64,000 bases of DNA, taken from contig NZ_LMPD01000002.1 of NCBI RefSeq assembly GCF_001424305.1, positions 626,280 to 690,279 on the forward strand, read 5' to 3'. Source of the stretch: Pedobacter sp. Leaf176. Lineage in GTDB: Bacteria; Bacteroidota; Bacteroidia; Sphingobacteriales; Sphingobacteriaceae. Shown here piece by piece: positions 1 to 64,000 of this stretch. The position numbers and the translations under genes were made by a program. The notes under the pieces are model-generated. The model did not search any database. It saw only the letters and a program-made list of their open reading frames with translations, and was not told the DNA's origin. Every line of letters begins with the position of its first letter. Positions within the stretch are counted from its first letter, which is position 1.

Positions 1-1184
1 GTCACAGCGTCTTTAGTTCGCATAATGCCATAAATGATCCAGGGCTGGCGACCAACCTCCGTGACTAACCATCCTGCTTCTAAAGCAATATAACCTAAGG
101 GTATCGCCAAAACAAACAATTTCAGCAACCAGCGCTTCTCTAATAGCGGTTTCTTCCTAATGAGGTTGACAAAATATATCAGTGAAATCAGGGCCAGCAA
201 TGTACCTATTCCCACCATAATTTGAAAAGCATAATGCGTTATCGCAACGGGAGGATGTTCATTTTCAGGAATTTTATCCAAACCCTGCACTTCAGCTTTG
301 AAATCGCCATGAGCAAGAAAACTTAATGCGCCAGGAATTTTAATTGCGCCTTTCACCGTTTTATCTTTTTCATTTACAATGCCACCAATTAAAAGCGGTG
401 CGGGCTTTTCGGTTTTGTACAACGCTTCCATTGCGGCAAGTTTTGCAGGCTGCCTTTTCGCAACATCTTTAGCAGAGATATCACCGCTTAAAGGTTGAAG
501 TAATGCGCCTATGCAAGCAAAAACAGCTGCTATTTTAAATGCTTTGAGATGAAATTCCTTATTTTGATTCCGTAAAATCATGAGTGCATGAACGCCGGCT
601 ACGGCAAATCCTGTAGCCGTGAATGCCGCCAGGCACATGTGCAATGCTTGTGAAAACCATGCTTTATTGAACATCGCTTGAATTGGATCGATATTCAGGT
701 ATTTTCCATTTACAAAATCAAAGCCTGCCGGACTGTTCATCCATGCATTTGCGGCTACAACCAAAATGCCCGATGCTAGTCCACTTACGCCAACAACCAT
801 TCCCGTAAACCAATGAAACCATTTATTCAATTTATCCCAGCCATAAAGGAAAAAGCCCAGTGCTATAGCCTCTATAAAAAATGCAGTTCCCTCCAGTGAA
901 AAGGGCATCCCGAAAATCGGGCCCGCGTGTTCCATAAATTTTGGCCATAACAAACCCAGTTCAAATGATAGCATGGTACCGGAGACAGCTCCTGTGGCAA
1001 AAAAAATAGCGACACCCTTACTCCAGGCTTTGGTTAAATTTTTGTAAACCTCATCATTTGTTTTTAGCCATTTGTAATGGGAAACGGCCATGAAAAATGG
1101 CATCACCATTCCAATGCAAGAGAAGATAATATGAAAGCCTAATGATAAGGCCATTTGGGAGCGGGCTGCTAAAAAATCATCCAT
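1..1184 (-). CDS. cydA: Cytochrome bd ubiquinol oxidase subunit I (5' part, cut by window edge)
   Basis: Catalytic subunit of the quinol-oxidising, high-affinity terminal oxidase in the inner membrane. The ORF track misses it because its stop lies outside the window. I read about 394 codons from ATG at 1184 to the left edge, of about 440-450 usual for the family. Visible hallmarks are the N-terminal helix with the haem-ligand His (LGFHIIF), the GTMLSFELG segment, the quinol-loop stretch around RQPAKLAAMEALY, and the near C-terminal signature GRQPWIIYG. Several hydrophobic helices are evident. A -7 promoter element lies 26 bp upstream. cydB would be expected further left, outside the window. 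Identity is near certain. Confidence 0.96.
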   Translation of the reverse strand, partial: MDDFLAARSQMALSLGFHIIFSCIGMVMPFFMAVSHYKWLKTNDEVYKNLTKAWSKGVAIFFATGAVSGTMLSFELGLLWPKFMEHAGPIFGMPFSLEGTAFFIEAIALGFFLYGWDKLNKWFHWFTGMVVGVSGLASGILVVAANAWMNSPAGFDFVNGKYLNIDPIQAMFNKAWFSQALHMCLAAFTATGFAVAGVHALMILRNQNKEFHLKAFKIAAVFACIGALLQPLSGDISAKDVAKRQPAKLAAMEALYKTEKPAPLLIGGIVNEKDKTVKGAIKIPGALSFLAHGDFKAEVQGLDKIPENEHPPVAITHYAFQIMVGIGTLLALISLIYFVNLIRKKPLLEKRWLLKLFVLAIPLGYIALEAGWLVTEVGRQPWIIYGIMRTKDAV

Positions 1185-1209
1185 ATCTGATATTGGATTA
1201 TGTGTAACA

Positions 1210-1217
1210 CAAATATA
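1210..1217 (-). promoter_or_regulatory. Bacteroidota -7 promoter element for cydA
   Basis: On the minus strand this reads TATATTTG, an exact match to the Bacteroidota -7 consensus TAnnTTTG. It lies 26 bp upstream of the cydA ATG, so transcription would start about 19 nt before the gene. I see no clear -33 TTTG element at the usual spacing. Confidence 0.55.
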
Positions 1218-1461
1218 ACAGATAAGGCTTATGATATATTGAGTTTGGAGGAACGGTTTAGATTTATTTTAAATATAGAATGTTTATAAATTGAAGAAAA
1301 ATTTAGACAAATTTTTCCGCAGGTTCCGCAGATTGATTTAAGATAAACTGAGGACAAATGAATCAGTAATCAATTAATAATGAACTAATGCCCAATGAAC
1401 TAATGGCTAATAAGCCAATAGTACTATCGATGAAAAGAAATAATAAACCATTGTAAAAATC

Positions 1462-2361
1462 TTATATACCCTTCAATTCTTCGTATGCAGCGGTTAAGCT
1501 TCTTTGAATACCATCGCCCTGCCATTCTGGTGCATTTGGAATTGTAGTAGCTTTTAGGATATCTTCTTTGGATTTTCCCGCCTTAATTTCGCCACCAACA
1601 TACGCCATAAGGTTTTTTAGGTATTCCTGATAAGCTTTTACATCCGCTTTTGTTCCCGTTACTTTCTCAGGGTCCAAACTATGCCCCCAAATAAACAGGG
1701 TGTCTTTATCGAATTGATTTTGAATTTTATCTAAAGCAGTAATCCAATTGCCGATGTGTGCACCATTTTCTCTATCAATGTAAGGAAACCTGCGGTTGAA
1801 AACTAAATCGCCAACATGAACGATGTTTGCATTCTCAAAATGGTAAACTGCATCTCCGTTTGTATGACCAGAACCATAATAATAAGCACTTATCTTTTCA
1901 TCACCCACAGGTGCTTTCCAGCCGGTTCCGAAAGTGGTATCAGGCATCAATTGTTTATCCAAATTATTTGCTTTCTCTGCGCCTCTCTTCTGATTAATAA
2001 GTGAATTTTGATGTGCTACCACCTTTTCAGCCAAACCTTTAAAGGCAATATTTCCTGCGGTATGGTCGCCATGATGATGGGTGTTAATTAAATATTTGAA
2101 TGGTTTTTCACCAAGTTTCTTCAATTCGTCGATTACATGAGGAGCTGATGCAGGAAATTGCGCATCGACTACAACAAATCCATTCGAAGAATTTAACCAG
2201 CCAATCGTTCCACCTTGTTCGGTAAAGATACCGACGTTATTTCTTAACGGTTTAAAATTATATGCCCTTAATATTTCTTGTTGGGCAAAAACGTCAGTTT
2301 TATAAATTGATAGCAAAGCCATTGCCAATGCCGAATTTTTGATAAAATTTCTTCTTTCCAT
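1462..2361 (-). CDS. Secreted MBL-fold (metallo-beta-lactamase superfamily) hydrolase
   Basis: Predicted periplasmic zinc hydrolase of the metallo-beta-lactamase superfamily. The N-terminus (MERRNFIKNSALAMALLS) is a signal peptide with a twin-Arg-like start. The metal-binding motif HHHGDH is at residues 95-100, followed by the GHTNGD region near 165-170. A GDLVFNRRFPYID stretch near 183 resembles SoxH-type / quinoprotein-associated metallohydrolases rather than classic B1 beta-lactamases. At 299 aa it has the expected length for that group. It stands alone between cydA and a small gene, both on the minus strand. The substrate is unknown, and carbapenemase activity should not be assumed. Confidence 0.85.
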   Translation of the reverse strand: MERRNFIKNSALAMALLSIYKTDVFAQQEILRAYNFKPLRNNVGIFTEQGGTIGWLNSSNGFVVVDAQFPASAPHVIDELKKLGEKPFKYLINTHHHGDHTAGNIAFKGLAEKVVAHQNSLINQKRGAEKANNLDKQLMPDTTFGTGWKAPVGDEKISAYYYGSGHTNGDAVYHFENANIVHVGDLVFNRRFPYIDRENGAHIGNWITALDKIQNQFDKDTLFIWGHSLDPEKVTGTKADVKAYQEYLKNLMAYVGGEIKAGKSKEDILKATTIPNAPEWQGDGIQRSLTAAYEELKGI

Positions 2362-2374
2362 TTTTAGACTAACT

Positions 2375-2403
2375 TAAAAAGCCACAGCATATAACTGTGG
2401 CTT
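2375..2403 (-). terminator. Rho-independent terminator after the 2440-2643 gene
   Basis: A perfect 9-bp stem (AAGCCACAG / CTGTGGCTT) encloses a 7-nt loop. On the minus strand it is followed by a T-run. It lies between the small protein gene and the MBL hydrolase, so it probably ends the transcript of the former. Confidence 0.75.
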
Positions 2404-2439
2404 AAATTTAATAATTTTTAATCGTAATTTAGGATTTAC

Positions 2440-2643
2440 CTATATGCTCGAACCTGGCGTTGTACCTGGCTCATGACCTGGGCCTAATGAATTGTTTTTA
2501 CGGTCTTTCTCTTTGTTAAATAAGTTTGTGCTTATTTTCGATGATTTATTTTCATCAAGCGTTCTATCTTCTTTGATATCCTCAGCGGTTTTATCGAGTA
2601 ATTCGTTCTCAACGACTTTACCTTTTTCTTTATTATTTTCCAT
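2440..2643 (-). CDS. Small hydrophilic conserved-type protein (67 aa), function unknown
   Basis: A 67-aa, highly charged, Lys/Glu/Asp/Asn-rich protein with no membrane segment or signal. It ends in a Gly/Pro-rich tail (GPGHEPGTTPGSS). A terminator hairpin follows it directly, which supports real expression. The C-terminal PGHEPGTTPG-like tail resembles short uncharacterised proteins I associate with Sphingobacteriaceae, but I cannot name a family. Composition suggests an intrinsically disordered, possibly stress-related protein; that is inference only. Confidence 0.55.
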   Translation of the reverse strand: MENNKEKGKVVENELLDKTAEDIKEDRTLDENKSSKISTNLFNKEKDRKNNSLGPGHEPGTTPGSSI

Positions 2644-3046
2644 GGTTTTTCAATTTGATGTTTTAAGGGAACAAGTGTAAAATCATATTGTTTTCAATTT
2701 TGTTTTGGAAATGAATTAAACTTAACGAAGCTCATTTATGCAGCCAATTGCTTTTAACTTATTCAAAGAAATTTGAAGTCTTAATTTGCTTAACCTTAAT
2801 CTGAAGGAATTTTGATAAGGTCTCGTTGAGAAACTAAAGATGACGGGCTTCTGTACTGCATCTATACTAGTTTTATATGTTTTTTGTATTAAGATATGCA
2901 AGAGATTGTGTCAGCAAGACATCCTTCTCACTTTCTTTTGGAGCTAACCAGCATTTCTACGAGCTTGTGAATACACTGCTTTTGTTGGAACAGAAAGCAT
3001 GATTAACTTTGATGAATGCAATAAAATTGCTTCCAAAAATGCCAGC
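2644..3046. other. About 400 bp intergenic region without a recognised gene
   Basis: AT-rich spacer between the small protein gene and the terminator of the cysteine desulfurase unit. I looked on both strands and found no convincing ORF, RNA or repeat. It should contain the promoter of the 2440-2643 gene, but no exact TAnnTTTG match was identified. Confidence 0.4.
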
Positions 3047-3072
3047 AAAAAAAATCCCAGATTGCTCCGGGA
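3047..3072 (-). terminator. Rho-independent terminator of the glmM / cysteine desulfurase unit
   Basis: On the minus strand TCCCGGA-GCAA-TCTGGGA forms a 7-bp stem (one G-T wobble) closed by a GNRA-type GCAA tetraloop, followed by eight T. It sits 28 bp past the cysteine desulfurase stop codon. Confidence 0.85.
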
Positions 3073-3099
3073 CTGTTTCTATTTGGTTAATAATATGCT

Positions 3100-4248
3100 T
3101 TAGGCTAAAGCGTTTTGCTTAACTACCATTTTAACTTTTTCTATAACGTAGTCCAGTTCTTCTTTCGTGGTGTATTTGCTAAAAGAAAAACGAACTGACG
3201 GACGATTTGGATCAGCATTGATTCCATTTAAAACATGGGAACCGATGTTCGAACCCGACGAACAAGCACTACCACCTGATGCACATATGCCATTTATATC
3301 CAAATTAAATAATAACATATCGGCCATATCCATCTCCGGAAAAGATACGTTCAACACGGTGTAGAGGCTTTTATCTGCGTCGGTTTCACCATTGAAAGCA
3401 ATACCAGGAATCTCCGAAATTAGCGCTTCTTTTAAATAATCTTTTAAGCCTTGAATATGATTTTGATGTTGTTCCATTTCTGCATAGGCTATTTCCAATG
3501 CCTTAGCCAAGCCTACAATTCCGTAAACATTTTCTGTTCCACCACGCATGTTACGCTCTTGCGCGCCGCCATAAATCATCGGTGGAATTTTAATATTACT
3601 GTTTACATACAAGAAACCTATGCCCTTCGGACCATGAAGCTTATGTGCCGCGCAAACAATAAAGTGTGCTTTCAATTCACGTACATTATGTACATAATGG
3701 CCCATGGTTTGAACGGTGTCGGCATGATAAATTGCATTATATTTTTCGCAGATATCACCAACTTTAATCATGTCTGTTAATGTGCCCAATTCATTGTTTG
3801 CATGCATCAACGATACAAATGTACGTTCGTTATTTTGAAGTAAGTCCTCTAAATGTGCATAATCAACGTTGCCTTTCTCATCGATATTAACAAAACTTAA
3901 TTTATCAATTTCGCCATTTTTAAGCATCATATTTAAGGTATGCTCAACGGCATGGTGCTCAATTTTAGAAGTAATGGCATGCTTGATTCCGTAAGCAGAG
4001 ATGCCACAACGAATGGCTGTATTATCTGCTTCAGTACCTCCGGAAGTAAAAAATATTTCAGATGGGGACGCCCCCAAAAGATTTGCAACTGTTTTACGGG
4101 CTTTCTCAACTAAAGTTCTAACCTCGCGGCCAAGCGCATGAATAGCCGATGGATTTCCGAAATAATTTTCCATCACGTTCTTCATTTCTGCAATTACTTC
4201 CTTATCTAAGGGCGTTGTAGCTGCATTATCTAAATAAACTCTCTTCAT
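3100..4248 (-). CDS. Cysteine desulfurase (IscS/NifS family, PLP-dependent)
   Basis: Transfers sulfur from L-cysteine to a protein persulfide for Fe-S cluster, thiouridine or cofactor biosynthesis, in the cytoplasm. This is a class V aminotransferase fold of 382 aa. PLP lysine is K203 in AAHKLHGPKG, the cofactor Asp lies in HADTVQ (D177), and the persulfide-forming Cys is in the SACSSGS loop (C329), typical of group I desulfurases. It starts 1 nt from the glmM stop, so the two are co-transcribed. No iscU or scaffold gene is adjacent. Family assignment is secure; the specific symbol is not. Confidence 0.95.
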   Translation of the reverse strand: MKRVYLDNAATTPLDKEVIAEMKNVMENYFGNPSAIHALGREVRTLVEKARKTVANLLGASPSEIFFTSGGTEADNTAIRCGISAYGIKHAITSKIEHHAVEHTLNMMLKNGEIDKLSFVNIDEKGNVDYAHLEDLLQNNERTFVSLMHANNELGTLTDMIKVGDICEKYNAIYHADTVQTMGHYVHNVRELKAHFIVCAAHKLHGPKGIGFLYVNSNIKIPPMIYGGAQERNMRGGTENVYGIVGLAKALEIAYAEMEQHQNHIQGLKDYLKEALISEIPGIAFNGETDADKSLYTVLNVSFPEMDMADMLLFNLDINGICASGGSACSSGSNIGSHVLNGINADPNRPSVRFSFSKYTTKEELDYVIEKVKMVVKQNALA

Positions 4249-4249
4249 G

Positions 4250-5638
4250 CTAATTTAATTTAAGGATTTCTTTTATATCAGAAATGATTTTATTGGCTAA
4301 ACTTTCGGCCACAGTTTCATTTTCGGCCTCGCTGTAAATACGGATAATGGGTTCGGTGTTAGAACGACGCAAATGTACCCATGTTTTATCGAACTCAATT
4401 TTTAAACCATCTATCGTACTGTATGGCTGACTTTTATATTTTTCTTCTACTTGTTTTAATAAATTGTCAATATCCATTTCTGGCGTAAGGGTAATTTTGT
4501 TTTTTGAAATATGGTATTGCGGATAGCTGCCTCGTAAAACAGAAATAGATTTACCGAACTTTGCCAGGTGCGTTAAAAACAGTGCGATTCCGACCAAAGC
4601 ATCTCTACCATAATGCGATTCAGGATAGATAATTCCACCATTACCCTCGCCACCGATAATGGCATTGGTTTCTTTCATTTTGTTAACCACGTTTACCTCG
4701 CCAACTGCAGATGCGTTGTATTCAAAGCCAGCTTTCTCTGTTACATCGCGTAAGGCACGTGTGGAGGAAAGGTTTGAAACTGTCTTGCCAGGTGTGTTTT
4801 TCAAAACATAATCTGCAACAGCAACAAGTGTATACTCTTCGCCAAACATGCTGCCATCTTCGTTTACGAAACATAAACGGTCAACATCAGGATCCACCAC
4901 AATACCTAAATCAGCATTTTGTTTCTGAACCTCTTTCGAAATTTCAGTCAAATTTTCGGGAAGTGGTTCAGGGTTATGAGGAAACTGCCCATTTGGATCG
5001 CAATATAATTCCGTAACTCTGGTTACGCCTAAAGCCCTCAGTAAAGCTGGAATAAAAATACCTCCGGTTGAGTTTACACAGTCGATAACAACTTTGAAAT
5101 CGGCCTTTTTAATTGCTTCAACATCAACCAAGGGCAATGCTAAAACTTTATCAATATGTTTTTGAAGGTAGCTATCATTTTTAATAACCTTACCTAACTT
5201 ATCTACTTCAGCGAACTCAAAACTTGAGCTTTCGGCTAAATCTAAAACCTCTTTACCGTCTAAATCGCTGATAAATTCACCATTTGCATTTAATAACTTC
5301 AAGGCATTCCACTGCTTTGGGTTGTGGCTTGCCGTTAAAATAATACCGCCACCAGCTTGTTCATCTGGCACTGCAACTTCTACAGTTGGGGTAGTCGATA
5401 AACCTAAATCAATAACTTCAATACCCAAACCCTGTAAGGTTCCGATTACCAAATTATTAACCATTTCGCCCGAAATGCGTGCGTCGCGACCTAAAACGAT
5501 TCTTTTGTTTCCTGTTTTTTGTATCACCCAGCTACCAAAAGCAGCTGTAAATTTCACTATATCTATGGGCGTTAAGCCATTTCCCGCTTGCCCCCCAATG
5601 GTTCCACGTATTCCTGAAATCGATTTTATTAAAGTCAC
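4250..5638 (-). CDS. glmM: Phosphoglucosamine mutase
   Basis: Interconverts glucosamine-6-phosphate and glucosamine-1-phosphate on the route to UDP-GlcNAc for the cell wall and LPS. It has the four-domain alpha-D-phosphohexomutase architecture, 462 aa. The active-site Ser is in TASHNP (about S104), the Mg loop is DPDVDRL (about 249-255), the sugar-binding loop GEGNGG follows, and the C-terminal phosphate-binding motif is RRSNTEP. The start is GTG at 5638. The family also contains phosphomannomutases, so GlmM versus ManB is inferred from similarity to Bacteroidota GlmM. It forms a two-gene operon with the cysteine desulfurase. Confidence 0.88.
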   Translation of the reverse strand: MTLIKSISGIRGTIGGQAGNGLTPIDIVKFTAAFGSWVIQKTGNKRIVLGRDARISGEMVNNLVIGTLQGLGIEVIDLGLSTTPTVEVAVPDEQAGGGIILTASHNPKQWNALKLLNANGEFISDLDGKEVLDLAESSSFEFAEVDKLGKVIKNDSYLQKHIDKVLALPLVDVEAIKKADFKVVIDCVNSTGGIFIPALLRALGVTRVTELYCDPNGQFPHNPEPLPENLTEISKEVQKQNADLGIVVDPDVDRLCFVNEDGSMFGEEYTLVAVADYVLKNTPGKTVSNLSSTRALRDVTEKAGFEYNASAVGEVNVVNKMKETNAIIGGEGNGGIIYPESHYGRDALVGIALFLTHLAKFGKSISVLRGSYPQYHISKNKITLTPEMDIDNLLKQVEEKYKSQPYSTIDGLKIEFDKTWVHLRRSNTEPIIRIYSEAENETVAESLANKIISDIKEILKLN

Positions 5639-6019
5639 TTTGCGTATTTATTTGAAGCTCAAAAATAATAAAAAAAACAAGATAGCTGGTATTTTAGGCC
5701 GCCTTAGCTTGTTAATTTACATTGTTTTTATATCTATATATACGATATATTTAATAGAAATTCTGTTGCAGATTTTATCCAATCGTGTGACTGATTTGTC
5801 TTTTTTTGAAAAAGTATTGCACTGATACATCGGTTAAAGCAGTCCCGTCTCGTTTCAAAACCTCCGCTCTTTTCTCGTCTTGCATGTTTCCACTTCGCTG
5901 GGTATAGCGAAACTGAGGTTGTGGAAAAACAGATTTTCACTCTACTGTATAATCAGAAATTTTATGCAATAATGTTGCAAAAACTGAACCTAAAAACTAC
6001 AGTAACATTTATAAAACGC
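5639..6019. other. Intergenic region between divergent glmM and methyltransferase genes
   Basis: About 380 bp with no credible gene. The track ORF 5734-5940 has no recognisable domain and overlaps a nested palindrome, so I do not call it. The segment holds the glmM promoter (not pinpointed), the palindromic element at 5887-5927 and, just beyond, the methyltransferase promoter. Confidence 0.45.
5887..5927. repeat. Nested palindrome (two concentric inverted repeats)
   Basis: The outer arms TTTCCAC and GTGGAAA enclose inner arms TTCGCT and AGCGAA around the loop GGGTAT. Left arms are contiguous; right arms are separated by nine bases. A folded transcript would give a bulged hairpin. There is no T-run after it, so it is not an obvious terminator. 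It may be a dispersed REP/MITE-like element or an operator upstream of the 6056 operon. Confidence 0.5.
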
Positions 6020-6027
6020 TATATTTG
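6020..6027 (+). promoter_or_regulatory. Bacteroidota -7 promoter element for the 6056-8063 operon
   Basis: TATATTTG matches TAnnTTTG exactly and lies 29 bp upstream of the methyltransferase ATG, giving a short leader. It would drive the three overlapping genes that follow. Confidence 0.6.
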
Positions 6028-6055
6028 CACCTTTCCAAAACAATAAAGGCTTTTT

Positions 6056-6787
6056 ATGCAGCGCAAGTGGTTTCAATATTGGTTTAATTCGCCATATTAT
6101 CATATTCTTTACCAACAAAGAAACGATGCCGAAGCCGAATTTTTTATCGATAGTTTAACGAATTATCTTAATCCTGAAATCGATTCGAAAATGCTCGATA
6201 TTGCTTGTGGCAAAGGCAGGCATTCCATTTACCTAAACAAAAAAGGCTTTGACATTACCGGAATTGACTTATCAGAGCAAAGTATAAAATACGCCAAACA
6301 ATTTGAAAACAGCAAGCTACACTTTTTGGTGCACGACATGCGCAGGCTTTTCTACATCAACTATTTCGATGTGGCTTTAAATTTATTTACCAGTTTTGGC
6401 TATTTTGATACTGAAAAAGAGCATATAAACGCACTGAAAACATTTAGAAAGTGTTTAAAAGCCGATGGAACTTTAGTGGTAGACTATTTTAATACTGAAA
6501 AAATTATTAGAAATTTAAATCATTGCGAGGCTAAATCACTGGATGGAATTACATTTAATATCACTAAAAATGTAGTAGATTGTAAGATCATTAAGAAGAT
6601 AAATTTCGATGATAAGGGCAAGATATACAATTTCGAAGAGCGTGTTCAGGCTTTTAATCTCGAAGATTTTGAGCGAATGTTAACTAAAGCCGGAATGCTT
6701 ATCAAGAAAACTTTTGGAAGTTATTCACTCGATGATTTCGACGAATCAAATTCTGACCGGTTAATTTTAATCTGCAAAAAGGCATGA
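6056..6787 (+). CDS. Class I SAM-dependent methyltransferase
   Basis: Cytoplasmic Rossmann-fold methyltransferase of 243 aa. Motif I is DIACGKGRH near residues 48-56, followed by the acidic residue in TGIDLS that binds the SAM ribose. HDMRRL and the NLFTSFGYF stretch correspond to later motifs. The substrate is unknown; these proteins are often annotated only as methyltransferase type 11/25. The ATGA overlap with the next gene (4 bp) shows translational coupling with a PAP2 phosphatase and a ZIP transporter. A -7 element lies just upstream. Confidence 0.85.
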   Translation: MQRKWFQYWFNSPYYHILYQQRNDAEAEFFIDSLTNYLNPEIDSKMLDIACGKGRHSIYLNKKGFDITGIDLSEQSIKYAKQFENSKLHFLVHDMRRLFYINYFDVALNLFTSFGYFDTEKEHINALKTFRKCLKADGTLVVDYFNTEKIIRNLNHCEAKSLDGITFNITKNVVDCKIIKKINFDDKGKIYNFEERVQAFNLEDFERMLTKAGMLIKKTFGSYSLDDFDESNSDRLILICKKA

Positions 6788-7347
6788 TAGAAAGCATACA
6801 GCAGTTTGATGTAGAGTTGTTTTTGAAAATCCACTGCGGACTTTCGAATGGCTTTTTAGATTGGCTGATGCCTTTAATGCGCAACCGTTTTTTCTGGTCG
6901 CCGCTTTACATTTTTATTGTGATTTTTTGCATTAAACAATATAAAAAACAAGGCTATTACATTATCGGTATGGCCCTATTTACATTTGCATTGGGCGATA
7001 TCGTTTCATCACGCTTGATAAAGCCATTTGTAGCCCGGGTAAGACCTTGCAACGACTTTAGCCTGGCAAATGACATTATCCATCGTGTTCCCTGCGGAAG
7101 CGGCTTAAGTTTCCCATCAGCACATGCAACAAATCATTTTGCCATCGCTGTGTTCTTAATCGGTGTGTTTTACAGTCGCTGGAAACCGATTCTGCCTATC
7201 GGTATATTCTGGGCAGCGATTATAAGTTTTGCTCAAGTTTATGTTGGCGTACATTACCCTGTTGACGTAATAACCGGTGCTCTGCTGGGAACGTTAATTG
7301 GTTTTATCTGTTCGAGAATATTTAAAAAATTACAACCTGAATTTTAA
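6784..7347 (+). CDS. PAP2-family membrane phosphatase
   Basis: Integral membrane acid phosphatase of the PAP2 superfamily, 187 aa, with about five hydrophobic segments. The three phosphatase motifs are present: KPFVARVRPC (motif 1, KxxxxxxRP), PSAHATNH (motif 2, usually PSGH), and QVYVGVHYPVDV (motif 3, with the His/Asp). It probably dephosphorylates a lipid pyrophosphate such as undecaprenyl-PP, or phosphatidylglycerol-phosphate, at the periplasmic face. It overlaps both neighbours (ATGA before, TAATG after), so the three genes are one operon. Confidence 0.88.
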   Translation: MIESIQQFDVELFLKIHCGLSNGFLDWLMPLMRNRFFWSPLYIFIVIFCIKQYKKQGYYIIGMALFTFALGDIVSSRLIKPFVARVRPCNDFSLANDIIHRVPCGSGLSFPSAHATNHFAIAVFLIGVFYSRWKPILPIGIFWAAIISFAQVYVGVHYPVDVITGALLGTLIGFICSRIFKKLQPEF

Positions 7348-8063
7348 TGGAAGCTTGGAAATTTGCCGTACTTTTTTTCTGCGCTTTTTTAGGCGGATCA
7401 GCCATTTTTTTGGTTAAGAGTGATAAATCGAAGTTACTGAAACTGATACTATCTTTCAGTGGAGCATATCTTTTTGCCATTACGGTTTTACACCTCATTC
7501 CCGATGCGTATAGTGGACCAGATAAAGAAGAAATCGGAATCTTTATTCTTATTGGTTTCTTATTGCAAATATTTTTAGAGCAGTTTTCGGAAGGTGTAGA
7601 ACACGGACACATACACAAGCATCAGGATGGCCAAGTTTTTCCATTCGGAATTATGATTAGTCTTTGTTTACATGCTTTTTTAGAAGGTATGCCACTTGCA
7701 AAAGATCAACATAACGAATTGATATTTGGGATTTCTTTACACCACATTCCTGCGGCATTTGCGTTAGCGAGTATCTTAATGCAAAATCATTTCAAACGGG
7801 GTAGCATCCTGATGTATTTGGCCGTATTCGCTATAATGGCACCTCTTGGCTTTTACTTGAGTATCGGACTAAGCAATGGAAGTATTGGCGGTATCGACGC
7901 TTATTTCAATAAAATAATGGGCATTGTTATTGGTATCTTCTTACACATTTCTACCACAATTTTGTTCGAATCCAGCGCAGACCATAAAATTAATACACGC
8001 AAAATGATAGCTGTATTACTGGGAATCGGCGTAGCATTAATTGGCTTTTTTGCAGGTCACTAG
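7347..8063 (+). CDS. ZIP-family divalent metal transporter
   Basis: Inner-membrane zinc/iron permease-like protein (ZIP), 238 aa, with about eight hydrophobic segments. The conserved metal-site motifs are HLIPDAY in TM2-like position, HAFLEGMP (TM4) and HHIPAAFALAS (TM5). A His-rich loop (HGHIHKH) sits between helices, as is common for ZIPs. Its ATG overlaps the stop of the PAP2 gene by one base. It probably imports Zn or another divalent ion; which metal cannot be told from the sequence. Confidence 0.9.
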   Translation: MEAWKFAVLFFCAFLGGSAIFLVKSDKSKLLKLILSFSGAYLFAITVLHLIPDAYSGPDKEEIGIFILIGFLLQIFLEQFSEGVEHGHIHKHQDGQVFPFGIMISLCLHAFLEGMPLAKDQHNELIFGISLHHIPAAFALASILMQNHFKRGSILMYLAVFAIMAPLGFYLSIGLSNGSIGGIDAYFNKIMGIVIGIFLHISTTILFESSADHKINTRKMIAVLLGIGVALIGFFAGH

Positions 8064-8233
8064 TTCAGTTGGCAGTTAACAATGCCCGTTTTGAATTAAT
8101 GGTTTTTGATTTGCAGTCATCCGATTTAACCAGTTCAGCAATTAATCATTTCAAACAATTAATGTAATATCCGTTTTAAACGTTTAATCGTTTATATATT
8201 TAATCTTTACGAAAAACATCTGTAAATTTATAT

Positions 8234-8827
8234 ATGGATGAAATTGTAAATGAACCTGTGGTATCCTATCAAAAAAAGCATTTTTCTGTTGCAGAATACC
8301 TTGAAATGGAAAAAGCGTCACATGAAAAGCATGAGTATTTTCAAGGTGAAATATTTTCGATGTCTGGTTCAAGTACAAATCATAATCTGATTTTCTCCAG
8401 TTTGTTTGGATTTCTCTCGGTTAAGCTCGCAGGTTCAAAATGTATTCCTTTTGGAAGCGATATGAGAATGAACATACCAGAAAATACGCTCTTTACTTAT
8501 CCTGATATTTCTGTGTATTGCAACGGAATTAAGCATTCTACTGATGATAAGGATTCCATTTTAGAGCCAACAATTATTATCGAAATTCTATCGCCGTCTA
8601 CCAAAAATTACGATAGAGGCGGTAAATTCAAACTTTATCGAGACATCCGCACGCTAAAGGAATTTATCCTAATAGATTCTGAATCTGTTTCAGTTGAAGC
8701 TTTCTATCTGAATGGCAAACAACATTGGGAGCTTATTGAATACAAAGAAATCGGAGGTACTTTAAAGTTTGTATCAATGGGTTTCGAGATTTCGTTAGCT
8801 GATATATATAAATATATTCGTTTTTAA
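8234..8827 (+). CDS. Uma2-family PD-(D/E)XK nuclease-like protein
   Basis: 197-aa cytoplasmic protein of the Uma2 / DUF820 family (restriction endonuclease-like fold). The characteristic N-terminus ([26 protein letters not shown]), the core YPDISVYC with the catalytic-type Asp, and [10 protein letters not shown] with the Glu of the E-x-K-like motif are all visible, followed by [12 protein letters not shown]. The biological role of this family is unknown; it is abundant in cyanobacteria and scattered in Bacteroidota. It appears monocistronic. No partner restriction or toxin gene is adjacent. Confidence 0.9.
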
Positions 8828-8857
8828 ACCTCGAAAAAAAAACGAAATACAGCAGCG

Positions 8858-9001
8858 TCATTTCTTCACTTTCTTTATGCCATAACCCCATGGGCAATGT
8901 TTACATTTATTTTTACAACAATAGCCTCGCTTTAAATGATAGGTTTCGGTAAAAACCATCAATCCTTCTTCATTAAAATAAAAGTCTAGCCACTCTTTCA
9001 T
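8858..9001 (-). CDS. DUF5522-type cysteine-rich microprotein (47 aa), absent from the ORF track
   Basis: I translated 47 codons from ATG at 9001 to TGA at 8858. The protein runs MKEWLDFYFNEEGLMVFTET and continues with a Cys cluster of the form Y-C-C-x3-C-x2-C-P. The G-Y-C-C-x3-C-x2-C-P-x-G-Y core matches what I know of the DUF5522 family, small Bacteroidota proteins of unknown function. The four cysteines suggest metal binding. It lies 70 bp downstream of the MBL exonuclease-like gene on the same strand and may be co-transcribed with it. It is too short for the supplied track but looks real. Confidence 0.75.
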   Translation of the reverse strand: MKEWLDFYFNEEGLMVFTETYHLKRGYCCKNKCKHCPWGYGIKKVKK

Positions 9002-9071
9002 ATTATCAGTAATTAAATTTTGATTGGGTGAACGGTCTTATCATTAAATTATTCACTCATTCAATGATTTT

Positions 9072-10013
9072 TTAATTCATTATCTTAATCTCCAACTTAC
9101 CTGCAAAATATTCTTTAAGTTGTTTCCCATCTCCATGTAGCGTCCAAACCTGTTTTGGATCAACCTGCTCTATAGTTTGTAATATGGCACCCCAATCTAC
9201 ATGATCTGAAATGTAAAGCGATATGCCATTCTGCTGTTGTAGGTTTTTCCAGCCTGATGCAAAAGCCCTAACGACATTGATTGCTTTATGATAACTATGA
9301 AAAACCATTGGCGGAACAATATACACCTGGTGCTCCCGATTATTCTTCATCACTTTTCTATCGTACATTTTGTAATCACCGACTTTAATCCCATAATTTT
9401 CATAAATTTTAACAAATGGAATAATGCTGTGATGAACCATTACATTCTTTGTCGGGCAGTACTCATTTAACAATTGAATAATACGCTGACTTTTCCCTAA
9501 TGCATAAGCGCCAAGCATGATGTTTGCATTGGTTTCATTTAGTTTTTTTATTTCATCGATTGGAGAGGGATGCTTAGTTTCAGGATTTGCAAACGTACTT
9601 TCCGTAATCAAAACATCGGCCTTAACAAATTCGAAAGCCTCGCAAGTGGCATCAGGTTCGATTTTATAGTCGCCGGTATACAAGTATCTTGTACCCTGAT
9701 ACTCCATTAAAACCTGTGCCGAACCTAAAATATGGCCTGCAGAATAGAAAGTAATTGCGACCTCTTTAATCTTAAAAGTTTCGTGGTATTTTTTGGTATG
9801 AAAATCTACCGCCGCAAACTTGCGGTAACGATGTTTCATGAAAGTTTCTGTTGCCGCAGTACAATAAACATTTTGGCTTCCACCGATTGCATGGTCGCCA
9901 TGCGCATGAGAAACCACTGCTTCCTTTACAGGTTGTTGGGGGTCGAGATAAAAATCGCCGTAAACACAATATAATCCTGTCGGAGTTATCTTAATAAAAT
10001 CGTCTAATATCAT
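9072..10013 (-). CDS. MBL-fold exonuclease-like protein (YSH1/CPSF-like)
   Basis: Cytoplasmic metallo-beta-lactamase-fold nuclease candidate of 313 aa. The signature SHAHGDH sits near residue 36, and SAGHILGSAQV and YTGDYK supply later metal ligands. The C-terminal half contains VMVHHSIIPF and a terminal LHGDGKQL. No signal peptide is present. Related proteins are annotated as mRNA 3'-end processing factor-like, or as the exonuclease that accompanies ATP-dependent DNA ligase and Lhr-like helicase in DNA repair; neither partner is next to it here. The exact substrate (DNA or RNA) is open. Confidence 0.82.
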   Translation of the reverse strand: MILDDFIKITPTGLYCVYGDFYLDPQQPVKEAVVSHAHGDHAIGGSQNVYCTAATETFMKHRYRKFAAVDFHTKKYHETFKIKEVAITFYSAGHILGSAQVLMEYQGTRYLYTGDYKIEPDATCEAFEFVKADVLITESTFANPETKHPSPIDEIKKLNETNANIMLGAYALGKSQRIIQLLNEYCPTKNVMVHHSIIPFVKIYENYGIKVGDYKMYDRKVMKNNREHQVYIVPPMVFHSYHKAINVVRAFASGWKNLQQQNGISLYISDHVDWGAILQTIEQVDPKQVWTLHGDGKQLKEYFAGKLEIKIMN

Positions 10014-10093
10014 GACCAGGATTTGTGGGATTCAAGGATAACGCAGGATTTTAGTTCGCTAAGCATATCTGTTAAAAATATTTAAGATTATTC

Positions 10094-10702
10094 TCAAATC
10101 TGCGAATTAGCAGACACTTTCAAAAAGTGTTTATGCAAATCTAAAACTTTTTCAATGATAGAATGCGCCTCGTCGTTTATGATAAAATGATCGGCCAACT
10201 TAGCTTTATCCCCATCACTCATCTGCTTGTCCATTCTGGCTTTAACTTGTTCTGCTGTAACCATATCGCGTTGCATTACACGATTTATTTTAATATCGAT
10301 TGGGGCAGTGACCAGGATATTGGTATTGCACATTCTATAAGAACCACTTTCGAATAGTAAAGCAGCTTCTTTTAGTGTATATGGAACACTCGCATCAACC
10401 TGCTCTTCCCATGAATCAAAGGCTCTGAAAACCGCAGGATGTACCAAAGCATTCAATTTTTCGAGTTCAGCTTCATTACTAAAAACAATGCCTGCAATGT
10501 ACTTATTATTGAGTTGTCCATTTCCGAAATAACTTTCCTTACCAAAAGTTGATTTTATACCCTCAACTAGCTGTTCATCTTTAGCCATGATTTGCTTGGC
10601 CACAGTATCAGCATAAAAAACAGGTATGCCTAAAACCTCGAAAACCTTGCAAATCGTGGTTTTGCCACTTCCTATCCCGCCTGTTATGCCTACTTTATAC
10701 AT
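10094..10702 (-). CDS. coaE: Dephospho-CoA kinase
   Basis: Last step of coenzyme A synthesis: phosphorylates the 3'-OH of the ribose of dephospho-CoA with ATP. The 202-aa P-loop kinase starts MYKVGITGGIGSGKTT, with the Walker A at residues 8-15. The PVFYADTVAK segment binds the substrate, and QRDMVTAEQVKARM is the lid-like region. Its start codon abuts the stop of the YbbR gene upstream (shared base 10702), so they are translationally coupled. This nusB / DUF1573 / yajC / ybbR / coaE order is familiar from other Bacteroidota. Confidence 0.95.
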   Translation of the reverse strand: MYKVGITGGIGSGKTTICKVFEVLGIPVFYADTVAKQIMAKDEQLVEGIKSTFGKESYFGNGQLNNKYIAGIVFSNEAELEKLNALVHPAVFRAFDSWEEQVDASVPYTLKEAALLFESGSYRMCNTNILVTAPIDIKINRVMQRDMVTAEQVKARMDKQMSDGDKAKLADHFIINDEAHSIIEKVLDLHKHFLKVSANSQI

Positions 10703-11649
10703 CAGTTTTCAACTACAAAATCAACTTTGGACGGACTTATTTTAACCAGTCTACAATAATCCGGAAACTCGGTTAGCTTTATCGTAAATCTATTATGATG
10801 CAAAACCGACCACTCCTCTGCATCAACCGTAGCTGTAATGAAGTCCTCATTAACCTGCTGAAAATAACTTAAGGCCACCAAAAAGGTAACTTTTACTTTT
10901 TTGGGATATAACCGAATGTTACTATAGTGCCGGTTGTTTATTATCTTCAATGGGATTTCCAGTGTCTTCTCTGTAAATTCATCCACAGGCAATTTAACTT
11001 CAATTGCTGAGGGTAGTATACTTACATTTTTATGCATGCTGTGTTGCATATTAACGCGAACAGTGGTCGTATTCTGAACTTTATCCAGCTTTAAAGTCTC
11101 AGTAGGCAAGGTAGTAATTTTATCCAGCTCCTCTTTCGGCCCGGTAACCATAACATATTTAGGATTCAGTTTTATCTCACTAGCCACGCCATATTGCTTA
11201 ACAAAATCTATTTTTTGATTTAACTTTACGGGAACTTTTTTGACTGTTCGTTTAGTGAAATCAAAATAAAGCGTATCTGGTTTTACGGAGATAACTTTTT
11301 GTGTACTTTCTAATTGTTTGTTTATATTGTATAACTGATCGGAAAAAACAACAAATTCCTTTGTATTCAATTGATTTAAACTTACCGAAATGGATTGCGG
11401 GTTAATCCTTAGTCTCGCAAAAAGCAATTGCCACCCCGTTCCTTCGACCTGCAAATCAACCGTATCTGATTGTAAAGGATGAAATGCGCGCCACTGTGGA
11501 AAATTTTTATATATTAAAACAGTTTTAGCCGTATACACATATTTATTGCTCAAGGCCATAAAAAACCACGAAGCTATAGCCAATAATAAACAAGCCAATA
11601 AACTGAGTACACGCCGTCTCTCTATTTTTGTTAATTTAACAAAGGGCAT
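10702..11649 (-). CDS. YbbR-domain protein (CdaR-like)
   Basis: 315-aa membrane-anchored protein with an N-terminal transmembrane helix (about residues 12-32) and an extracytoplasmic region of repeated YbbR-type beta domains (for example PVKLNQKIDF, VMVTGPKEEL, TVRVNM). In Firmicutes the YbbR protein CdaR modulates the diadenylate cyclase CdaA; in Bacteroidota the role is less clear and no cdaA is visible here. It precedes coaE in a tight operon. A strong terminator separates it from yajC upstream, so it probably has its own promoter or relies on read-through. Confidence 0.85.
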   Translation of the reverse strand: MPFVKLTKIERRRVLSLLACLLLAIASWFFMALSNKYVYTAKTVLIYKNFPQWRAFHPLQSDTVDLQVEGTGWQLLFARLRINPQSISVSLNQLNTKEFVVFSDQLYNINKQLESTQKVISVKPDTLYFDFTKRTVKKVPVKLNQKIDFVKQYGVASEIKLNPKYVMVTGPKEELDKITTLPTETLKLDKVQNTTTVRVNMQHSMHKNVSILPSAIEVKLPVDEFTEKTLEIPLKIINNRHYSNIRLYPKKVKVTFLVALSYFQQVNEDFITATVDAEEWSVLHHNRFTIKLTEFPDYCRLVKISPSKVDFVVEN

Positions 11650-11685
11650 AATTAAAATAAAATGTCATTTAATCAAATGTAGTAA

Positions 11686-11717
11686 AACAAAAACAGTCTC
11701 GAAAACATTCGAGACTG
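11686..11717 (-). terminator. Rho-independent terminator after yajC
   Basis: A perfect 10-bp stem CAGTCTCGAA / TTCGAGACTG closes a 4-nt loop. On the minus strand a T-rich run (TTTTTGTTTT) follows. It would end the nusB-DUF1573-yajC transcript before YbbR-coaE. Confidence 0.88.
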
Positions 11718-11743
11718 CTCTTTAATACATTCCTTGAATTTGA

Positions 11744-12061
11744 TTATGCTTTGGGCGGAGTTGTTGATGCTTTTGTCGCATCCAGGGAAATTGCAGATTT
11801 ATCGAATCTGATCTTACCCCCACCTTCAGTTTCTATCAGAAAAGTTGTGTCATTTGCACCAACAATTTTACCGTGAATACCCGCTGTAGTCACAATTTTG
11901 TCGCCAATGCCAAGTTCAGCAACTAATTTTTTATGGTCTTTTGCTTTTTTAACCTGCGGACGAATCATAAAAAAATAGAAAACAACCATGATTAATACCA
12001 TAGGTACGATTGTTCCCAACATACCACCGCCTGCTGCTTGTAAGATTACTGTTGATATCAT
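11744..12061 (-). CDS. yajC: Sec translocon accessory subunit YajC
   Basis: Single-pass inner-membrane protein (105 aa) that associates with SecDF. One hydrophobic helix (about residues 13-33, VPMVLIMVVFYFFMIRP) is followed by the family signature RPQVKKAKDHKKLVAEL and the soluble beta domain GDKIVTTAGIHGKIV. Length and layout are typical. It lies downstream of the DUF1573 gene, separated by an AT-rich palindrome, and is followed by a strong terminator. Confidence 0.95.
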   Translation of the reverse strand: MISTVILQAAGGGMLGTIVPMVLIMVVFYFFMIRPQVKKAKDHKKLVAELGIGDKIVTTAGIHGKIVGANDTTFLIETEGGGKIRFDKSAISLDATKASTTPPKA

Positions 12062-12098
12062 TTTTATTTATTTGTTTTGAATTAGTTATCATTAATTA

Positions 12099-12118
12099 AT
12101 TGATAATCAATTATCAAT
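12099..12118. repeat. 20-bp AT-rich palindrome between DUF1573 gene and yajC
   Basis: Perfect 9-bp arms ATTGATAAT and ATTATCAAT flank a CA centre. It could be an operator, or a weak transcript hairpin before yajC. It has no T-run on the minus strand that would make it a terminator. Confidence 0.4.
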
Positions 12119-12122
12119 CGAT

Positions 12123-12581
12123 TTATTTTTTCTCGAGTACCTCACCTACCAGGTGAACTGTACCCGTATTCGGATTTGCATTTGAGGTTACCGTAACCAC
12201 TTTATCCTGCATACCCAATTTACCCTCGCTGTTGAATACCACCTTGATAACTCCCTCTTTACCTGGCAAAATTGGCTCTTTTGGTATTTCCGGAACTGTA
12301 CAACCACAAGTCGCAGTTGCGTTTGAAATAATCAAAGGACTCTTACCCGTATTTCTGAATTTAAATTCGTGCTGAACTTTTTCACCCTGTTCAATTTTTT
12401 CAAAATCATAAATATCTCTTTCGAAAGTAACAACCGCCGCATCAGTAGGTGCGACTTTTGAAGCTGTATTTCCAACAGAAACCGTCGAAGTTTCAGGAGC
12501 ACTATTGTTTGCATTTCGGCAAGCTGTAAACGATAGTACAGCGATTGCAATTATAAATACGCTTTTCATTTTACTCTTCAA
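12123..12581 (-). CDS. DUF1573 domain lipoprotein
   Basis: 152-aa exported protein. The N-terminal signal ends in a lipobox-like SFTAC (Cys 21), so it is probably a lipoprotein. The body is one DUF1573 immunoglobulin-like domain with the signature YDFEKIEQGEKVQHEFKFRN and GCTVPEIPKEPILPG. The molecular role is unknown; the domain is very common in Bacteroidota envelope proteins. It overlaps the end of nusB by 11 bp and is in one operon with nusB and yajC. Confidence 0.88.
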   Translation of the reverse strand: MKSKMKSVFIIAIAVLSFTACRNANNSAPETSTVSVGNTASKVAPTDAAVVTFERDIYDFEKIEQGEKVQHEFKFRNTGKSPLIISNATATCGCTVPEIPKEPILPGKEGVIKVVFNSEGKLGMQDKVVTVTSNANPNTGTVHLVGEVLEKK

Positions 12582-13521
12582 TTAATCCGCGACCAATTTT
12601 CTTAATTGTATTGGTTTTCTTCAGGTCGCCTAAAATTTTGTCTAAAATACCGTTAATAAACGAATTACTTTTCGGCGTACTGTAATCTTTTGATAACTCT
12701 AAATATTCGTTAATGGTCACTTTTACCGGAATAGATGGAAAATTCAAAAGTTCGCAAATGGCCATTTTCATCAGAATCGTATCCATTAAAGCAATGCGCT
12801 CCGATTCCCAGTTTTTCGTTCTGTCGGCAATCATTTCCTGATATTTTGCATCGTTTTGCAACGTATAAACAAATAAATCCTGAACGAATTTGCTGTCTTC
12901 TACCCAATCTGCACTAATTTCGGTAAGCTTATTTTTAAATGGATCATCCGAAGAAAAGTTCTTCAAAGTTTTAGCCACCATGCCTTTCATCACTTCATGA
13001 TCGACCTGCCAGTTTATGAATTTTTCTTCAAAAACCTGAATAATGGCCTGATTTTTCAAGATAATTTTTCTGAAGATGTATTTAATAATATCTTTTGACG
13101 ACTCTAAACTTTCATTCGGATCTGCGAGGTATTCGGCATATTCTTTAGATGCCTTTAAAGAACTATAAACTGTTTTACGTATTTCAGGATCGAAACCCCA
13201 GTCTACCTTATATTTCTTAATTGCCGATACATATTCCGGATTTTGTTGCATTAAAACACTGAATTTGTTATGCAGCAATTTCATATTCGGATTGATGTCG
13301 TCTGCAGTTTTAATGTACTTGTTTGCACGTTCTGCGGCGTCGTTGGCAGTAAATTCGGTAACTTCTACCATTAGAGAGAGCATCCATATGTACATTTCGT
13401 ATACACTATCGATACTTTGCATTAAAGTTTTGAGGTCGCCTTTAATGTCTTTCTTGTCTGCCATGTGCCAAGCAAAAATGTTTTGCAAAGCTTTAATTCT
13501 TAAGTGCCTTCTATTTAACAT
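12571..13521 (-). CDS. nusB: Transcription antitermination factor NusB (long Bacteroidota form)
   Basis: RNA-binding antitermination protein that acts with NusE/S10 on rRNA boxA. The N-terminus MLNRRHLRIKALQNIFAWHM matches the NusB start and the C-terminal part (residues about 235-310) carries the canonical SIPVKVTINEYLELSKDYSTPKS-type region split over two helices. At 316 aa it is about twice the E. coli length, because of an insert in the middle, as is usual for Bacteroidota. The gene overlaps the DUF1573 gene. Confidence 0.92.
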   Translation of the reverse strand: MLNRRHLRIKALQNIFAWHMADKKDIKGDLKTLMQSIDSVYEMYIWMLSLMVEVTEFTANDAAERANKYIKTADDINPNMKLLHNKFSVLMQQNPEYVSAIKKYKVDWGFDPEIRKTVYSSLKASKEYAEYLADPNESLESSKDIIKYIFRKIILKNQAIIQVFEEKFINWQVDHEVMKGMVAKTLKNFSSDDPFKNKLTEISADWVEDSKFVQDLFVYTLQNDAKYQEMIADRTKNWESERIALMDTILMKMAICELLNFPSIPVKVTINEYLELSKDYSTPKSNSFINGILDKILGDLKKTNTIKKIGRGLIEE

Positions 13522-13565
13522 GAATGTAAGAACGAGTGTGGTTTATAAACCGGTTAATAAATTAT

Positions 13566-14654
13566 TTAATATGTTGATTTTATCTTTTTAATATCTGCAA
13601 TACGTTTTTCAGCGATACGGTTCGCTGCTATGTTAGTAGGTATTTCTTCTGCTTTACTTAATTTAATTACATTTCTTGTTGCGTCGTAGATATGTTCTGT
13701 AAGTTGCACGGTACGTTTTTTTCCGAAGCCTGTTAATTCTGAATAACATGAAATTAAACCGCCTGCATTAATTAAGTAATCCGGTGCAAAAAGAATTCCT
13801 TTTTTCATCAGCAACTCGCTATCCAAAACTTCGTCTTTAAGCTGATTATTCGCTGAACCCGCAATTATTGCAAATTTCATACGATCGATGGTTTTACTAT
13901 TAACCGTAGCGCCCATAGCGCATGGCGCATATACATCCGCATCCACACCAAAAATCTTTTCCGCGTCGATAGGCTTTGCCTTATACTTACGGGCAACATA
14001 AGTTAACTGCTCCTGATTAATATCGCTGATCAGAACTTCTGCATTTTCCTTTCTGAGCAAAGCAACCAGGTGTTCGCCAACATTGCCAATCCCCTGAACA
14101 ACAACAGTTCTGCCAGCAAGCATATCTGTGCCGAAAACTTCCTTAACACTCGCTTTAATCCCTAAATAAACACCTTGTGCAGTAAAACGAGCAGGATTTC
14201 CTGCACCACCAATCGATTCGGGAACACCTGTAACGTAACTGGTCTCCATTCGAATATATTCCATATCACGCGTGTTTGTACCCATTTCTTCAGCGGTTAT
14301 AAACTCACCATTCAGGTTTTTAATAAACCTGCCATAGCTGCGCATCAGGGATTCTGTCTTATCCTTTCTGGAATCGCCGATAATTACACCTTTTCCTCCA
14401 CCCAGATTTAAGCCGGTAATTGCAGATTTATAAGTCATTCCCCTTGATAAACGCAAAGCATCTTCCAGAGCTTCACCTTCTGTAGAATAACTCCACATAC
14501 GTGTACCACCCAAAGCAGGGCCTAATGTAGTATCGTGAATGGCAATAATTGCTTTTAAACCTGAATCTGCATCATTACAGAAAACCAGCTTTTTATGTCC
14601 GTGAACACTTAGTTGCTCTAAAATGGATGAATCTGCGAAAGAATTTGCTGGCAT
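13566..14654 (-). CDS. Glu/Leu/Phe/Val dehydrogenase family protein (leucine dehydrogenase-like)
   Basis: NAD(P)-dependent oxidative deamination of branched-chain or other amino acids. I prefer ATG at 14654 (MPANSF) to the track's TTG at 14681, because the TTG falls inside a -7 promoter element. The protein then has 362 aa. Motifs are GPALGGTRMW and GLNLGGGKGVI (catalytic Lys region), EEMGTNTRDM, and the Rossmann GIGNVGEHL. This pattern fits leucine dehydrogenase more closely than glutamate dehydrogenase. It is divergent from the ABC exporter gene. Confidence 0.85.
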   Translation of the reverse strand: MPANSFADSSILEQLSVHGHKKLVFCNDADSGLKAIIAIHDTTLGPALGGTRMWSYSTEGEALEDALRLSRGMTYKSAITGLNLGGGKGVIIGDSRKDKTESLMRSYGRFIKNLNGEFITAEEMGTNTRDMEYIRMETSYVTGVPESIGGAGNPARFTAQGVYLGIKASVKEVFGTDMLAGRTVVVQGIGNVGEHLVALLRKENAEVLISDINQEQLTYVARKYKAKPIDAEKIFGVDADVYAPCAMGATVNSKTIDRMKFAIIAGSANNQLKDEVLDSELLMKKGILFAPDYLINAGGLISCYSELTGFGKKRTVQLTEHIYDATRNVIKLSKAEEIPTNIAANRIAEKRIADIKKIKSTY

Positions 14655-14678
14655 AATGAACGTTCGGCTAAGCTGCTG

Positions 14679-14686
14679 CAAAATTA
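14679..14686 (-). promoter_or_regulatory. -7 promoter element for the amino-acid dehydrogenase gene
   Basis: Minus-strand TAATTTTG matches TAnnTTTG. It lies 25 bp upstream of the ATG at 14654 and decides against the TTG start of the ORF track. Confidence 0.5.
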
Positions 14687-14748
14687 AAATAAAAAACCAT
14701 TATTACATGATTTTAACCAAACTATAACAAAATTTGTTGCGCTTTGGC

Positions 14749-14756
14749 TAAGTTTG
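14749..14756 (+). promoter_or_regulatory. -7 promoter element for the ABC exporter gene
   Basis: TAAGTTTG matches TAnnTTTG and ends only 6 bp before the ATG at 14763. The track's TTG start at 14754 is part of this element. With a start site about 7 nt downstream the mRNA would be leaderless or nearly so. Confidence 0.5.
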
Positions 14757-14762
14757 TATGCT

Positions 14763-16553
14763 ATGAAACACCTGAGTCGCTTAAATAAATACTTTCTTAA
14801 ATATAAATGGTGGATTATTCCTGGAAGTATTTTCGTTGTAATTTCAAATATTTTCGGTGTTATTCCAGCGCAGGTTATCGGTTATGCTTTTGATTTAATT
14901 ACCGAAAACATAGAGATTTACAGCCTTTTCGACGGATTTAGCCGAAAGCAAATTATCTATGATATTTTCAGCAACAGCTTGCTTTATTTTGGATTACTTG
15001 TTATCCTGTTATATATATTACGCGGCTTGTTCTTATTCTTCATGAGGCAAACCATTATTTTAATGTCAAGGCATATTGAATTTGACATGAAGAACGATAT
15101 CTACCAGCACTACCAGAAATTAAGCCTGGGGTTCTACCGCAGAAACAATACAGGTGATTTGATGAACCGGGCAACTGAAGATGTAAACCGGGTTCGAATG
15201 TATGTTGGTCCGGCAATCATGTATACTATAAACACGTTCGTTTTATCTGTACTTATTATCTGGTCAATGTTTGATGTAAATTCTAAACTTGCCATTTACT
15301 GCCTTCTACCACTACCCTTTCTGGTTATCATTATATATTATGTAAATACCTTAATATTTAAAAAGAGCGGAAAAATTCAGGAGCGATTATCAGATCTTTC
15401 GAGTTTTGTTCAGGAACGTTTTTCAGGTATTAGAATTATAAAATCCTACGTTCGCGAAGATTATACCCGAAATACGTTTGAAATACAGAGCAATGAATAT
15501 AAAAGGGATTCGATGAGCCTGGTAAGGGTTTCTGCCCTTTTTTACCCAACCATGTTGTTGTTAATAGGATTGAGTACAATTTTAACAATTTACATTGGAG
15601 GTATCCAGGTAATGAACGGAAGCATTACTGCCGGGAATATCGCAGAATTCATCATTTATATAAACCAGTTGACTTTTCCGGTTACCATGCTCGGCTGGGT
15701 TACATCACTCATCCAGCGTGCTGCTGCTTCACAAAAGAGAATTAATGAATTTTTAGATATTCCTGCAGATATTCAATCGGAAAATAAAGATAAAAAAGTT
15801 CTGGAGGGCAACATCAGATTTGATAATGTGAGTTTTACCTACCCTGATACAGGAATAATGGCCCTTAAAAATGTCAGCTTTGAAATCAATCACGGTGAAT
15901 TTGTAGCCATTATCGGTAAAACAGGTTCTGGAAAATCTACTTTAGCCAACCTCATTATGCGGATGTATGATGTAGAACAGGGCTCAATTAAAGTAGATAG
16001 GGATAACATTAAGTCTTTTAATCTTAAGAACTATCGTGGCCAGATTGGATTTGTTCCACAGGAAGTTTTTCTTTTTTCAGATACAATTAAGAATAATATT
16101 GCTTTCGGTTTAGATGCTGTAACAGATGAAGAGGTTTACGAAGCCGCAAAAAATGCATCAGTTTATGGGAATATTGTTGATTTCGAAGAAAAATTTGAAA
16201 CCATGCTGGGTGAGCGGGGAATTACACTTTCTGGCGGGCAAAAACAACGGGTTTCCATAGCCCGAGCCTTAATTAAATCGCCACGAATTTTGATATTTGA
16301 CGATTGTCTTTCTGCCGTTGATACTAAAACAGAGGAAGAAATCCTCAAAAATCTTGGTAAAATTATGAACGGAAAGACCAGTATTTTAATTGCGCACAGA
16401 ATTTCGACCATTAAAAATGCAGATAAAATTTTGGTACTGGATAATGGAGAACTCATCGAACAAGGTACACATAATGAACTAATTAGTTTAAATGGGAGCT
16501 ACACCGAACTTTATAACAATCAACTTTTAGAAGAAGAGCGTGGAAGTATTTAA
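14763..16553 (+). CDS. ABC exporter (type I, membrane and ATPase domains fused; MsbA-like)
   Basis: Inner-membrane half-transporter of 596 aa from ATG 14763, expected to act as a homodimer or heterodimer. Residues 1-320 form six transmembrane helices. The ATPase domain follows with Walker A GKTGSGKST, the Q-loop FVPQEVFLF, the signature LSGGQKQR, Walker B ILIFDDCLSAVD and the switch His in IAHRIST. MsbA-like lipid flippases and multidrug exporters share this layout; the substrate cannot be assigned. The next gene (PUR protein) follows after 77 bp on the same strand. Confidence 0.92.
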   Translation: MKHLSRLNKYFLKYKWWIIPGSIFVVISNIFGVIPAQVIGYAFDLITENIEIYSLFDGFSRKQIIYDIFSNSLLYFGLLVILLYILRGLFLFFMRQTIILMSRHIEFDMKNDIYQHYQKLSLGFYRRNNTGDLMNRATEDVNRVRMYVGPAIMYTINTFVLSVLIIWSMFDVNSKLAIYCLLPLPFLVIIIYYVNTLIFKKSGKIQERLSDLSSFVQERFSGIRIIKSYVREDYTRNTFEIQSNEYKRDSMSLVRVSALFYPTMLLLIGLSTILTIYIGGIQVMNGSITAGNIAEFIIYINQLTFPVTMLGWVTSLIQRAAASQKRINEFLDIPADIQSENKDKKVLEGNIRFDNVSFTYPDTGIMALKNVSFEINHGEFVAIIGKTGSGKSTLANLIMRMYDVEQGSIKVDRDNIKSFNLKNYRGQIGFVPQEVFLFSDTIKNNIAFGLDAVTDEEVYEAAKNASVYGNIVDFEEKFETMLGERGITLSGGQKQRVSIARALIKSPRILIFDDCLSAVDTKTEEEILKNLGKIMNGKTSILIAHRISTIKNADKILVLDNGELIEQGTHNELISLNGSYTELYNNQLLEEERGSI

Positions 16554-16630
16554 AATGTGTTAATTCTATTTTGAACTTTAAATATTTGCTTTATATTTAC
16601 CGAAACCAAAAACCAACATCAATACCAACC

Positions 16631-16954
16631 ATGGGAGAATTCGACAATAAAGAGAGAGAAGAAGTTTTTTCAAAGAAAGTAAGAGCAGGTAAGAGAACTT
16701 ATTTTTTCGATGTGAAGGCCACTCGTTCGGGTGATTATTACTTAACAGTTACCGAGAGCAAGAAAAGATTAGAAGACGGTGTGTTTGTAAAACACAAAAT
16801 CTTTCTGTACAAAGAAGATTTTGAAAAATTTGCAGAAGGCTTAACAGAAACTGTTGAATACATCAAAACGCACCAGGATGTTGTTGAAAAGCGTTATGAA
16901 TACTCTGAAAACGGAGAGCACAGTGCAAAAACAAATGATGATTTTTCTTTTTAA
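16631..16954 (+). CDS. PUR-domain nucleic-acid-binding protein (DUF3276)
   Basis: Small cytoplasmic protein (107 aa) with the bacterial PUR-alpha-like fold, related to the Borrelia PUR protein that binds DNA and RNA. I choose ATG 16631 (MGEFDNKEREEVFSKKVRAG); the track's TTG at 16571 adds a segment unlike the family. The RAGKRTYFFDVKATRSGDYY stretch and EDFEKFAEGL are typical. Bacteroidota encode one or more copies. A strong terminator follows directly. It may bind nucleic acid as a global regulator; targets are unknown. Confidence 0.88.
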   Translation: MGEFDNKEREEVFSKKVRAGKRTYFFDVKATRSGDYYLTVTESKKRLEDGVFVKHKIFLYKEDFEKFAEGLTETVEYIKTHQDVVEKRYEYSENGEHSAKTNDDFSF

Positions 16955-16974
16955 GTAAATTATAATTTCAATCT

Positions 16975-17003
16975 AAGTCCCGATTCCCATCGGGACTTTT
17001 TTT
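16975..17003 (+). terminator. Rho-independent terminator after the PUR-domain gene
   Basis: A 9-bp perfect stem (AGTCCCGAT / ATCGGGACT) with loop TCCC is followed by a run of T. It lies 20 bp after the stop codon. Confidence 0.9.
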
Positions 17004-17031
17004 ATGTTTAAATTCTTCTAATCCTTTCGAA

Positions 17032-17946
17032 ATGAAAAAAGTCCTATCTACATTGCTAATCATTATTGTTTTTATCTCTTCTTACGCTCAAGAAAAAATT
17101 GATAAAAAACTTCAATTAAAATTAAATGAATTGGTTAAAGGGTTTAATGGCGATGTTGGAATTTACGTTAAAAACCTAAAAACAGGTAAAACTGCATCGG
17201 TAAATGCCGATACAATATTTCCTACGGCCAGTATGATTAAAGTGCCTATAACCTGCGGTATATTTAGTAAAATTGAGAAAGGTGAATTAGATTATCATTC
17301 AGAATTGATGTACTGCGACAGCTTATTATATGCTGGCGAAGATATTTTGGGCTCGTTTAAGGATAGTGAAAAAATCGCTTTGAATAAAGTTTTAATGTTA
17401 ATGATTACAACAAGTGATAATACAGCAAGCTTATGGGCGCAGCTTTTAGCAGGAACAGGAACGGCGATAAACGAAGTAATGGCTAAGAATGGTTTAAAAG
17501 ATACAAGGGTAAACTCACGCATCGCTGGAAGAAAGGATAATCAGAAGAAATATGGCTGGGGCCAGACTACGCCTAGAGAAATGGCCACGCTATTAACCCT
17601 CATCAGAGATGGTAAAATGATTAATCCTGCCGCTTCAGAAAGAATTTACCGAAACCTGATTCGTATTTTCTGGGACACTGAAGCCCTTTCACAAATTCCA
17701 CCAACGGTTCAGGTTGCTTCGAAATCTGGCGCTGTTGATGCCGCCCGTTCTGAAGTTTTATTGGTTAACGCACCTCATGGCGACTATGTTTTCTGTATCA
17801 CCACTAAAAATCAAAAAGATACCTCATGGAATTATAGCAATGAAGGCTGGACAATGATCCGTAAACTTAGTAATTTGTTATGGAGCTATTACGAGCCAAA
17901 TTTCGGATGGAAACAACCAGAAGGCATACAAAAATATTTTAAGTAA
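17032..17946 (+). CDS. Class A beta-lactamase-like serine hydrolase, general base not seen
   Basis: 304-aa exported protein with signal peptide (residues 1-19, ending SYA). It has the penicillin-recognising Ser-hydrolase motifs: S67-x-x-K70 in ASMIK, SDN at 128-130, and KSG at 231-233. The omega-loop region after the TR of KDTRVNS reads SRIAGRKDN and lacks the Glu of the class A ExxLN motif, so deacylation by the normal mechanism is doubtful. It could be a low-activity beta-lactamase, a D-Ala peptidase-like or another serine hydrolase. It sits alone, with the PUR terminator upstream and a convergent gene downstream. Confidence 0.82.
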   Translation: MKKVLSTLLIIIVFISSYAQEKIDKKLQLKLNELVKGFNGDVGIYVKNLKTGKTASVNADTIFPTASMIKVPITCGIFSKIEKGELDYHSELMYCDSLLYAGEDILGSFKDSEKIALNKVLMLMITTSDNTASLWAQLLAGTGTAINEVMAKNGLKDTRVNSRIAGRKDNQKKYGWGQTTPREMATLLTLIRDGKMINPAASERIYRNLIRIFWDTEALSQIPPTVQVASKSGAVDAARSEVLLVNAPHGDYVFCITTKNQKDTSWNYSNEGWTMIRKLSNLLWSYYEPNFGWKQPEGIQKYFK

Positions 17947-18405
17947 TTATGCCCTTGCCATGCTTGCAGCAAAAAGCAAGACAAAAAGGAAGTAACAAAT
18001 CATGATTACGATGGTAAATATGCCCCAAAATTTAAACAAAGATTTCATGTTCATCATTGCATCGTCTAAGCTTTCCTGATCCCCATACAACACGCCTCGT
18101 TTACCCTTGTTCGAAAACCTGAACAACAATAAACTTGGATAAAAATACATCAAAGCTAAAACGAGGTAAACGATGGTTACTCCAATAGCGCCTGCGCCTG
18201 CTAGCGGGCCTAACTGTGCAACCATAGCCGGATTTGCTGTTAAAGCCGCCCCTATGCCGAAAGATCCGATAATTAGAAAAGCAGATAAAATAAATCCAAT
18301 TATTGATAAGAACCTTGCCCATTTAGAAATCTCATAAATGTAACTTCTCATCTCTTCGGTAACGATTAGTTTTACTTCCTGGGGTGTTTGTTCTAAGTCT
18401 TCCAT
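17947..18405 (-). CDS. Small membrane protein, DUF5362-like
   Basis: 152-aa protein with about four transmembrane segments in two pairs (about 35-60, 70-95, 100-112 and 130-148). The N-terminal soluble part runs EEMRSYIYEISKWARFLSIIGF, which I associate with DUF5362 membrane proteins of Bacteroidota. No catalytic motif is seen. It ends one base after the convergent beta-lactamase-like gene, with no room for a terminator between them. Confidence 0.65.
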   Translation of the reverse strand: MEDLEQTPQEVKLIVTEEMRSYIYEISKWARFLSIIGFILSAFLIIGSFGIGAALTANPAMVAQLGPLAGAGAIGVTIVYLVLALMYFYPSLLLFRFSNKGKRGVLYGDQESLDDAMMNMKSLFKFWGIFTIVIMICYFLFVLLFAASMARA

Positions 18406-18490
18406 GTTTGTAATCTGTAATTTTGGATAAACTTAGATAAAATATCTAGCTGCAACAAATTCCGACCTTTAAATAAACATATTAAAAGCT

Positions 18491-18498
18491 TATCTTTG
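18491..18498 (+). promoter_or_regulatory. -7 promoter element for ychF, directly before the heptad repeat
   Basis: TATCTTTG matches TAnnTTTG. The tandem repeat starts 3 bp later, so the transcription start would fall inside the first repeat copies, and nearly all of the ychF leader would be repeat. Confidence 0.55.
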
Positions 18499-18500
18499 CC

Positions 18501-18594
18501 AAAGGTGAAAGGTGAAAGGTGAAAGGTGAAAGGTGAAAGGTGAAAGGTGAAAGGTGAAAGGTGAAAGGTGAAAGGTGAAAGGTGAAAGGTGAAA
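18501..18594 (+). repeat. Tandem heptanucleotide repeat (AAAGGTG, about 13.4 copies)
   Basis: 94 bp of perfect head-to-tail AAAGGTG units lie between a -7 promoter element and the ychF ATG (18619). Since 7 is not a multiple of 3, the repeat reads through as an open frame with a 7-residue period on the minus strand, which produced the spurious ORF 18482-18670. The unit resembles a purine-rich Shine-Dalgarno sequence. Copy number is likely to vary by slippage. Confidence 0.97.
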
Positions 18595-18618
18595 TCGTAA
18601 ATCGAAATTTAAATATAA

Positions 18619-19719
18619 ATGGCATTACAATGTGGTATTGTTGGTTTACCAAATGTTGGAAAATCAACACTTTTTAACTGTTTATCGAATGCAAAGGCGC
18701 AGGCGGCAAACTTTCCTTTCTGTACAATTGAGCCTAATGTTGGTGTAATCACCGTGCCGGACGATAGGTTAACAAAACTTGCCGAATTGGTTAAGCCTAA
18801 TAAGGTTCAGCCGAACACAATCGAGATTGTCGATATCGCGGGATTAGTAAAAGGTGCATCAAAGGGTGAAGGATTAGGCAACCAGTTTTTAGGAAACATT
18901 CGTGCAACAAATGCTATAATCCACGTTTTGCGTTGCTTTGACGATGGAAATGTAATCCATGTTGATGGTTCTGTCGACCCGATTCGTGACAGGGAAATTA
19001 TAGACACCGAATTACAGCTTAAAGATTTGGATACAGTTGACAAACGCATCCAGAAAGTCGAAAAAATGGCTAAAACCGGTGGTGATAAAGATGCCAAACG
19101 TACTTATGAAATTTTGACCGTCGTAAAATCCCATTTAGAAAGCGGAAAATCTATTCGCACCGCGCCTTTAACCCAGGAAGATTTTGATTTTATTGAAGAT
19201 TTAGGATTGCTTACCCAAAAACCGGTAATGTATGTTTGTAATGTTGATGAGGCATCAGTAATTTCTGGAAATAAATATGTTGACTTAGTGAAAGCTAATG
19301 TTGCTGATGAAAATGCTGAGGTATTAGTCATTTCAGCGAAAATTGAATCAGAGATTGCAGAACTGGACAGTTATGAAGAGCGCCAAGAGTTTTTAGCTGA
19401 TTTAGGTTTAACAGAATCCGGAGTTAATAAATTAATTCGTGCAGCTTATAAATTATTAAATCTTTACACATACTTTACTGCTGGTGTTCAGGAAGTTAGA
19501 GCATGGACAATTACAAAAGGCTTTACTGCCCCACAAGCTGCTGGTGTAATCCACACTGATTTCGAAAAAGGATTTATTCGTGCTGAAGTTATTAAATACA
19601 ACGACTTTGTGTCACTGGGTTCAGAAAATGCCTGTAAGGATGCTGGTAAATTAGGCGTTGAAGGAAAAACTTATGTTGTTGAAGATGGCGACATTATGCA
19701 TTTCAGATTTAATGTGTAA
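18619..19719 (+). CDS. ychF: Redox-regulated ATPase / ribosome-associated YchF (OLA1 family)
   Basis: Universally conserved P-loop protein of the Obg-related family that prefers ATP over GTP, 366 aa. The G1 motif is GLPNVGKST (residues 8-16), G3 [16 protein letters not shown], and the altered G4 (NVDE in place of NKxD) is visible in [12 protein letters not shown]. The TGS-type C-terminal domain ([12 protein letters not shown] and [12 protein letters not shown]) ends with the typical [14 protein letters not shown]-like tail. It is involved in translation and stress responses. It is the only gene whose leader consists of a tandem repeat in this window. Confidence 0.97.
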
Positions 19720-19745
19720 ACGCTGTAAAGAGGCTTAAGAATATG

Positions 19746-19773
19746 AAAGCTACCAGAAATGGTGGCTTTTTTT
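19746..19773 (+). terminator. Rho-independent terminator after ychF
   Basis: A 10-bp stem AAAGCTACCA / TGGTGGCTTT (one wobble) with a GAAA tetraloop, followed by T. It lies 26 bp past the ychF stop codon. Confidence 0.88.
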
Positions 19774-19967
19774 CTGAAATTATTCACTAAAATCCTTAGC
19801 GACGGAAATACAGAATACCCGGAAATTGAGGAATCTGACCGCATATTTGACAATCTCGATAGACAAAGCAATCCTTAATGCTAATGCTTTGCTGCTGTGG
19901 CACATAGCTCTAATCTTAAGGTTCGGCGAAATGTTATTAATGTAAGAGATTCATTTAAACCCAGTCT

Positions 19968-20579
19968 CTAGACTTCCAATCCAAAAGCGGCTAACTGTTT
20001 CCTAGTGTCCTCGTAACTTGTGTGGTGAATACCTTTTAGCCCACAATCTTCTGCAACCTGTACAAATAACATTCTGTCGTCAATGTATAAGCTTGTTGCC
20101 ACATCACTCTGTGAAATGTCGATAGCTACTTTAAATATATCTGCATCCGGTTTACGGAAATGAACAAAACTCGATGAGACAAAGAAATCTACGAATTCAT
20201 TTAGCTTAAAGGTATTGATGCGATACTGATTTAACTCCCGACCTTCATTACTGATTACCGCCACTTTAAGATTATATTTTTTCTTCAAATCACAGACTAA
20301 TCCAATCATATCGTTGTAGGGCAATGACTTTTTAAACATAAAATCCTTGAAATCACCATAAGAAAAAGAACGTTCTTCAAAAAAAACAATTCGCTCTAAA
20401 TATTCATCAAGGGTAAGTTTTCCAACTTCATATGTATCGAAAGTCAGATGATGGCGTTCTTCCAAATCTATCGAATCGAGATTGAATAATACCGCAGCTT
20501 CACCCCTTGCATGCCTGTCCCATCCGTTAGTTAGTAAAACCCCGCCGATATCCGTAAATAATGTGGTAATCTTTTGCAT
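19968..20579 (-). CDS. HAD-superfamily hydrolase (subfamily IA-like)
   Basis: 203-aa cytoplasmic HAD protein. Motif I is FTDIGGVLLTNG; the nucleophile Asp is present, but the usual second Asp is Gly, as in the DxG group that includes YihX-like sugar phosphatases. Motif II is AVISNEG (Ser) and motif III Lys lies in FRKPDADIFK. YIDDRMLF carries the acidic motif IV. The substrate is unknown; a sugar phosphatase or an inactive or specialised HAD are both possible. It starts 9 bp after the mgtE stop and is probably co-transcribed with it. Confidence 0.85.
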   Translation of the reverse strand: MQKITTLFTDIGGVLLTNGWDRHARGEAAVLFNLDSIDLEERHHLTFDTYEVGKLTLDEYLERIVFFEERSFSYGDFKDFMFKKSLPYNDMIGLVCDLKKKYNLKVAVISNEGRELNQYRINTFKLNEFVDFFVSSSFVHFRKPDADIFKVAIDISQSDVATSLYIDDRMLFVQVAEDCGLKGIHHTSYEDTRKQLAAFGLEV

Positions 20580-20588
20580 AAATAAAAC

Positions 20589-21965
20589 TTAAAGTAAAAC
20601 GCCTTTTAAAAATAATACAGCAAAGCTGAAATAGATAATCAATCCGGTTACATCAACCAGCGTGGCAACAAAAGGTGCGGAAGATGTGGCGGGGTCCGCA
20701 CCCAATTTTTTGAGTAAAACCGGCAACATCGAACCGCTTAAAGAACCCCATAGAACCACAAAAACTAATGAAACACTTATTGTAGCGGCAATTAAAATCC
20801 AATGTTCGCCATACACGCTAGGTGCTGCGACATGCCAGACCAGAATCCGAAGGAAACCAATTATACCTAAACAAAGGCCGAGCAAAAATCCCGATGTAAT
20901 TTCCCGTCTCATCACCAACCACCAATCTTTAATGGTTACTTCACCCAGAGCCATTGCCTGAATAATCAATGTTGAGGCTTGTGAACCACTATTTCCTCCA
21001 CAAGAGATGATTAGCGGAATGAAAAGCGCTAAAACAGTTGCTTTATGGATCTGCCCCTCAAAAAAACCCATTGCAGTTGCGGTGAGCATTTCCCCTATCA
21101 TTAAAATGGCTAGCCAGCCAACGCGCTTTTTTACCAGATTGAAAATTGAAGTATCTAAATAAGGTTCATCCAGAGCCTCTGTACCACCAATTTTATGCAT
21201 ATCCTCGGTGTATTCTTCATTGGCGATCCATAGAATATCATCGACTGTAACAATACCTAAAAGGATATTACTTTCATCAACAACAGGTAATGCGACACGG
21301 TTATTCATCCTGAAGATATTAATTGCATCTTCCTGTGGATCATTTGCCTTTAATGCAATGAAACGTCTATCTGTAAGTTCACCAATAATGGCCTCCGGAT
21401 CAGCCAGCAAAACCTCGCGAATTCTTATGTCGTCGAGTAAAACACCATCTTTATCTATAACGTATACAACATCAATAGTTTCCGAGTTTTTGCCATATCG
21501 CCTGATGTGCGATAATACCCTTGAAATAGACCATTCTGGTTTTACAGCAATGTAATCGGGCGTCATCAAACGCCCAATACTATCCTCTTTGTAGCCTAAA
21601 AGCGCTAATGACTCTTTACGCTCCTCAGGCGGCAATAGCGTAATCATTTTTTTAACTACATCGCCTTTCAGCTCGCTAAAAAGCGCAGTCCGGTCATCAG
21701 GGGGCAAGTCTTTAATTATTTGATTTAACTTATTGCCGGAAAGTTTCTTGATAATGCGTTCTTGTGTAGGAAAATCAAGAATCCGAAATACATTTACGGC
21801 TCTGTTGAGGGAAATCGTTTCGATAAATTTAGCTGCATATTGTGGAAGTTCATCGATCAGCTGTTCAACATCGGAAATATTCAGCTCATCAAGATAAAGC
21901 TTTAATGCTTTGTCATTCTCTTTTTCAAGAAGTTCCTGAATCTCTTCTACAACCAATTCTTCCAT
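20589..21965 (-). CDS. mgtE: Magnesium transporter MgtE
   Basis: Homodimeric Mg2+ channel in the inner membrane, 458 aa. Cytoplasmic N domain (residues 1-130, superhelical, with LPPDDRTALFSEL and LLPPEERKESLALLGY) is followed by a CBS pair (about 131-255) that senses intracellular Mg, the plug helix, and five transmembrane helices from about 285. The pore region carries IIISCGGNSGSQASTL and the Asp-containing LVDVTGLIIYF. All regulatory and pore features are present. It heads a two-gene unit with the HAD protein. No M-box riboswitch was recognised upstream. Confidence 0.95.
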   Translation of the reverse strand: MEELVVEEIQELLEKENDKALKLYLDELNISDVEQLIDELPQYAAKFIETISLNRAVNVFRILDFPTQERIIKKLSGNKLNQIIKDLPPDDRTALFSELKGDVVKKMITLLPPEERKESLALLGYKEDSIGRLMTPDYIAVKPEWSISRVLSHIRRYGKNSETIDVVYVIDKDGVLLDDIRIREVLLADPEAIIGELTDRRFIALKANDPQEDAINIFRMNNRVALPVVDESNILLGIVTVDDILWIANEEYTEDMHKIGGTEALDEPYLDTSIFNLVKKRVGWLAILMIGEMLTATAMGFFEGQIHKATVLALFIPLIISCGGNSGSQASTLIIQAMALGEVTIKDWWLVMRREITSGFLLGLCLGIIGFLRILVWHVAAPSVYGEHWILIAATISVSLVFVVLWGSLSGSMLPVLLKKLGADPATSSAPFVATLVDVTGLIIYFSFAVLFLKGVLL

Positions 21966-22195
21966 AAACAGTTAATTGTTGTTACATGCCTTGATCTTTA
22001 TAAACGGTTCGCAAAGGTGCATTTTTATTTTATAAAAATCCAATTTCAATGTTTTATAACGATTTTTTTAGCTAAAAAAATTCGATTTGCTTCTTATTTG
22101 AGTAAAATTGATTTGCTTATTAAAATGATATTCAGGCATATTGAATTTACTATTAAAATAGCTTATGTATTATGAGGAAAAAGATTTTGATTTTC

Positions 22196-22203
22196 TATAT
22201 TTG
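22196..22203 (+). promoter_or_regulatory. -7 promoter element for tRNA-Arg
   Basis: TATATTTG matches TAnnTTTG and lies 10 bp before the mature tRNA 5' end, giving a very short 5' leader. Confidence 0.6.
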
Positions 22204-22213
22204 CAACCTTAAT

Positions 22214-22285
22214 GCTCCCGTAGTTCAATGGATAGAATTATGGTTTCCGGTACCATCGATATGAGTTCGAATCTCGTCGGGAGCA
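22214..22285 (+). tRNA. tRNA-Arg (anticodon CCG)
   Basis: A 72-nt cloverleaf folds by hand. The 7-bp acceptor stem is GCTCCCG / CGGGAGC with discriminator A. The D arm is GTTC / GAAT, and the anticodon stem ATGGT / ACCAT holds loop TTCCGGT with anticodon CCG at 22247-22249. The T arm is ATGAG / CTCGT with loop TTCGAAT. CCA is not encoded. It decodes CGG. A -7 element precedes it and a strong terminator follows, so it is transcribed alone. Confidence 0.95.
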
Positions 22286-22289
22286 CTTC

Positions 22290-22327
22290 AAGGAACAATC
22301 AGTTTTAAGCTGTTTGTTCCTTTTTTT
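22290..22327 (+). terminator. Rho-independent terminator after tRNA-Arg
   Basis: A 9-bp stem AAGGAACAA / TTGTTCCTT, extended inside by CAG/CTG, and followed by seven T. It starts 5 nt after the tRNA. Confidence 0.9.
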
Positions 22328-22391
22328 GTATATAACTAATTGTTAATCAAATATACTAATTAACACATTGCTGTTCCTTCCCTCTGAATAA

Positions 22392-24803
22392 TCATTTAAT
22401 CTCAAAAGAACTTTTAGCATTCACGATGCCTTTGCTGCTTATTCCCTGTGCCATAATTAGAAACTTATCACTAATATCTCCTGCTTTGAAACTTAGCTCT
22501 AGTTCTCCTGAAGAACCAACTACAAGCCCCGACTGCCAATAAAGAGTAGACTGGTAGGCAGGGCTATCATCTGCTGGTACTGCCATATAATACTCTTTTC
22601 CACTATTTATACCTTTTATAGCTATCGATTTGCGCTCCTGCTCCGTAAGGCACCCCGTATACATTACCTGGTCTACCCTAAACCATGCTCCTTCCAGGTC
22701 TGTCCGCTTTAGGTAAAGACGACCAACAATTGGCTTACGTTGTCGTTCAAGCGGAGTTTTTTCGTAATTCAAATAATCATGGTTGCTATCGACATAATCT
22801 CCACAGGCATTTGCACCTTTTTCGCCGTATGCACCTATATTACTTTGTCTCGAGGTGATTTGGACATCTTTCAAGACGATTACATTGTGCAGGCTTTTTA
22901 GCATCTTGCGCTCCTCCTCGTTGGAAAGGTTCTCGAAGATAGTTGGCTTGCTTTGTTTTGCGAGAGCTGTAGCTACAGTTAAAAGTGGATCTTCTATTCT
23001 GATGTTATAATTATCTTTATTTCCATCGACCATGAAAAATATTTTCTTATTCTGTTCCACCATCAAATCTGAATCTTGAATATTAAATTCACCTGCTTCG
23101 TTGGTCGTAAATATGGAAGGTTTGATTCCTCCGAATGAAACCAGGCTTAAAGGCTTCTTCAATGGCTTGTTCTTACTGGTAATCAAACCTTTTTCAAACT
23201 GTAAAGCATTCCACGATGAAGAATCTGCCATAGATGCATTTGAACGCTTTGTGAAGTTTACCCAGCCTTTGATCAAAAGAACATCCTCCAGATAATCTAC
23301 ATCAGCCAGTCCGTCCATTGAATTACTAATGGGAAGATCTGCTATACAACTATTCAGGTAATAATAGTTTTCGATATCTGTCATAGTTGCACTAACCCTG
23401 TTGCTTTGTGCTACAGAAACAGAAATAATCCCCCCGGACGGCTTTCCATCCGGATCTTTGAGTTGTATTTTCATTTTAACAGAATCACCCTTATTGTAAG
23501 CCTCCTTAAAAGCTGCGACTTTTGGAACAAGAAAATGTTGATCATAGTGAGCAAAAAACAGCCTCTCGATTAAAGGATTGGCTGACTCATCCATTATCGT
23601 TAGCTTCGTTACCCCTTTTGAAAGGGTATTCAGTGGCAGGTTGAATATCTTAGGAGACTTTCTTAGTTGAGATCTTAGAAGAATGTATTCGCCATCCAGG
23701 TTGTGAAGCATAATTAATATTGCTTTTTCTTCAATTGATGCAATTGAGAACTTTAAACTGTCGTTGACAACCGACTTTTCTAAGTGAATGACCATTTTCG
23801 GGCCAGCTGAATGTTCCGGAAGCTGTATTTTAACTTCCCTTTTAATAAGGGTCCCCGGATTCAGGCTCAATGTATACTTTTCATCGACTTCTGGTTGAAT
23901 CGAAAATGTTCCCATCCCAAGACTGTTTGTAGATACTTCGGATACAGGTTGATCATTTTTCATCAAAACCCCCTTTAATGATATGGGCCGGCCATCTGAA
24001 GTTTTTGTTTCAAAACCTACACGAGATTTAAGCCCGGTTACAAGACTTCCACCCTCAGGATAAAATTTTACATCAATGTCATTACTGCTATTACTTGGTA
24101 ATTTAGCTTCATGATAATGAATTTCCCCGTCAATATCTACCCGAACTTTTATTATTGAAGGATTTTCTGATAATTCATCTCGACTAATTGTCAATAAAGC
24201 CTGCTTTCCCTTCATGATGACTGCTTTAGAATGCTTCGTGCCGGGTTGTTGGGTAATAACGATGTTTGTTTTCCTATTGGGATCGAGGCCACTGATGTCA
24301 ATCTTTGCCCGGATTACGCCGTTTTTAAAGGCTGAATCAATAAGGGTAAAATTGCTGGTAAACGTTTGTTGACTTATGTTCAGAACTTTGACTGCTGAGG
24401 AAAACACTGCTATTGGCTTACGGCTGTGATCAAGCACATTGGTATTTGCAAGTAACTGGTATTTTCCTGGCGCTATCGAATCAGGCAGCAGCAGAAAGCC
24501 GGAACTGAGACCATCTTTAACGAAAAATTTTTCTGAGAGAACAACTCCTTTTGTACTTTCGTTTACTAATGAGACATTTAATAATTTATGGTCATTTAAA
24601 GGATTTGGCGTTTTAAAAAGATAAGCGCTAAACCAGATCTTTTCATTGTTGGTATAGGTACTCTTATCATGATGTAAATACAAAAAAGAGTTTTTATGAA
24701 CTTTTCTGTATTTATTCAAATTATCAGTGGTTTGCTTCGGAACCTGCGCAAAAGTGGCGAGGAAATAACAAAGAAAAATTTTAGTTAAGAAAAAAATTTT
24801 CAT
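22392..24803 (-). CDS. Large secreted protein with MG2/macroglobulin-like domains
   Basis: 803-aa exported protein with an N-terminal signal peptide (cut after about residue 19). The first part (FLYLHHDKSTYTNNEKIWFSAYL) is the MG2-like domain found in alpha-2-macroglobulin and in many Bacteroidota envelope proteins associated with TonB-linked systems. Further Ig-like beta domains run to the C-terminus, with SFGGIKPSIFTTNEAGEFNI as a carboxypeptidase-regulatory-like module. No TonB box or plug and no thioester motif is seen. The function is unknown, and the short Cys-containing stretch near residue 665 (KGANACGDYVDS) could form a disulfide. It lies downstream of the PqiA-like pair (148 bp gap), possibly in the same unit. 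Confidence 0.7.
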   Translation of the reverse strand: MKIFFLTKIFLCYFLATFAQVPKQTTDNLNKYRKVHKNSFLYLHHDKSTYTNNEKIWFSAYLFKTPNPLNDHKLLNVSLVNESTKGVVLSEKFFVKDGLSSGFLLLPDSIAPGKYQLLANTNVLDHSRKPIAVFSSAVKVLNISQQTFTSNFTLIDSAFKNGVIRAKIDISGLDPNRKTNIVITQQPGTKHSKAVIMKGKQALLTISRDELSENPSIIKVRVDIDGEIHYHEAKLPSNSSNDIDVKFYPEGGSLVTGLKSRVGFETKTSDGRPISLKGVLMKNDQPVSEVSTNSLGMGTFSIQPEVDEKYTLSLNPGTLIKREVKIQLPEHSAGPKMVIHLEKSVVNDSLKFSIASIEEKAILIMLHNLDGEYILLRSQLRKSPKIFNLPLNTLSKGVTKLTIMDESANPLIERLFFAHYDQHFLVPKVAAFKEAYNKGDSVKMKIQLKDPDGKPSGGIISVSVAQSNRVSATMTDIENYYYLNSCIADLPISNSMDGLADVDYLEDVLLIKGWVNFTKRSNASMADSSSWNALQFEKGLITSKNKPLKKPLSLVSFGGIKPSIFTTNEAGEFNIQDSDLMVEQNKKIFFMVDGNKDNYNIRIEDPLLTVATALAKQSKPTIFENLSNEEERKMLKSLHNVIVLKDVQITSRQSNIGAYGEKGANACGDYVDSNHDYLNYEKTPLERQRKPIVGRLYLKRTDLEGAWFRVDQVMYTGCLTEQERKSIAIKGINSGKEYYMAVPADDSPAYQSTLYWQSGLVVGSSGELELSFKAGDISDKFLIMAQGISSKGIVNAKSSFEIK

Positions 24804-24951
24804 AAATGTTTGATTTTAATTTTCCTTTTATATTTAAAACACATAAAACCTTTGTTTCATCGTATTAAACTGTCCATCGTTTCTATGCACGATTTGGTCA
24901 TTTTCATTAAATAAGGTAAATTAAGGTTTATTGCCATTTTTCAAATTAAAA

Positions 24952-26310
24952 CTAAGCAGGTAAATTTTCTTCATCCAACACATCAGGTTCTTTTTCATTT
25001 GGGTGGGTATTTCGTTTCAGGATATAAGAAAGCAACATTGCAAACACCACATAGCCAACAAAAATTATGAATCCCGGTTGGAGTGAACTGTTGTTTTGGG
25101 TTGTCGTTTTCAGTACTTCGGTATCCATATTTAAGTTGGAAAGCTGGCTTTTTAAAATACCGTTAAGACCAATATAAGTCATGCCAATACCTACAACCAT
25201 TACATCAGACATATCCCATTTGCCGCATTCAAAGGCTAAATAACGAACGACCTTATTCTCTGCTAATTTATCATTCCCCCATACATGAATGCCTTTTCCA
25301 AGGAGGCGCAATACTGGAAGAATAACAACAAAAAGCATTATTAGCGCACCCACCACAATCGCATCCGGCTTAGATTGCCCTAACAAGGTTTCAACGATAC
25401 CCAAAATACTTTTGCTTTGAAAAAATAATACCTGGTTTGAAAAAACAATGTTTTCTCCAAGCAACTTAAAATTCAATGTTTGTATGCGGGCATCTACTTC
25501 AATAATTGTGGTCGTTATACCCGACGCAAGGAGCACCAGTGCAAACAAGATAGACATAATAAAAAGTGTTGTTTGAAAATGAATTTGTTTCCTCATCAAA
25601 AACCACAGGCAAAGTGCAAATAATACGCAACCTAGCATTGCATAGGCGTAATTATACGTCTGTATGCGTATATCGTTCAAATGTTTGCTTATCGATTTTT
25701 CAAATTCAACTGCGTTGGAAACATGGTATTTAGAAGACATATGACGTTTAACAGCACTAAACGCCTCAGATGTACCATCATATGTTTCTGCCTCGAGCTG
25801 ATCAATTTTACTATTTGCAATCCGCTTTAGCCTTTTTGTACTTGCAGGGCTGTTGATTCTGGTAATGATGGTTTTGGCAAAGGCCGGAACCATGGCGTGC
25901 AGCTCATCCTCATCTACAAAACTATTAAATGCTAGCTTCTTAAGCTTTCCACCTAATGATTTCTGCGGTTTATTAAATTGAGAAACTGTTTTATCAATTA
26001 ATCCATCAAGTTGTTTTTGAATTTGCTCCTGCAATTCCACCTTCTGTTTTTTGGTCATGCTGAACCCCTTAACTTGTCGGCTGACCACTGCTGATAGTTT
26101 ATCCCGCCATTGATCTACAGAAAAAATACCAAAGGTAATGTTATTTGCCACGCTGTAATCTTCTTTTATCTGTTCCTGCTCAGCAGACAAAATATGCAAG
26201 CGGTGGGCAAAATAAGCTTCTCCGAAAAGTAAGATGCTTAAGCCAACAACCAGCAAAATATTTGCAAAGCTTATTTTTCTTTTATCGGTGTATTGTTGGT
26301 TTTGTTTCAA
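24952..26310 (-). CDS. Membrane protein with PqiA-like C-terminal domain, paralog 2 of a tandem pair
   Basis: 452 aa. An N-terminal helix (about 14-35) anchors a long helical extracytoplasmic segment (about 36-210) that contains SKLDQL-like Lys-rich stretches. Two helices follow (about 217-237 and 245-268), then a short loop and two to three helices. The C-terminal part has the PqiA hallmark ECGKWDMSDVMVVGIGM. PqiA proteins are membrane partners of MCE proteins such as PqiB in lipid transport, but no MCE gene is seen here. The paralog at 26348-27673 is immediately upstream (37 bp). Confidence 0.6.
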   Translation of the reverse strand: MKQNQQYTDKRKISFANILLVVGLSILLFGEAYFAHRLHILSAEQEQIKEDYSVANNITFGIFSVDQWRDKLSAVVSRQVKGFSMTKKQKVELQEQIQKQLDGLIDKTVSQFNKPQKSLGGKLKKLAFNSFVDEDELHAMVPAFAKTIITRINSPASTKRLKRIANSKIDQLEAETYDGTSEAFSAVKRHMSSKYHVSNAVEFEKSISKHLNDIRIQTYNYAYAMLGCVLFALCLWFLMRKQIHFQTTLFIMSILFALVLLASGITTTIIEVDARIQTLNFKLLGENIVFSNQVLFFQSKSILGIVETLLGQSKPDAIVVGALIMLFVVILPVLRLLGKGIHVWGNDKLAENKVVRYLAFECGKWDMSDVMVVGIGMTYIGLNGILKSQLSNLNMDTEVLKTTTQNNSSLQPGFIIFVGYVVFAMLLSYILKRNTHPNEKEPDVLDEENLPA

Positions 26311-26347
26311 TGCTGAATTGATTACTGTTGTATGAAATATATTATTG

Positions 26348-27673
26348 TTAATGAGCGTCGTAAGGCGTGATAAATTTCAATATTGTCGAAAGCGTTAATC
26401 CATACAAAACAAAACTGATAAATATAATGTAGCCAGGTTGAAGTGCTGTATTATTCGTTGTAATGATTGTTAACAAATCACTTCTGATGTTTAAATTTTT
26501 AAGCTGGCTTTCCAGCAAACCATTTAAGCCTATATAAACCATTAGTATGGCTATTACGATTACATCTGCCATACTCCATTTGCCAGATTGAAAAGCAAAG
26601 TATTTAATAAATTTATTTTCGGCCAGTTTACGTCTTCCCAGCAGATGAATGCCTGTAGAGCTCAACTTCATAACCGGAAAAAGAACGCTGAAAATAAGAA
26701 TCAAGACACCAACCAATATGGAATCTATGCCGGATTGCCCGATTAGAACCCTAACTACATCTATGATGCTTTTGCTTTGAAAAAACAATACCTGGTCTTT
26801 AAATACAACATGCTCGCCAAGCAGAACAAAGTCAAGTGACTTAATTCTGGCATCAACCTCTATCATGGAAGCAGTTAATCCAACTGCAAGCAAAATGAAG
26901 GCAAAAAGTAATGACATAATAAATAAAGTGCTATGCAACTCAACCCTTTTTCTAAATAACCACCAAAGGGACAAAACCACAACAATGCAGCTTAGCATCC
27001 CGAAACAATATCCATAAGTTGCCTTTCGGATATCTGCCAATGAGGTGTTAAATTTGTTATTCAATTCATCAACTGATGACACCTTGTACTTTTTAAGCAT
27101 ATTTGTAGTAGCAGCTTCGTTGATGGTTAAAGTGCTATCTATAGCACCGGTATTTTCCAATTGGACAAATTTGCTCATTGCCATTTTACTCATCTTTTTT
27201 TTATTGGCAGGATTATCTACCTGCGCAATGATGGTTTTTGCAAAAGCCGGAACCTGAGCCTTAATCTTATCGGTATTCACAAAATTATTAATCACGAACT
27301 TTTTGATTTTACCGTCGAGCGTTTTTTTAGGTTTATTAACCATCGCTTCGGCCTTATCAATCAAAGCGAGTATAATCTGCTCAACCTCTGTTTGCAATTC
27401 CTTTTTTTGTTTGGGCGTCATGGTAAAGTTGCGGACCTGATGGTTGACAATACCCGCTACTTTATCGTGCCACTGACCAACTGAAAACAAACCGAAAGTA
27501 ATGTTATTAATATTGGAGTAATCTTCTTTTATTCGTTCCTGCTGGCCGGAAAGCACATGTAATCGGTAAGCAAATAAGCCTTCTGCGCATAGCAAGACGG
27601 TCAATAATACGATCAGCAAAAATTTGGGCAACGTTGGATTTCGCCTTTGAGGGTTTTTTTCAGTTGTTATCAA
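26348..27673 (-). CDS. Membrane protein with PqiA-like C-terminal domain, paralog 1 (TTG start)
   Basis: 441 aa, the first gene of the pair. It shares the layout and much of the sequence of its neighbour: both have RIKEDYS / QIKEDYS, FSVGQWHDK / FSVDQWRDK and VPAFAKTII at matching positions. The PqiA-type motif is QSGKWSMADVIVIAILM. The start must be TTG at 27673, because an in-frame stop lies 3 codons upstream (27682-27680) and there is no earlier ATG or GTG. A 17-bp palindrome 138 bp upstream is a candidate operator. Tandem duplication is clear; function is inferred only. Confidence 0.6.
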   Translation of the reverse strand: MITTEKNPQRRNPTLPKFLLIVLLTVLLCAEGLFAYRLHVLSGQQERIKEDYSNINNITFGLFSVGQWHDKVAGIVNHQVRNFTMTPKQKKELQTEVEQIILALIDKAEAMVNKPKKTLDGKIKKFVINNFVNTDKIKAQVPAFAKTIIAQVDNPANKKKMSKMAMSKFVQLENTGAIDSTLTINEAATTNMLKKYKVSSVDELNNKFNTSLADIRKATYGYCFGMLSCIVVVLSLWWLFRKRVELHSTLFIMSLLFAFILLAVGLTASMIEVDARIKSLDFVLLGEHVVFKDQVLFFQSKSIIDVVRVLIGQSGIDSILVGVLILIFSVLFPVMKLSSTGIHLLGRRKLAENKFIKYFAFQSGKWSMADVIVIAILMVYIGLNGLLESQLKNLNIRSDLLTIITTNNTALQPGYIIFISFVLYGLTLSTILKFITPYDAH

Positions 27674-28114
27674 GTCGTTTTATTTTAAGAAAATGTTAAT
27701 GGTAAGCTGACTGGTTTAAAACAGAAGAATAAAAAATAAATACAAAGATTAGATTCAAAAAGTCAATTTTTGTTTATTCGATTATAATTCTAATTAACAG
27801 ATGAATTGAAATATGGTTTTACCATATAAAATTTTGTGCAGCTGATTTAAGAAGAAACTAATGGAATTGGATTTGTCGATTGCCCATTGCGAATGTTTGC
27901 AGAAATGATATAAATAACGATGCAGGATAATCAGGGGATCACGATTAAATGGAAGATTTCCAGCAAAAAATTTAGCCCCGTGCCGACTTAATCCTTACAA
28001 TTTAGGCATGGTTATTCCTTTGGGTGCTTAGATGTATAAAGTAATACCTAAATTTTAAGTTTGTAAAAGGAAGGAAAGTTATTAATGGAATGGTAGTCAC
28101 TCAATTTTCAGCAA
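27674..28114. other. About 440 bp intergenic region, boundary of the catabolic island
   Basis: No ORF, RNA or terminator recognised. It contains the promoter region of the PqiA-like pair with the palindrome at 27811-27827, and is the 3' end of the PUL transcript from rhaM. The sequence 27960-28114 shows nothing I can interpret. Confidence 0.4.
27811..27827. promoter_or_regulatory. 17-bp palindrome, candidate operator
   Basis: Perfect 7-bp arms ATATGGT and ACCATAT flank TTT. It lies 138 bp upstream of the TTG start of the first PqiA-like gene. A dimeric repressor site is possible; no regulator gene is adjacent. Confidence 0.4.
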
Positions 28115-28429
28115 TTAAGCCAAATAAAAAACTTCTTTAAGAGGTAACGAAACAGGCGAATTGTCCGGATTGCTCTCCATTATATCGCCCATAAACGCCC
28201 ACCATTTTTGCATAATGGGTTGTTCAGGTAATTTCTTAATAAGTTCAGGATTTGCAATTTTTAAAACGGCAAATAAATCGTTTGTGTTCTTATCATGGAA
28301 GATCGAATAATCCGTTATGCCCGTCTCACTGAGCAATGCCGCCAGTTCAGGCCAGATTTCTTTATGTCGTTTCTCATATTCCTGTTCGTAACCGGAAAAC
28401 AGCTTCATTTTAAATGCTATTCTTACCAT
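28115..28429 (-). CDS. rhaM: L-rhamnose mutarotase
   Basis: 104-aa cytoplasmic enzyme that interconverts alpha and beta anomers of L-rhamnose and related sugars. The family features are at the N-terminus (MVRIAFKMKL, then YEKRHKEIWPEL) with His in KRHKEIWP, and the C-terminal PIMQKWWAFMGDIMESNPDNSP. It is the last gene of the PUL (12 bp after the GH16 stop). Its presence suggests that the glycan contains rhamnose. No rhaA, rhaB or rhaD gene is in the window, so the pathway continues elsewhere. Confidence 0.92.
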   Translation of the reverse strand: MVRIAFKMKLFSGYEQEYEKRHKEIWPELAALLSETGITDYSIFHDKNTNDLFAVLKIANPELIKKLPEQPIMQKWWAFMGDIMESNPDNSPVSLPLKEVFYLA

Positions 28430-28440
28430 GTGTGTTTTTA

Positions 28441-29277
28441 TTATTTTTGATATACCCTGACATAGTCTACTTCCATTCGGTTTGGAAATTTGGTGTCATT
28501 TAATTCTCCACCATTTAGGCCACCCATTGCCAAATTTAAAAGGATGTAGTGTTTTTGCCTGAAGGGATTTACGCTGCTCCCATCTTCATTTTTTAATTTA
28601 TCTAACGAAGTTTTGTTCAGCAGTACATCATCTACATATAAACTTATGGCTTCACTATCCCAATCCATACGCCAGATATGAAACTTTGATGCCCATTTCG
28701 TTCCGCCCAATTCTTCTGTTGATTTGGTATTGCTAAACCATTTCGGTTTATTATTAGCACCAAGCGAGGCAATATTTGCGAGTATTTTACCACGATAATA
28801 TTCCATAATATCGATTTCTCCATTGCCTGGCCATCTTCCATTCTCACCTAAAGTCCAGAAAGCCGGCCATAATCCTGAGGAGATATTTATTCTTCCTCTC
28901 ATTTCAAAACGACCATATTGAAAACTTTGTAGGCCCTTAGTAATTAAACAAGCCGACGTATATTCAATGTTTTTAGGCTTTTTGCGCCAATTATTACTGC
29001 CTTCTTCGTACAACGGATTCGGCTTCATTTCTTTACGTGCTTCAATAACAAGCAAGCCATTCCTGCAAAATGCATTTTCCGGCTGATACCATTGCAACTC
29101 CTCATTTCTCACAAAACCTTTCTCATAAGTCCAGTTCTTTGCATCAGGTATTCCATCTTTCTCAAACTCATCCGACCAAACCAGATTATATCCTTCTTTT
29201 GAATATTGCTGTGCTGATAGCGAACTAGCGTTTAACAAAGCGTAAAATGGCAGTAGAAAAAGAATTTTGCTTTTCAT
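28441..29277 (-). CDS. Glycoside hydrolase family 16 (endo-beta-glucanase/galactanase-like)
   Basis: 278-aa secreted enzyme. The signal peptide (residues 1-22, ending SAQ) is followed by a single GH16 jelly-roll. The catalytic motif ExDxxE is GEIDIMEYY, with nucleophile E154 and acid/base E159. WPAFWTLGENGRWPGNG lies before it and VDYVRVYQK ends the domain. GH16 includes laminarinases, agarases and endo-beta-1,3-galactanases; the subfamily cannot be set by eye. Inside this PUL an endo-galactanase or glucanase role is plausible. It lies between GH43 and rhaM on the minus strand. Confidence 0.93.
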   Translation of the reverse strand: MKSKILFLLPFYALLNASSLSAQQYSKEGYNLVWSDEFEKDGIPDAKNWTYEKGFVRNEELQWYQPENAFCRNGLLVIEARKEMKPNPLYEEGSNNWRKKPKNIEYTSACLITKGLQSFQYGRFEMRGRINISSGLWPAFWTLGENGRWPGNGEIDIMEYYRGKILANIASLGANNKPKWFSNTKSTEELGGTKWASKFHIWRMDWDSEAISLYVDDVLLNKTSLDKLKNEDGSSVNPFRQKHYILLNLAMGGLNGGELNDTKFPNRMEVDYVRVYQK

Positions 29278-29381
29278 TCTAAATTGGATTAATTGACACC
29301 TTATTTATTGCAAGGAGAACGTTTTAAGCTTTTATTCACGCAAGTTATCGTGCTGCTTATGAAATTTAGTTTTTCTTTCTT

Positions 29382-30497
29382 TTACTTAAAGACGCTCAGA
29401 TTCCACCTGTCTGACCATTCGATTTTTAATTTATTTTCCTCAAACTGAATTGGCAACCATAAATAACGTCCGTCGATTGCATTTTTTGGTTCCCATTTAT
29501 CTGCCATAAAAATGAACGCATTCTTTTTCCCCGGCGCAGGAAGCACATGCGTACTTTGACCGCCAAATGTTTTTTCTGAACCCGGCCCTACACATGGGTT
29601 ACCCATATATTCCCATGGACCGAAAATTGATTTTGCTTTAAACCACCTCGCGGGATTTGGAGCCCAGCCCGTACAACCAGAACCTACCATATAGTAAATT
29701 CCATTTTTTTTAAATAAAGCTGGCGCTTCCGTTTGCTGGCCAACATAAATTCGGATGAATTTTCCAGTATGGCCCAAATAATCAGGCGTTAGTTCTGCTA
29801 AATGTAAAGTATAGTTCTCTTCTGATGAAAATACGTGGTAGGCTTTACCATTATCATCAACAAAAACCGTCATATCTCTGGCCATTTGTCCGCCAGGTAA
29901 ATCGCGACAGAAGAAACCATCACTTTTATTTGCAGGTTTATCACAATTAACTTTTTCATTTTCGGGGGTTAGCGCTGCGTAAAACGGCAATTTCCCAGCG
30001 TTAGGACGATAACTTTTAATGAACGAATAGGGTCCGGTTGCTTTATCTGCCGTGGCAACACCTGCGCGGGCAGCTTCGTAACCTTTGCCTAGAAGCTCCA
30101 GGTGAAACCACATTACAAATTTTCTCGTTTTCTTATTGTAAATAACTTTTGGTCGCTCCAAAATACAGCCCTTTGCAATATCATTTCTTAAATCACTAGA
30201 AACTTTAAGTGCAATACCCTCATCTTTCCAGTTGTATAAATCTTTTGATGAATAGCAATGAACACCAACCTGGGCAGTATTTCCTTTTTCACCTTCAATT
30301 TTATGTTCTCCAAACCAATAATACAGGCCTTGAACATAAACAATGCCGCCTCCATGTGCATTGATGTGGACACCATTATTATCTTTCCAAATTTTGCCGG
30401 GTGTAAAATTCTGGTAGGTTTTCTGAGAAAAAACCAGATTGCTGTTTAACAAACTACAAAAAATAAACCAAAGGAATAAGGGTAAACGATTATGCAT
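29382..30497 (-). CDS. GH43-type glycosidase (beta-galactosidase-like, subfamily 24/34 candidate)
   Basis: 371 aa from ATG 30497 (MHNRLPLFLWF, signal peptide ending VFSQ); the track start at 30542 would add an unlikely 15 residues before the signal. It has a five-bladed propeller-type sequence with AHGGGIVYVQGLYYWFGE at the place where the canonical GH43 base Asp is expected. ARDMTVFVDDNG carries an acidic residue for the modulator position, and TEAPALFKKNGIYYM supplies the acid Glu. GH43 galactosidases of arabinogalactan degradation are known to lack the standard base. It is downstream of susD, after a C(UUCG)G hairpin. Confidence 0.85.
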   Translation of the reverse strand: MHNRLPLFLWFIFCSLLNSNLVFSQKTYQNFTPGKIWKDNNGVHINAHGGGIVYVQGLYYWFGEHKIEGEKGNTAQVGVHCYSSKDLYNWKDEGIALKVSSDLRNDIAKGCILERPKVIYNKKTRKFVMWFHLELLGKGYEAARAGVATADKATGPYSFIKSYRPNAGKLPFYAALTPENEKVNCDKPANKSDGFFCRDLPGGQMARDMTVFVDDNGKAYHVFSSEENYTLHLAELTPDYLGHTGKFIRIYVGQQTEAPALFKKNGIYYMVGSGCTGWAPNPARWFKAKSIFGPWEYMGNPCVGPGSEKTFGGQSTHVLPAPGKKNAFIFMADKWEPKNAIDGRYLWLPIQFEENKLKIEWSDRWNLSVFK

Positions 30498-30555
30498 AAA
30501 ACGGATGATAACGAAGTGGTAAATGGAACCTGAGTATATCAAATGTGTAAATTGA

Positions 30556-30579
30556 TCGGGTCATCCGAAGACGACCCGA
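30556..30579 (-). terminator. Stable C(UUCG)G hairpin between susD and the GH43 gene
   Basis: On the minus strand CGGGTCGTC-TTCG-GATGACCCG forms a 9-bp stem (one wobble) closed by the very stable UUCG tetraloop. No U-run follows, so it is likely an attenuator or mRNA processing/stability element that lets susCD be expressed above the downstream genes, rather than a complete terminator. Confidence 0.6.
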
Positions 30580-30599
30580 AAAACTAACCAAAATATCAT

Positions 30600-32225
30600 T
30601 TAATAACCAGGATTTTGAGTTAATACAGCATCTTTATTCAACTGTATTTCATTTAGTGGAATTGGCAATAACAATGCTTTTGATGTTAAGCCGGTAATCG
30701 GTTTAGATGCATCATTTGAATTTAACCGAAGTGCGCGTTCTACTAAAGTTCCGGTTCTCATTAAAGTCATTCTTCTGTTTTCTTCACCGATTAATTCCCT
30801 GGCCCTTTCATCAAGAATAAAATCTTTTGTCATATCAGCAGCGGTCACCTGAGCTGCATTTGCTCTGGTCCGCAATACATTAATTGTAGTCGCAGCTTCG
30901 GCAGTTTTACCTTGGGCAACCTGTGCTTCAGCAAGTAGCAAATAAGTTTCTCCCAGGCGCATCAGGATAAAATCCTTAATCATTGCATAGCCAAAAGTAT
31001 CGTTTGGATCGAAAGCGCCCCATTTGGTTGTACTTGGGCATATGTTAATTAACGTATCCGGACCTGTAAAAGGAACTTGCTTACCAAATCTGGCCGCATA
31101 AGTTGGATTTGGGTCATTATAATAATATCTTCTGCGAATGTTGTATTGCGAATTGCGGATGTCGTTTCCTTTATATAAACCATAAAGAACCCAGTTGCTT
31201 AACCGCAATCTGCCGATTGAACGACCACCTAATGAATCGGCTAGCGCCATACCAGCAATGTTGTAATAAGCAGCACCAAACACCCTTCTTTGTTGAGGAC
31301 TGTCACTAATTCCGCCAACCACACTAGCTGGATTTTCCTGTTCTAATACCCAGATGGCCTCAGTATTACCTTGCGCTCTTCTTTGATTTCCATATTGGAA
31401 CATATCAGAATAATAATCTCCAGCCTGACTGGTTTTAACACCATAACGGTTTTTAATTAAGCTGAATTTGCCGCTGCTGATGATTGCCTGAGCTTGTTGT
31501 TCGGCTAAATCTGGCTTACCAATGCGAAGGTAGACCTCAGCAAGCAATTGCATCGCCATAAATTTATTAGCTCTGGCATACATCTTACCTTTAGAATTCG
31601 TTTTAACCGCTTCAATATCCGGCAAATTTGTTACTGCATATTGCAAATCAGAGACAATGAAGTTGTTTACATCCGCTATTGGAGCCCTCACAAAGTCTGT
31701 TTTTGGACCGGTCAGTGCATGGGTTATTAACGGCACTCCGCCAAACAAAGTTGCTAAGTTGTTGTAAGCATAAGCCCTGAAAAATTTAGCTTCCGCATTT
31801 ACTAAATTTTTACCCCTTGCGCTAATAGTCGTAACACTCGGATTCTCAATTCCATCTACAATAATGTTAGTTAAATTTATCATTACATAGTTTCTGTTCC
31901 AGGTACGGGCAGCACCGTTGTCTGTAGGTGTTAGCGTAGCATAGTTATAGTAAGGAATTTCTACACCCTGCTGATTGTTCGTTGCGTTTGCAACATCGGT
32001 ACCAACCTGCCAAACACTTGGCCAGCCCTGTTGTTCAGACCAGGTAAACAATGTACTTGTATGATTATACAATCCAATTAACGATGCTTCAAATCCAAGT
32101 GAATCTGTAAGCGTTAATGGCGTATATGATGAAAACGGTTTCTCATCTAAAAATGCTTTCTTGCACGATGAAAATGCAACAAATAGCACTGATAATGATG
32201 CAATTATGGTTATATATTTTTTCAT
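30600..32225 (-). CDS. SusD/RagB-family nutrient-binding outer membrane lipoprotein
   Basis: 541 aa, surface glycan-binding partner of the SusC-like transporter. The signal ends in the lipobox SSC-KKAFLDEKPFSSY (Cys 20). The TPR-like helical core follows, with RAYAYNNLATLFGGVPLITHAL and LLLAEAQVAQGKTAEAATTINVLRTRAN split over helices. DERARELIGEENRRMTLMRTG is the C-terminal SusD signature. It is 12 bp downstream of susC, and a stable hairpin follows it. Ligand specificity cannot be read from the sequence. Confidence 0.97.
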   Translation of the reverse strand: MKKYITIIASLSVLFVAFSSCKKAFLDEKPFSSYTPLTLTDSLGFEASLIGLYNHTSTLFTWSEQQGWPSVWQVGTDVANATNNQQGVEIPYYNYATLTPTDNGAARTWNRNYVMINLTNIIVDGIENPSVTTISARGKNLVNAEAKFFRAYAYNNLATLFGGVPLITHALTGPKTDFVRAPIADVNNFIVSDLQYAVTNLPDIEAVKTNSKGKMYARANKFMAMQLLAEVYLRIGKPDLAEQQAQAIISSGKFSLIKNRYGVKTSQAGDYYSDMFQYGNQRRAQGNTEAIWVLEQENPASVVGGISDSPQQRRVFGAAYYNIAGMALADSLGGRSIGRLRLSNWVLYGLYKGNDIRNSQYNIRRRYYYNDPNPTYAARFGKQVPFTGPDTLINICPSTTKWGAFDPNDTFGYAMIKDFILMRLGETYLLLAEAQVAQGKTAEAATTINVLRTRANAAQVTAADMTKDFILDERARELIGEENRRMTLMRTGTLVERALRLNSNDASKPITGLTSKALLLPIPLNEIQLNKDAVLTQNPGY

Positions 32226-32237
32226 GATGATTATAAA

Positions 32238-35231
32238 TTAACGTAATGAAACATTTAAACCCAATACGAAAGTTCTTGTTAAAGGATAATTATTTGTCCA
32301 ATCACCCGAGCCTCTGGAAGAATAATTATTTTCAGGATCCCAACCTATCCAATTGGTAAAGGTGTACAGGTTACGGCCACTCGCGTAAACCGTTAAGCCG
32401 CCAAGGTGAAGTTTATCTAATAAAGTCTGACTGAAGACATAACTTAAAGTAACATCCTTGATTCTCGTGTAACTTGCATCAGAAGCGTAGCCATAGCCCA
32501 GCGTGTTATTATAAGATAATGCAGGCCTTGTCTGACTCATGTTTTCCGCTGTCCAATAACCAATCTCTGCAGGCGTATTTCTCCTACCTGTTTCATCACC
32601 ATAAGTTAAATCCTGGTTGTTTTTAGTCATGCCTTGTGCAGTTTGAATAAAAATACTCAGGTTAATGTTTTTGTAATGGAAGGTATTAGTTAAACCACCG
32701 GTCCATTTTGGATCAATTTGTCCTAAAATGGTTCTGTCATCTGCTGTAATTCTACCGTCACCATTCAAGTCAGCAAATTTCAAACTACCTGGTCTTGCCG
32801 TTGGATCTTGTTTAGAAACATCTTCTCCGGTTTGCCAAACGCCGGTCATTTGATAATCGTAAATTACTCTGATTGGTTTTCCTAAAAACCACCTGTTTCC
32901 TAAATCATTTTTGCCATCACCATATAAATCGGTGATTTTGTTCTTGTTAGTTGCAAAAACGATAGCAGTTTCCCAACGGAAATCTTTACCAGTGAAATTT
33001 TGAGTGTTTAAGGTTACTTCTAAGCCTTTGTTTGTTGTTTTACCGATATTTTCTAAAACTCTCGAATATCCAGTAATAATAGGTAAGCTTCTGTTTAACA
33101 ATAAACCACTCGTTTTATTTTGATAAGCTTCTACTGTACCACTGATTCTGTTATTGAGAATTCCGAAGTCTAAACCAATATTGGCTGTTTTTGTCGTTTC
33201 CCATTGTAACGAAATATTACCTAAGTTGTTTGGAACTACACCAATTGTGCTTATGCCATTAAATGGGTAGCGTACAGAACCATCTGTGGTAATGGTGTTG
33301 TAAACGCCAACTGCCTCATTACCGGTTTTACCGTAGGATAACCTCAACTTTAAATTATTGAAGACTTTAGAATTTTTCATAAAATCTTCGTTAATGATGT
33401 TCCAGCCAATTGCAGCAGAAGGAAAAACACCATATTTGGTTGTATTTGCGCCAAATACCGAAGAACCGTCTCTACGTGCCGTTAAAGTAAACAAGTATTT
33501 ACTGTCGTATGAATAGAATAAACGTCCCATTTGTGAGTTTAATCCATATCTATCGCGGAATGAACCACTTGTTTGCGTTGCACCTGCACCAATATTATCA
33601 AGGCCTAGTTCATCGTTAACAAAACCAACTGCACCCGCTGTAGTGGAATTGTATTTACGTTCCTGCGCACTGTATAAAGCCGTAAAATCGAAATGGTGTT
33701 TTTTAATATCTTTAGAATAAGTTAAGATATTTTCAATAGTATAACTGTTTGTAGATGCATTGAAACTACTAGCAGTACCATTCAAATCATTGGCTAAGCG
33801 GCCAATATAACTTCCTCTCCGCTCAGGAAAGTAGGTATAACCTGCATTTAAACGAAACTTTAAACCCGTTAAGGCGCCTGGAAATTTTACTTCTGCATAT
33901 CCGTTTCCGTTGATATTTGTTGTTCTGCTTATTTGCGTTGTAGTTAAACCTAACAAGGGGTTTGTGTATAACTGCTCCGGACTCATCGGGTAAATTGCAT
34001 AAGTTCCGTTTGCATTATACTGCTGACCATAAGGGCTCATTGCTGTTGCGAACAATAAGTTTGCTCTGCCACCATCGTAGTTGTTACTGGTTAAAAACAG
34101 TGAAGTACCAACGGTTAAGAAACTCGTTACATTAACATCTAAGTTGGAACGTAAACCAATTCGTTTAAAATCATATCCCCTAATTACGCCTTTTTGTTTA
34201 AGGTAATCGCCGGAAATAAAATATTTAACATCTTGAGAACCACCAGAAATACCAACGTTATGATCCTGAATTACGCCTTGTTGCGTTGCTTCTTTAACCC
34301 AGTCGGTTGTTGTGCCCGCGTTATATGCAGGAAGCTCACCGATATTCGGGACAGGTCTCTGCTGTACTTGACCAGTTTGTTTAAGAAAGTCAGCATATTT
34401 TTGAACATATTCTGCGCCGCTTCTTGGTTCAAGGATGTGCGCTAAATTATCAATACCTGCATACCCGCTGTAGCGGATTACCGGCTTCCCTGCCGTACCC
34501 CTTTTTGTTGTAATCAAGATAACGCCATTTGATCCATTTGTACCATAAATTGCCGTAGCACTCGCATCTTTTAAAATTTCTACAGATGCAATATCGTTTG
34601 GATTGATGTCATTTAAAGAACCTCCTGTTTTACTTAATGGCACACCATCTACAACTACATAAGGACCACTGCCGGCAGTAATTGAATTCTGGCCCCTGAT
34701 TAAGGCATTTGGCTGGCTACCCGGAACTGATGAAGTTGTGGTAACATTTACGCCCGCAACGGCACCTTCGATAGATTGTAAAACGTTAGTAACCGGTAAT
34801 TGAGATAACCTGGCTTTTGGTACCGAAACTACCGAACCTGTAACATCCGAACGCTTTTGAGTACCATAACCAATAACAACAACATCGTTAAGTGTTTTAT
34901 CAGATTCTTCAGCGAGGTTTACATTTACCTGGGTATCATTACCAAGCACAACGGACTTCGAAGTATAGCCAATAAATGTATAAACAAGCGTTTCGCCTTT
35001 TGTGGCTGCTATTCTGTAACGGCCATTTCCATCAGAAATAGCAACCTTAGCCGTATTTTGGTTTTTGATTGTTGCACCTGGAATCGGTAATCCTTTGGCA
35101 TCGAGAACGGTACCGGAAACATCCGTGCTTCCCGTTTGAGCTAATGCGCTTATCGGGTTTATTTCTGCCATCAGAAATATTGCGAGTAAGGCTAGCATAC
35201 ACCTAATTGGTGAAAGTAAATTTTTTAGCAT
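32238..35231 (-). CDS. SusC/RagA-family TonB-linked outer membrane transporter
   Basis: 997-aa TonB-dependent importer of oligosaccharides. The signal peptide ends near ISALAQ. A carboxypeptidase-regulatory-like domain follows (about residues 36-110: VSGTVLDAKGLPIPGATI). Next is the SusC-type linker LNDVVVIGYGTQKRSDVTGSV, the plug, and a 22-strand barrel ending in NVSLR. No STN anti-sigma signalling domain is present, so control is by another regulator. A 340-bp spacer with a TACCCC-type motif lies upstream. It pairs with the SusD gene. Confidence 0.97.
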   Translation of the reverse strand: MLKNLLSPIRCMLALLAIFLMAEINPISALAQTGSTDVSGTVLDAKGLPIPGATIKNQNTAKVAISDGNGRYRIAATKGETLVYTFIGYTSKSVVLGNDTQVNVNLAEESDKTLNDVVVIGYGTQKRSDVTGSVVSVPKARLSQLPVTNVLQSIEGAVAGVNVTTTSSVPGSQPNALIRGQNSITAGSGPYVVVDGVPLSKTGGSLNDINPNDIASVEILKDASATAIYGTNGSNGVILITTKRGTAGKPVIRYSGYAGIDNLAHILEPRSGAEYVQKYADFLKQTGQVQQRPVPNIGELPAYNAGTTTDWVKEATQQGVIQDHNVGISGGSQDVKYFISGDYLKQKGVIRGYDFKRIGLRSNLDVNVTSFLTVGTSLFLTSNNYDGGRANLLFATAMSPYGQQYNANGTYAIYPMSPEQLYTNPLLGLTTTQISRTTNINGNGYAEVKFPGALTGLKFRLNAGYTYFPERRGSYIGRLANDLNGTASSFNASTNSYTIENILTYSKDIKKHHFDFTALYSAQERKYNSTTAGAVGFVNDELGLDNIGAGATQTSGSFRDRYGLNSQMGRLFYSYDSKYLFTLTARRDGSSVFGANTTKYGVFPSAAIGWNIINEDFMKNSKVFNNLKLRLSYGKTGNEAVGVYNTITTDGSVRYPFNGISTIGVVPNNLGNISLQWETTKTANIGLDFGILNNRISGTVEAYQNKTSGLLLNRSLPIITGYSRVLENIGKTTNKGLEVTLNTQNFTGKDFRWETAIVFATNKNKITDLYGDGKNDLGNRWFLGKPIRVIYDYQMTGVWQTGEDVSKQDPTARPGSLKFADLNGDGRITADDRTILGQIDPKWTGGLTNTFHYKNINLSIFIQTAQGMTKNNQDLTYGDETGRRNTPAEIGYWTAENMSQTRPALSYNNTLGYGYASDASYTRIKDVTLSYVFSQTLLDKLHLGGLTVYASGRNLYTFTNWIGWDPENNYSSRGSGDWTNNYPLTRTFVLGLNVSLR

Positions 35232-35571
35232 AATGATTATTTGGTTAGTTATTTATTTGGTGATTGATTGTTTAATATTTTTTTCTGAAAACTTTTTTCT
35301 TCAAAAAATTTATTTGCGCATTAGCGGCTAACTTAAGCTCCGATGTCGATCTTCATAAATTTTACATTTGGTTGAAACAAATTAACTACAAATAGGCTTT
35401 CGCCGTGAGCGGTAATATGGTAATTAATAGGGGGTAAATTCTAACTAATTATTATAAAAATGCGTTTTTAAGCGTTTTAAGAAAAGGATAATAATTTTTA
35501 AACGTAAAAACTACGTTTATTTTTCGGAATAAGAGACAGCCTTATCCATTGCTTTTATTTTTTTTAAACCG
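35232..35571. other. 340 bp regulatory spacer upstream of susC
   Basis: AT-rich region between the DUF2264 gene and susC. It separates the two halves of the PUL and presumably holds the susC promoter, although I found no exact TAnnTTTG match. It contains the GGGGGTAAATT element at 35430-35440. No gene or RNA was recognised. Confidence 0.5.
35430..35441 (-). promoter_or_regulatory. TACCCC-type motif upstream of susC
   Basis: Minus-strand GAATTTACCCCC, 199 bp upstream of the susC ATG. Related A/T-rich-TACCCC elements occur upstream of three other transcription units in the island (41556-41570, 51155-51168, 54237-54247). It may bind the regulator of the PUL. Confidence 0.4.
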
Positions 35572-36825
35572 TTATCTTAAATCCGCACTGTGGTCATTCG
35601 GAAAGTCTTCTCCTGCCCAAATCTTTTGTGAGCTCCATTTAGCCGCCGGATTTGCCCAAAACGCATCAGTTGATGGCAAGCCCAAAGGCAGGAAAATATT
35701 GCTGCAAATGTATGGACTGCCCTGGTTATTATAGAAGTCGCCAAGATCGGGTTGTGAACCATATAAGCCAATGGTTAGCCAGCCATTATTATAAGTTGTC
35801 GGGCTTTCCAAAGTTTTCCTGATAACCGCTGTTAAAGCACAACGTACCTGCTCCGGACTTAATTGTTTAGGTAAAACTTTTCTAAAGGCCATGTCTGCCA
35901 AATGGTGAAAAGCGCCACCACGATAAACAATTGAGCGGCCCGTTGCCGGATAAGTCCCGTCTGTATTAATTAAACGCTCCTGAATAATTGCATAGCGTTC
36001 ATTACGCTTTTTAATCTTTTCGAACATCGTGTTGTAATCTCTTACTTTGCTTCCAATTACATTCGAGATTGTAGCCAAATATGGGTGAATAACATAACTA
36101 TTATAATAATCAAAAGCATATGTACTACCATCTTTATACATGCCGTCGCCAACATACCATTGCTCCATTTGTTGTAAGGCATAATCAACACGCATTGGAT
36201 CCCAGCTGTAACCAAATTTGGCTAAAAAGGCTTCATTCATAGCGGAAAACAACAACCAGTTTGAAAATACCGGCTTAAATTTTCGGGTGGTAATGATGGA
36301 TTTCATCATTAACTCCTGATTCTTTTTATCGAGATTTTCCCATAGCCATGGCGCACGGATAAATGCCAGGGCAACATAGGATGCATCCACGAGCTGTTGT
36401 CCTCCGATATCGTAATTCATGAAATCTTTTGCATTGGAGTCCAATGAATTTTTCAAACCCAGAATTGCCCAGGCTCTATATTGCTTTCTTAAAGCGACTT
36501 CGGCTGCCTCGCCGCCTTCAAGTTGTAACCAGGGTGCAATCCCACTTAAAACCCTTCCTAAAACCTCTACATATTGTACTTTAATTCTGTGCTCCTTATT
36601 ATCAACATGAATGGATGTGACCTTAGGCATATTGATTTTTAAGCTGTCTTTTGCTAAATTATATAAAACAGGTTTCACCATTTTGTCCATCTGCTGAAGC
36701 CAGAATTGTCTTTCCGTTAAAACAGCTGTTTGCTTGCCTGCTTTTTTCTTTTGACCAAAGGCTGGTGCAGCAATAAAGGCAATTGCAATAAAGTTTAGGA
36801 ACAGCTTTTTAGTTAGGGTTTTCAT
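35572..36825 (-). CDS. DUF2264 secreted protein, putative uronosidase-type (alpha/alpha) enzyme
   Basis: 417 aa with a signal peptide ending AFG (about residue 24). It belongs to DUF2264, seen in FWLQQMDKMVKPVLYNLA, LSGIAPWLQLEGGE and FSNWLLFSAMNEAFLAKFG. The fold is thought to be an (alpha/alpha) toroid. I recall that members have been linked to beta-glucuronidase activity (CAZy GH154), but this needs a dbCAN search. It is 13 bp downstream of the GH105 gene, so it is in the first half of the PUL operon. Acting on glucuronate-containing side chains would fit the neighbourhood. Confidence 0.8.
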   Translation of the reverse strand: MKTLTKKLFLNFIAIAFIAAPAFGQKKKAGKQTAVLTERQFWLQQMDKMVKPVLYNLAKDSLKINMPKVTSIHVDNKEHRIKVQYVEVLGRVLSGIAPWLQLEGGEAAEVALRKQYRAWAILGLKNSLDSNAKDFMNYDIGGQQLVDASYVALAFIRAPWLWENLDKKNQELMMKSIITTRKFKPVFSNWLLFSAMNEAFLAKFGYSWDPMRVDYALQQMEQWYVGDGMYKDGSTYAFDYYNSYVIHPYLATISNVIGSKVRDYNTMFEKIKKRNERYAIIQERLINTDGTYPATGRSIVYRGGAFHHLADMAFRKVLPKQLSPEQVRCALTAVIRKTLESPTTYNNGWLTIGLYGSQPDLGDFYNNQGSPYICSNIFLPLGLPSTDAFWANPAAKWSSQKIWAGEDFPNDHSADLR

Positions 36826-36838
36826 ATAGGTTGTTTGG

Positions 36839-37963
36839 TTAGTTTTTTAAAAATCTGTACATTTCACAGTTGGCCAAGAGAAAAGCGCCTACGCCAAAAT
36901 TTGCAGTTGAATTTGCATCAACAATTTGTCCGGGAATTGCTTTTTCTCCAATTGGCTGAACATAACCCACCTTACCACTTTCTTGCAGGGCGTTTTGAGT
37001 TAAATAGTTCCAGGCTTTCAGCGCAGCGGGAAAATAGGTTTTCTTATTTAAGTAACCATTATTGATTCCCCACAGCAAGCCATAAGTAAAAAAAGCCGTT
37101 CCACTGGTTTCACGACCAGGCGCATGGTTGGCATCGAGCATGCTGCGTGTCCAGTAACCTTCCTCCTGCTGACTTTTTAAAATCGCTTCGGCCATGCCTT
37201 TGTATTTAGCAATGTACTCTTTTCTGTGCTTATCGTTTTTCGGCAGGTCTTTCAGTACTTTTGCTAATCCAGCAAAAACCCATCCATCGCCCCTTGCCCA
37301 AAAATCTTTTTTACCATTTGTACTTTTATGTTTAGGGTAAACATATTTAGCATCACGATAGTAAAGTTTTGATTCACTATCGTACATAATGCTGTTCGCA
37401 TAAGTGAAATATTCATAGAGTTTATCCAGGTATTGATGATTCCCTGTTGTTTTGTACAGCTTTGTCATCACAGGCATTACCATGTACAAACCATCTGCCC
37501 ACCACCAGTAATCATTTTGTGTGGTGCTCATTTCATACTCCATAACCTCTTTTGCCCTGGCAATTTTATATGCTTCAGGTTTTAAATGGTACAAATCAAT
37601 ATAAGTTTGAAAGCAGATTTGCCAATCGCCGAAGAGAACATGTTCATCGGTTTCCCCATATTTATACTTCCACTGAGTTTTATCGGTTGATTTTGCCCCC
37701 ATCCATTGATTATAAACAGCCCAATCCTCTGAATATTTACGGTAAGTTTCATTTTTCGTTAGCGCTACAACCTCCATGTTCCCGGTATGATAAGCCGCAT
37801 TATCCCAGAAAGACCGGACTTCGGCTTTGTTATTTGTCTGCCAATACGAGTTTGCTTTATTTATGATGCCAAGCACCTCTTTTCTTAAAGGTAAATTTTG
37901 TGCCTTTAAATTTACTGCCAAAAGGAGCAGCATGAGTAAATTGAAAATACTTTTTTTCATCAT
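36839..37963 (-). CDS. GH105 unsaturated glucuronyl/rhamnogalacturonyl hydrolase
   Basis: 374-aa secreted or periplasmic enzyme (signal ending LKAQ) that removes the 4,5-unsaturated uronic acid left by a polysaccharide lyase. Features of the (alpha/alpha)6 barrel are visible: the catalytic Asp lies in WADGLYMVMP (D157), and FWARGDGWVFAGLAKVL (about 222-238) is the GH88/105 signature. Start ATG 37963 overlaps the stop of the GH43-GH43 gene by one base (TAATG); a second ATG follows at once (37960). It implies that a lyase acts earlier in this PUL. Confidence 0.93.
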   Translation of the reverse strand: MMKKSIFNLLMLLLLAVNLKAQNLPLRKEVLGIINKANSYWQTNNKAEVRSFWDNAAYHTGNMEVVALTKNETYRKYSEDWAVYNQWMGAKSTDKTQWKYKYGETDEHVLFGDWQICFQTYIDLYHLKPEAYKIARAKEVMEYEMSTTQNDYWWWADGLYMVMPVMTKLYKTTGNHQYLDKLYEYFTYANSIMYDSESKLYYRDAKYVYPKHKSTNGKKDFWARGDGWVFAGLAKVLKDLPKNDKHRKEYIAKYKGMAEAILKSQQEEGYWTRSMLDANHAPGRETSGTAFFTYGLLWGINNGYLNKKTYFPAALKAWNYLTQNALQESGKVGYVQPIGEKAIPGQIVDANSTANFGVGAFLLANCEMYRFLKN

Positions 37964-40137
37964 TATTTAACAGGTTTAATTCCGGTAAGGGTTGGTCTTA
38001 CTTTTTTGATATTTCCATCGGCATCAAATTCCATCCTATCGATACATACTTCACGATTATATCCGGCAGCATCACCCATAGCGATGCCTTTTGGCCGGGT
38101 AAAACGATGGTAAACAATATACCATTCATCTTTTCCAGGAATTTGAATAACGCTGTTGTGTCCGGTTCCATAAATACCATTTTGAGTATCTTTCGAAAGA
38201 ATGAGGTTGTTTTCAGGGACGGATATTTTTCCCGTTGGCGAATCAGAAGTACCATATCGAACCCGATAATTTTCACTGCGCGTATCATCTTCCGACCACA
38301 AAAAATAATATTTTCCTTTACGATAAAACACTTCAGTTCCCTCTCTAAAATCTCTATTAGGTGTAATAACCTTTATCGAATTTGTATCAATCGAAACCAT
38401 ATCTGTATTTAAAGTTGCAACAGCCATATAACCGTTACCCCAATACAAATAACTTTTTCCATTTTTTGGGTCGGTAAAAACATCAGGGTCAATTTCCTGA
38501 CCACCTTTAATTCCCAAAGGTCTTGTTGCTATAAGTGCTTTGCCGCTATCTTTAAATGGGCCTTCAGGCTTATCTGCTATTGCGACGCCAACTTTCTGGG
38601 CAGCAGTGTAATAATAGAAATATTTATATTGTCCGTTAACTTTTTTTTCTGCGATTGTGGGGGCCCAGGCATTTCTTTTGCCCCAGGTCACATCTTTAAT
38701 CAAATCCAGTATAATACCCTCATCTTTCCAATTCACTAAATCTGGTGACGAAAAAGTTTTAAAATAGGAACCGCTCCAGCCTGTAAAACCATCGCTGGTT
38801 GGATACAGGTAATATTTTTTTGTTTTATTAGAATACAATATTTCAGGATCGGCATAGTAGCCTTTTAAAACCGGGTTACTATTTACTTCTACATTAACGT
38901 TGTAGGTAACTGCTGGTTTCACAGCGATTGTAATGGTTAATTTTTTAGACCCTTTGGAGAAATCAAGCTTGCCTGCTGGTGAAATAGCCACACCAGGATA
39001 ATAGGGAAACGCGGCATCGAAATTTCTTAAATTTGTGCCATAATCAACAGGAATGAAAAGTTTTTTATTTACGCTGTCTAAAACGATGTTATTCTTCTTA
39101 ATATACTTCGACTGGGTCGATTTAAGAACAGATTCAGCATTATACCACTTGGATACTAATTGTTCTATTTCCATTTGATTGAGGGGCAAAACAGTTCCAT
39201 GTCTCGGATGGAAATCCATAGAAACATCCTCGTCAACCACCTTAAAATTTTCTAAATCTTTGCTGCGCGTAAACTGATATTTTCCTTTCATATAAACATC
39301 GTACATCAGAATGTATTCATCACTATTGTTTAATTTGAATACGCCCGCACCTTCAACCGCATCGGTAGTTTGTTGGAGATATTTGTCTTCCAACTTATAA
39401 CCCTCGGTAAGCTTATCTGAAACTGCTTTTTTGATGCCATTGCCGTTCCCTTCAGTTTTAAAAAACAAATTGTATTTTCCATTGTGGTAAATGATGTCGC
39501 CATCAATACAAGAACCATTTGTAGGACTAAAAAACAATTGTTTTGGTTCAGTTTCTAAGTCTGTAAACTCGGCATTTGCGTAAGCATAGTAAATTTTATC
39601 AGGGTCTTTACCGTGTTTCATAGACCAATAAACCATATATTTTTGCTTTGAACTATCGTAAATGGTTTGAGGTGCCCATACGCGTAAAAGATTTTCATTA
39701 CCTGGAAATCTCTTTTGAATATTGACTACGGATGAGGTCCAGTTAACCAAGTCAGTCGATTTAAGCAATACCATTGCCCGATTGGAGTCCCATCCTTTTG
39801 CAGAAACCATGTCAGTAACCACCATATAAAAAGATTTGCCATCAATGCCACGCAGGATATGAGGGTCGCGAACGCCCCCCGTTGAACTAATTTTTTCGGA
39901 AGAAATTACCGGTTCATCATTATTTAAGGCATTAAAACTATATCCGTTCTTGCTTATCGCGAAGTGGATGGCTTCTTCCTTTTTATCATCACCAGTGAAA
40001 TAGACAAATAGGTAACCGGCTTCTTTACTTCCAATCGTACTATTTGATTGCGCAGATAATTTACCGGGAAACAGGCTCATTAAAAGCAAAAAAAGAATAG
40101 TGGCATTAAAATGGTTTTTTAACTTCAGGTGTTTCAT
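37963..40137 (-). CDS. Tandem GH43-GH43 glycosidase
   Basis: 724 aa from ATG 40137 (MKHLKLKNH; signal ending KLSAQ). The track start at 40278 lies inside the upstream gene. The first GH43-like domain spans about residues 35-330 and has the Asp of VRDPHIL, Asp of IDGDIIYHNG and Glu of VEGAGVF. The second spans about 425-724 with Asp of YADPEIL, Asp of EIDPDVF and Glu of EGTEVFYR. Each domain therefore carries a full set of catalytic acids. Arabinofuranosidase, xylosidase or galactosidase activity is possible for each half. It lies 1 bp after the BNR gene. Confidence 0.85.
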   Translation of the reverse strand: MKHLKLKNHFNATILFLLLMSLFPGKLSAQSNSTIGSKEAGYLFVYFTGDDKKEEAIHFAISKNGYSFNALNNDEPVISSEKISSTGGVRDPHILRGIDGKSFYMVVTDMVSAKGWDSNRAMVLLKSTDLVNWTSSVVNIQKRFPGNENLLRVWAPQTIYDSSKQKYMVYWSMKHGKDPDKIYYAYANAEFTDLETEPKQLFFSPTNGSCIDGDIIYHNGKYNLFFKTEGNGNGIKKAVSDKLTEGYKLEDKYLQQTTDAVEGAGVFKLNNSDEYILMYDVYMKGKYQFTRSKDLENFKVVDEDVSMDFHPRHGTVLPLNQMEIEQLVSKWYNAESVLKSTQSKYIKKNNIVLDSVNKKLFIPVDYGTNLRNFDAAFPYYPGVAISPAGKLDFSKGSKKLTITIAVKPAVTYNVNVEVNSNPVLKGYYADPEILYSNKTKKYYLYPTSDGFTGWSGSYFKTFSSPDLVNWKDEGIILDLIKDVTWGKRNAWAPTIAEKKVNGQYKYFYYYTAAQKVGVAIADKPEGPFKDSGKALIATRPLGIKGGQEIDPDVFTDPKNGKSYLYWGNGYMAVATLNTDMVSIDTNSIKVITPNRDFREGTEVFYRKGKYYFLWSEDDTRSENYRVRYGTSDSPTGKISVPENNLILSKDTQNGIYGTGHNSVIQIPGKDEWYIVYHRFTRPKGIAMGDAAGYNREVCIDRMEFDADGNIKKVRPTLTGIKPVK

Positions 40138-40138
40138 T

Positions 40139-41485
40139 CTAGTTTTTAAATTTTGGTTTCCATTGTAAAACTTTAACCGCTGTAGGTTTCGATTCAGATT
40201 TTCCCTCCCCATCAACTTGTGTAACATTTTGTAAATAAAGGTTGAGGATATTTTTATCCTTCCAAAGTTCCGTATCATAACTGGGCTCCCAATCTCCTAC
40301 GCTTTCATTTGTTAAATCTTCGACGCGCCAGGCATTTGCTGTGATGTCTTGATTAATGGCAATTGAGGCCTTGCTGCCACGTTCAGCATCTCTGAACAAA
40401 ATGCCTGCAGCATAATATTTACCATTAGGCCAGACCACAATTTGTGGCCTCGAAATTGGAATTTTCTTGGTACCTCCACCACTTAAACTAAAAGAAGTCT
40501 TCCTAAAAGAAAGCGTATTTACCTTCCATCCATCCCCATCATTGAAAACAATACGATATTGAGGAATTGGGTTATGAATATCGCTCCAGTAACTTGCGAT
40601 AAAAACATTTCCATTAGCGTCTGCATACATCGACGTCTGGTTAATCAATTCACTTTTTTGAGGAATTTTTAAAGCATACTCCGCATTTGATTCAATTATT
40701 GGCAAATTATATTTTTCTCCTGAGGATGTTTGCCATGTTAAACCACCATCCAAAGACTTTGCATAGCAAAGATCGTGGTTGCTGGCCACATCAGGACTTT
40801 CGCGCCAAACCCATGAAAGATGAAGTGTGCCGGATTTATCTATAGCGACCTGCCAATATGCATTGCGTTTACCTTCACCATCAATCAGTCCACTCTGTAC
40901 ACGCATCCATGATTTGCTTTTGACCGAATAACGGTTAATCATCAAATTCCCGTTGCCAGAACCGCCATCGCGATAAAAGAAAAGTAGATCTCCTGCCGGA
41001 AGCTTATAGAATTCAGGATAACTGACTTTGTTTTCCTTTTCAGAAACCATTGCCAGCTTTTCGCCAAGTTGCAGCGAACCCGCAGCAATTCCTTTTGCAT
41101 AGTTTAATCCGTTATTGTGCTGTCCCCAGGCTACGTGAATAAAACCAGAACCATCTACAATAATACTGATTGATTTATGTGCATCTGTTGCATCACCCCT
41201 ATATTGCGTTTTTCTAATTTGCCAGGTTTTTCCGCCTGTTTTTCGTTTTGCTAAAACTACAAACTGTTCCACATCGTAATAAGCAGCATACTGGTAATTT
41301 TGGTAGGTAACCAGGGAATTTTTGCGGAAGATAACGGCATTGACTGAATTATTTGCCCAACCATTTTCAGAAATTGTACTAACGTTTCTTGTCTGCGCTT
41401 TTAGAAGTTCTGCTTTAAAAATTGAAAAGCACAGCAATAAAATTAATGCAGGAGCAAAATCGGGCTTGAATTTGAAGGCTATCAA
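40139..41485 (-). CDS. BNR_4-type seven-bladed propeller, putative polysaccharide lyase or rhamnosidase
   Basis: 448 aa, first gene of the PUL operon; signal ends LLKAQ (about 31). The start must be TTG at 41485, as an in-frame stop lies 7 codons upstream. Asp-box-like repeats (SGFIHVAWGQHNN, SGTLHLSWVW, NGNVFIASYW) give a propeller of the BNR_4 type. That fold is shared by lyase families PL24, PL25 and PL27 and by GH145, which act on rhamnose-uronate links. H103, H123, Y156 and R172 resemble the His/His/Tyr/Arg set reported for PL24/25. The next-but-one gene is GH105, which consumes lyase products, so a lyase role is favoured. Confidence 0.7.
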   Translation of the reverse strand: MIAFKFKPDFAPALILLLCFSIFKAELLKAQTRNVSTISENGWANNSVNAVIFRKNSLVTYQNYQYAAYYDVEQFVVLAKRKTGGKTWQIRKTQYRGDATDAHKSISIIVDGSGFIHVAWGQHNNGLNYAKGIAAGSLQLGEKLAMVSEKENKVSYPEFYKLPAGDLLFFYRDGGSGNGNLMINRYSVKSKSWMRVQSGLIDGEGKRNAYWQVAIDKSGTLHLSWVWRESPDVASNHDLCYAKSLDGGLTWQTSSGEKYNLPIIESNAEYALKIPQKSELINQTSMYADANGNVFIASYWSDIHNPIPQYRIVFNDGDGWKVNTLSFRKTSFSLSGGGTKKIPISRPQIVVWPNGKYYAAGILFRDAERGSKASIAINQDITANAWRVEDLTNESVGDWEPSYDTELWKDKNILNLYLQNVTQVDGEGKSESKPTAVKVLQWKPKFKN

Positions 41486-41533
41486 CTTTTTATATTTGGT
41501 TAATCAAAGTACCGCAATTCCGTATAATTGCTT

Positions 41534-41570
41534 GGGGGGGAAATTCATATTTAAAGGGGGGGTATTTGAA
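41534..41570. promoter_or_regulatory. Two G7 tracts with TACCCC-type motif upstream of the PUL operon
   Basis: Seven G at 41534-41540 and seven G at 41556-41562 are separated by 15 AT-rich bases; the second is followed by TATTTGAA. On the minus strand this reads TTCAAATACCCCCCC, 71 bp upstream of the BNR start, and shares TCAAATACCCC with the region upstream of the Xaa-Pro aminopeptidase. Homopolymers are also prone to slippage. Confidence 0.45.
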
Positions 41571-41751
41571 CTCAAAGCAAGCTTTCTACCCACCCTTTGT
41601 TAGAATTAATGGATAAAATCGTTTATTGACGGCTGAGAAATTTATTTCTTCAATTACATTTGATAGTAACTGAGCCATGAGCTATTCTAAACCGATTGAT
41701 GAGAAGGATTGATTGTGGATTAAGGCATCTCAGAAGCCGTAAAGGAATAAC

Positions 41752-42657
41752 TTATATCGTGGTAGTAGAATTCACTTTGCTTACATGATTATATGTGTCG
41801 ATGTAAGCTCTCGGCGACTGTCCAATAATACTTTTGAAAACCCGGTTAAAATTAGTTATGCTATTGAAACCTGCTTTATAGGCAACTCCGGAAATACAAT
41901 CCGCTTTCCGCCCCGAAATGAGGCTTTTGCAGGCATCATTTATCCTTACTTCATTTAAAAAAGATACAAATGTATGTCCGGTATGCTTTTTAAAATACCT
42001 GCAAAATGCTTGTGGAGTCATAAAAGCAGCGTTTGCAACATCTTCAAGAGAAATTTGACTATTGTAGTTTTCTGTAATAAAATTAATGATTTTACTTAAC
42101 CTCATACCTTCATTCTCCGTAACATTTGACGAATACATTTCTGAACAAAGCGGCAGCAAATTTTCATTCAAATCAACCAAACAGTTAATTAGTTTTAAAA
42201 AATTGAAAAGTAAATCTGACCCTGTTGCATAGTGTACATCGGACATTTTTTTTATAATATCCTTGGTATAAAGTTCAGGAATTTTAAATCCATGTTTGTT
42301 CTTCTGTAAAAAAGCACTTGCAAGTTTCATCTCGGGCAAATTGAAAAGTGCATTTAAAACACCATTAGCATTGAAATAAATCGAACTTGCTTTTACTGTT
42401 CTTTCTTTCGTATTTGAAAAGTATTCGGGATTACTTTTGAATAGGTGTGGCAATTTTGCACCAATCAGGAATACATCTCCGGATTGGAAAGGATGCATGT
42501 CATTACCAGCAATTAATGTGCCTTCCCCATGCTCAATATAGGTAATCTGCCATTCATCATGCCTGTGCAGGTATTGATAAAAAAAAGGCAATTCTATTTG
42601 TTCTGATATTACACTCTTGTCATCAGGAACGAGCATTGTAAATGGTAGTACCTTCAT
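41752..42657 (-). CDS. AraC-family transcriptional regulator (cupin sensor)
   Basis: 301 aa from ATG 42657 (MKVLPFTMLVPDDK); the track start at 42708 adds a segment unlike the family. The N-terminal cupin-type domain includes LHRHDEWQITYIEHGEGTLI (sensor). The C-terminal double helix-turn-helix contains ISLEDVANAAFMTPQAFCRYF and the second helix pair AYKAGFNSITNFNRVFK, with QSPRAY as the AraC signature. It lies between the PUL and the hydroxyproline operon on the same strand, so it may control either. A 9-bp inverted repeat lies upstream. Confidence 0.92.
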   Translation of the reverse strand: MKVLPFTMLVPDDKSVISEQIELPFFYQYLHRHDEWQITYIEHGEGTLIAGNDMHPFQSGDVFLIGAKLPHLFKSNPEYFSNTKERTVKASSIYFNANGVLNALFNLPEMKLASAFLQKNKHGFKIPELYTKDIIKKMSDVHYATGSDLLFNFLKLINCLVDLNENLLPLCSEMYSSNVTENEGMRLSKIINFITENYNSQISLEDVANAAFMTPQAFCRYFKKHTGHTFVSFLNEVRINDACKSLISGRKADCISGVAYKAGFNSITNFNRVFKSIIGQSPRAYIDTYNHVSKVNSTTTI

Positions 42658-42698
42658 GATAATATTTTGGTTGGTTGATTCTATAATAAATGTAATTA

Positions 42699-42751
42699 TA
42701 TTAACCAAATAATCAAAACATTATACATTTTGGGTTAAAATATGGTTAATA
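42699..42751. promoter_or_regulatory. Inverted repeat TATTAACCA / TGGTTAATA upstream of the AraC gene
   Basis: Perfect 9-bp arms (42699-42707 and 42743-42751) with a GGTTAA half-site between them at 42733-42738. The 12-mer ATTAACCAAATA of the left arm also occurs in the opposite orientation at 41493-41504, just upstream of the PUL operon. It is a candidate AraC-regulator site. Confidence 0.45.
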
Positions 42752-42876
42752 ATCGATAATATTTAAACGTTCTAAAGACGTTCATTTCGAGTATAACGCA
42801 TATAAGATAAATTTAATTTATTTCGAATGTCCTGAGTATTGAATAGTTAGACCGATAAATTGCACTTAGCTAAAGC

Positions 42877-44115
42877 TTACCTTACCAAAAAGGCATCAAT
42901 TTTTATTTCAGTTTGTTGTTCAGCGATAATCTGGCTAACCAAAAGTCCGGTTGCCGGTCCTAAACTCAATCCCATCATACCATGACCTGTTGCAACTATT
43001 AAATTTCTTTGTGCAGCACTTCTTCCTATATAAGGTAAACCATCAGGAGACGAGGGACGGAAACCATACCAGATTTTATCTATTGCAGGTAAATCGGGTT
43101 TTAGATCAGGGAAATATTTAGGAACAGATTCTACAATACCTTTTACCCTTTGCATATTTATTCTGGTATTGATCTTGTCAAGCTCCATAGTGCCACCATA
43201 GCGGATACTGCCGTTCATCGGCGTTATGGCAACCCGTGCCTCGCAAAGCAGTGCCGGTATAGTCATTCGTTTTTTTGGTTCAGGTTCCATAAATGAGTAA
43301 CCTTTACCAGGCATCAGCGAAATATTTAAGTTCGCCATTTTGGCAACTGCCGGTGACCATGATCCTGTGGCCAGTACATAATAATCGGCTTCCCAGACAT
43401 CACTGCCTGTAAAGACCTTTGTAATGCGGTTTGAATCAGTTTCTATTCTGTCAACCTCTTTATTGCGGACGATTTTTACCTTGTTGTATTCCAGGTATTT
43501 TAATAAATTCTCCATCAATTTTCCAGGATACAGATGAGCATCACAACGATAATGAACTGCCCCCAAAACATCAAGGTCTAGTTCTGGCTGCAGGGCTTTG
43601 CATTCCCCGGCATTTAAAACCGCCATATCTAAGCCCAAATCATTTGCCTTTGCCGCTAAGTGTGCCTCTTCCTCTCCTGCCTGCTCTGTTTTATAGAAAG
43701 CAAGAATTCCATTATTGGTCAATTCAAAATTAAAACCAGGTTCTTTTGCTAAATCTTCATAAAGCTTTTTACTTAGTAAGGATAAATCCCTCAATGGTTC
43801 TGCAGCTAGTTTAACATGTTTCGATGTAGCATGCTTTACAAATTTTAAACCCCAGTTAACCAGATTCAAATTTAAGCTAGGACGAACATAAAAGGGACTT
43901 TTGCTGTTAAACATCCAACGGATGCCCTGACTAATCATACCTGGTGCCGCTAAGGGTATAAAATGACTTGGCACAATCATACCAGCATTTCCGAAAGAGC
44001 AATTATCTGCTACATCGCCCTTATCCAATACTGTGACTTCATATCCTTTTTTTTGAAGATAATAAGCCGAGCTTAAGCCCACAATACCACCACCTATAAT
44101 TAAAACTTTCGACAT
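42877..44115 (-). CDS. FAD-dependent D-amino-acid dehydrogenase (cis-4-hydroxy-D-proline)
   Basis: 412 aa from ATG 44115 (MSKVLIIGG); the track start is 18 bp upstream. The N-terminal FAD-binding Rossmann motif is IIGGGIVGLSSAYYL, and the C-terminal FAD region is GFRPSSPDGLPYIG followed by GHGMMGLSLGPATG. It belongs to the DadA/glycine oxidase family. In the Hyp pathway it oxidises cis-4-hydroxy-D-proline to pyrroline-4-hydroxy-2-carboxylate. It is 56 bp after the epimerase gene, at the end of the Hyp operon. Confidence 0.9.
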   Translation of the reverse strand: MSKVLIIGGGIVGLSSAYYLQKKGYEVTVLDKGDVADNCSFGNAGMIVPSHFIPLAAPGMISQGIRWMFNSKSPFYVRPSLNLNLVNWGLKFVKHATSKHVKLAAEPLRDLSLLSKKLYEDLAKEPGFNFELTNNGILAFYKTEQAGEEEAHLAAKANDLGLDMAVLNAGECKALQPELDLDVLGAVHYRCDAHLYPGKLMENLLKYLEYNKVKIVRNKEVDRIETDSNRITKVFTGSDVWEADYYVLATGSWSPAVAKMANLNISLMPGKGYSFMEPEPKKRMTIPALLCEARVAITPMNGSIRYGGTMELDKINTRINMQRVKGIVESVPKYFPDLKPDLPAIDKIWYGFRPSSPDGLPYIGRSAAQRNLIVATGHGMMGLSLGPATGLLVSQIIAEQQTEIKIDAFLVR

Positions 44116-44170
44116 TCTTTTTTTTGTTAACAATCTGATTCAATTTAGAATCGATCCTGCAATAATTTAA

Positions 44171-45172
44171 CTAGATAACCTGGAATCCGTGAGCATATGG
44201 ATCATCATCGGCATCTATTTTTATCGTATTGTAGCCGTAAACTTTTGCCCAACCTTTAACACTCGGTATAATGGCTCTAAATCCATTTAAATCAACCTCT
44301 TCTTCCACCCTTCCAGTAAATTTACTTCCTATAAAGCTTTCATGAATAAAGTCTTCACCCATTTTAAGCTTCCCCTTTGCATACCACTGTGCCATTCGTG
44401 CAGAAGTGCCCGTTCCACATGGCGACCTGTCAATTGCCTTATCGCCATAAAAGACAGCGTTTCTAGCAGTAGAAGTTGGATCTAACGTCTTACCCGTCCA
44501 AAGTATGTGGCTGCAGCCATTAATGGTTTCATCCAGCGGGTGTACAAATGTATATTGTTCATTAATCCGCTTTCTAATCGTTTGGCTCCATGTAATTAGT
44601 TGCGATGCAGTATAATTTTCGAGGCCCGGGAAGTTCTCCTGGGGATCGACTATTGCATAGAAATTTCCACCATAAGCAACATCAAATGTAAGCAAGCCTA
44701 AATCCGGACATTCGACATATAAATTTTCTGCAGCCAGATAGGAGGCAACGTTTTTTAACTTAACAGACTTAACTTTTTTCCCTTCCTGTTCATACTCTAT
44801 TAAAACCAGGCCGGCCGGTGCTTCCATACGGATTCTACCCGGAACTTTAGGTTGGATCAGCCCTTCCTCAATTGCTATCGTTATAGTTCCGATGGTGCCG
44901 TGGCCACACATTGGCAAACAACCACTGGTTTCAATGAACAAAACAGCCACATCGTTGTCAGGATGATGGGGTGGATAGAGAATACTACCCGACATCATAT
45001 CATGTCCACGAGGCTCAAACATTAAACCCGTTCTAATCCAATCAAATTCTTTTAAAAAATGCTGACGTTTTTCGCTCATGTTTGCCCCGACTAATTGAGG
45101 CCCACCACCGGCAACCAACCTAACCGGATTGCCACAGGTATGTGCATCTACACAGAAAAAAGTTTTACTCAT
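44171..45172 (-). CDS. 4-hydroxyproline 2-epimerase (proline racemase family)
   Basis: Converts trans-4-hydroxy-L-proline to cis-4-hydroxy-D-proline, 333 aa. Both catalytic Cys are present: C89 in PMCGHGTIG and C252 in SPCGTGTSAR. Retention of both excludes the Cys/Thr dehydratase branch of the family. Neighbours in the operon (D-amino-acid dehydrogenase, deaminase, semialdehyde dehydrogenase) point to 4-hydroxyproline rather than proline as substrate. The start overlaps the end of the dehydrogenase gene by 8 bp. Confidence 0.94.
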   Translation of the reverse strand: MSKTFFCVDAHTCGNPVRLVAGGGPQLVGANMSEKRQHFLKEFDWIRTGLMFEPRGHDMMSGSILYPPHHPDNDVAVLFIETSGCLPMCGHGTIGTITIAIEEGLIQPKVPGRIRMEAPAGLVLIEYEQEGKKVKSVKLKNVASYLAAENLYVECPDLGLLTFDVAYGGNFYAIVDPQENFPGLENYTASQLITWSQTIRKRINEQYTFVHPLDETINGCSHILWTGKTLDPTSTARNAVFYGDKAIDRSPCGTGTSARMAQWYAKGKLKMGEDFIHESFIGSKFTGRVEEEVDLNGFRAIIPSVKGWAKVYGYNTIKIDADDDPYAHGFQVI

Positions 45173-46751
45173 CGGCTTTCGTCAATTTTTGATTTACTGT
45201 TCTAAAAATATTCAGCGGATTGCCATCTTTTAACTCATCAGGCAGTAAATCCTGCTGCCAGTCCTGATAGGCTAAAGGTCGAACGAAGCGGTAAATTGCC
45301 GTTGAGCCTACCGACGTGAACCTGCTGTCGTTAGTAGCCGGAAAAGGGCCACCATGCTGCATTGAAGCACAAACTTCAACACCTGTTGGAACACCATTTA
45401 ATATTATCCGGCCAGTTTTATCAGTTAATTTATTTAATAATGAAATGTAATTCTTAAGCTCTTCTTTATCCGCCATTAGAGTTGCTGTTAATTGACCACC
45501 CAGGCTTGAAATTGCTGATTCCAGTTCGGATAAATCTTTGGCGACAACCAGAAGTGAATAAGGACCGAATATTTCCTCCCTGAATTCTGGATTTTCAATA
45601 AATTCGGTGGCGCTTATTTCAGCTACTATAGCCTTCGATTGATTTTTTAAATCTTTATCAGTCAAATTTGAAATACCAAGAATCGAGGCTTTGTCATTAT
45701 TAATTACTTCCGTAGCAAGCCTGTTGTAATTATCGGCAATTCCATTTGTAAGCATTGTTGCTGATGGAACTGCTGCAATAGCATCAGCTAAGGATTTTTT
45801 AAATGTTGTTAGCGAGGGGGATTCAATCGCCAACATTAAGCCGGGATTGGTACAAAATTGACCTGCACCCAGGCTTATTGAAGCAGCATATTTTTTTGCA
45901 AGTTCTTCCGCTTTATTTGTTAAAGCATCAGGAAGAAAAATAACCGGATTAATGCTGCCCATTTCTGCAAAAACAGGAATCGGATTTTCACGTTCATCTG
46001 CAAGTTTCACTAAAGCCATACCGCCTTTAAATGAACCTGTAAAAGTAACTGCCTTTGTTAAAGGATGTTTAACGAGTGCAGCGCCAATTTCATAGCCATC
46101 ATCATAAAGCATAGAGAAAATACCATTTGGCATATTGGTTTTTTCAACGGCTTTCTTGATAGCCTCGCCAACCAGTGCACTGGTTCCGTAATGTGCCGGA
46201 TGTGCTTTTACAACAACCGGACAACCTGAAGCTAGTGCTGAAGCAGTGTCACCACCGGCTACAGAAAATGCCAATGGAAAGTTGCTTGCGCCAAAAACCA
46301 CAACAGGCCCAATCGGTATCATCATTCTACGAATATCTGATTTAGGTAAAGGTTGCCTATCTGGTTGTGCAGTTTCAATTATCGCATTTACCCAGGAACC
46401 TTCAGCTACCAAATTGGCAAATAAGCGGAGCTGGCCCGTTGTACGGCCTACTTCTCCTTGTAAACGCGGCAAAGGCAAACCACTTTCTTCAGCTGCTCTT
46501 TTAACCAGTTCCTCTGTTATTGCTGCAATTTCATCAGCAACAGCGTTTAGGAAAGCGGCTTTCAAATCTTTATTTATGCTTCTGTAAAGCTGAAAAGCTT
46601 CTGTAGCTGATGCCAACGCATCATTTACCAGACTTTCATTTGCTTTGAAAAAATCACCTTCTATGGCCAATCCTGTGGCAGGATTAATGGCGTTCAGGTT
46701 CTTCTCATTCGCATTTACATAGGTTGAAGCAATAATGTTTTTCCCGTTCAT
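45165..46751 (-). CDS. 2,5-dioxovalerate (alpha-ketoglutaric semialdehyde) dehydrogenase
   Basis: Aldehyde dehydrogenase of 528 aa from ATG 46751 (MNGKNIIAST), the start chosen because the track's 46820 lies inside the upstream gene. The NAD(P) region includes FTGSFKGG, the catalytic Glu lies in FAEMGSINP and the catalytic Cys in GAGQFCTNPG. It oxidises alpha-ketoglutaric semialdehyde to 2-oxoglutarate, the last step of Hyp and of some pentose/uronate pathways. The operon context favours the Hyp pathway. Confidence 0.9.
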   Translation of the reverse strand: MNGKNIIASTYVNANEKNLNAINPATGLAIEGDFFKANESLVNDALASATEAFQLYRSINKDLKAAFLNAVADEIAAITEELVKRAAEESGLPLPRLQGEVGRTTGQLRLFANLVAEGSWVNAIIETAQPDRQPLPKSDIRRMMIPIGPVVVFGASNFPLAFSVAGGDTASALASGCPVVVKAHPAHYGTSALVGEAIKKAVEKTNMPNGIFSMLYDDGYEIGAALVKHPLTKAVTFTGSFKGGMALVKLADERENPIPVFAEMGSINPVIFLPDALTNKAEELAKKYAASISLGAGQFCTNPGLMLAIESPSLTTFKKSLADAIAAVPSATMLTNGIADNYNRLATEVINNDKASILGISNLTDKDLKNQSKAIVAEISATEFIENPEFREEIFGPYSLLVVAKDLSELESAISSLGGQLTATLMADKEELKNYISLLNKLTDKTGRIILNGVPTGVEVCASMQHGGPFPATNDSRFTSVGSTAIYRFVRPLAYQDWQQDLLPDELKDGNPLNIFRTVNQKLTKADE

Positions 46752-46767
46752 ATCTTTATTTATCGAC

Positions 46768-47685
46768 TTATTTTCCCCAACTACCGGCAGGTAATTCAGG
46801 GCGGTTAGCCAGCGCATCATTAATAACTTTTAATACTCTTTCACGCTCTGCGCCTTGGATGGGTAAACGCGGTGCCCTAACTGCTTCAGTTCCTAATCCA
46901 GTTGCTACCTCAGCGAGTTTAATGTATTGAACCAATTTCGGATGTGTATCTAATTCGAGAACTGGTAAAAACCAACGGTATATCTTTAATGCCTCAGCAA
47001 TCCTATTCTCTTTAATCAAACGGAAAATTGCTACAGTTTCCCTTGGAAAAGCATCTACCAAGCCTGCAACCCATCCGTGCGCGCCCATTACAATACTTTC
47101 CATTGCCAAGGGATCCACACCTGTAAAAATTTTAAATCGTTCTCCGAAACGGTTGAACAATCTGGTTACGTTTGATACATCCCTGGTCGACTCTTTGATC
47201 GCTTGTATATTACTATATTTAGTCAAAACCTCAAACATGTCCAGGGTAACCTCAATTTTATAGTCAACCGGGTTGTTGTAAATCATAATTGGCAAATCAG
47301 TACTTTCTGCAACCGCGCCAAAAAAAGCCAAGGTTTCATCCGCTTCTGCGTTGTAACGCATTGGTGGCAATAACATCAAACCGTTTGCGCCTAATGATTT
47401 TGCTTTTTTAGCTACCTCAATAGCCTTTTTTGTGGTTGATTCAGCAATATTCAATAAAACAGGAACACGGCCGTTTACCAACGTCAAGGTATGAGAAAGT
47501 AAACCAAATTTTTCTTCATCTGTTAACACACTTGCTTCGCCAAGCGAGCCCCCTAAAATAATTCCTTCGGCACCCGCCTCAATCTGGGCTTCGACATTAA
47601 GGTCGAAAGTTTCGAAATCCAATTCATCATTTGCTGTAAATTTAGTGGTAACAGCTGGAAAAACTCCGGTCCAATTTATACTCAT
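46768..47685 (-). CDS. Dihydrodipicolinate synthase-family lyase (pyrroline-4-hydroxy-2-carboxylate deaminase)
   Basis: 305 aa, class I aldolase-like TIM barrel. The substrate loop reads LGGSLGEASVL (usually GGTTGE), the Tyr is in YNNPVDY (Y136) and the Schiff-base Lys in AIKESTRD (K164). In this operon the expected reaction is the deamination/dehydration of pyrroline-4-hydroxy-2-carboxylate to alpha-ketoglutaric semialdehyde. It is the first gene of the Hyp operon with a -7 element 43 bp upstream. A true dapA would not be expected in this context. Confidence 0.9.
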   Translation of the reverse strand: MSINWTGVFPAVTTKFTANDELDFETFDLNVEAQIEAGAEGIILGGSLGEASVLTDEEKFGLLSHTLTLVNGRVPVLLNIAESTTKKAIEVAKKAKSLGANGLMLLPPMRYNAEADETLAFFGAVAESTDLPIMIYNNPVDYKIEVTLDMFEVLTKYSNIQAIKESTRDVSNVTRLFNRFGERFKIFTGVDPLAMESIVMGAHGWVAGLVDAFPRETVAIFRLIKENRIAEALKIYRWFLPVLELDTHPKLVQYIKLAEVATGLGTEAVRAPRLPIQGAERERVLKVINDALANRPELPAGSWGK

Positions 47686-47727
47686 TATTGTATTTTTTAA
47701 TTGATTGTTAATTTTACTTTATGGATT

Positions 47728-47735
47728 CAAAGTTA
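47728..47735 (-). promoter_or_regulatory. -7 promoter element for the hydroxyproline operon
   Basis: Minus-strand TAACTTTG matches TAnnTTTG and lies 43 bp upstream of the deaminase ATG. An imperfect palindrome CCGATATTATTGG lies just beyond it (47751-47763) and could be an operator. Confidence 0.5.
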
Positions 47736-47816
47736 ACCCTTACATCTGCTCCGATATTATTGGATATTAACCGATATAAGCTAAAAATGCACCTGTTTTC
47801 GGGTAAAAACATTCCA

Positions 47817-49490
47817 TTACTTAACATTTTCTACCTGCAAATAGTACATAAATTCTATGTTTTGCTTCGTAAATAATGATGCCTGTCCTGCAAGAAGACT
47901 AACTTCTTTCCAGTTTTCAGAGGGAATTATTTTTAGTGTTTTTACCCCATTCTTTTTTAATGTCAGCGGTAGATTAAAGCCATTAACGCAGTTAGCATAA
48001 CGGTAAAAGGCTTTTCCATCTTTCAGGTAATATTCAAAAGATGGAATCTGAACAACACGTAAATACTGGTCAAAAACTTTGCTATAGTTAAACCCTGCTT
48101 TCTTTGAAACAAAATCTTCAACTTGTTTTGTTGTTACTGTTTGGTGGTAAAAAGTTTTATTTAACCCGCGTAAAATCGACCTGAAAAGTGCATCGTTATT
48201 GAGACCATGACGAATTGCATGCAACATATTTCCGGCCTTTGGGTACATGTCGCCACTACCCTGGGCATTTACACCATATGGTGGAATAATCGGACCATCG
48301 TTCCTTATTGCTTTTCTGATTCCGAAATTGTATTCATCTGCAGCCTTATTGCCGAAAATATAATCAACGAAAAGTGTTTCACTATAATTTGTAAATCCTT
48401 CATGCACCCACATATCAGCCAAATCTTTGCTGGTTATATTATTACCAAACCACTCGTGACCACTCTCGTGAATAATGATAAAATCCCATTTTAAACCCCA
48501 GCCATCGCCAGACATATCTCGTCCGCGATAACCAAATTTATACCAGTTACCATAAGATACAGCCGATTGATGTTCCATTCCCGTATGCGAAGCATCAATA
48601 AGCTGGTAACCATCCTCATAAAAAGGATAAGCACCAAACCAATATTCGAAGCTTTTTAACATTTTGTGCACCTGATCAGGCATATAAGTTTTAGCCTTTG
48701 AATAATTGTAATCGAGCACCCAATAATTCAAATCAAGCTGCCCTTTTTCACCAGCATATTTTTCTTTAAAGTTTACATATTTTCCAATGTAAGGAATGAT
48801 GCAGTAATTACTAATCGGATTTACGACATTATATTTATACGTTGAGGTACCATCGTTATTTTGCTTCTTAAAAACCAAACGGCCGTTACCAACGGCGATT
48901 AGCGTATCAGGAACAGTCATAGTTAAGGAGGCCCCGAGATCGGGCTCGTCACTCTGGTGATCTTTGTTAGGATACCAGATGGAAGCACCCAAACCCTGGC
49001 AGGCAACCGTCATCCATGGGCGGCCAAGTGAATCAGCTGTAAAAATAAAGCCGCCATCCCATGGTGCACGTTTGGCCTGATGAACTTTGCCATGGTAAAA
49101 AATAGTCGCATTATTTGTTGCAGATAGTCTCTGCGCAGGTACATGCGCATACCAGACACTGCCTACGTGCTCAAATTTCAATTTATATTTACCATTGTAA
49201 AGGATGCTGTCAATTATCAGTGGTTCCTGCAAATCGATTTGCATGCGTGTTTTACCATTATTGGCACCAACAACTTTGTATACTATCTGATTAGAGCCCG
49301 TTATACTCTTGTCATTATAATCGGGCTTCACCGACAGTTCGTAACGTTGTACATCCCACCAGGTTCGTTCGGGTGTTAATGTACCTCTAAGGGTATCGGC
49401 CAGTCCGTAGGTTTTCGCTGTTTGTGCGGAAACTGAATTACCGAGAAACACAAATAGCAAAAGTGCTGACGCTGGAATTAAAATTTTCAT
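47817..49490 (-). CDS. M1-family metallopeptidase (aminopeptidase N-like), secreted
   Basis: 557 aa with signal peptide ending VSAQ (about 23). The N-terminal beta domain of M1 peptidases is followed by the exopeptidase region HTGMEHQSAVSYG (GxMEN-like, here MEH) and the zinc site HESGHEW (HExxH) with the downstream Glu in HEGFTNYSE. At 557 aa it is shorter than aminopeptidase N because the C-terminal helical domain is missing. It lies between the Xaa-Pro aminopeptidase and the Hyp operon on the same strand and may trim peptides for it. Confidence 0.92.
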   Translation of the reverse strand: MKILIPASALLLFVFLGNSVSAQTAKTYGLADTLRGTLTPERTWWDVQRYELSVKPDYNDKSITGSNQIVYKVVGANNGKTRMQIDLQEPLIIDSILYNGKYKLKFEHVGSVWYAHVPAQRLSATNNATIFYHGKVHQAKRAPWDGGFIFTADSLGRPWMTVACQGLGASIWYPNKDHQSDEPDLGASLTMTVPDTLIAVGNGRLVFKKQNNDGTSTYKYNVVNPISNYCIIPYIGKYVNFKEKYAGEKGQLDLNYWVLDYNYSKAKTYMPDQVHKMLKSFEYWFGAYPFYEDGYQLIDASHTGMEHQSAVSYGNWYKFGYRGRDMSGDGWGLKWDFIIIHESGHEWFGNNITSKDLADMWVHEGFTNYSETLFVDYIFGNKAADEYNFGIRKAIRNDGPIIPPYGVNAQGSGDMYPKAGNMLHAIRHGLNNDALFRSILRGLNKTFYHQTVTTKQVEDFVSKKAGFNYSKVFDQYLRVVQIPSFEYYLKDGKAFYRYANCVNGFNLPLTLKKNGVKTLKIIPSENWKEVSLLAGQASLFTKQNIEFMYYLQVENVK

Positions 49491-49669
49491 GTTGTTTATT
49501 GATAAGCTTAGAGCCTGTTTAAAATTTATCTAATAATTTGTTTATACTTCTTTTTTGGCCATACCATCGTTAAATATTTCGAGATAGGTGGCTATCTCTG
49601 CAACATTTGCCTTGTTTCGCTCAAAAAATAGGCGATAGACATTTTCACAATATAAATTTAATCAGTCTC

Positions 49670-51058
49670 TTAGTTCCTGATAGATTCTATTTCGTCTACA
49701 CTCAGCGCAAGATGTTTACCCAGCATCCGGCTTCCTTTCTCGGTGATAAGAAAATCATCCTCAACCCTGATCCCTGTGAAATCCCTGAACTGATCAAGTT
49801 TTTCATAATTGATAAATTCGACAAATTTATTTTCCGCTTTCCATCTGTCGATAAGTTCGGGAATGATGTAAACGCCAGGCTCAACAGTCAAAACATAACC
49901 TGTTTCAAGTGCTTTGCCAAGGCGTAAAGATTTTAAGCCAAATTGCGTGGTATTTTTCTTAAGATCATCTGTGTAACCAACATATTGCTCACCCAAATCT
50001 TCCATATCATGAACATCTAATCCCATCATATGACCAGTTCCACATTGAAAAAACATGGCATGCGCTCCAGCTTCAACAGCATCATCCACATTGCCTCGCA
50101 TTAAGCCGATGTCTTTTAAACCTTGAGTTAAGGTTTTGCACGATGTCAAGTGTATATCAAGGTAACGAATACCTGGTGCCAAAGCATTTTTAGCATTCGT
50201 ATATGCATCAAGTACAACATTGTAAACATCTTTTTGCTTTGAACTGAATTTTTTACTCACCGGAAAAGTACGGGTAAGATCCCCGGCATAACCGAGGGCT
50301 GTTTCGACACCGGAATCATTAAGCACCATTTGCCCCTCTTTCAAAATATTGCCATGGTAATGGTTATGCAATATTTCTCCGCGAACAGTTAAAATTGCCG
50401 CATAAGCCAGGTTTCCACCATAAGACAAAGCCGCTTCCTGAATTTTTGCGGCAAGTTCCCTTTCATACATTCCAGGTTTTGCCTGCTGCATTACCATAAG
50501 ATGAATATCAGCAGATATGGATGCAGCCTTATCAAGCTCAACGATTTCCTCAGCAGACTTTTTTGAACGTTGTGCAACAACTGCTTTAATCAGTTTTACT
50601 GACGCTGCGCTCTTAAGTTCAGTAATAGAAATATCAAGCCAGCTGGCCAGCTTGATTTTGTTTTCCGGTCGATAAGGGGGCAGGAAGCGAATCGCTCGTT
50701 TTTTTTGCTTGTACTGAATTAAATATTCATCAAGTTCACCAAGAGGCTGTACATGTGTTAAGCCGGAATCCACTGACTTTTCTTTCAGCGTCTTTTGCCT
50801 GCCCATCCAAACGATATCATCAATACCCATTTCATTGCCGAAAAGAATGATTTCATCTGAATCGATATCAAAAACGGCGGCCAGTGCAGGTTCAGAAATT
50901 CCAAAGTAGTACAAAAAGGTACTGTCCTGTCTAAAGTGATAGGTATTATCCGCATAATTCATCGGACTGTCTTCATTACCTAAAAAAAGTAAAATTCCCG
51001 AATCAAAATTAGATTTTAATATTTTTCTTCTCTTGATATAAACTTCTTTATCAAACAT
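49670..51058 (-). CDS. Xaa-Pro aminopeptidase (M24B, aminopeptidase P)
   Basis: 462-aa metallopeptidase that removes an N-terminal residue from peptides with proline (or hydroxyproline) at position 2. No signal peptide. The N-terminal creatinase-type domain covers about 1-170. The pita-bread domain holds the five metal ligands: Asp in NDSGVE, Asp in AGDLTRTF, His in GTGHMMGLDVHD, Glu in TVEPGVY and Glu in RVEDDFL. The start is 14 bp from a TACCCC motif, and another lies about 100 bp upstream. With the Hyp operon nearby it would help to release Hyp from peptides. Confidence 0.94.
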   Translation of the reverse strand: MFDKEVYIKRRKILKSNFDSGILLFLGNEDSPMNYADNTYHFRQDSTFLYYFGISEPALAAVFDIDSDEIILFGNEMGIDDIVWMGRQKTLKEKSVDSGLTHVQPLGELDEYLIQYKQKKRAIRFLPPYRPENKIKLASWLDISITELKSAASVKLIKAVVAQRSKKSAEEIVELDKAASISADIHLMVMQQAKPGMYERELAAKIQEAALSYGGNLAYAAILTVRGEILHNHYHGNILKEGQMVLNDSGVETALGYAGDLTRTFPVSKKFSSKQKDVYNVVLDAYTNAKNALAPGIRYLDIHLTSCKTLTQGLKDIGLMRGNVDDAVEAGAHAMFFQCGTGHMMGLDVHDMEDLGEQYVGYTDDLKKNTTQFGLKSLRLGKALETGYVLTVEPGVYIIPELIDRWKAENKFVEFINYEKLDQFRDFTGIRVEDDFLITEKGSRMLGKHLALSVDEIESIRN

Positions 51059-51154
51059 ATTTTTGTATTAATCAAATACCCCGAAAGCTTTCTTTTTCTG
51101 ATATTAAAAATATATGGCATGTGTTGGTCACATTTATAAGTTCAAGCTGCCGTC

Positions 51155-51168
51155 GGGGTATAAAATTC
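51155..51168 (-). promoter_or_regulatory. TACCCC-type motif upstream of the Xaa-Pro aminopeptidase
   Basis: Minus-strand GAATTTTATACCCC, about 97 bp upstream of the ATG at 51058. A second, inverted copy with the sequence TCAAATACCCC lies at 51072-51082 on the plus strand. Confidence 0.4.
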
Positions 51169-51250
51169 GTAATAAATCTCCATCTAAAAGAATAAGGCTA
51201 AAGTTTGCTTTATGATTGGCCGACTCTATCTGCCATCAGGCATTTAATTG

Positions 51251-54010
51251 TTATCTCCTCAGCAGCACCTCAGTCATATTTTGACCAGATAGCTTAATTT
51301 CATAAGCACCCCGGGCACCGACAGTTTTATCTTTCAAGGAATATTTTCCCACACCATCCACTTTAGCAGGCTGACTTATTCTTAGCACCGCATCATTTGT
51401 GTGTTCATCAGCTTTGCCTAAACTTAAATGAATCTCTCCATTGACAGCGTTATAACTTAATTCTTCAATTGTTCCGGCATCCAGAGTAATCCAAAGGCCG
51501 GCGGGTGCTATATAAACTGAAGATTTTGCTGCTGTAGTAAGTTTTATACGGATTACTTGGTTATTTTCAGTCAAATTTCCGCCGAAAGCAAGCCAGCCAA
51601 ATTCTTCATGTTTTAAAATGTAAGACGACGTATTCACGGCATAACCAAAAAATCCTGAACCGTAATCGCCGGTAATGCCATCGTTCTTTAAAGTTGAAGG
51701 ATAGGCGTGAAAGGCAGCAGGTGCAAATCCATCTTTGGTAATGTTCGAGATTGAGCCCATCAAACCACTATAACCTGTACGAAGTAAATAGAAATCGTTT
51801 GGATGTTTACGATAATCCATCAAAACTGGTATTGCGTTTAACGCTGAACCGTAATGATGAACCATACGCTCAATTCGCATTAATTTTCCTCCATATAAAA
51901 AGTCCCAGTACCTTCGGGCATTTCCACTATAGGCCCAATGCGGTACTACAGGCATGTAGGCCAGAATTGCATCAAGCGTTACTTTTGCCTTATCCTGGTA
52001 GCCGAAATAATTCGACCATACATAAACTTCCTCCTGCCCGGTAGAATCCCATGGCATTTCGCTACCAAAGGGGTAATCAAGTGAGCGCCAGTGATCGGCA
52101 CGTTTTTTCATTTCATTTTCCAGCTTAATCGCTTCTTCTTTCAAACCCTCATTTTTAAGATCGGTTAAAATCAGATAGAAAACTGTGCCCTCCATTTGTC
52201 CGAACTGGGCGTAATACGGTGCAATATTGACCATGGCCATACCCGTTTCGGCGGCATCCAGAAGGTGTTGCTTCCACGTTGCTTCGTTTAAAAAGCCTTT
52301 GTAATTGCGAGCCAGGCGATACATCAACCAGTGTGCAGCAGCGACATGAGGATAATTATAGGATCGCCCTAAATTGTCGGCCTCCTTTTTAGGCCATGCA
52401 GACCATGTTTTAAAATTGATGTCTTTCGAATAGGTACCCTTTGGCAGTGAATCCGGAGCATAATAAAATAGACTTTTTTTTACTCCATATTTTTGAGGAC
52501 CGTCTTTATGTTGAATCTGCCCAAACATTACCGTATCGACAAACTGTTTTAGCTTGTCAATTTCAGCCTTTTCGGGATGGACCAGTTGCTTCATCATTGC
52601 GCCAAGCCAGGAACCGGCTCCGCCTTCATCACTTAAGCCAGCAATCCAGGCCCTGCTATCCTGATCTACTTGTTGCTGCTTTTCGTAATCATAAGTTATT
52701 ATTGAAGGACTTCTTTTAAAAATGGGGTCAGGTTTATCAAACCATTGTTTTGTCGTTAGAAAATTTCCGTAACTTGAAATCACTTCGCTTTCCGGTTCGA
52801 TAATTTTGTAATTTATGGTTTGTTCCAAACCGTCGGCGTAGGTAATTGTAACTCTTGATCTGCCCGAAACAGCACCTTTAACCGCATAACTTTTCCAGCC
52901 ACTTTTTGTTGAACCGATTGATTTTACACTTAAAGCATTTACTGGAAAAACAGCAACAGATTTAATTTTTTTATCGTACCTGATAAAAAGTTTAGCATTA
53001 ACATCCTTAGGAAGTACATAGCCAGGAACAGACAGGGCTACTGGTTTGTGGTTTGCAACCAGGCTTGTTTCTATGTCCCTTGCGGTTCCTGATAACAGAA
53101 ACTGTAGCCCGTAATTTTTGGTTTCACCTGGTTTAAGAATCACTGATGAAGGTGTATTCCACTGCTCCGCATCTTTCCATTCATTTTCGGCATAAGCTTT
53201 ACTGTAAACCATCCATTCGTAAAAACCCTCAAAAGCGATTCCTCTTGGCGTTTTATCATCATTCAACGGATTATAAGCTTCGAACGGTGTTTTTCCATAG
53301 GGTGTTACAATTAAGGATGGTTCATGTCCGCTTAATCTTGTTACCTGTAAATAACCGGCGTCTTTACCTATATAGGGGTCGTAGAAAACATTTTTCGCGT
53401 GGGCCTGTTCAAGCGTTCTGCCGTCCAGGATGTTATCGAATATCATTGGAATGCCTAATGCCCCAATTTCGACGTTTTGATTGGTTTTATTGTATATTTC
53501 AAATCGGATAACCAATTTACCATCCTTCAGTTCCCAAATTCTCTTTATGGTTAACGGAATATCTGCAGGCAACGTTTCCCTTAAGTCGGCGGCGGCAAGT
53601 GCGCCAGCAACTGAAATACTTTTTACCGGGCTTCGCTTTACAGCTGTGCTATAGCTTTTCCAGTTTGTGTCATTCCCCGATTTCAATTTTAAATTAATAT
53701 CACCTAAATGATAAAATCCATCAGAACTTCTAACTTTCAAGCTGTCGCCGGGAATAAAATCAAAATCTTTGACCATTTTAGGGGCCAAACCAGCTACAGT
53801 TTGCGACGACTTAACTAATTTAAGCATGAATGTGCCTGTATCAAAAGAAGAAAAACCATTCTCCAGTTGTAAAGTCGAAGGCTTTTTCCCAAGAGCAATC
53901 CAGGGCGATTGGGCCCGGAGCATATAACTGCTTAATACAAGTAGCAAGCAAAGCCATACGCCATAACATATTTTTGTTGGTAACAAATCGGTCGTTTTTT
54001 TCAAAAACAT
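51251..54010 (-). CDS. Large secreted protein, DUF5695-like
   Basis: 919 aa with an N-terminal signal (about 1-33, ending LRAQ). I believe it is of the DUF5695 type, with a beta-sandwich-like N-terminal part (to about 450) and an alpha/alpha-toroid-like C-terminal part with HVAAAHWLMYRLARNYKG and VPHWAYSGNARRYWDFLYGG. That layout resembles carbohydrate-active enzymes such as lyases and glycosidases, but no catalytic residues can be assigned. A -7 element and a TACCCC motif lie upstream. It starts the co-directional island and could act on the same glycoprotein. Confidence 0.6.
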   Translation of the reverse strand: MFLKKTTDLLPTKICYGVWLCLLLVLSSYMLRAQSPWIALGKKPSTLQLENGFSSFDTGTFMLKLVKSSQTVAGLAPKMVKDFDFIPGDSLKVRSSDGFYHLGDINLKLKSGNDTNWKSYSTAVKRSPVKSISVAGALAAADLRETLPADIPLTIKRIWELKDGKLVIRFEIYNKTNQNVEIGALGIPMIFDNILDGRTLEQAHAKNVFYDPYIGKDAGYLQVTRLSGHEPSLIVTPYGKTPFEAYNPLNDDKTPRGIAFEGFYEWMVYSKAYAENEWKDAEQWNTPSSVILKPGETKNYGLQFLLSGTARDIETSLVANHKPVALSVPGYVLPKDVNAKLFIRYDKKIKSVAVFPVNALSVKSIGSTKSGWKSYAVKGAVSGRSRVTITYADGLEQTINYKIIEPESEVISSYGNFLTTKQWFDKPDPIFKRSPSIITYDYEKQQQVDQDSRAWIAGLSDEGGAGSWLGAMMKQLVHPEKAEIDKLKQFVDTVMFGQIQHKDGPQKYGVKKSLFYYAPDSLPKGTYSKDINFKTWSAWPKKEADNLGRSYNYPHVAAAHWLMYRLARNYKGFLNEATWKQHLLDAAETGMAMVNIAPYYAQFGQMEGTVFYLILTDLKNEGLKEEAIKLENEMKKRADHWRSLDYPFGSEMPWDSTGQEEVYVWSNYFGYQDKAKVTLDAILAYMPVVPHWAYSGNARRYWDFLYGGKLMRIERMVHHYGSALNAIPVLMDYRKHPNDFYLLRTGYSGLMGSISNITKDGFAPAAFHAYPSTLKNDGITGDYGSGFFGYAVNTSSYILKHEEFGWLAFGGNLTENNQVIRIKLTTAAKSSVYIAPAGLWITLDAGTIEELSYNAVNGEIHLSLGKADEHTNDAVLRISQPAKVDGVGKYSLKDKTVGARGAYEIKLSGQNMTEVLLRR

Positions 54011-54036
54011 AGTCTTCGTGTTGATCTGGTTATTTC

Positions 54037-54044
54037 CAAAAATA
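54037..54044 (-). promoter_or_regulatory. -7 promoter element for the DUF5695-like gene
   Basis: Minus-strand TATTTTTG matches TAnnTTTG and is 27 bp upstream of the ATG at 54010. Confidence 0.45.
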
Positions 54045-54236
54045 TACTTTAAAGTTTTAAAGCGGAAACATTAGCAAAAACAGGTTAAAATAGGTGAATA
54101 TCCAGTTAATTGAGCTTTTTAAACTCAGGCTTATCCACTTAATTAAACGCTGTCAACTCATATAATAATTAGATTTGCTGAAAGAAAACATTCAACCACA
54201 ACGTTGATTACGAAAATGATAAATTAATGGTTACAC

Positions 54237-54247
54237 GGGGTATAAAT
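54237..54247 (-). promoter_or_regulatory. TACCCC-type motif upstream of the DUF5695-like gene
   Basis: Minus-strand ATTTATACCCC, 227 bp upstream of the ATG. The rest of the spacer (54011-54303) contains no recognisable gene. Confidence 0.35.
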
Positions 54248-54303
54248 ATAGGAGCTTCAGAAGATTTGAAGCATAAGGTGAAGAGAAAGAAAAATTAAAC
54301 GCT

Positions 54304-54753
54304 TTAATCAATGGCTACAATTTTTGCGAATTTAGATTCAGTGTCAACAGGTGCATCCGCCGGGTAAGTTTTATATTTTATAGTAAGTACAAAGTTTTCT
54401 ATGCCGAACTTCCCATTATCGAACCATCGTAAATTTACAGGACTCTTAACAATTGTACCCTGGCTTTGCCTCTCCGATTGTTCCGTAATATTTACGTTCA
54501 GATTATCTCCTTCAATAGCATATTTTCCAGTTAGTTTTATATGCCAATCGACGTATTGGCTATTTTTAATCTGAATTGTAATTCTATTTCCAGGCTCAAA
54601 AATCAAAACGCGCGTGTAGCCGGTTGATATTTCACTCCAGGCACCGGTTAATTGATCTTTTGGTAAGTTTTCACTTACATTCTTCTTGCAAGAAAATAGT
54701 AATAACGAAAATAAGATAATTAACCTGCAAGCATTAAAGATTTTATTGAGCAT
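54304..54753 (-). CDS. Small lipocalin-like lipoprotein
   Basis: 149-aa putative lipoprotein with a lipobox LLLFSC-KKN (Cys near residue 22). The body begins LTGAWSEIS and then shows beta-strands (TRVLIFEPGNRITIQIKN, GKYAIEGDNLNVNI) like small lipocalin-type lipoproteins of Bacteroidota. No catalytic motif is visible. It is separate from the 51251 gene by about 290 bp. Function unknown. Confidence 0.6.
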   Translation of the reverse strand: MLNKIFNACRLIILFSLLLFSCKKNVSENLPKDQLTGAWSEISTGYTRVLIFEPGNRITIQIKNSQYVDWHIKLTGKYAIEGDNLNVNITEQSERQSQGTIVKSPVNLRWFDNGKFGIENFVLTIKYKTYPADAPVDTESKFAKIVAID

Positions 54754-54822
54754 AATAATTGGTTTTTTAATTAAAACGATGGTTATTATTAAAACGCTAC
54801 AGCCAAATAAATTCGACTTTTT

Positions 54823-55284
54823 TTACGAAAAACCTTCATTTTCCATTCCAGCTTCGAGACGCCTTAATTCTGCATCCATATCCAGCATGGCCATTTCTTG
54901 TTTTGCAATAAGTTCACGACATGCTGCCAGCTGTTTGCGTAAATCAAAAATTTCTTTTTGCAAGTCGATAAGGCTTTTCCCTGTTTCTTCCTGCATTTTC
55001 CTTAATTCTAGGCGTTTCATGAAACCACCTTCACCCAGAAATATCTCAAGTCCTGATTGTTTGCCAATCAAGGCTGGTAGCGGGTGGCCAGGAACCTCTC
55101 CAATGAGAATAATTAAATTTAGCTGATTAAGTAACTGAAGATACTCCGAAGCTAAAATGGCATTGCCCCGGAAAATATGTAGTACCCGATCAGTTTTGAT
55201 ATATTCTTCATATTTAAATTCGTGAAGTATCCTATCTAACAATTCGCACTTTGCTGAAGTAAGATTTACGGGAAACTTATCCAT
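54823..55284 (-). CDS. Coiled-coil hypothetical protein (153 aa)
   Basis: Cytoplasmic 153-aa protein with no signal. The N-terminal half (residues 1-80) looks globular with YIKTDRVLHIFRGNAIL; the C-terminal part (about 90-150) has heptad-like Leu/Ile spacing (LRKMQEETGKSLIDLQKEIF and LRKQLAACRELIAKQEM), which predicts a coiled coil. No family is recognised. It lies 69 bp upstream of the lipoprotein gene on the same strand, so the two may be co-transcribed. Confidence 0.55.
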   Translation of the reverse strand: MDKFPVNLTSAKCELLDRILHEFKYEEYIKTDRVLHIFRGNAILASEYLQLLNQLNLIILIGEVPGHPLPALIGKQSGLEIFLGEGGFMKRLELRKMQEETGKSLIDLQKEIFDLRKQLAACRELIAKQEMAMLDMDAELRRLEAGMENEGFS

Positions 55285-55527
55285 TTAATCGCAATTTTGA
55301 ACATAACATCTTCAAATATAGCCGTTAAGAAGATCATAACCAGCATTATTCTTTGTAAAGTTAAGCACTAAAATGAATGATCTTTAATAAAATCATTTTT
55401 TACATTAAAAAATCACATTAATCTCTGTTCAATGCAGCGTAATATGTTCAAATTGTTACAGGATTTATTTATTTCCAATTAAAACATTTCCCTTAATTCA
55501 ATACATTAGCTTTCTTTTAATTACCCA

Positions 55528-56877
55528 ATGAAAAAAACATTTACATTCTTACTCTTTTACGGCCTAATTCTTTCTGTAAAAGCCCAGACAATTGTTAATC
55601 GAAATCCAGAAATAGATAAGATGGTCAGATCTGTTAATCCAGACTCTTTAAAATCTTACATCAGCAAAATGGTTGCCTTTGGAACAAGGAGTACCATTAG
55701 TGATACGAAGCATAAAACAAAGGGAATTGGCGCAGCCAGGAACTGGGTGGTGAGCAAATTCAATCAGTTTGCCAGCCAAAGTGATGGGCGGTTAAGTGCT
55801 TTTTTAGACACGGTAACCATAAAACCCGATGGGAAAAGGGTAGATAAACAAATCATTTTGGGTAATGCAGTTGCTGTTTTAAAAGGGACAGATGTGAACG
55901 ATAAACGGGTTTTCATCGTGAGTGGGCACCTCGACAGCCGGGTTACGGATGTTATGAATGGTGTGAGCGATGCACCCGGTGCCAACGATGATGGCAGTGG
56001 TGTTGCGGGTGTTATTGAATCAGCAAGAATAATGAGTCAATACAAATTTCCTGCAACTATAATATTCGTTGCGGTAAGCGGTGAAGAACAATCCCTGTTA
56101 GGTTCTGGCTTTATGGCCGTTAAAGCAAAAAAAGAAGGCTGGAATGTAGAAGCAATGTTAAACAATGATATGATTGGTAGTAATAACGCAAGCGAAACCC
56201 AAATTATTGATAATACGAAACTTCGGGTTTTCAGCGAGGGGTTACCTGCCTATGAATTGGATAAAAACGCAAAAAATATTCGTCAGTATGGATTGGAGAA
56301 CGATGGTAAAAGCAGGCAGCTGGCACGTTATGTAAAGGAAACTGGTGAAAGATATGTGGATCAGTTAGATATAAAATTAATTTATCGCAATGATCGGTTT
56401 CTTCGTGGCGGCGACCACACACCTTTTGTAGAAAATGGCTTCACTGCTGTACGGATTACGGAGATGAATGAAAATTTTGAGCACCAGCACCAGGATTTAA
56501 GAACTGAAAAAGGTATTAAATATGGCGACCTCATGGAATTTATGGATTTCGAATACTTAAGAAAAAATACAGCTGTTAATATTGCCGTCCTCGCTAACCT
56601 TGCAAAGGCACCATCAATGCCAACTGAGGTAAAAGTCGATGTTAAAAACTTAAGCAATTCTACATACTTATATTGGAAAGCTCCGCTATCGGGAACTGTA
56701 AAAGGTTATTATGTGTTAATGCGGGAAACCAGCAGCCCAGTTTGGCAAAAGAAATTTTTCTCCATCGCTACTGAAATGCGTTTACCATACAGTAAAGACA
56801 ATTATCTATTTTCTGTTCAAAGTTTAGGTAAAGAAGATAATGAAAGTCTGCCGGTTGTACCAGTGGCAGGCAGATAA
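55528..56877 (+). CDS. M28-family zinc peptidase, secreted, with C-terminal FN3-like domain
   Basis: 449 aa with signal peptide (about 1-20, ending VKAQ). The M28 metallo-aminopeptidase core has the zinc ligands His in SGHLDSR, Asp in APGANDDGSG, Glu-Glu in VAVSGEEQSLLGS and the later Asp in LNNDMIG, plus the last His in GGDHTPF. The final 85 residues (about 365-449) resemble a fibronectin type III domain (STYLYWKAPLSGTVKGYYVL). It releases N-terminal residues from peptides. It is divergent from the coiled-coil gene. Confidence 0.93.
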   Translation: MKKTFTFLLFYGLILSVKAQTIVNRNPEIDKMVRSVNPDSLKSYISKMVAFGTRSTISDTKHKTKGIGAARNWVVSKFNQFASQSDGRLSAFLDTVTIKPDGKRVDKQIILGNAVAVLKGTDVNDKRVFIVSGHLDSRVTDVMNGVSDAPGANDDGSGVAGVIESARIMSQYKFPATIIFVAVSGEEQSLLGSGFMAVKAKKEGWNVEAMLNNDMIGSNNASETQIIDNTKLRVFSEGLPAYELDKNAKNIRQYGLENDGKSRQLARYVKETGERYVDQLDIKLIYRNDRFLRGGDHTPFVENGFTAVRITEMNENFEHQHQDLRTEKGIKYGDLMEFMDFEYLRKNTAVNIAVLANLAKAPSMPTEVKVDVKNLSNSTYLYWKAPLSGTVKGYYVLMRETSSPVWQKKFFSIATEMRLPYSKDNYLFSVQSLGKEDNESLPVVPVAGR

Positions 56878-56922
56878 ACGAAACATTTCAATTGTTTGCT
56901 TGTTTAAGCTGAAATTTATAAA

Positions 56923-57396
56923 ATGAAGTTCAAACCGGTAGCATTTATTATAAATATTGCAATAACGTTAGGTGTTGGTGCACTGGGGGGGTTATCAACA
57001 GCAAAATCTGTTCAAACCTGGTACCCAACGTTAAACAAACCTGACTTCAACCCACCAAATTGGCTGTTTGCACCTGTGTGGATAAGCCTTTACATTTTAA
57101 TTGGCATAGCAGCTTATCTTGTATGGATCAGACGTGATAAAATTGTTCACTTTCCAAGAACGGTCGCTATTTATTCAATCCAGCTCATATTAAATCTGGC
57201 CTGGTCTTTTATATTTTTCTATTTACATGAAATTGGTTTTGCTCTTGCAGAGATACTGGGCCTATTAGTAATTATCATTATAAATGCCCTCGTATTTTAC
57301 AAAATAAATAAATGGGCCGGGCTAATCTTCATTCCTTATATACTTTGGGTAAGTTTTGCATCATTTTTGACGTATAACATTTTTATATTGAACTAA
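56923..57396 (+). CDS. tspO: TspO/MBR-family translocator protein
   Basis: 157-aa membrane protein with five transmembrane helices, the bacterial homolog of the mitochondrial TSPO that binds porphyrins and other ligands. Family motifs are SVQTWYPTLNKPDFNPPNWLFAPVW split over the first loop, and the Trp-rich LNLAWSFIFFYLHEIGFAL. It follows the M28 gene by 45 bp and could be co-transcribed. The role in this organism is unknown. Confidence 0.93.
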   Translation: MKFKPVAFIINIAITLGVGALGGLSTAKSVQTWYPTLNKPDFNPPNWLFAPVWISLYILIGIAAYLVWIRRDKIVHFPRTVAIYSIQLILNLAWSFIFFYLHEIGFALAEILGLLVIIIINALVFYKINKWAGLIFIPYILWVSFASFLTYNIFILN

Positions 57397-57424
57397 ATTT
57401 TAAAAGAAAACCTTATTTTTAGAA

Positions 57425-59743
57425 GTGTTAACTTTTGAAAGATACCTGCTTATACTCCTCATTTCATGTTGCACTCAATCCTACGCACAAAAGGTTGGGC
57501 TTGTATTCAGCGGTGGTGGCGCAAAAGGTTTGGCGCATATTGGCACATTAAAAGCGCTGGAAGAAAACCACATTCCCATAGATTATATCACAGGAACGTC
57601 AATGGGCGGCATAGTAGGCGCTATGTATGCCGCCGGTTACAGCCCTGCACAAATTGAAAAGATTGCGGTGAGTAATGAATTTCAAAACTGGGTAAACGGA
57701 AGGTATACCAGTGATTATACGTATTTCTTTGAAAAGAATACGCCAAATGCTTCCATGTTGGCTGCAAAGTTAGCTATCGATACAGGTTTCCATCTGAGCT
57801 TCCGTTCCAATCTGATTAATGATATACCACTGAATTTTGCATTCCTGGAACTTTTCTCACAGGCTTCTGCTGCTTCGAAAGATAATTTTGACAATCTTTT
57901 CATTCCATTCCGCTGTATGGTAGCCGACGTACTTTCACAAAAAAGCATTACGGTTGCCAAAGGCAGCCTGGCAGAAGCGGTGCGGGCTACCATGACCGTT
58001 CCCATTATTTATCGGCCGATTAAACTGGATGGCAAATATGTTTTTGATGGCGGGCTATACAATAATTTCCCTGCCGATGTTATGGAGAAAGAATTTAAGC
58101 CTGATTATATTATCGGAGCAAACGTTTCATCTAAAACATATAATGAATATCCAAAAAATAATGATGAACGCTTGATGAACAGGTTTCTGGTTTTTATGTT
58201 CCTGTCGAAATCAGACTCTACAATGGTTGGTCAGAACGGTGTTTACATTCAACCCGATTTAAAAGATTATAGCGTAACCAATTTTTCACCTGTTGAAGAC
58301 CTCATAAGAAAAGGGTATGAAGCAACAATGGCTGATATGGCAAAAATAAAGGCCCTAATCACCAGACGCATAAGTGATGAAGACTTAGCAAATAGAAGGG
58401 AAAATTTCAATAAGAAAAAACCAGACTTCATTTTCAGTAACATTATCGTAAGTGGGGTTAACGAACAGCAGAAAAGGTATGTAGAACGCCTTTTCAAAAG
58501 TGATAAGCAGACATTTAATTTACAGGACATTAAACGTGGATATTATAAACTTGTGGCCGATCAGACCTTTGAAACCATTTATCCGAAAATAGTTTACGAA
58601 GCCACCACAGACAGTTACATCTTTGAGGTTGTTGCCCAACCCAGAAAAAGCTTTAAACTTGATATCGGGGGTAACATCTCCACAAGACCCATTAGTAATG
58701 TGTTCCTGGGCGTTCAATATAATTACCTAAACAGAAAAGCCTACACTTTTGGAACGAGCTTCTATTCCGGCCGTTTCTATGAATCTGTTCAGCTAAGCGG
58801 GCGAGTTGACTATCCCACAAAATTACCGCTGTTTTTAGGTGCAGAATTAACTTACAACCACTGGAATTTTTACAACACCAGTCAGATTTTTATTGAAAAC
58901 CCTCACCCGATTTACATTGAACAAGCGGATAGAAAAATTGATTTAATGATGGGTGTTCCTTTAAATTACAATACCAAAATTGTTCTTCATTCATCATTCA
59001 TTAATAACAATGACAGATATAGTCCGAATAATACGTTTGCAGTGGGAGATTTACTCGATCAAACCATCTTTAACGGATTTAAAGGTTCATTGAACTTAGA
59101 GAAAAACTCTTTAAACAGGAAGCAATATGCAACCCGCGGACAAAGCTTTTTACTGAGCTTTAATTTTACAACCGGAAGGGAAAACTACAATCCGGGCAAT
59201 ATTTTCAGAAATAGTGTTTCAGCAAATACAATTGAACCTTCAAACCATTTAAGGCAATGGATTGGTGTGAAACTTTTACAGGAGAATTATTTTCTTCACC
59301 TGAATAAATATACTTTGGGGTACTTAGTTGAAGGCGTAATTTCCAATCAACCTTTGTTTAATAATTATTATGCTACACTACTGGCTTCGCCCGCTTTTTA
59401 TCCATTGCAGGATAGCCGCTCATTATTCCTAAATAAATTCAGAGCCTCAACATATGCGGCAGGCGGAATAAAAAACATCTTTAATGTAAGAAAAAACCTT
59501 GATTTTAGATTGGAAGGTTACCTTTTCTTGCCCCATAAAGAGTACGAGCTGAATAAGCTGCAAGATGTTGTTTACGCAAAAGCGATAACAAAAATCAGCT
59601 ATGCGGGTACAGCAGGCCTTGTTTACCATACGCCTGTTGGACCGGTAAGTTTGAGTTATAATTTATATAATGATGCGATTAAAAGAAATGGTGTATTATT
59701 GCATATCGGTTATTTAATTTACAATAAACGTTCTATAGAATGA
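57425..59743 (+). CDS. Patatin-like phospholipase with BamA-like barrel
   Basis: 772-aa outer-membrane esterase. Signal (about 1-22, ending SYAQ). The patatin domain (about 23-215) has the oxyanion loop SGGGAKG, the Ser in GTSMG (S59) and the Asp in DGGLYNNFP. A POTRA-like segment follows (about 330-400, FIFSNIIVSGVNEQQKRYVE) and then a BamA/Omp85-type barrel of about 350 residues. The start is GTG at 57425, 28 bp after tspO; no ATG is available before the signal. Its stop overlaps the next gene by 4 bp. Confidence 0.88.
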   Translation: MLTFERYLLILLISCCTQSYAQKVGLVFSGGGAKGLAHIGTLKALEENHIPIDYITGTSMGGIVGAMYAAGYSPAQIEKIAVSNEFQNWVNGRYTSDYTYFFEKNTPNASMLAAKLAIDTGFHLSFRSNLINDIPLNFAFLELFSQASAASKDNFDNLFIPFRCMVADVLSQKSITVAKGSLAEAVRATMTVPIIYRPIKLDGKYVFDGGLYNNFPADVMEKEFKPDYIIGANVSSKTYNEYPKNNDERLMNRFLVFMFLSKSDSTMVGQNGVYIQPDLKDYSVTNFSPVEDLIRKGYEATMADMAKIKALITRRISDEDLANRRENFNKKKPDFIFSNIIVSGVNEQQKRYVERLFKSDKQTFNLQDIKRGYYKLVADQTFETIYPKIVYEATTDSYIFEVVAQPRKSFKLDIGGNISTRPISNVFLGVQYNYLNRKAYTFGTSFYSGRFYESVQLSGRVDYPTKLPLFLGAELTYNHWNFYNTSQIFIENPHPIYIEQADRKIDLMMGVPLNYNTKIVLHSSFINNNDRYSPNNTFAVGDLLDQTIFNGFKGSLNLEKNSLNRKQYATRGQSFLLSFNFTTGRENYNPGNIFRNSVSANTIEPSNHLRQWIGVKLLQENYFLHLNKYTLGYLVEGVISNQPLFNNYYATLLASPAFYPLQDSRSLFLNKFRASTYAAGGIKNIFNVRKNLDFRLEGYLFLPHKEYELNKLQDVVYAKAITKISYAGTAGLVYHTPVGPVSLSYNLYNDAIKRNGVLLHIGYLIYNKRSIE

Positions 59744-60270
59744 AACGAGGATTCTTCTTAATTTTTCTTTGCCTGACTGGCTTTCTTGGAGCTGCTCAAA
59801 CCGCAGCCATAAACAATTTTATCGTTAAAGAAAATTTACTCAAAAACAATAAACTCGCAATCATAGCGGCAGATTCGCTTGACGTGCCTAATGAAAATAT
59901 TAATGGAATTTACACTTTCAGTGTGAGTGGGTTTACACAAAGTCTCAAATTTAACGACGGTATTGCTGTACTTCCCCTGCCGATAGAACGTTCTACGTTT
60001 GTTTATTTGAAACACCAGAATGATTCGGGTACACATAGCAAACTGGTCTACGTTTATAAAAAAGATTCTGATTTAACACCTTACCCTATCAATAGCTTAT
60101 GGCTGTTTATTATACCAATTGTGCTTGTTGTTTTGGCATTTGCATTTCGAAAGCTGATTATTTTTGCCGTTATTATTTTTCTGGTCTTTGTTTATTTCAA
60201 CCACAGCAGCGGACTAAATCTATCTACTTTTTTTGAAAGCATCTTCGACGGATTAAAAAATTTATTTTAA
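59740..60270 (+). CDS. Small signal-bearing membrane protein coupled to the patatin gene
   Basis: 176 aa. N-terminal signal (about 1-20, ending GAAQ), an extracytoplasmic beta-rich segment (about 25-115), and two hydrophobic helices near the C-terminus (about 120-138 and 143-158). No motif is recognised. The ATGA overlap with the patatin-BamA gene shows translational coupling and suggests that it works with it. Confidence 0.6.
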   Translation: MKRGFFLIFLCLTGFLGAAQTAAINNFIVKENLLKNNKLAIIAADSLDVPNENINGIYTFSVSGFTQSLKFNDGIAVLPLPIERSTFVYLKHQNDSGTHSKLVYVYKKDSDLTPYPINSLWLFIIPIVLVVLAFAFRKLIIFAVIIFLVFVYFNHSSGLNLSTFFESIFDGLKNLF

Positions 60271-60311
60271 TTCAGTGTTAAAATTACTAAAAAAATTAGT
60301 GATTTTTGCAT

Positions 60312-60884
60312 ATGGAAAATTTGTTTTTAATTTGTCTTATACCGCCGGCAACTGTTATTGACGATGTTGATGAAATCAGGAAAAGTATTTCTGCTGAGTA
60401 CAATGTATTTGAATCATTGAAGCGCCCCGCACACATTACACTTTATAATCCGGTTAAAATTTCAAATGAACAAGAAAAGCGGTTCTTTAAGGTTTTAGAA
60501 GATGCATCTTATCTAAACACATTCGAACAGGTGTTAAAAAACTTTAAGTCTTTTCCCCCGCACACGGTATATATTGATGTGGAGCAAAATGATGGTATTA
60601 TGAAGTTACAAACTCAAATTAAAACAGCCCTGAAGCCGCTGGCTTTAATACCAGCTAAAGAGGTAACGAAATTTACACCACACCTTACCATTGCATTCAA
60701 GGATGTGAAAGTGCCTGTTTATGATTTAATAATGGATGCATACCGGGATAAAAATTTTAAGCGAACATTTATAGTGACCGGATTTTCAGTATACAAACAT
60801 ATAGATAAAAAATGGCGGCCCTATAGAGAATTTCAATTTAAAGATCCTCAGCAGCATGCCAAGCCTTTAAGCCTGTTCGATTAA
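60312..60884 (+). CDS. 2'-5' RNA ligase family / 2H phosphoesterase
   Basis: 190 aa from ATG 60312 (MENLFLICLIPP); the track's 60306 is a TTG. The two HxT motifs of the 2H superfamily are HITLY near residue 38 and HLTIAF near residue 118. Family members hydrolyse cyclic phosphodiesters of RNA or nucleotides. It is a cytoplasmic enzyme. It is convergent with tamL, separated by 2 bp, without a visible terminator. Confidence 0.88.
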   Translation: MENLFLICLIPPATVIDDVDEIRKSISAEYNVFESLKRPAHITLYNPVKISNEQEKRFFKVLEDASYLNTFEQVLKNFKSFPPHTVYIDVEQNDGIMKLQTQIKTALKPLALIPAKEVTKFTPHLTIAFKDVKVPVYDLIMDAYRDKNFKRTFIVTGFSVYKHIDKKWRPYREFQFKDPQQHAKPLSLFD

Positions 60885-60886
60885 TA

Positions 60887-63295
60887 TTAAAAAGGCATCC
60901 CTATACCGAAGTTATATTGAAGAAACCGATATGTATCTGGTCCGTGTGTGGCATTGAAATTATTTTTGAAATCTCTTCCACCTGATAAAAATTTACGGAT
61001 TACCCATTGATCTGAACCTGAGAACTGAGGATCTTTGAGTTTCAGACCGATATCAAACCTGAAAACGAAATATTGAACATCATACCTTAAACCAACGCCG
61101 GTACCAATCGCAAGTTGTTGAACCAGTTTGCTCAGCTTAAACATCTTTTCTTCACCCTCGTCTGCATTCAAATTCCAGATATTCCCGGCATCCACAAAAG
61201 CTGCACCTTTTAATACACCACCAAAAAATTTACGAAGAATTATGCTACGATATTCGAAATTGGTTTCAATTCTCAGATCTCCAAGCTGGTCCAATCCAAA
61301 AACAGCTCTTCTAACTGTATCTGAACTTAATGTACCTCTATTGTAATTTCCGGGTCCTAGAGTTCTTGCCTGCCATGCACGAATTCCACTGGATCCTCCT
61401 GCGAAAAATCGTTTCTCAAAGGGCATAAACACTGAGTTCCCGTATGCATAGGCAACACCAGCATTCATTCTCGCTACAAATTGCCTGTCTCCACCCAAAT
61501 GCTTATACCATCTAATATCGAGCTCTGGCCTGAGATACTGGTTATATGGCAAGCCTAAAATTTTGGCGTAGTCACGATTTATTGTATCACCAGGAAGATA
61601 ATTATTTGGGTTATGCTTGTTATTATTGAAGTTTGAAAGTGCTTGTAAAAGATTGCCTGCAATATCTATCCCACCTCTTAAATACACAAAAGTTCTTAAT
61701 TGATTAAGTTTGTTAGCATTCAGCGTATAGGTATATTTCATTCCCAGAGTTAAATCTTTCCTCACCAGAAGTGTAGTATAATAAAGGTTGTTTAAAACTG
61801 TAGACAGATCAAGTGACGGGTCCAGGTTACCAAACCTATATTCAAAGTTTAAAGGAGTAAATGAGTGGAGTTTGGATTTCGTTTCAACCCAGTCGTAAGT
61901 TATTGAGTTGATAAATATCCGTCTCACCGAAACATCTTTCTGTAATGCGTAAATGTAACTCGAAGAAAAAGTCGTGTGAGGCATTCCATTTGCCCCCAAA
62001 ACAGGCGTGTAGAAAGGAATCATTAAACGGGGCACACTTATACTTGCGCTCACAGAAAAATCCCTCTGGTAGATGTCTTTAAACGGCGATGCCCCATTTC
62101 CAATTCTGGATTGAAGCCCTCCTTTAATTTGAAATTCAAAACGTTCGGCTCCTCTGAACAGATTATTATTTGTATAGGTATTACTTATGTTGAATCCCAC
62201 AGTACCGCCATTGAAAGGAACTTCCCCCTCTACCCGGTTACTCATCACTTTTTGAGGCGTTAGTAGTATAATAGGATTGATTCTATTTGAGGTACTGTCC
62301 TGATTATAATAATCAATCTTTACGTTTTTAAAAATGTTCAATTCGTACAACCTATCGTAAGTTAGATTTTCATTCCTGAGGTCGTAAAGTTCACCCTTTT
62401 TTAGAAAATCGTAGCGAAGGATAGGATTTCGCCGGTATCGTTTCGATAAATCTGTGAATGATACACCACGGGTTGTGTCTCTGTTTACGTAATTTCTGAG
62501 CGAATCCGGAAAACCATCCGGACTTGGCGCAATAATCATGTAGGTTGTACCGATATTATATTGCTTATGGTTTCCACTTGGCGGATTTGTAACATTTAAC
62601 CGTAAGTCTACATTTTTTACATCCGAAGTTTCAATAACATCGAAGTTGATGTAAGGGCGAAGAAAATAAAAGTACCCATTCTCTTTCATCACTCTATAAA
62701 TTTGCTCTCTTTCGTAGGATAAAGAGTCTGAATCATATTGCATATTTTGATGAAGATGCGTAAACTTCGACTTTTCTTTTTGATATATTGCTTTTATAGT
62801 AGGGGTAGCAATCGAATCCATAACCTTTCCAATAATAGAAGCGGGACCTGGATCTGCTTTGAAATTTACTTCGGCTTTTTTTTCTTTAACTTTAATATCT
62901 GCAGTAACTTTTGCCTGAAAGTAACCTTTACCATTCAGGAATTTCTGAATCTGAATTCTGGATATTTCAACTAATGTACTATCTAAAATTGCGGGCGGTG
63001 TTCCAAAAGGTTTAATATCTGTTGTTTTATACCTTCCATCTTTTGTATTAAACAAATTATAAATCGGAACGTTAATGCTGAATGCAGACGAGGGCCTGAT
63101 GTCTTTTTGGACATAGTTATACGCCTGTTCTTCAAATTTAGCATCTATGCTATCTATCGTAATTTTCTTTACAATTGCCTGGTAATCTGGAATATATTTA
63201 GTTGAAGAACAAGCCTGAATGAAAACAATAATAATAAATGGTAATATTGCAGGGCTTTTCAGTTTAAAATATTTAAAGGATTGGTATGCTTTCAA
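60887..63295 (-). CDS. TamL-like outer membrane assembly lipoprotein (Omp85/BamA family, TTG start)
   Basis: 802 aa. The N-terminal helix ends with the lipobox FIQAC-SSTK (Cys 29), marking the lipid-anchored TamA-like form (TamL) known in Bacteroidota. POTRA-like domains (about 35-345, with KFLNGKGYFQAKV and MKENGYFYF) precede a barrel with RFFAGGSSGIRAWQARTLGPGNY split around the conserved IRG-like strand. The last residue is Phe, the Omp85 barrel signal. The start is TTG at 63295, because a stop lies 3 codons upstream and no ATG or GTG exists before the signal. It overlaps the divergent methyltransferase start by 10 bp. Confidence 0.88.
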   Translation of the reverse strand: MKAYQSFKYFKLKSPAILPFIIIVFIQACSSTKYIPDYQAIVKKITIDSIDAKFEEQAYNYVQKDIRPSSAFSINVPIYNLFNTKDGRYKTTDIKPFGTPPAILDSTLVEISRIQIQKFLNGKGYFQAKVTADIKVKEKKAEVNFKADPGPASIIGKVMDSIATPTIKAIYQKEKSKFTHLHQNMQYDSDSLSYEREQIYRVMKENGYFYFLRPYINFDVIETSDVKNVDLRLNVTNPPSGNHKQYNIGTTYMIIAPSPDGFPDSLRNYVNRDTTRGVSFTDLSKRYRRNPILRYDFLKKGELYDLRNENLTYDRLYELNIFKNVKIDYYNQDSTSNRINPIILLTPQKVMSNRVEGEVPFNGGTVGFNISNTYTNNNLFRGAERFEFQIKGGLQSRIGNGASPFKDIYQRDFSVSASISVPRLMIPFYTPVLGANGMPHTTFSSSYIYALQKDVSVRRIFINSITYDWVETKSKLHSFTPLNFEYRFGNLDPSLDLSTVLNNLYYTTLLVRKDLTLGMKYTYTLNANKLNQLRTFVYLRGGIDIAGNLLQALSNFNNNKHNPNNYLPGDTINRDYAKILGLPYNQYLRPELDIRWYKHLGGDRQFVARMNAGVAYAYGNSVFMPFEKRFFAGGSSGIRAWQARTLGPGNYNRGTLSSDTVRRAVFGLDQLGDLRIETNFEYRSIILRKFFGGVLKGAAFVDAGNIWNLNADEGEEKMFKLSKLVQQLAIGTGVGLRYDVQYFVFRFDIGLKLKDPQFSGSDQWVIRKFLSGGRDFKNNFNATHGPDTYRFLQYNFGIGMPF

Positions 63296-64000
63296 AATCT
63301 CAGATCAGTTTTATTAAGTCGTTACATCAAAAAAAATACCGTAAAGAAAATAGGTTATTTCTGGTTGAAGGTATAAAATCAATTAAAGAATTTATACAGT
63401 CTGACTACCGGATTCATACCCTGTTTTACGTTAGCGAACAATATAATTTGTTACCTAAATTACCCGCAAATATAAACTTATTTGAAGTAAACAACGCTGA
63501 ATTGAGTAAGATTAGTACTTTACAAAGTCCGCAGGGTTTTTTAGCCGTTTTACACTTGCCTGAAAGTAGGCCGGCAGATTTAAATAACTTAAAAAATCAG
63601 TTCACCATTGTACTCGATGGCGTACAAGACCCGGGCAATATGGGCACAATTATCAGAACTGCAGATTGGTTTGGATTCAAAAATATTATTTGTTCTGAAG
63701 ACTGTGTTGAAGCTTTTAATCCTAAGACTGTTCAGGCGACAATGGGCTCATTAGCGAGGGTAAATATTTATTATGAAAACTTATCGGTTCTTTTAGAATC
63801 GAGCCAAATCCCTGTATTTGGTGCATTATTAGATGGTAACTCTATTTACGAAACCAATTGGGGGAAACAGGGATTAATTATTTTGGGCAATGAAGGGAAA
63901 GGGATTACAGAAGAAGTGATTAAAAAAATAACTCAACCTATCACGATACCAAGGATTGGCCATGCTGAATCCTTGAATGTAGCCGTAAGTGCTGCTATAT
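63286..64000 (+). CDS. SpoU/TrmH-family rRNA or tRNA 2'-O-methyltransferase (3' end outside window)
   Basis: Partial gene from ATG 63286, about 238 codons visible. The N-terminal SpoU substrate-binding domain starts MLSKSQISFIKSLHQKKYRK and includes RLFLVEGIKSIKEF. The SPOUT core has LDGVQDPGNMGTIIRTADWFG (split motif 1), motif 2 ILGNEGKGI, and motif 3 IPRIGHAESLNVAVSAA, which are characteristic of RlmB/TrmH-like enzymes. The stop is beyond 64000. It is head-to-head with tamL and their 5' ends overlap by 10 bp. Confidence 0.93.
   Translation, partial: MLSKSQISFIKSLHQKKYRKENRLFLVEGIKSIKEFIQSDYRIHTLFYVSEQYNLLPKLPANINLFEVNNAELSKISTLQSPQGFLAVLHLPESRPADLNNLKNQFTIVLDGVQDPGNMGTIIRTADWFGFKNIICSEDCVEAFNPKTVQATMGSLARVNIYYENLSVLLESSQIPVFGALLDGNSIYETNWGKQGLIILGNEGKGITEEVIKKITQPITIPRIGHAESLNVAVSAAI

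Follow-up and report, generated by a model that had tools for sequence, protein, structure and literature searches.

Heptanucleotide repeats in prokaryotes

Among long simple repeats, the heptanucleotide class is the most abundant in most of the genomes examined, and polymerase slippage has been proposed as its cause (both points from Mrazek et al. 2007, as cited in PMC4679880). In Xanthomonas species, GGGAATC heptads lie at common sites where their length and sequence vary (PMC4692102). TAACTGA heptads have been described before start codons in Beggiatoaceae, in Cyanobacteria and in a few Bacteroidetes (MacGregor 2015, PMC4679880). The array described here consists of AAAGGTG heptads and lies in the 5' leader of ychF in Pedobacter sp. 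Leaf176. It has the attributes of a prokaryotic heptanucleotide repeat: it is longer than expected by chance, period 7 recurs through the genome at mainly intergenic places, and relatives differ by whole units. “Window” denotes the whole 64,000-nucleotide stretch of DNA that was analyzed, and coordinates refer to it unless otherwise stated.

Layout of the ychF locus

Tandem repeats were located with TRF, which reported a single array in the window, at 18501-18594 on the forward strand (AAAGGTG, period 7, 13.4 copies, 100% matches, score 188). The first-pass annotation, which had counted about 13.4 perfect copies before ychF, is therefore borne out, and the array is far beyond chance. Upstream of it lies the -7 element of the ychF promoter, TATCTTTG (18491-18498, forward strand), recognized from the sequence. 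We take TAnnTTTG to be the consensus of the Bacteroidota -7 element, used by the primary sigma factor, and TATCTTTG was assigned to this type, which lies outside the coverage of the sigma-70-type promoter scan. The -7 element is followed by CC, the array, a 24-nt start-proximal spacer (18595-18618) and the ATG at 18619. The array thus ends 24 nt before the ATG, as annotated earlier; its start had been placed 3 bp after the -7 element, where in fact two nucleotides intervene and the array begins at the third base. Since it is located between promoter and ATG, the array would be transcribed, as had also been proposed.

The leader, counted from the first base after the -7 element up to the ATG, spans 120 nt (18499-18618, forward strand). 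A second, decayed heptad, AAATCGT, adjoins the 3' end of the AAAGGTG array (18592-18605, forward strand; two copies, the last with one mismatch) and was recognized from the sequence and by leader comparison; relatives carry 2.4 to 6.7 copies of it. The spacer is AT-rich and contains no Shine-Dalgarno (SD) sequence.

The gene itself (18619-19719, forward strand) encodes the redox-regulated ATPase YchF (366 aa), whose product scores 503 bits against the equivalog model TIGR00092 of NCBIfam (cut-off 279). It is 99% identical to YchF of P. rhodius and P. jeongneungensis, and the genome groups with Pedobacter. To its left is a divergent ORF for a small, membrane-protein-like product of 152 aa (17947-18405, reverse strand), which gave no match in an NCBIfam search and has no array in its own leader. 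A short way 3' of ychF, at 19743-19772, a hairpin followed by T residues, AAAGCTACCAGAAATGGTGGCTTTTTTT, resembles an intrinsic terminator, and it was not among the matches of the consensus scan. Because of this terminator-like hairpin, ychF is probably monocistronic.

ychF leaders of relatives

Leaders of ychF were gathered from named genomes and from genomes of the same genus. Those with YchF identity of at least about 92% were treated as the close clade (65 leaders), and an array was scored where three or more perfect heptads were present. By this measure 36 of the 65 leaders carry an array in the same slot and 29 do not, so that an array unique to this genome could be dismissed. The earlier remark that a repeat is surprising in the leader of a housekeeping gene still holds, with the addition that it is recurrent. 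TA[TCG]CTTTG was found upstream of ychF in 64 of the 65; in L142, the one leader without it, the locus is cut off within the array. The distance from -7 element to array start is 9-11 nt in most leaders (range 2-21), apart from one with an offset of 42 nt, in which a second unit type is the longer. Because about 9-11 nt separate -7 element and array in nearly all relatives, the transcription start inside the repeat that had been suggested would be peculiar to this genome. Clade arrays have 4.4-18.1 copies and end 24-187 nt before the ATG. An assembly artefact or contamination is hardly credible: short reads can mis-size long perfect arrays, but arrays stand at this site in 36 separately assembled genomes, including one-contig assemblies (G093, G124), and their flanks are homologous between genomes.

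Eleven unit words occur at the site, so the idea of one conserved word was abandoned. They are AAAGGTG (10 leaders), AAGGCGG (8), AAAGCGG (5), AGATGTG (4), AAGGTGG and AAGTGAG (2 each), and ACGATGG, AAAGACT, AGAGCGG, AAAGTGG and AAATGGG (1 each). All 11 have at least five purines in seven positions on the mRNA strand; since the leaders have a common ancestry, the words cannot be counted as independent draws. Replication-strand skew was rejected as the source of this purine bias, because the ychF sense strand has a GC skew of about zero or weakly below it, the reverse of what G-rich arrays would need. A chain of single substitutions linking the words was rejected as well (8 of 11 have a one-step neighbor; p=0.19 against random purine-rich words).

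These words also bear on whether the heptads might be binding sites for a nucleic-acid-binding regulator of the S1, Csp or Csr type, by analogy with the proposal made for TAACTGA in Beggiatoaceae. Tandem heptads before a translation-related gene do resemble that case (PMC4679880), and some units recur at different loci of different genomes, such as AAAGTGG at C1:736264 of the present genome and in the ychF leader of L169. With eleven different units at one site, however, there is no conserved word to bind, and the units are not significantly closer to each other than random purine-rich words are (p=0.19). Such a regulator would be quite improbable.

Leaders lacking a perfect array often show a single heptad or a pair of them, or decayed heptads, in this slot. 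Among more distant genus members a compact leader of 24-26 nt was found in 39 of 49, and no array was present in any leader read; in 72 other Bacteroidota, upstream regions of ychF yielded a three-copy heptad array in none. In several leaders of the group L133, L135, L138, L140-L144, L154 and L161, and in some of Mucilaginibacter (L022, L023), an inverted repeat of the form GGCTATTG...CAATAGCC closely precedes the start region, within the last 60 nt before the ATG; it is possibly a second leader element.

Turnover of copy number and unit

Changes were counted on the ychF tree, which implies no fewer than 20 changes in array presence or absence and no fewer than 27-28 changes of unit. The collections hold one genome per species, and copy numbers were therefore compared at the species level. 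Sister species L149 and L150, whose ychF genes are 3.9% apart, have near-identical leaders that differ by exactly 35 bp; the pairs L158/L144 and L160/L162 differ by exactly 21 bp and 14 bp, respectively, their leaders being otherwise near-identical. These whole 7-bp steps agree with the earlier expectation that slippage alters leader length, and they directly support whole-unit slippage or unequal exchange at the species level. Some arrays are mixed, with GGTGGAA x5 followed by GGCGGAA x5 in L137 and a passage from AGCGGAA through AGCCGAA to AGACGAA in L153, as is expected if point mutation is followed by re-expansion.

Leader types (CCGCCTGAAA..., CCCGATTTT... and CGCGGAATTT...) are interspersed on the ychF tree, which shows 12 changes under an assignment that was crude for some classes, for example in L168 versus L167 and L098, in L165 versus L152, and in L175/L176 versus L172/L174. 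This hints at an exchange of leader segments between species.

An alternative to simple slippage is that the number of copies determines how long the leader is, what properties the promoter-proximal RNA has or how stable the mRNA is, and in this way would tune or phase-vary the dose of YchF, selection keeping the array while the unit sequence drifts. It would account for the recurrence at one leader with an anchor 9-11 nt after the -7 element, for the purine bias in 36 of 36 arrays, and for sister species that differ by whole units; a 5'UTR precedent exists in the AGAT copies upstream of uspA2 of Moraxella catarrhalis, as cited in PMC4679880. However, 29 of the 65 close relatives do without a perfect three-copy array, and the tree requires at least 20 gains or losses. 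Predicted pairing of the start region does not change (see below), the array, being located outside the reading frame as well as the promoter spacer, cannot switch frame or promoter spacing, and ychF is neither a surface nor a contingency gene. Tuning of this kind is conceivable but doubtful. A more far-reaching form would make the leader a tuning element that is under selection and renews itself: whichever purine-rich heptad array is present would do, length would set the dose of a translation-linked ATPase, and lineages would swap the word while keeping position, period and strand bias. This form we consider rather unlikely.

Heptad arrays elsewhere in the genome

An 864-kb sample of the genome (18%) was searched for perfect tandem arrays, nearly all of which had period 7 or one of its multiples. 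As a control, the same tandem threshold was applied to five first-order Markov re-samplings of the 864 kb, which gave two tandem matches of any kind and none of period 7. A lag spectrum of the sample was also computed with 35-bp windows (at least 80% lag identity, lags 4 to 28). Six segments were obtained at lag 7, eight at lag 14, twelve at lag 21 and five at lag 28; of all other lags only 11 and 27 were occupied, by one segment each. It follows from this dominance of period 7 that this genome is generally prone to heptad arrays. Many are also present in distant relatives within the class (G154).

The ychF array is the longest perfect array of the sample. Others, among them TGGAAAG x8.9, GGTAATC x6.9 and TTAGCGG x4.6, are intergenic or at gene ends, some arrays lying directly 3' of stop codons; by inspection their strand orientation is mixed. 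Of five period-7 TRF arrays, four are intergenic and one covers the 3' end of a called ORF. Repeats at multiples of 7 fall inside called ORFs in 17 of 33 cases, mostly two-copy matches and partly artefacts of ORF calling. At L265:3710-4178 the same genome has a unit of 21 nt (AGTTCTATACTTGCAGTTAAT), a multiple of seven, which is repeated about 22 times over 470 bp. The 14-nt double heptad AAAGCGG+AAAGACT occurs both at L250:3397-3537 (C1 of this genome) and in the ychF leader of L165, which are unrelated loci; the vocabulary of heptads seems limited and common to different loci.

The surroundings of ychF in 21 genomes, 455 kb in all, contain 11 perfect period-7 arrays, and 10 of these sit in the ychF leader. 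Unit words were also searched as patterns in 147 whole genomes, where AAAGGTG arrays were at ychF in 10 of 12 places, GGCGGAA arrays in 8 of 10 and AAAGCGG arrays in 5 of 7 (23 of 29 combined). These fractions overstate the enrichment, because the searched words were picked for occurring at ychF. Arrays of a fourth word, GATGTGA, occur widely at other places; 36 genomes have them, and the matches listed include four ychF sites.

Arrays of GATGTGA or AAAGGTG also share a site between species 3' of a recQ-like helicase ORF (L285 and L100) and 3' of a gcvT-like ORF (L287 and L289), close to a stop codon or immediately after it. The ychF leader is therefore not the sole recurrent heptad site.

RNA structure and translation

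In the window, the array RNA folded no better than shuffled sequences (z-score +1.0), and an Rfam search of the ychF leader gave no match even at E up to 1. Predicted pairing between positions -20 and +20 averaged 0.399 in leaders with an array and 0.399 in those without one. RNA structure was accordingly discarded as an explanation.

The first-pass annotation had described the array as SD-like purine units, which on this reading would pair with 16S rRNA and raise ychF translation as a ribosome landing site. The units are indeed purine-rich, and by inspection AAAGG/GGTGA resembles parts of the SD complement. Against this, the ribosomes of Bacteroidia do without SD pairing, the anti-SD in the 16S tail being sequestered (PMC9976891). 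Initiation in F. johnsoniae is tuned by A at -3, -6, -12 and -13, and by secondary structure, and Bacteroidia use A-rich, Kozak-like positions (PMC6847099). Arrays end 24-187 nt before the ATG, and units such as ACTAAAG and GATGTGA have no SD core. In the present leader, no anti-SD-complementary word was found 5-10 nt before the start codon, where the spacer is AT-rich. Because these ribosomes do not read SD sequences and pairing of the start region is unchanged, SD mimicry is very improbable, and the claim was dropped on literature and array position.

Origin of the array

The ychF array is probably an evolving slippage hotspot of the known heptanucleotide kind, situated in a tolerant part of the leader. 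A heptanucleotide microsatellite would fill the tolerant middle of the leader. Seeds of one or two heptads would grow and shrink by whole 7-bp steps, through strand slippage or unequal exchange, and mutated units would become re-homogenized. The slot between transcript start and start-proximal spacer would thus be refilled repeatedly with new units while promoter and start region stay fixed. We infer that slippage is the molecular cause and that the array has no strong effect on ychF expression. The hotspot explanation is favored by the non-ychF heptad arrays, which also lie in slack DNA, several of them directly after stop codons. What stands against it is that pure neutrality does not predict a concentration of arrays at one leader. 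The most likely reason for the purine bias and the frequent targeting of ychF is a mild constraint on the leader RNA, such as few pyrimidines and little structure. Leader length may matter, because array-less relatives keep a tightly constrained leader of 24-26 nt. Since purine bias, anchoring near the transcription start and concentration at ychF are left unexplained by neutrality alone, a low probability is kept for a weakly constrained leader RNA or for true tuning of ychF by copy number. As a whole, the array points to DNA that re-expands through copying slips rather than to a proven genetic switch.

Dozens of species form a natural series in which one 5' leader gains, loses, lengthens and re-words its repeat while promoter and gene remain constant. 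With this series two questions become testable: the reason why simple repeats of bacteria favor 7 bp, and a possible tuning of housekeeping genes by microsatellites in their leaders. Even if it is neutral, the locus would allow the slippage of heptads to be measured cleanly in Bacteroidota, and it warns against taking arrays of this sort for ribosome-binding or switch elements.

Comparison with known repeats

The TAACTGA network resembles the ychF case in that heptads lie upstream of start codons, including those of essential translation genes, and differ by 7-nt increments between close strains (PMC4679880). TAACTGA, however, is one conserved word placed mostly within several nucleotides of the start codon, whereas ychF arrays use many words, are anchored to the promoter and end well upstream of the ATG, none at the TAACTGA-type distance; neither TAACTGA nor a rotation of it is among the 11 units, the unit of this genome being AAAGGTG. 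The 5'UTR repeats of M. catarrhalis uspA1 and uspA2, which control phase variation and are cited in PMC4679880, similarly lie between promoter and start codon with variable copy number. Those genes encode surface proteins with measured expression effects, whereas ychF is a housekeeping gene.

Like the prokaryotic heptanucleotide repeats of Mrazek and the GGGAATC type of Xanthomonas and Nostoc (PMC4692102), the ychF arrays are perfect, intergenic, genome-wide and variable, at sites that are partly common. They differ from GGGAATC-type repeats in lacking G-runs long enough for a G-quadruplex explanation. A literature search, with most subscription papers outside its scope, found no report of such word turnover. 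The ychF array is a member of the general heptanucleotide-repeat kind. It differs from the general case in that one 5' leader is a very frequent home of arrays across a clade and that this slot holds 11 unit types, the word differing between species; the apparent novelty is how extensively words have turned over at a single slot, anchored to the promoter, in the leader of a housekeeping gene.
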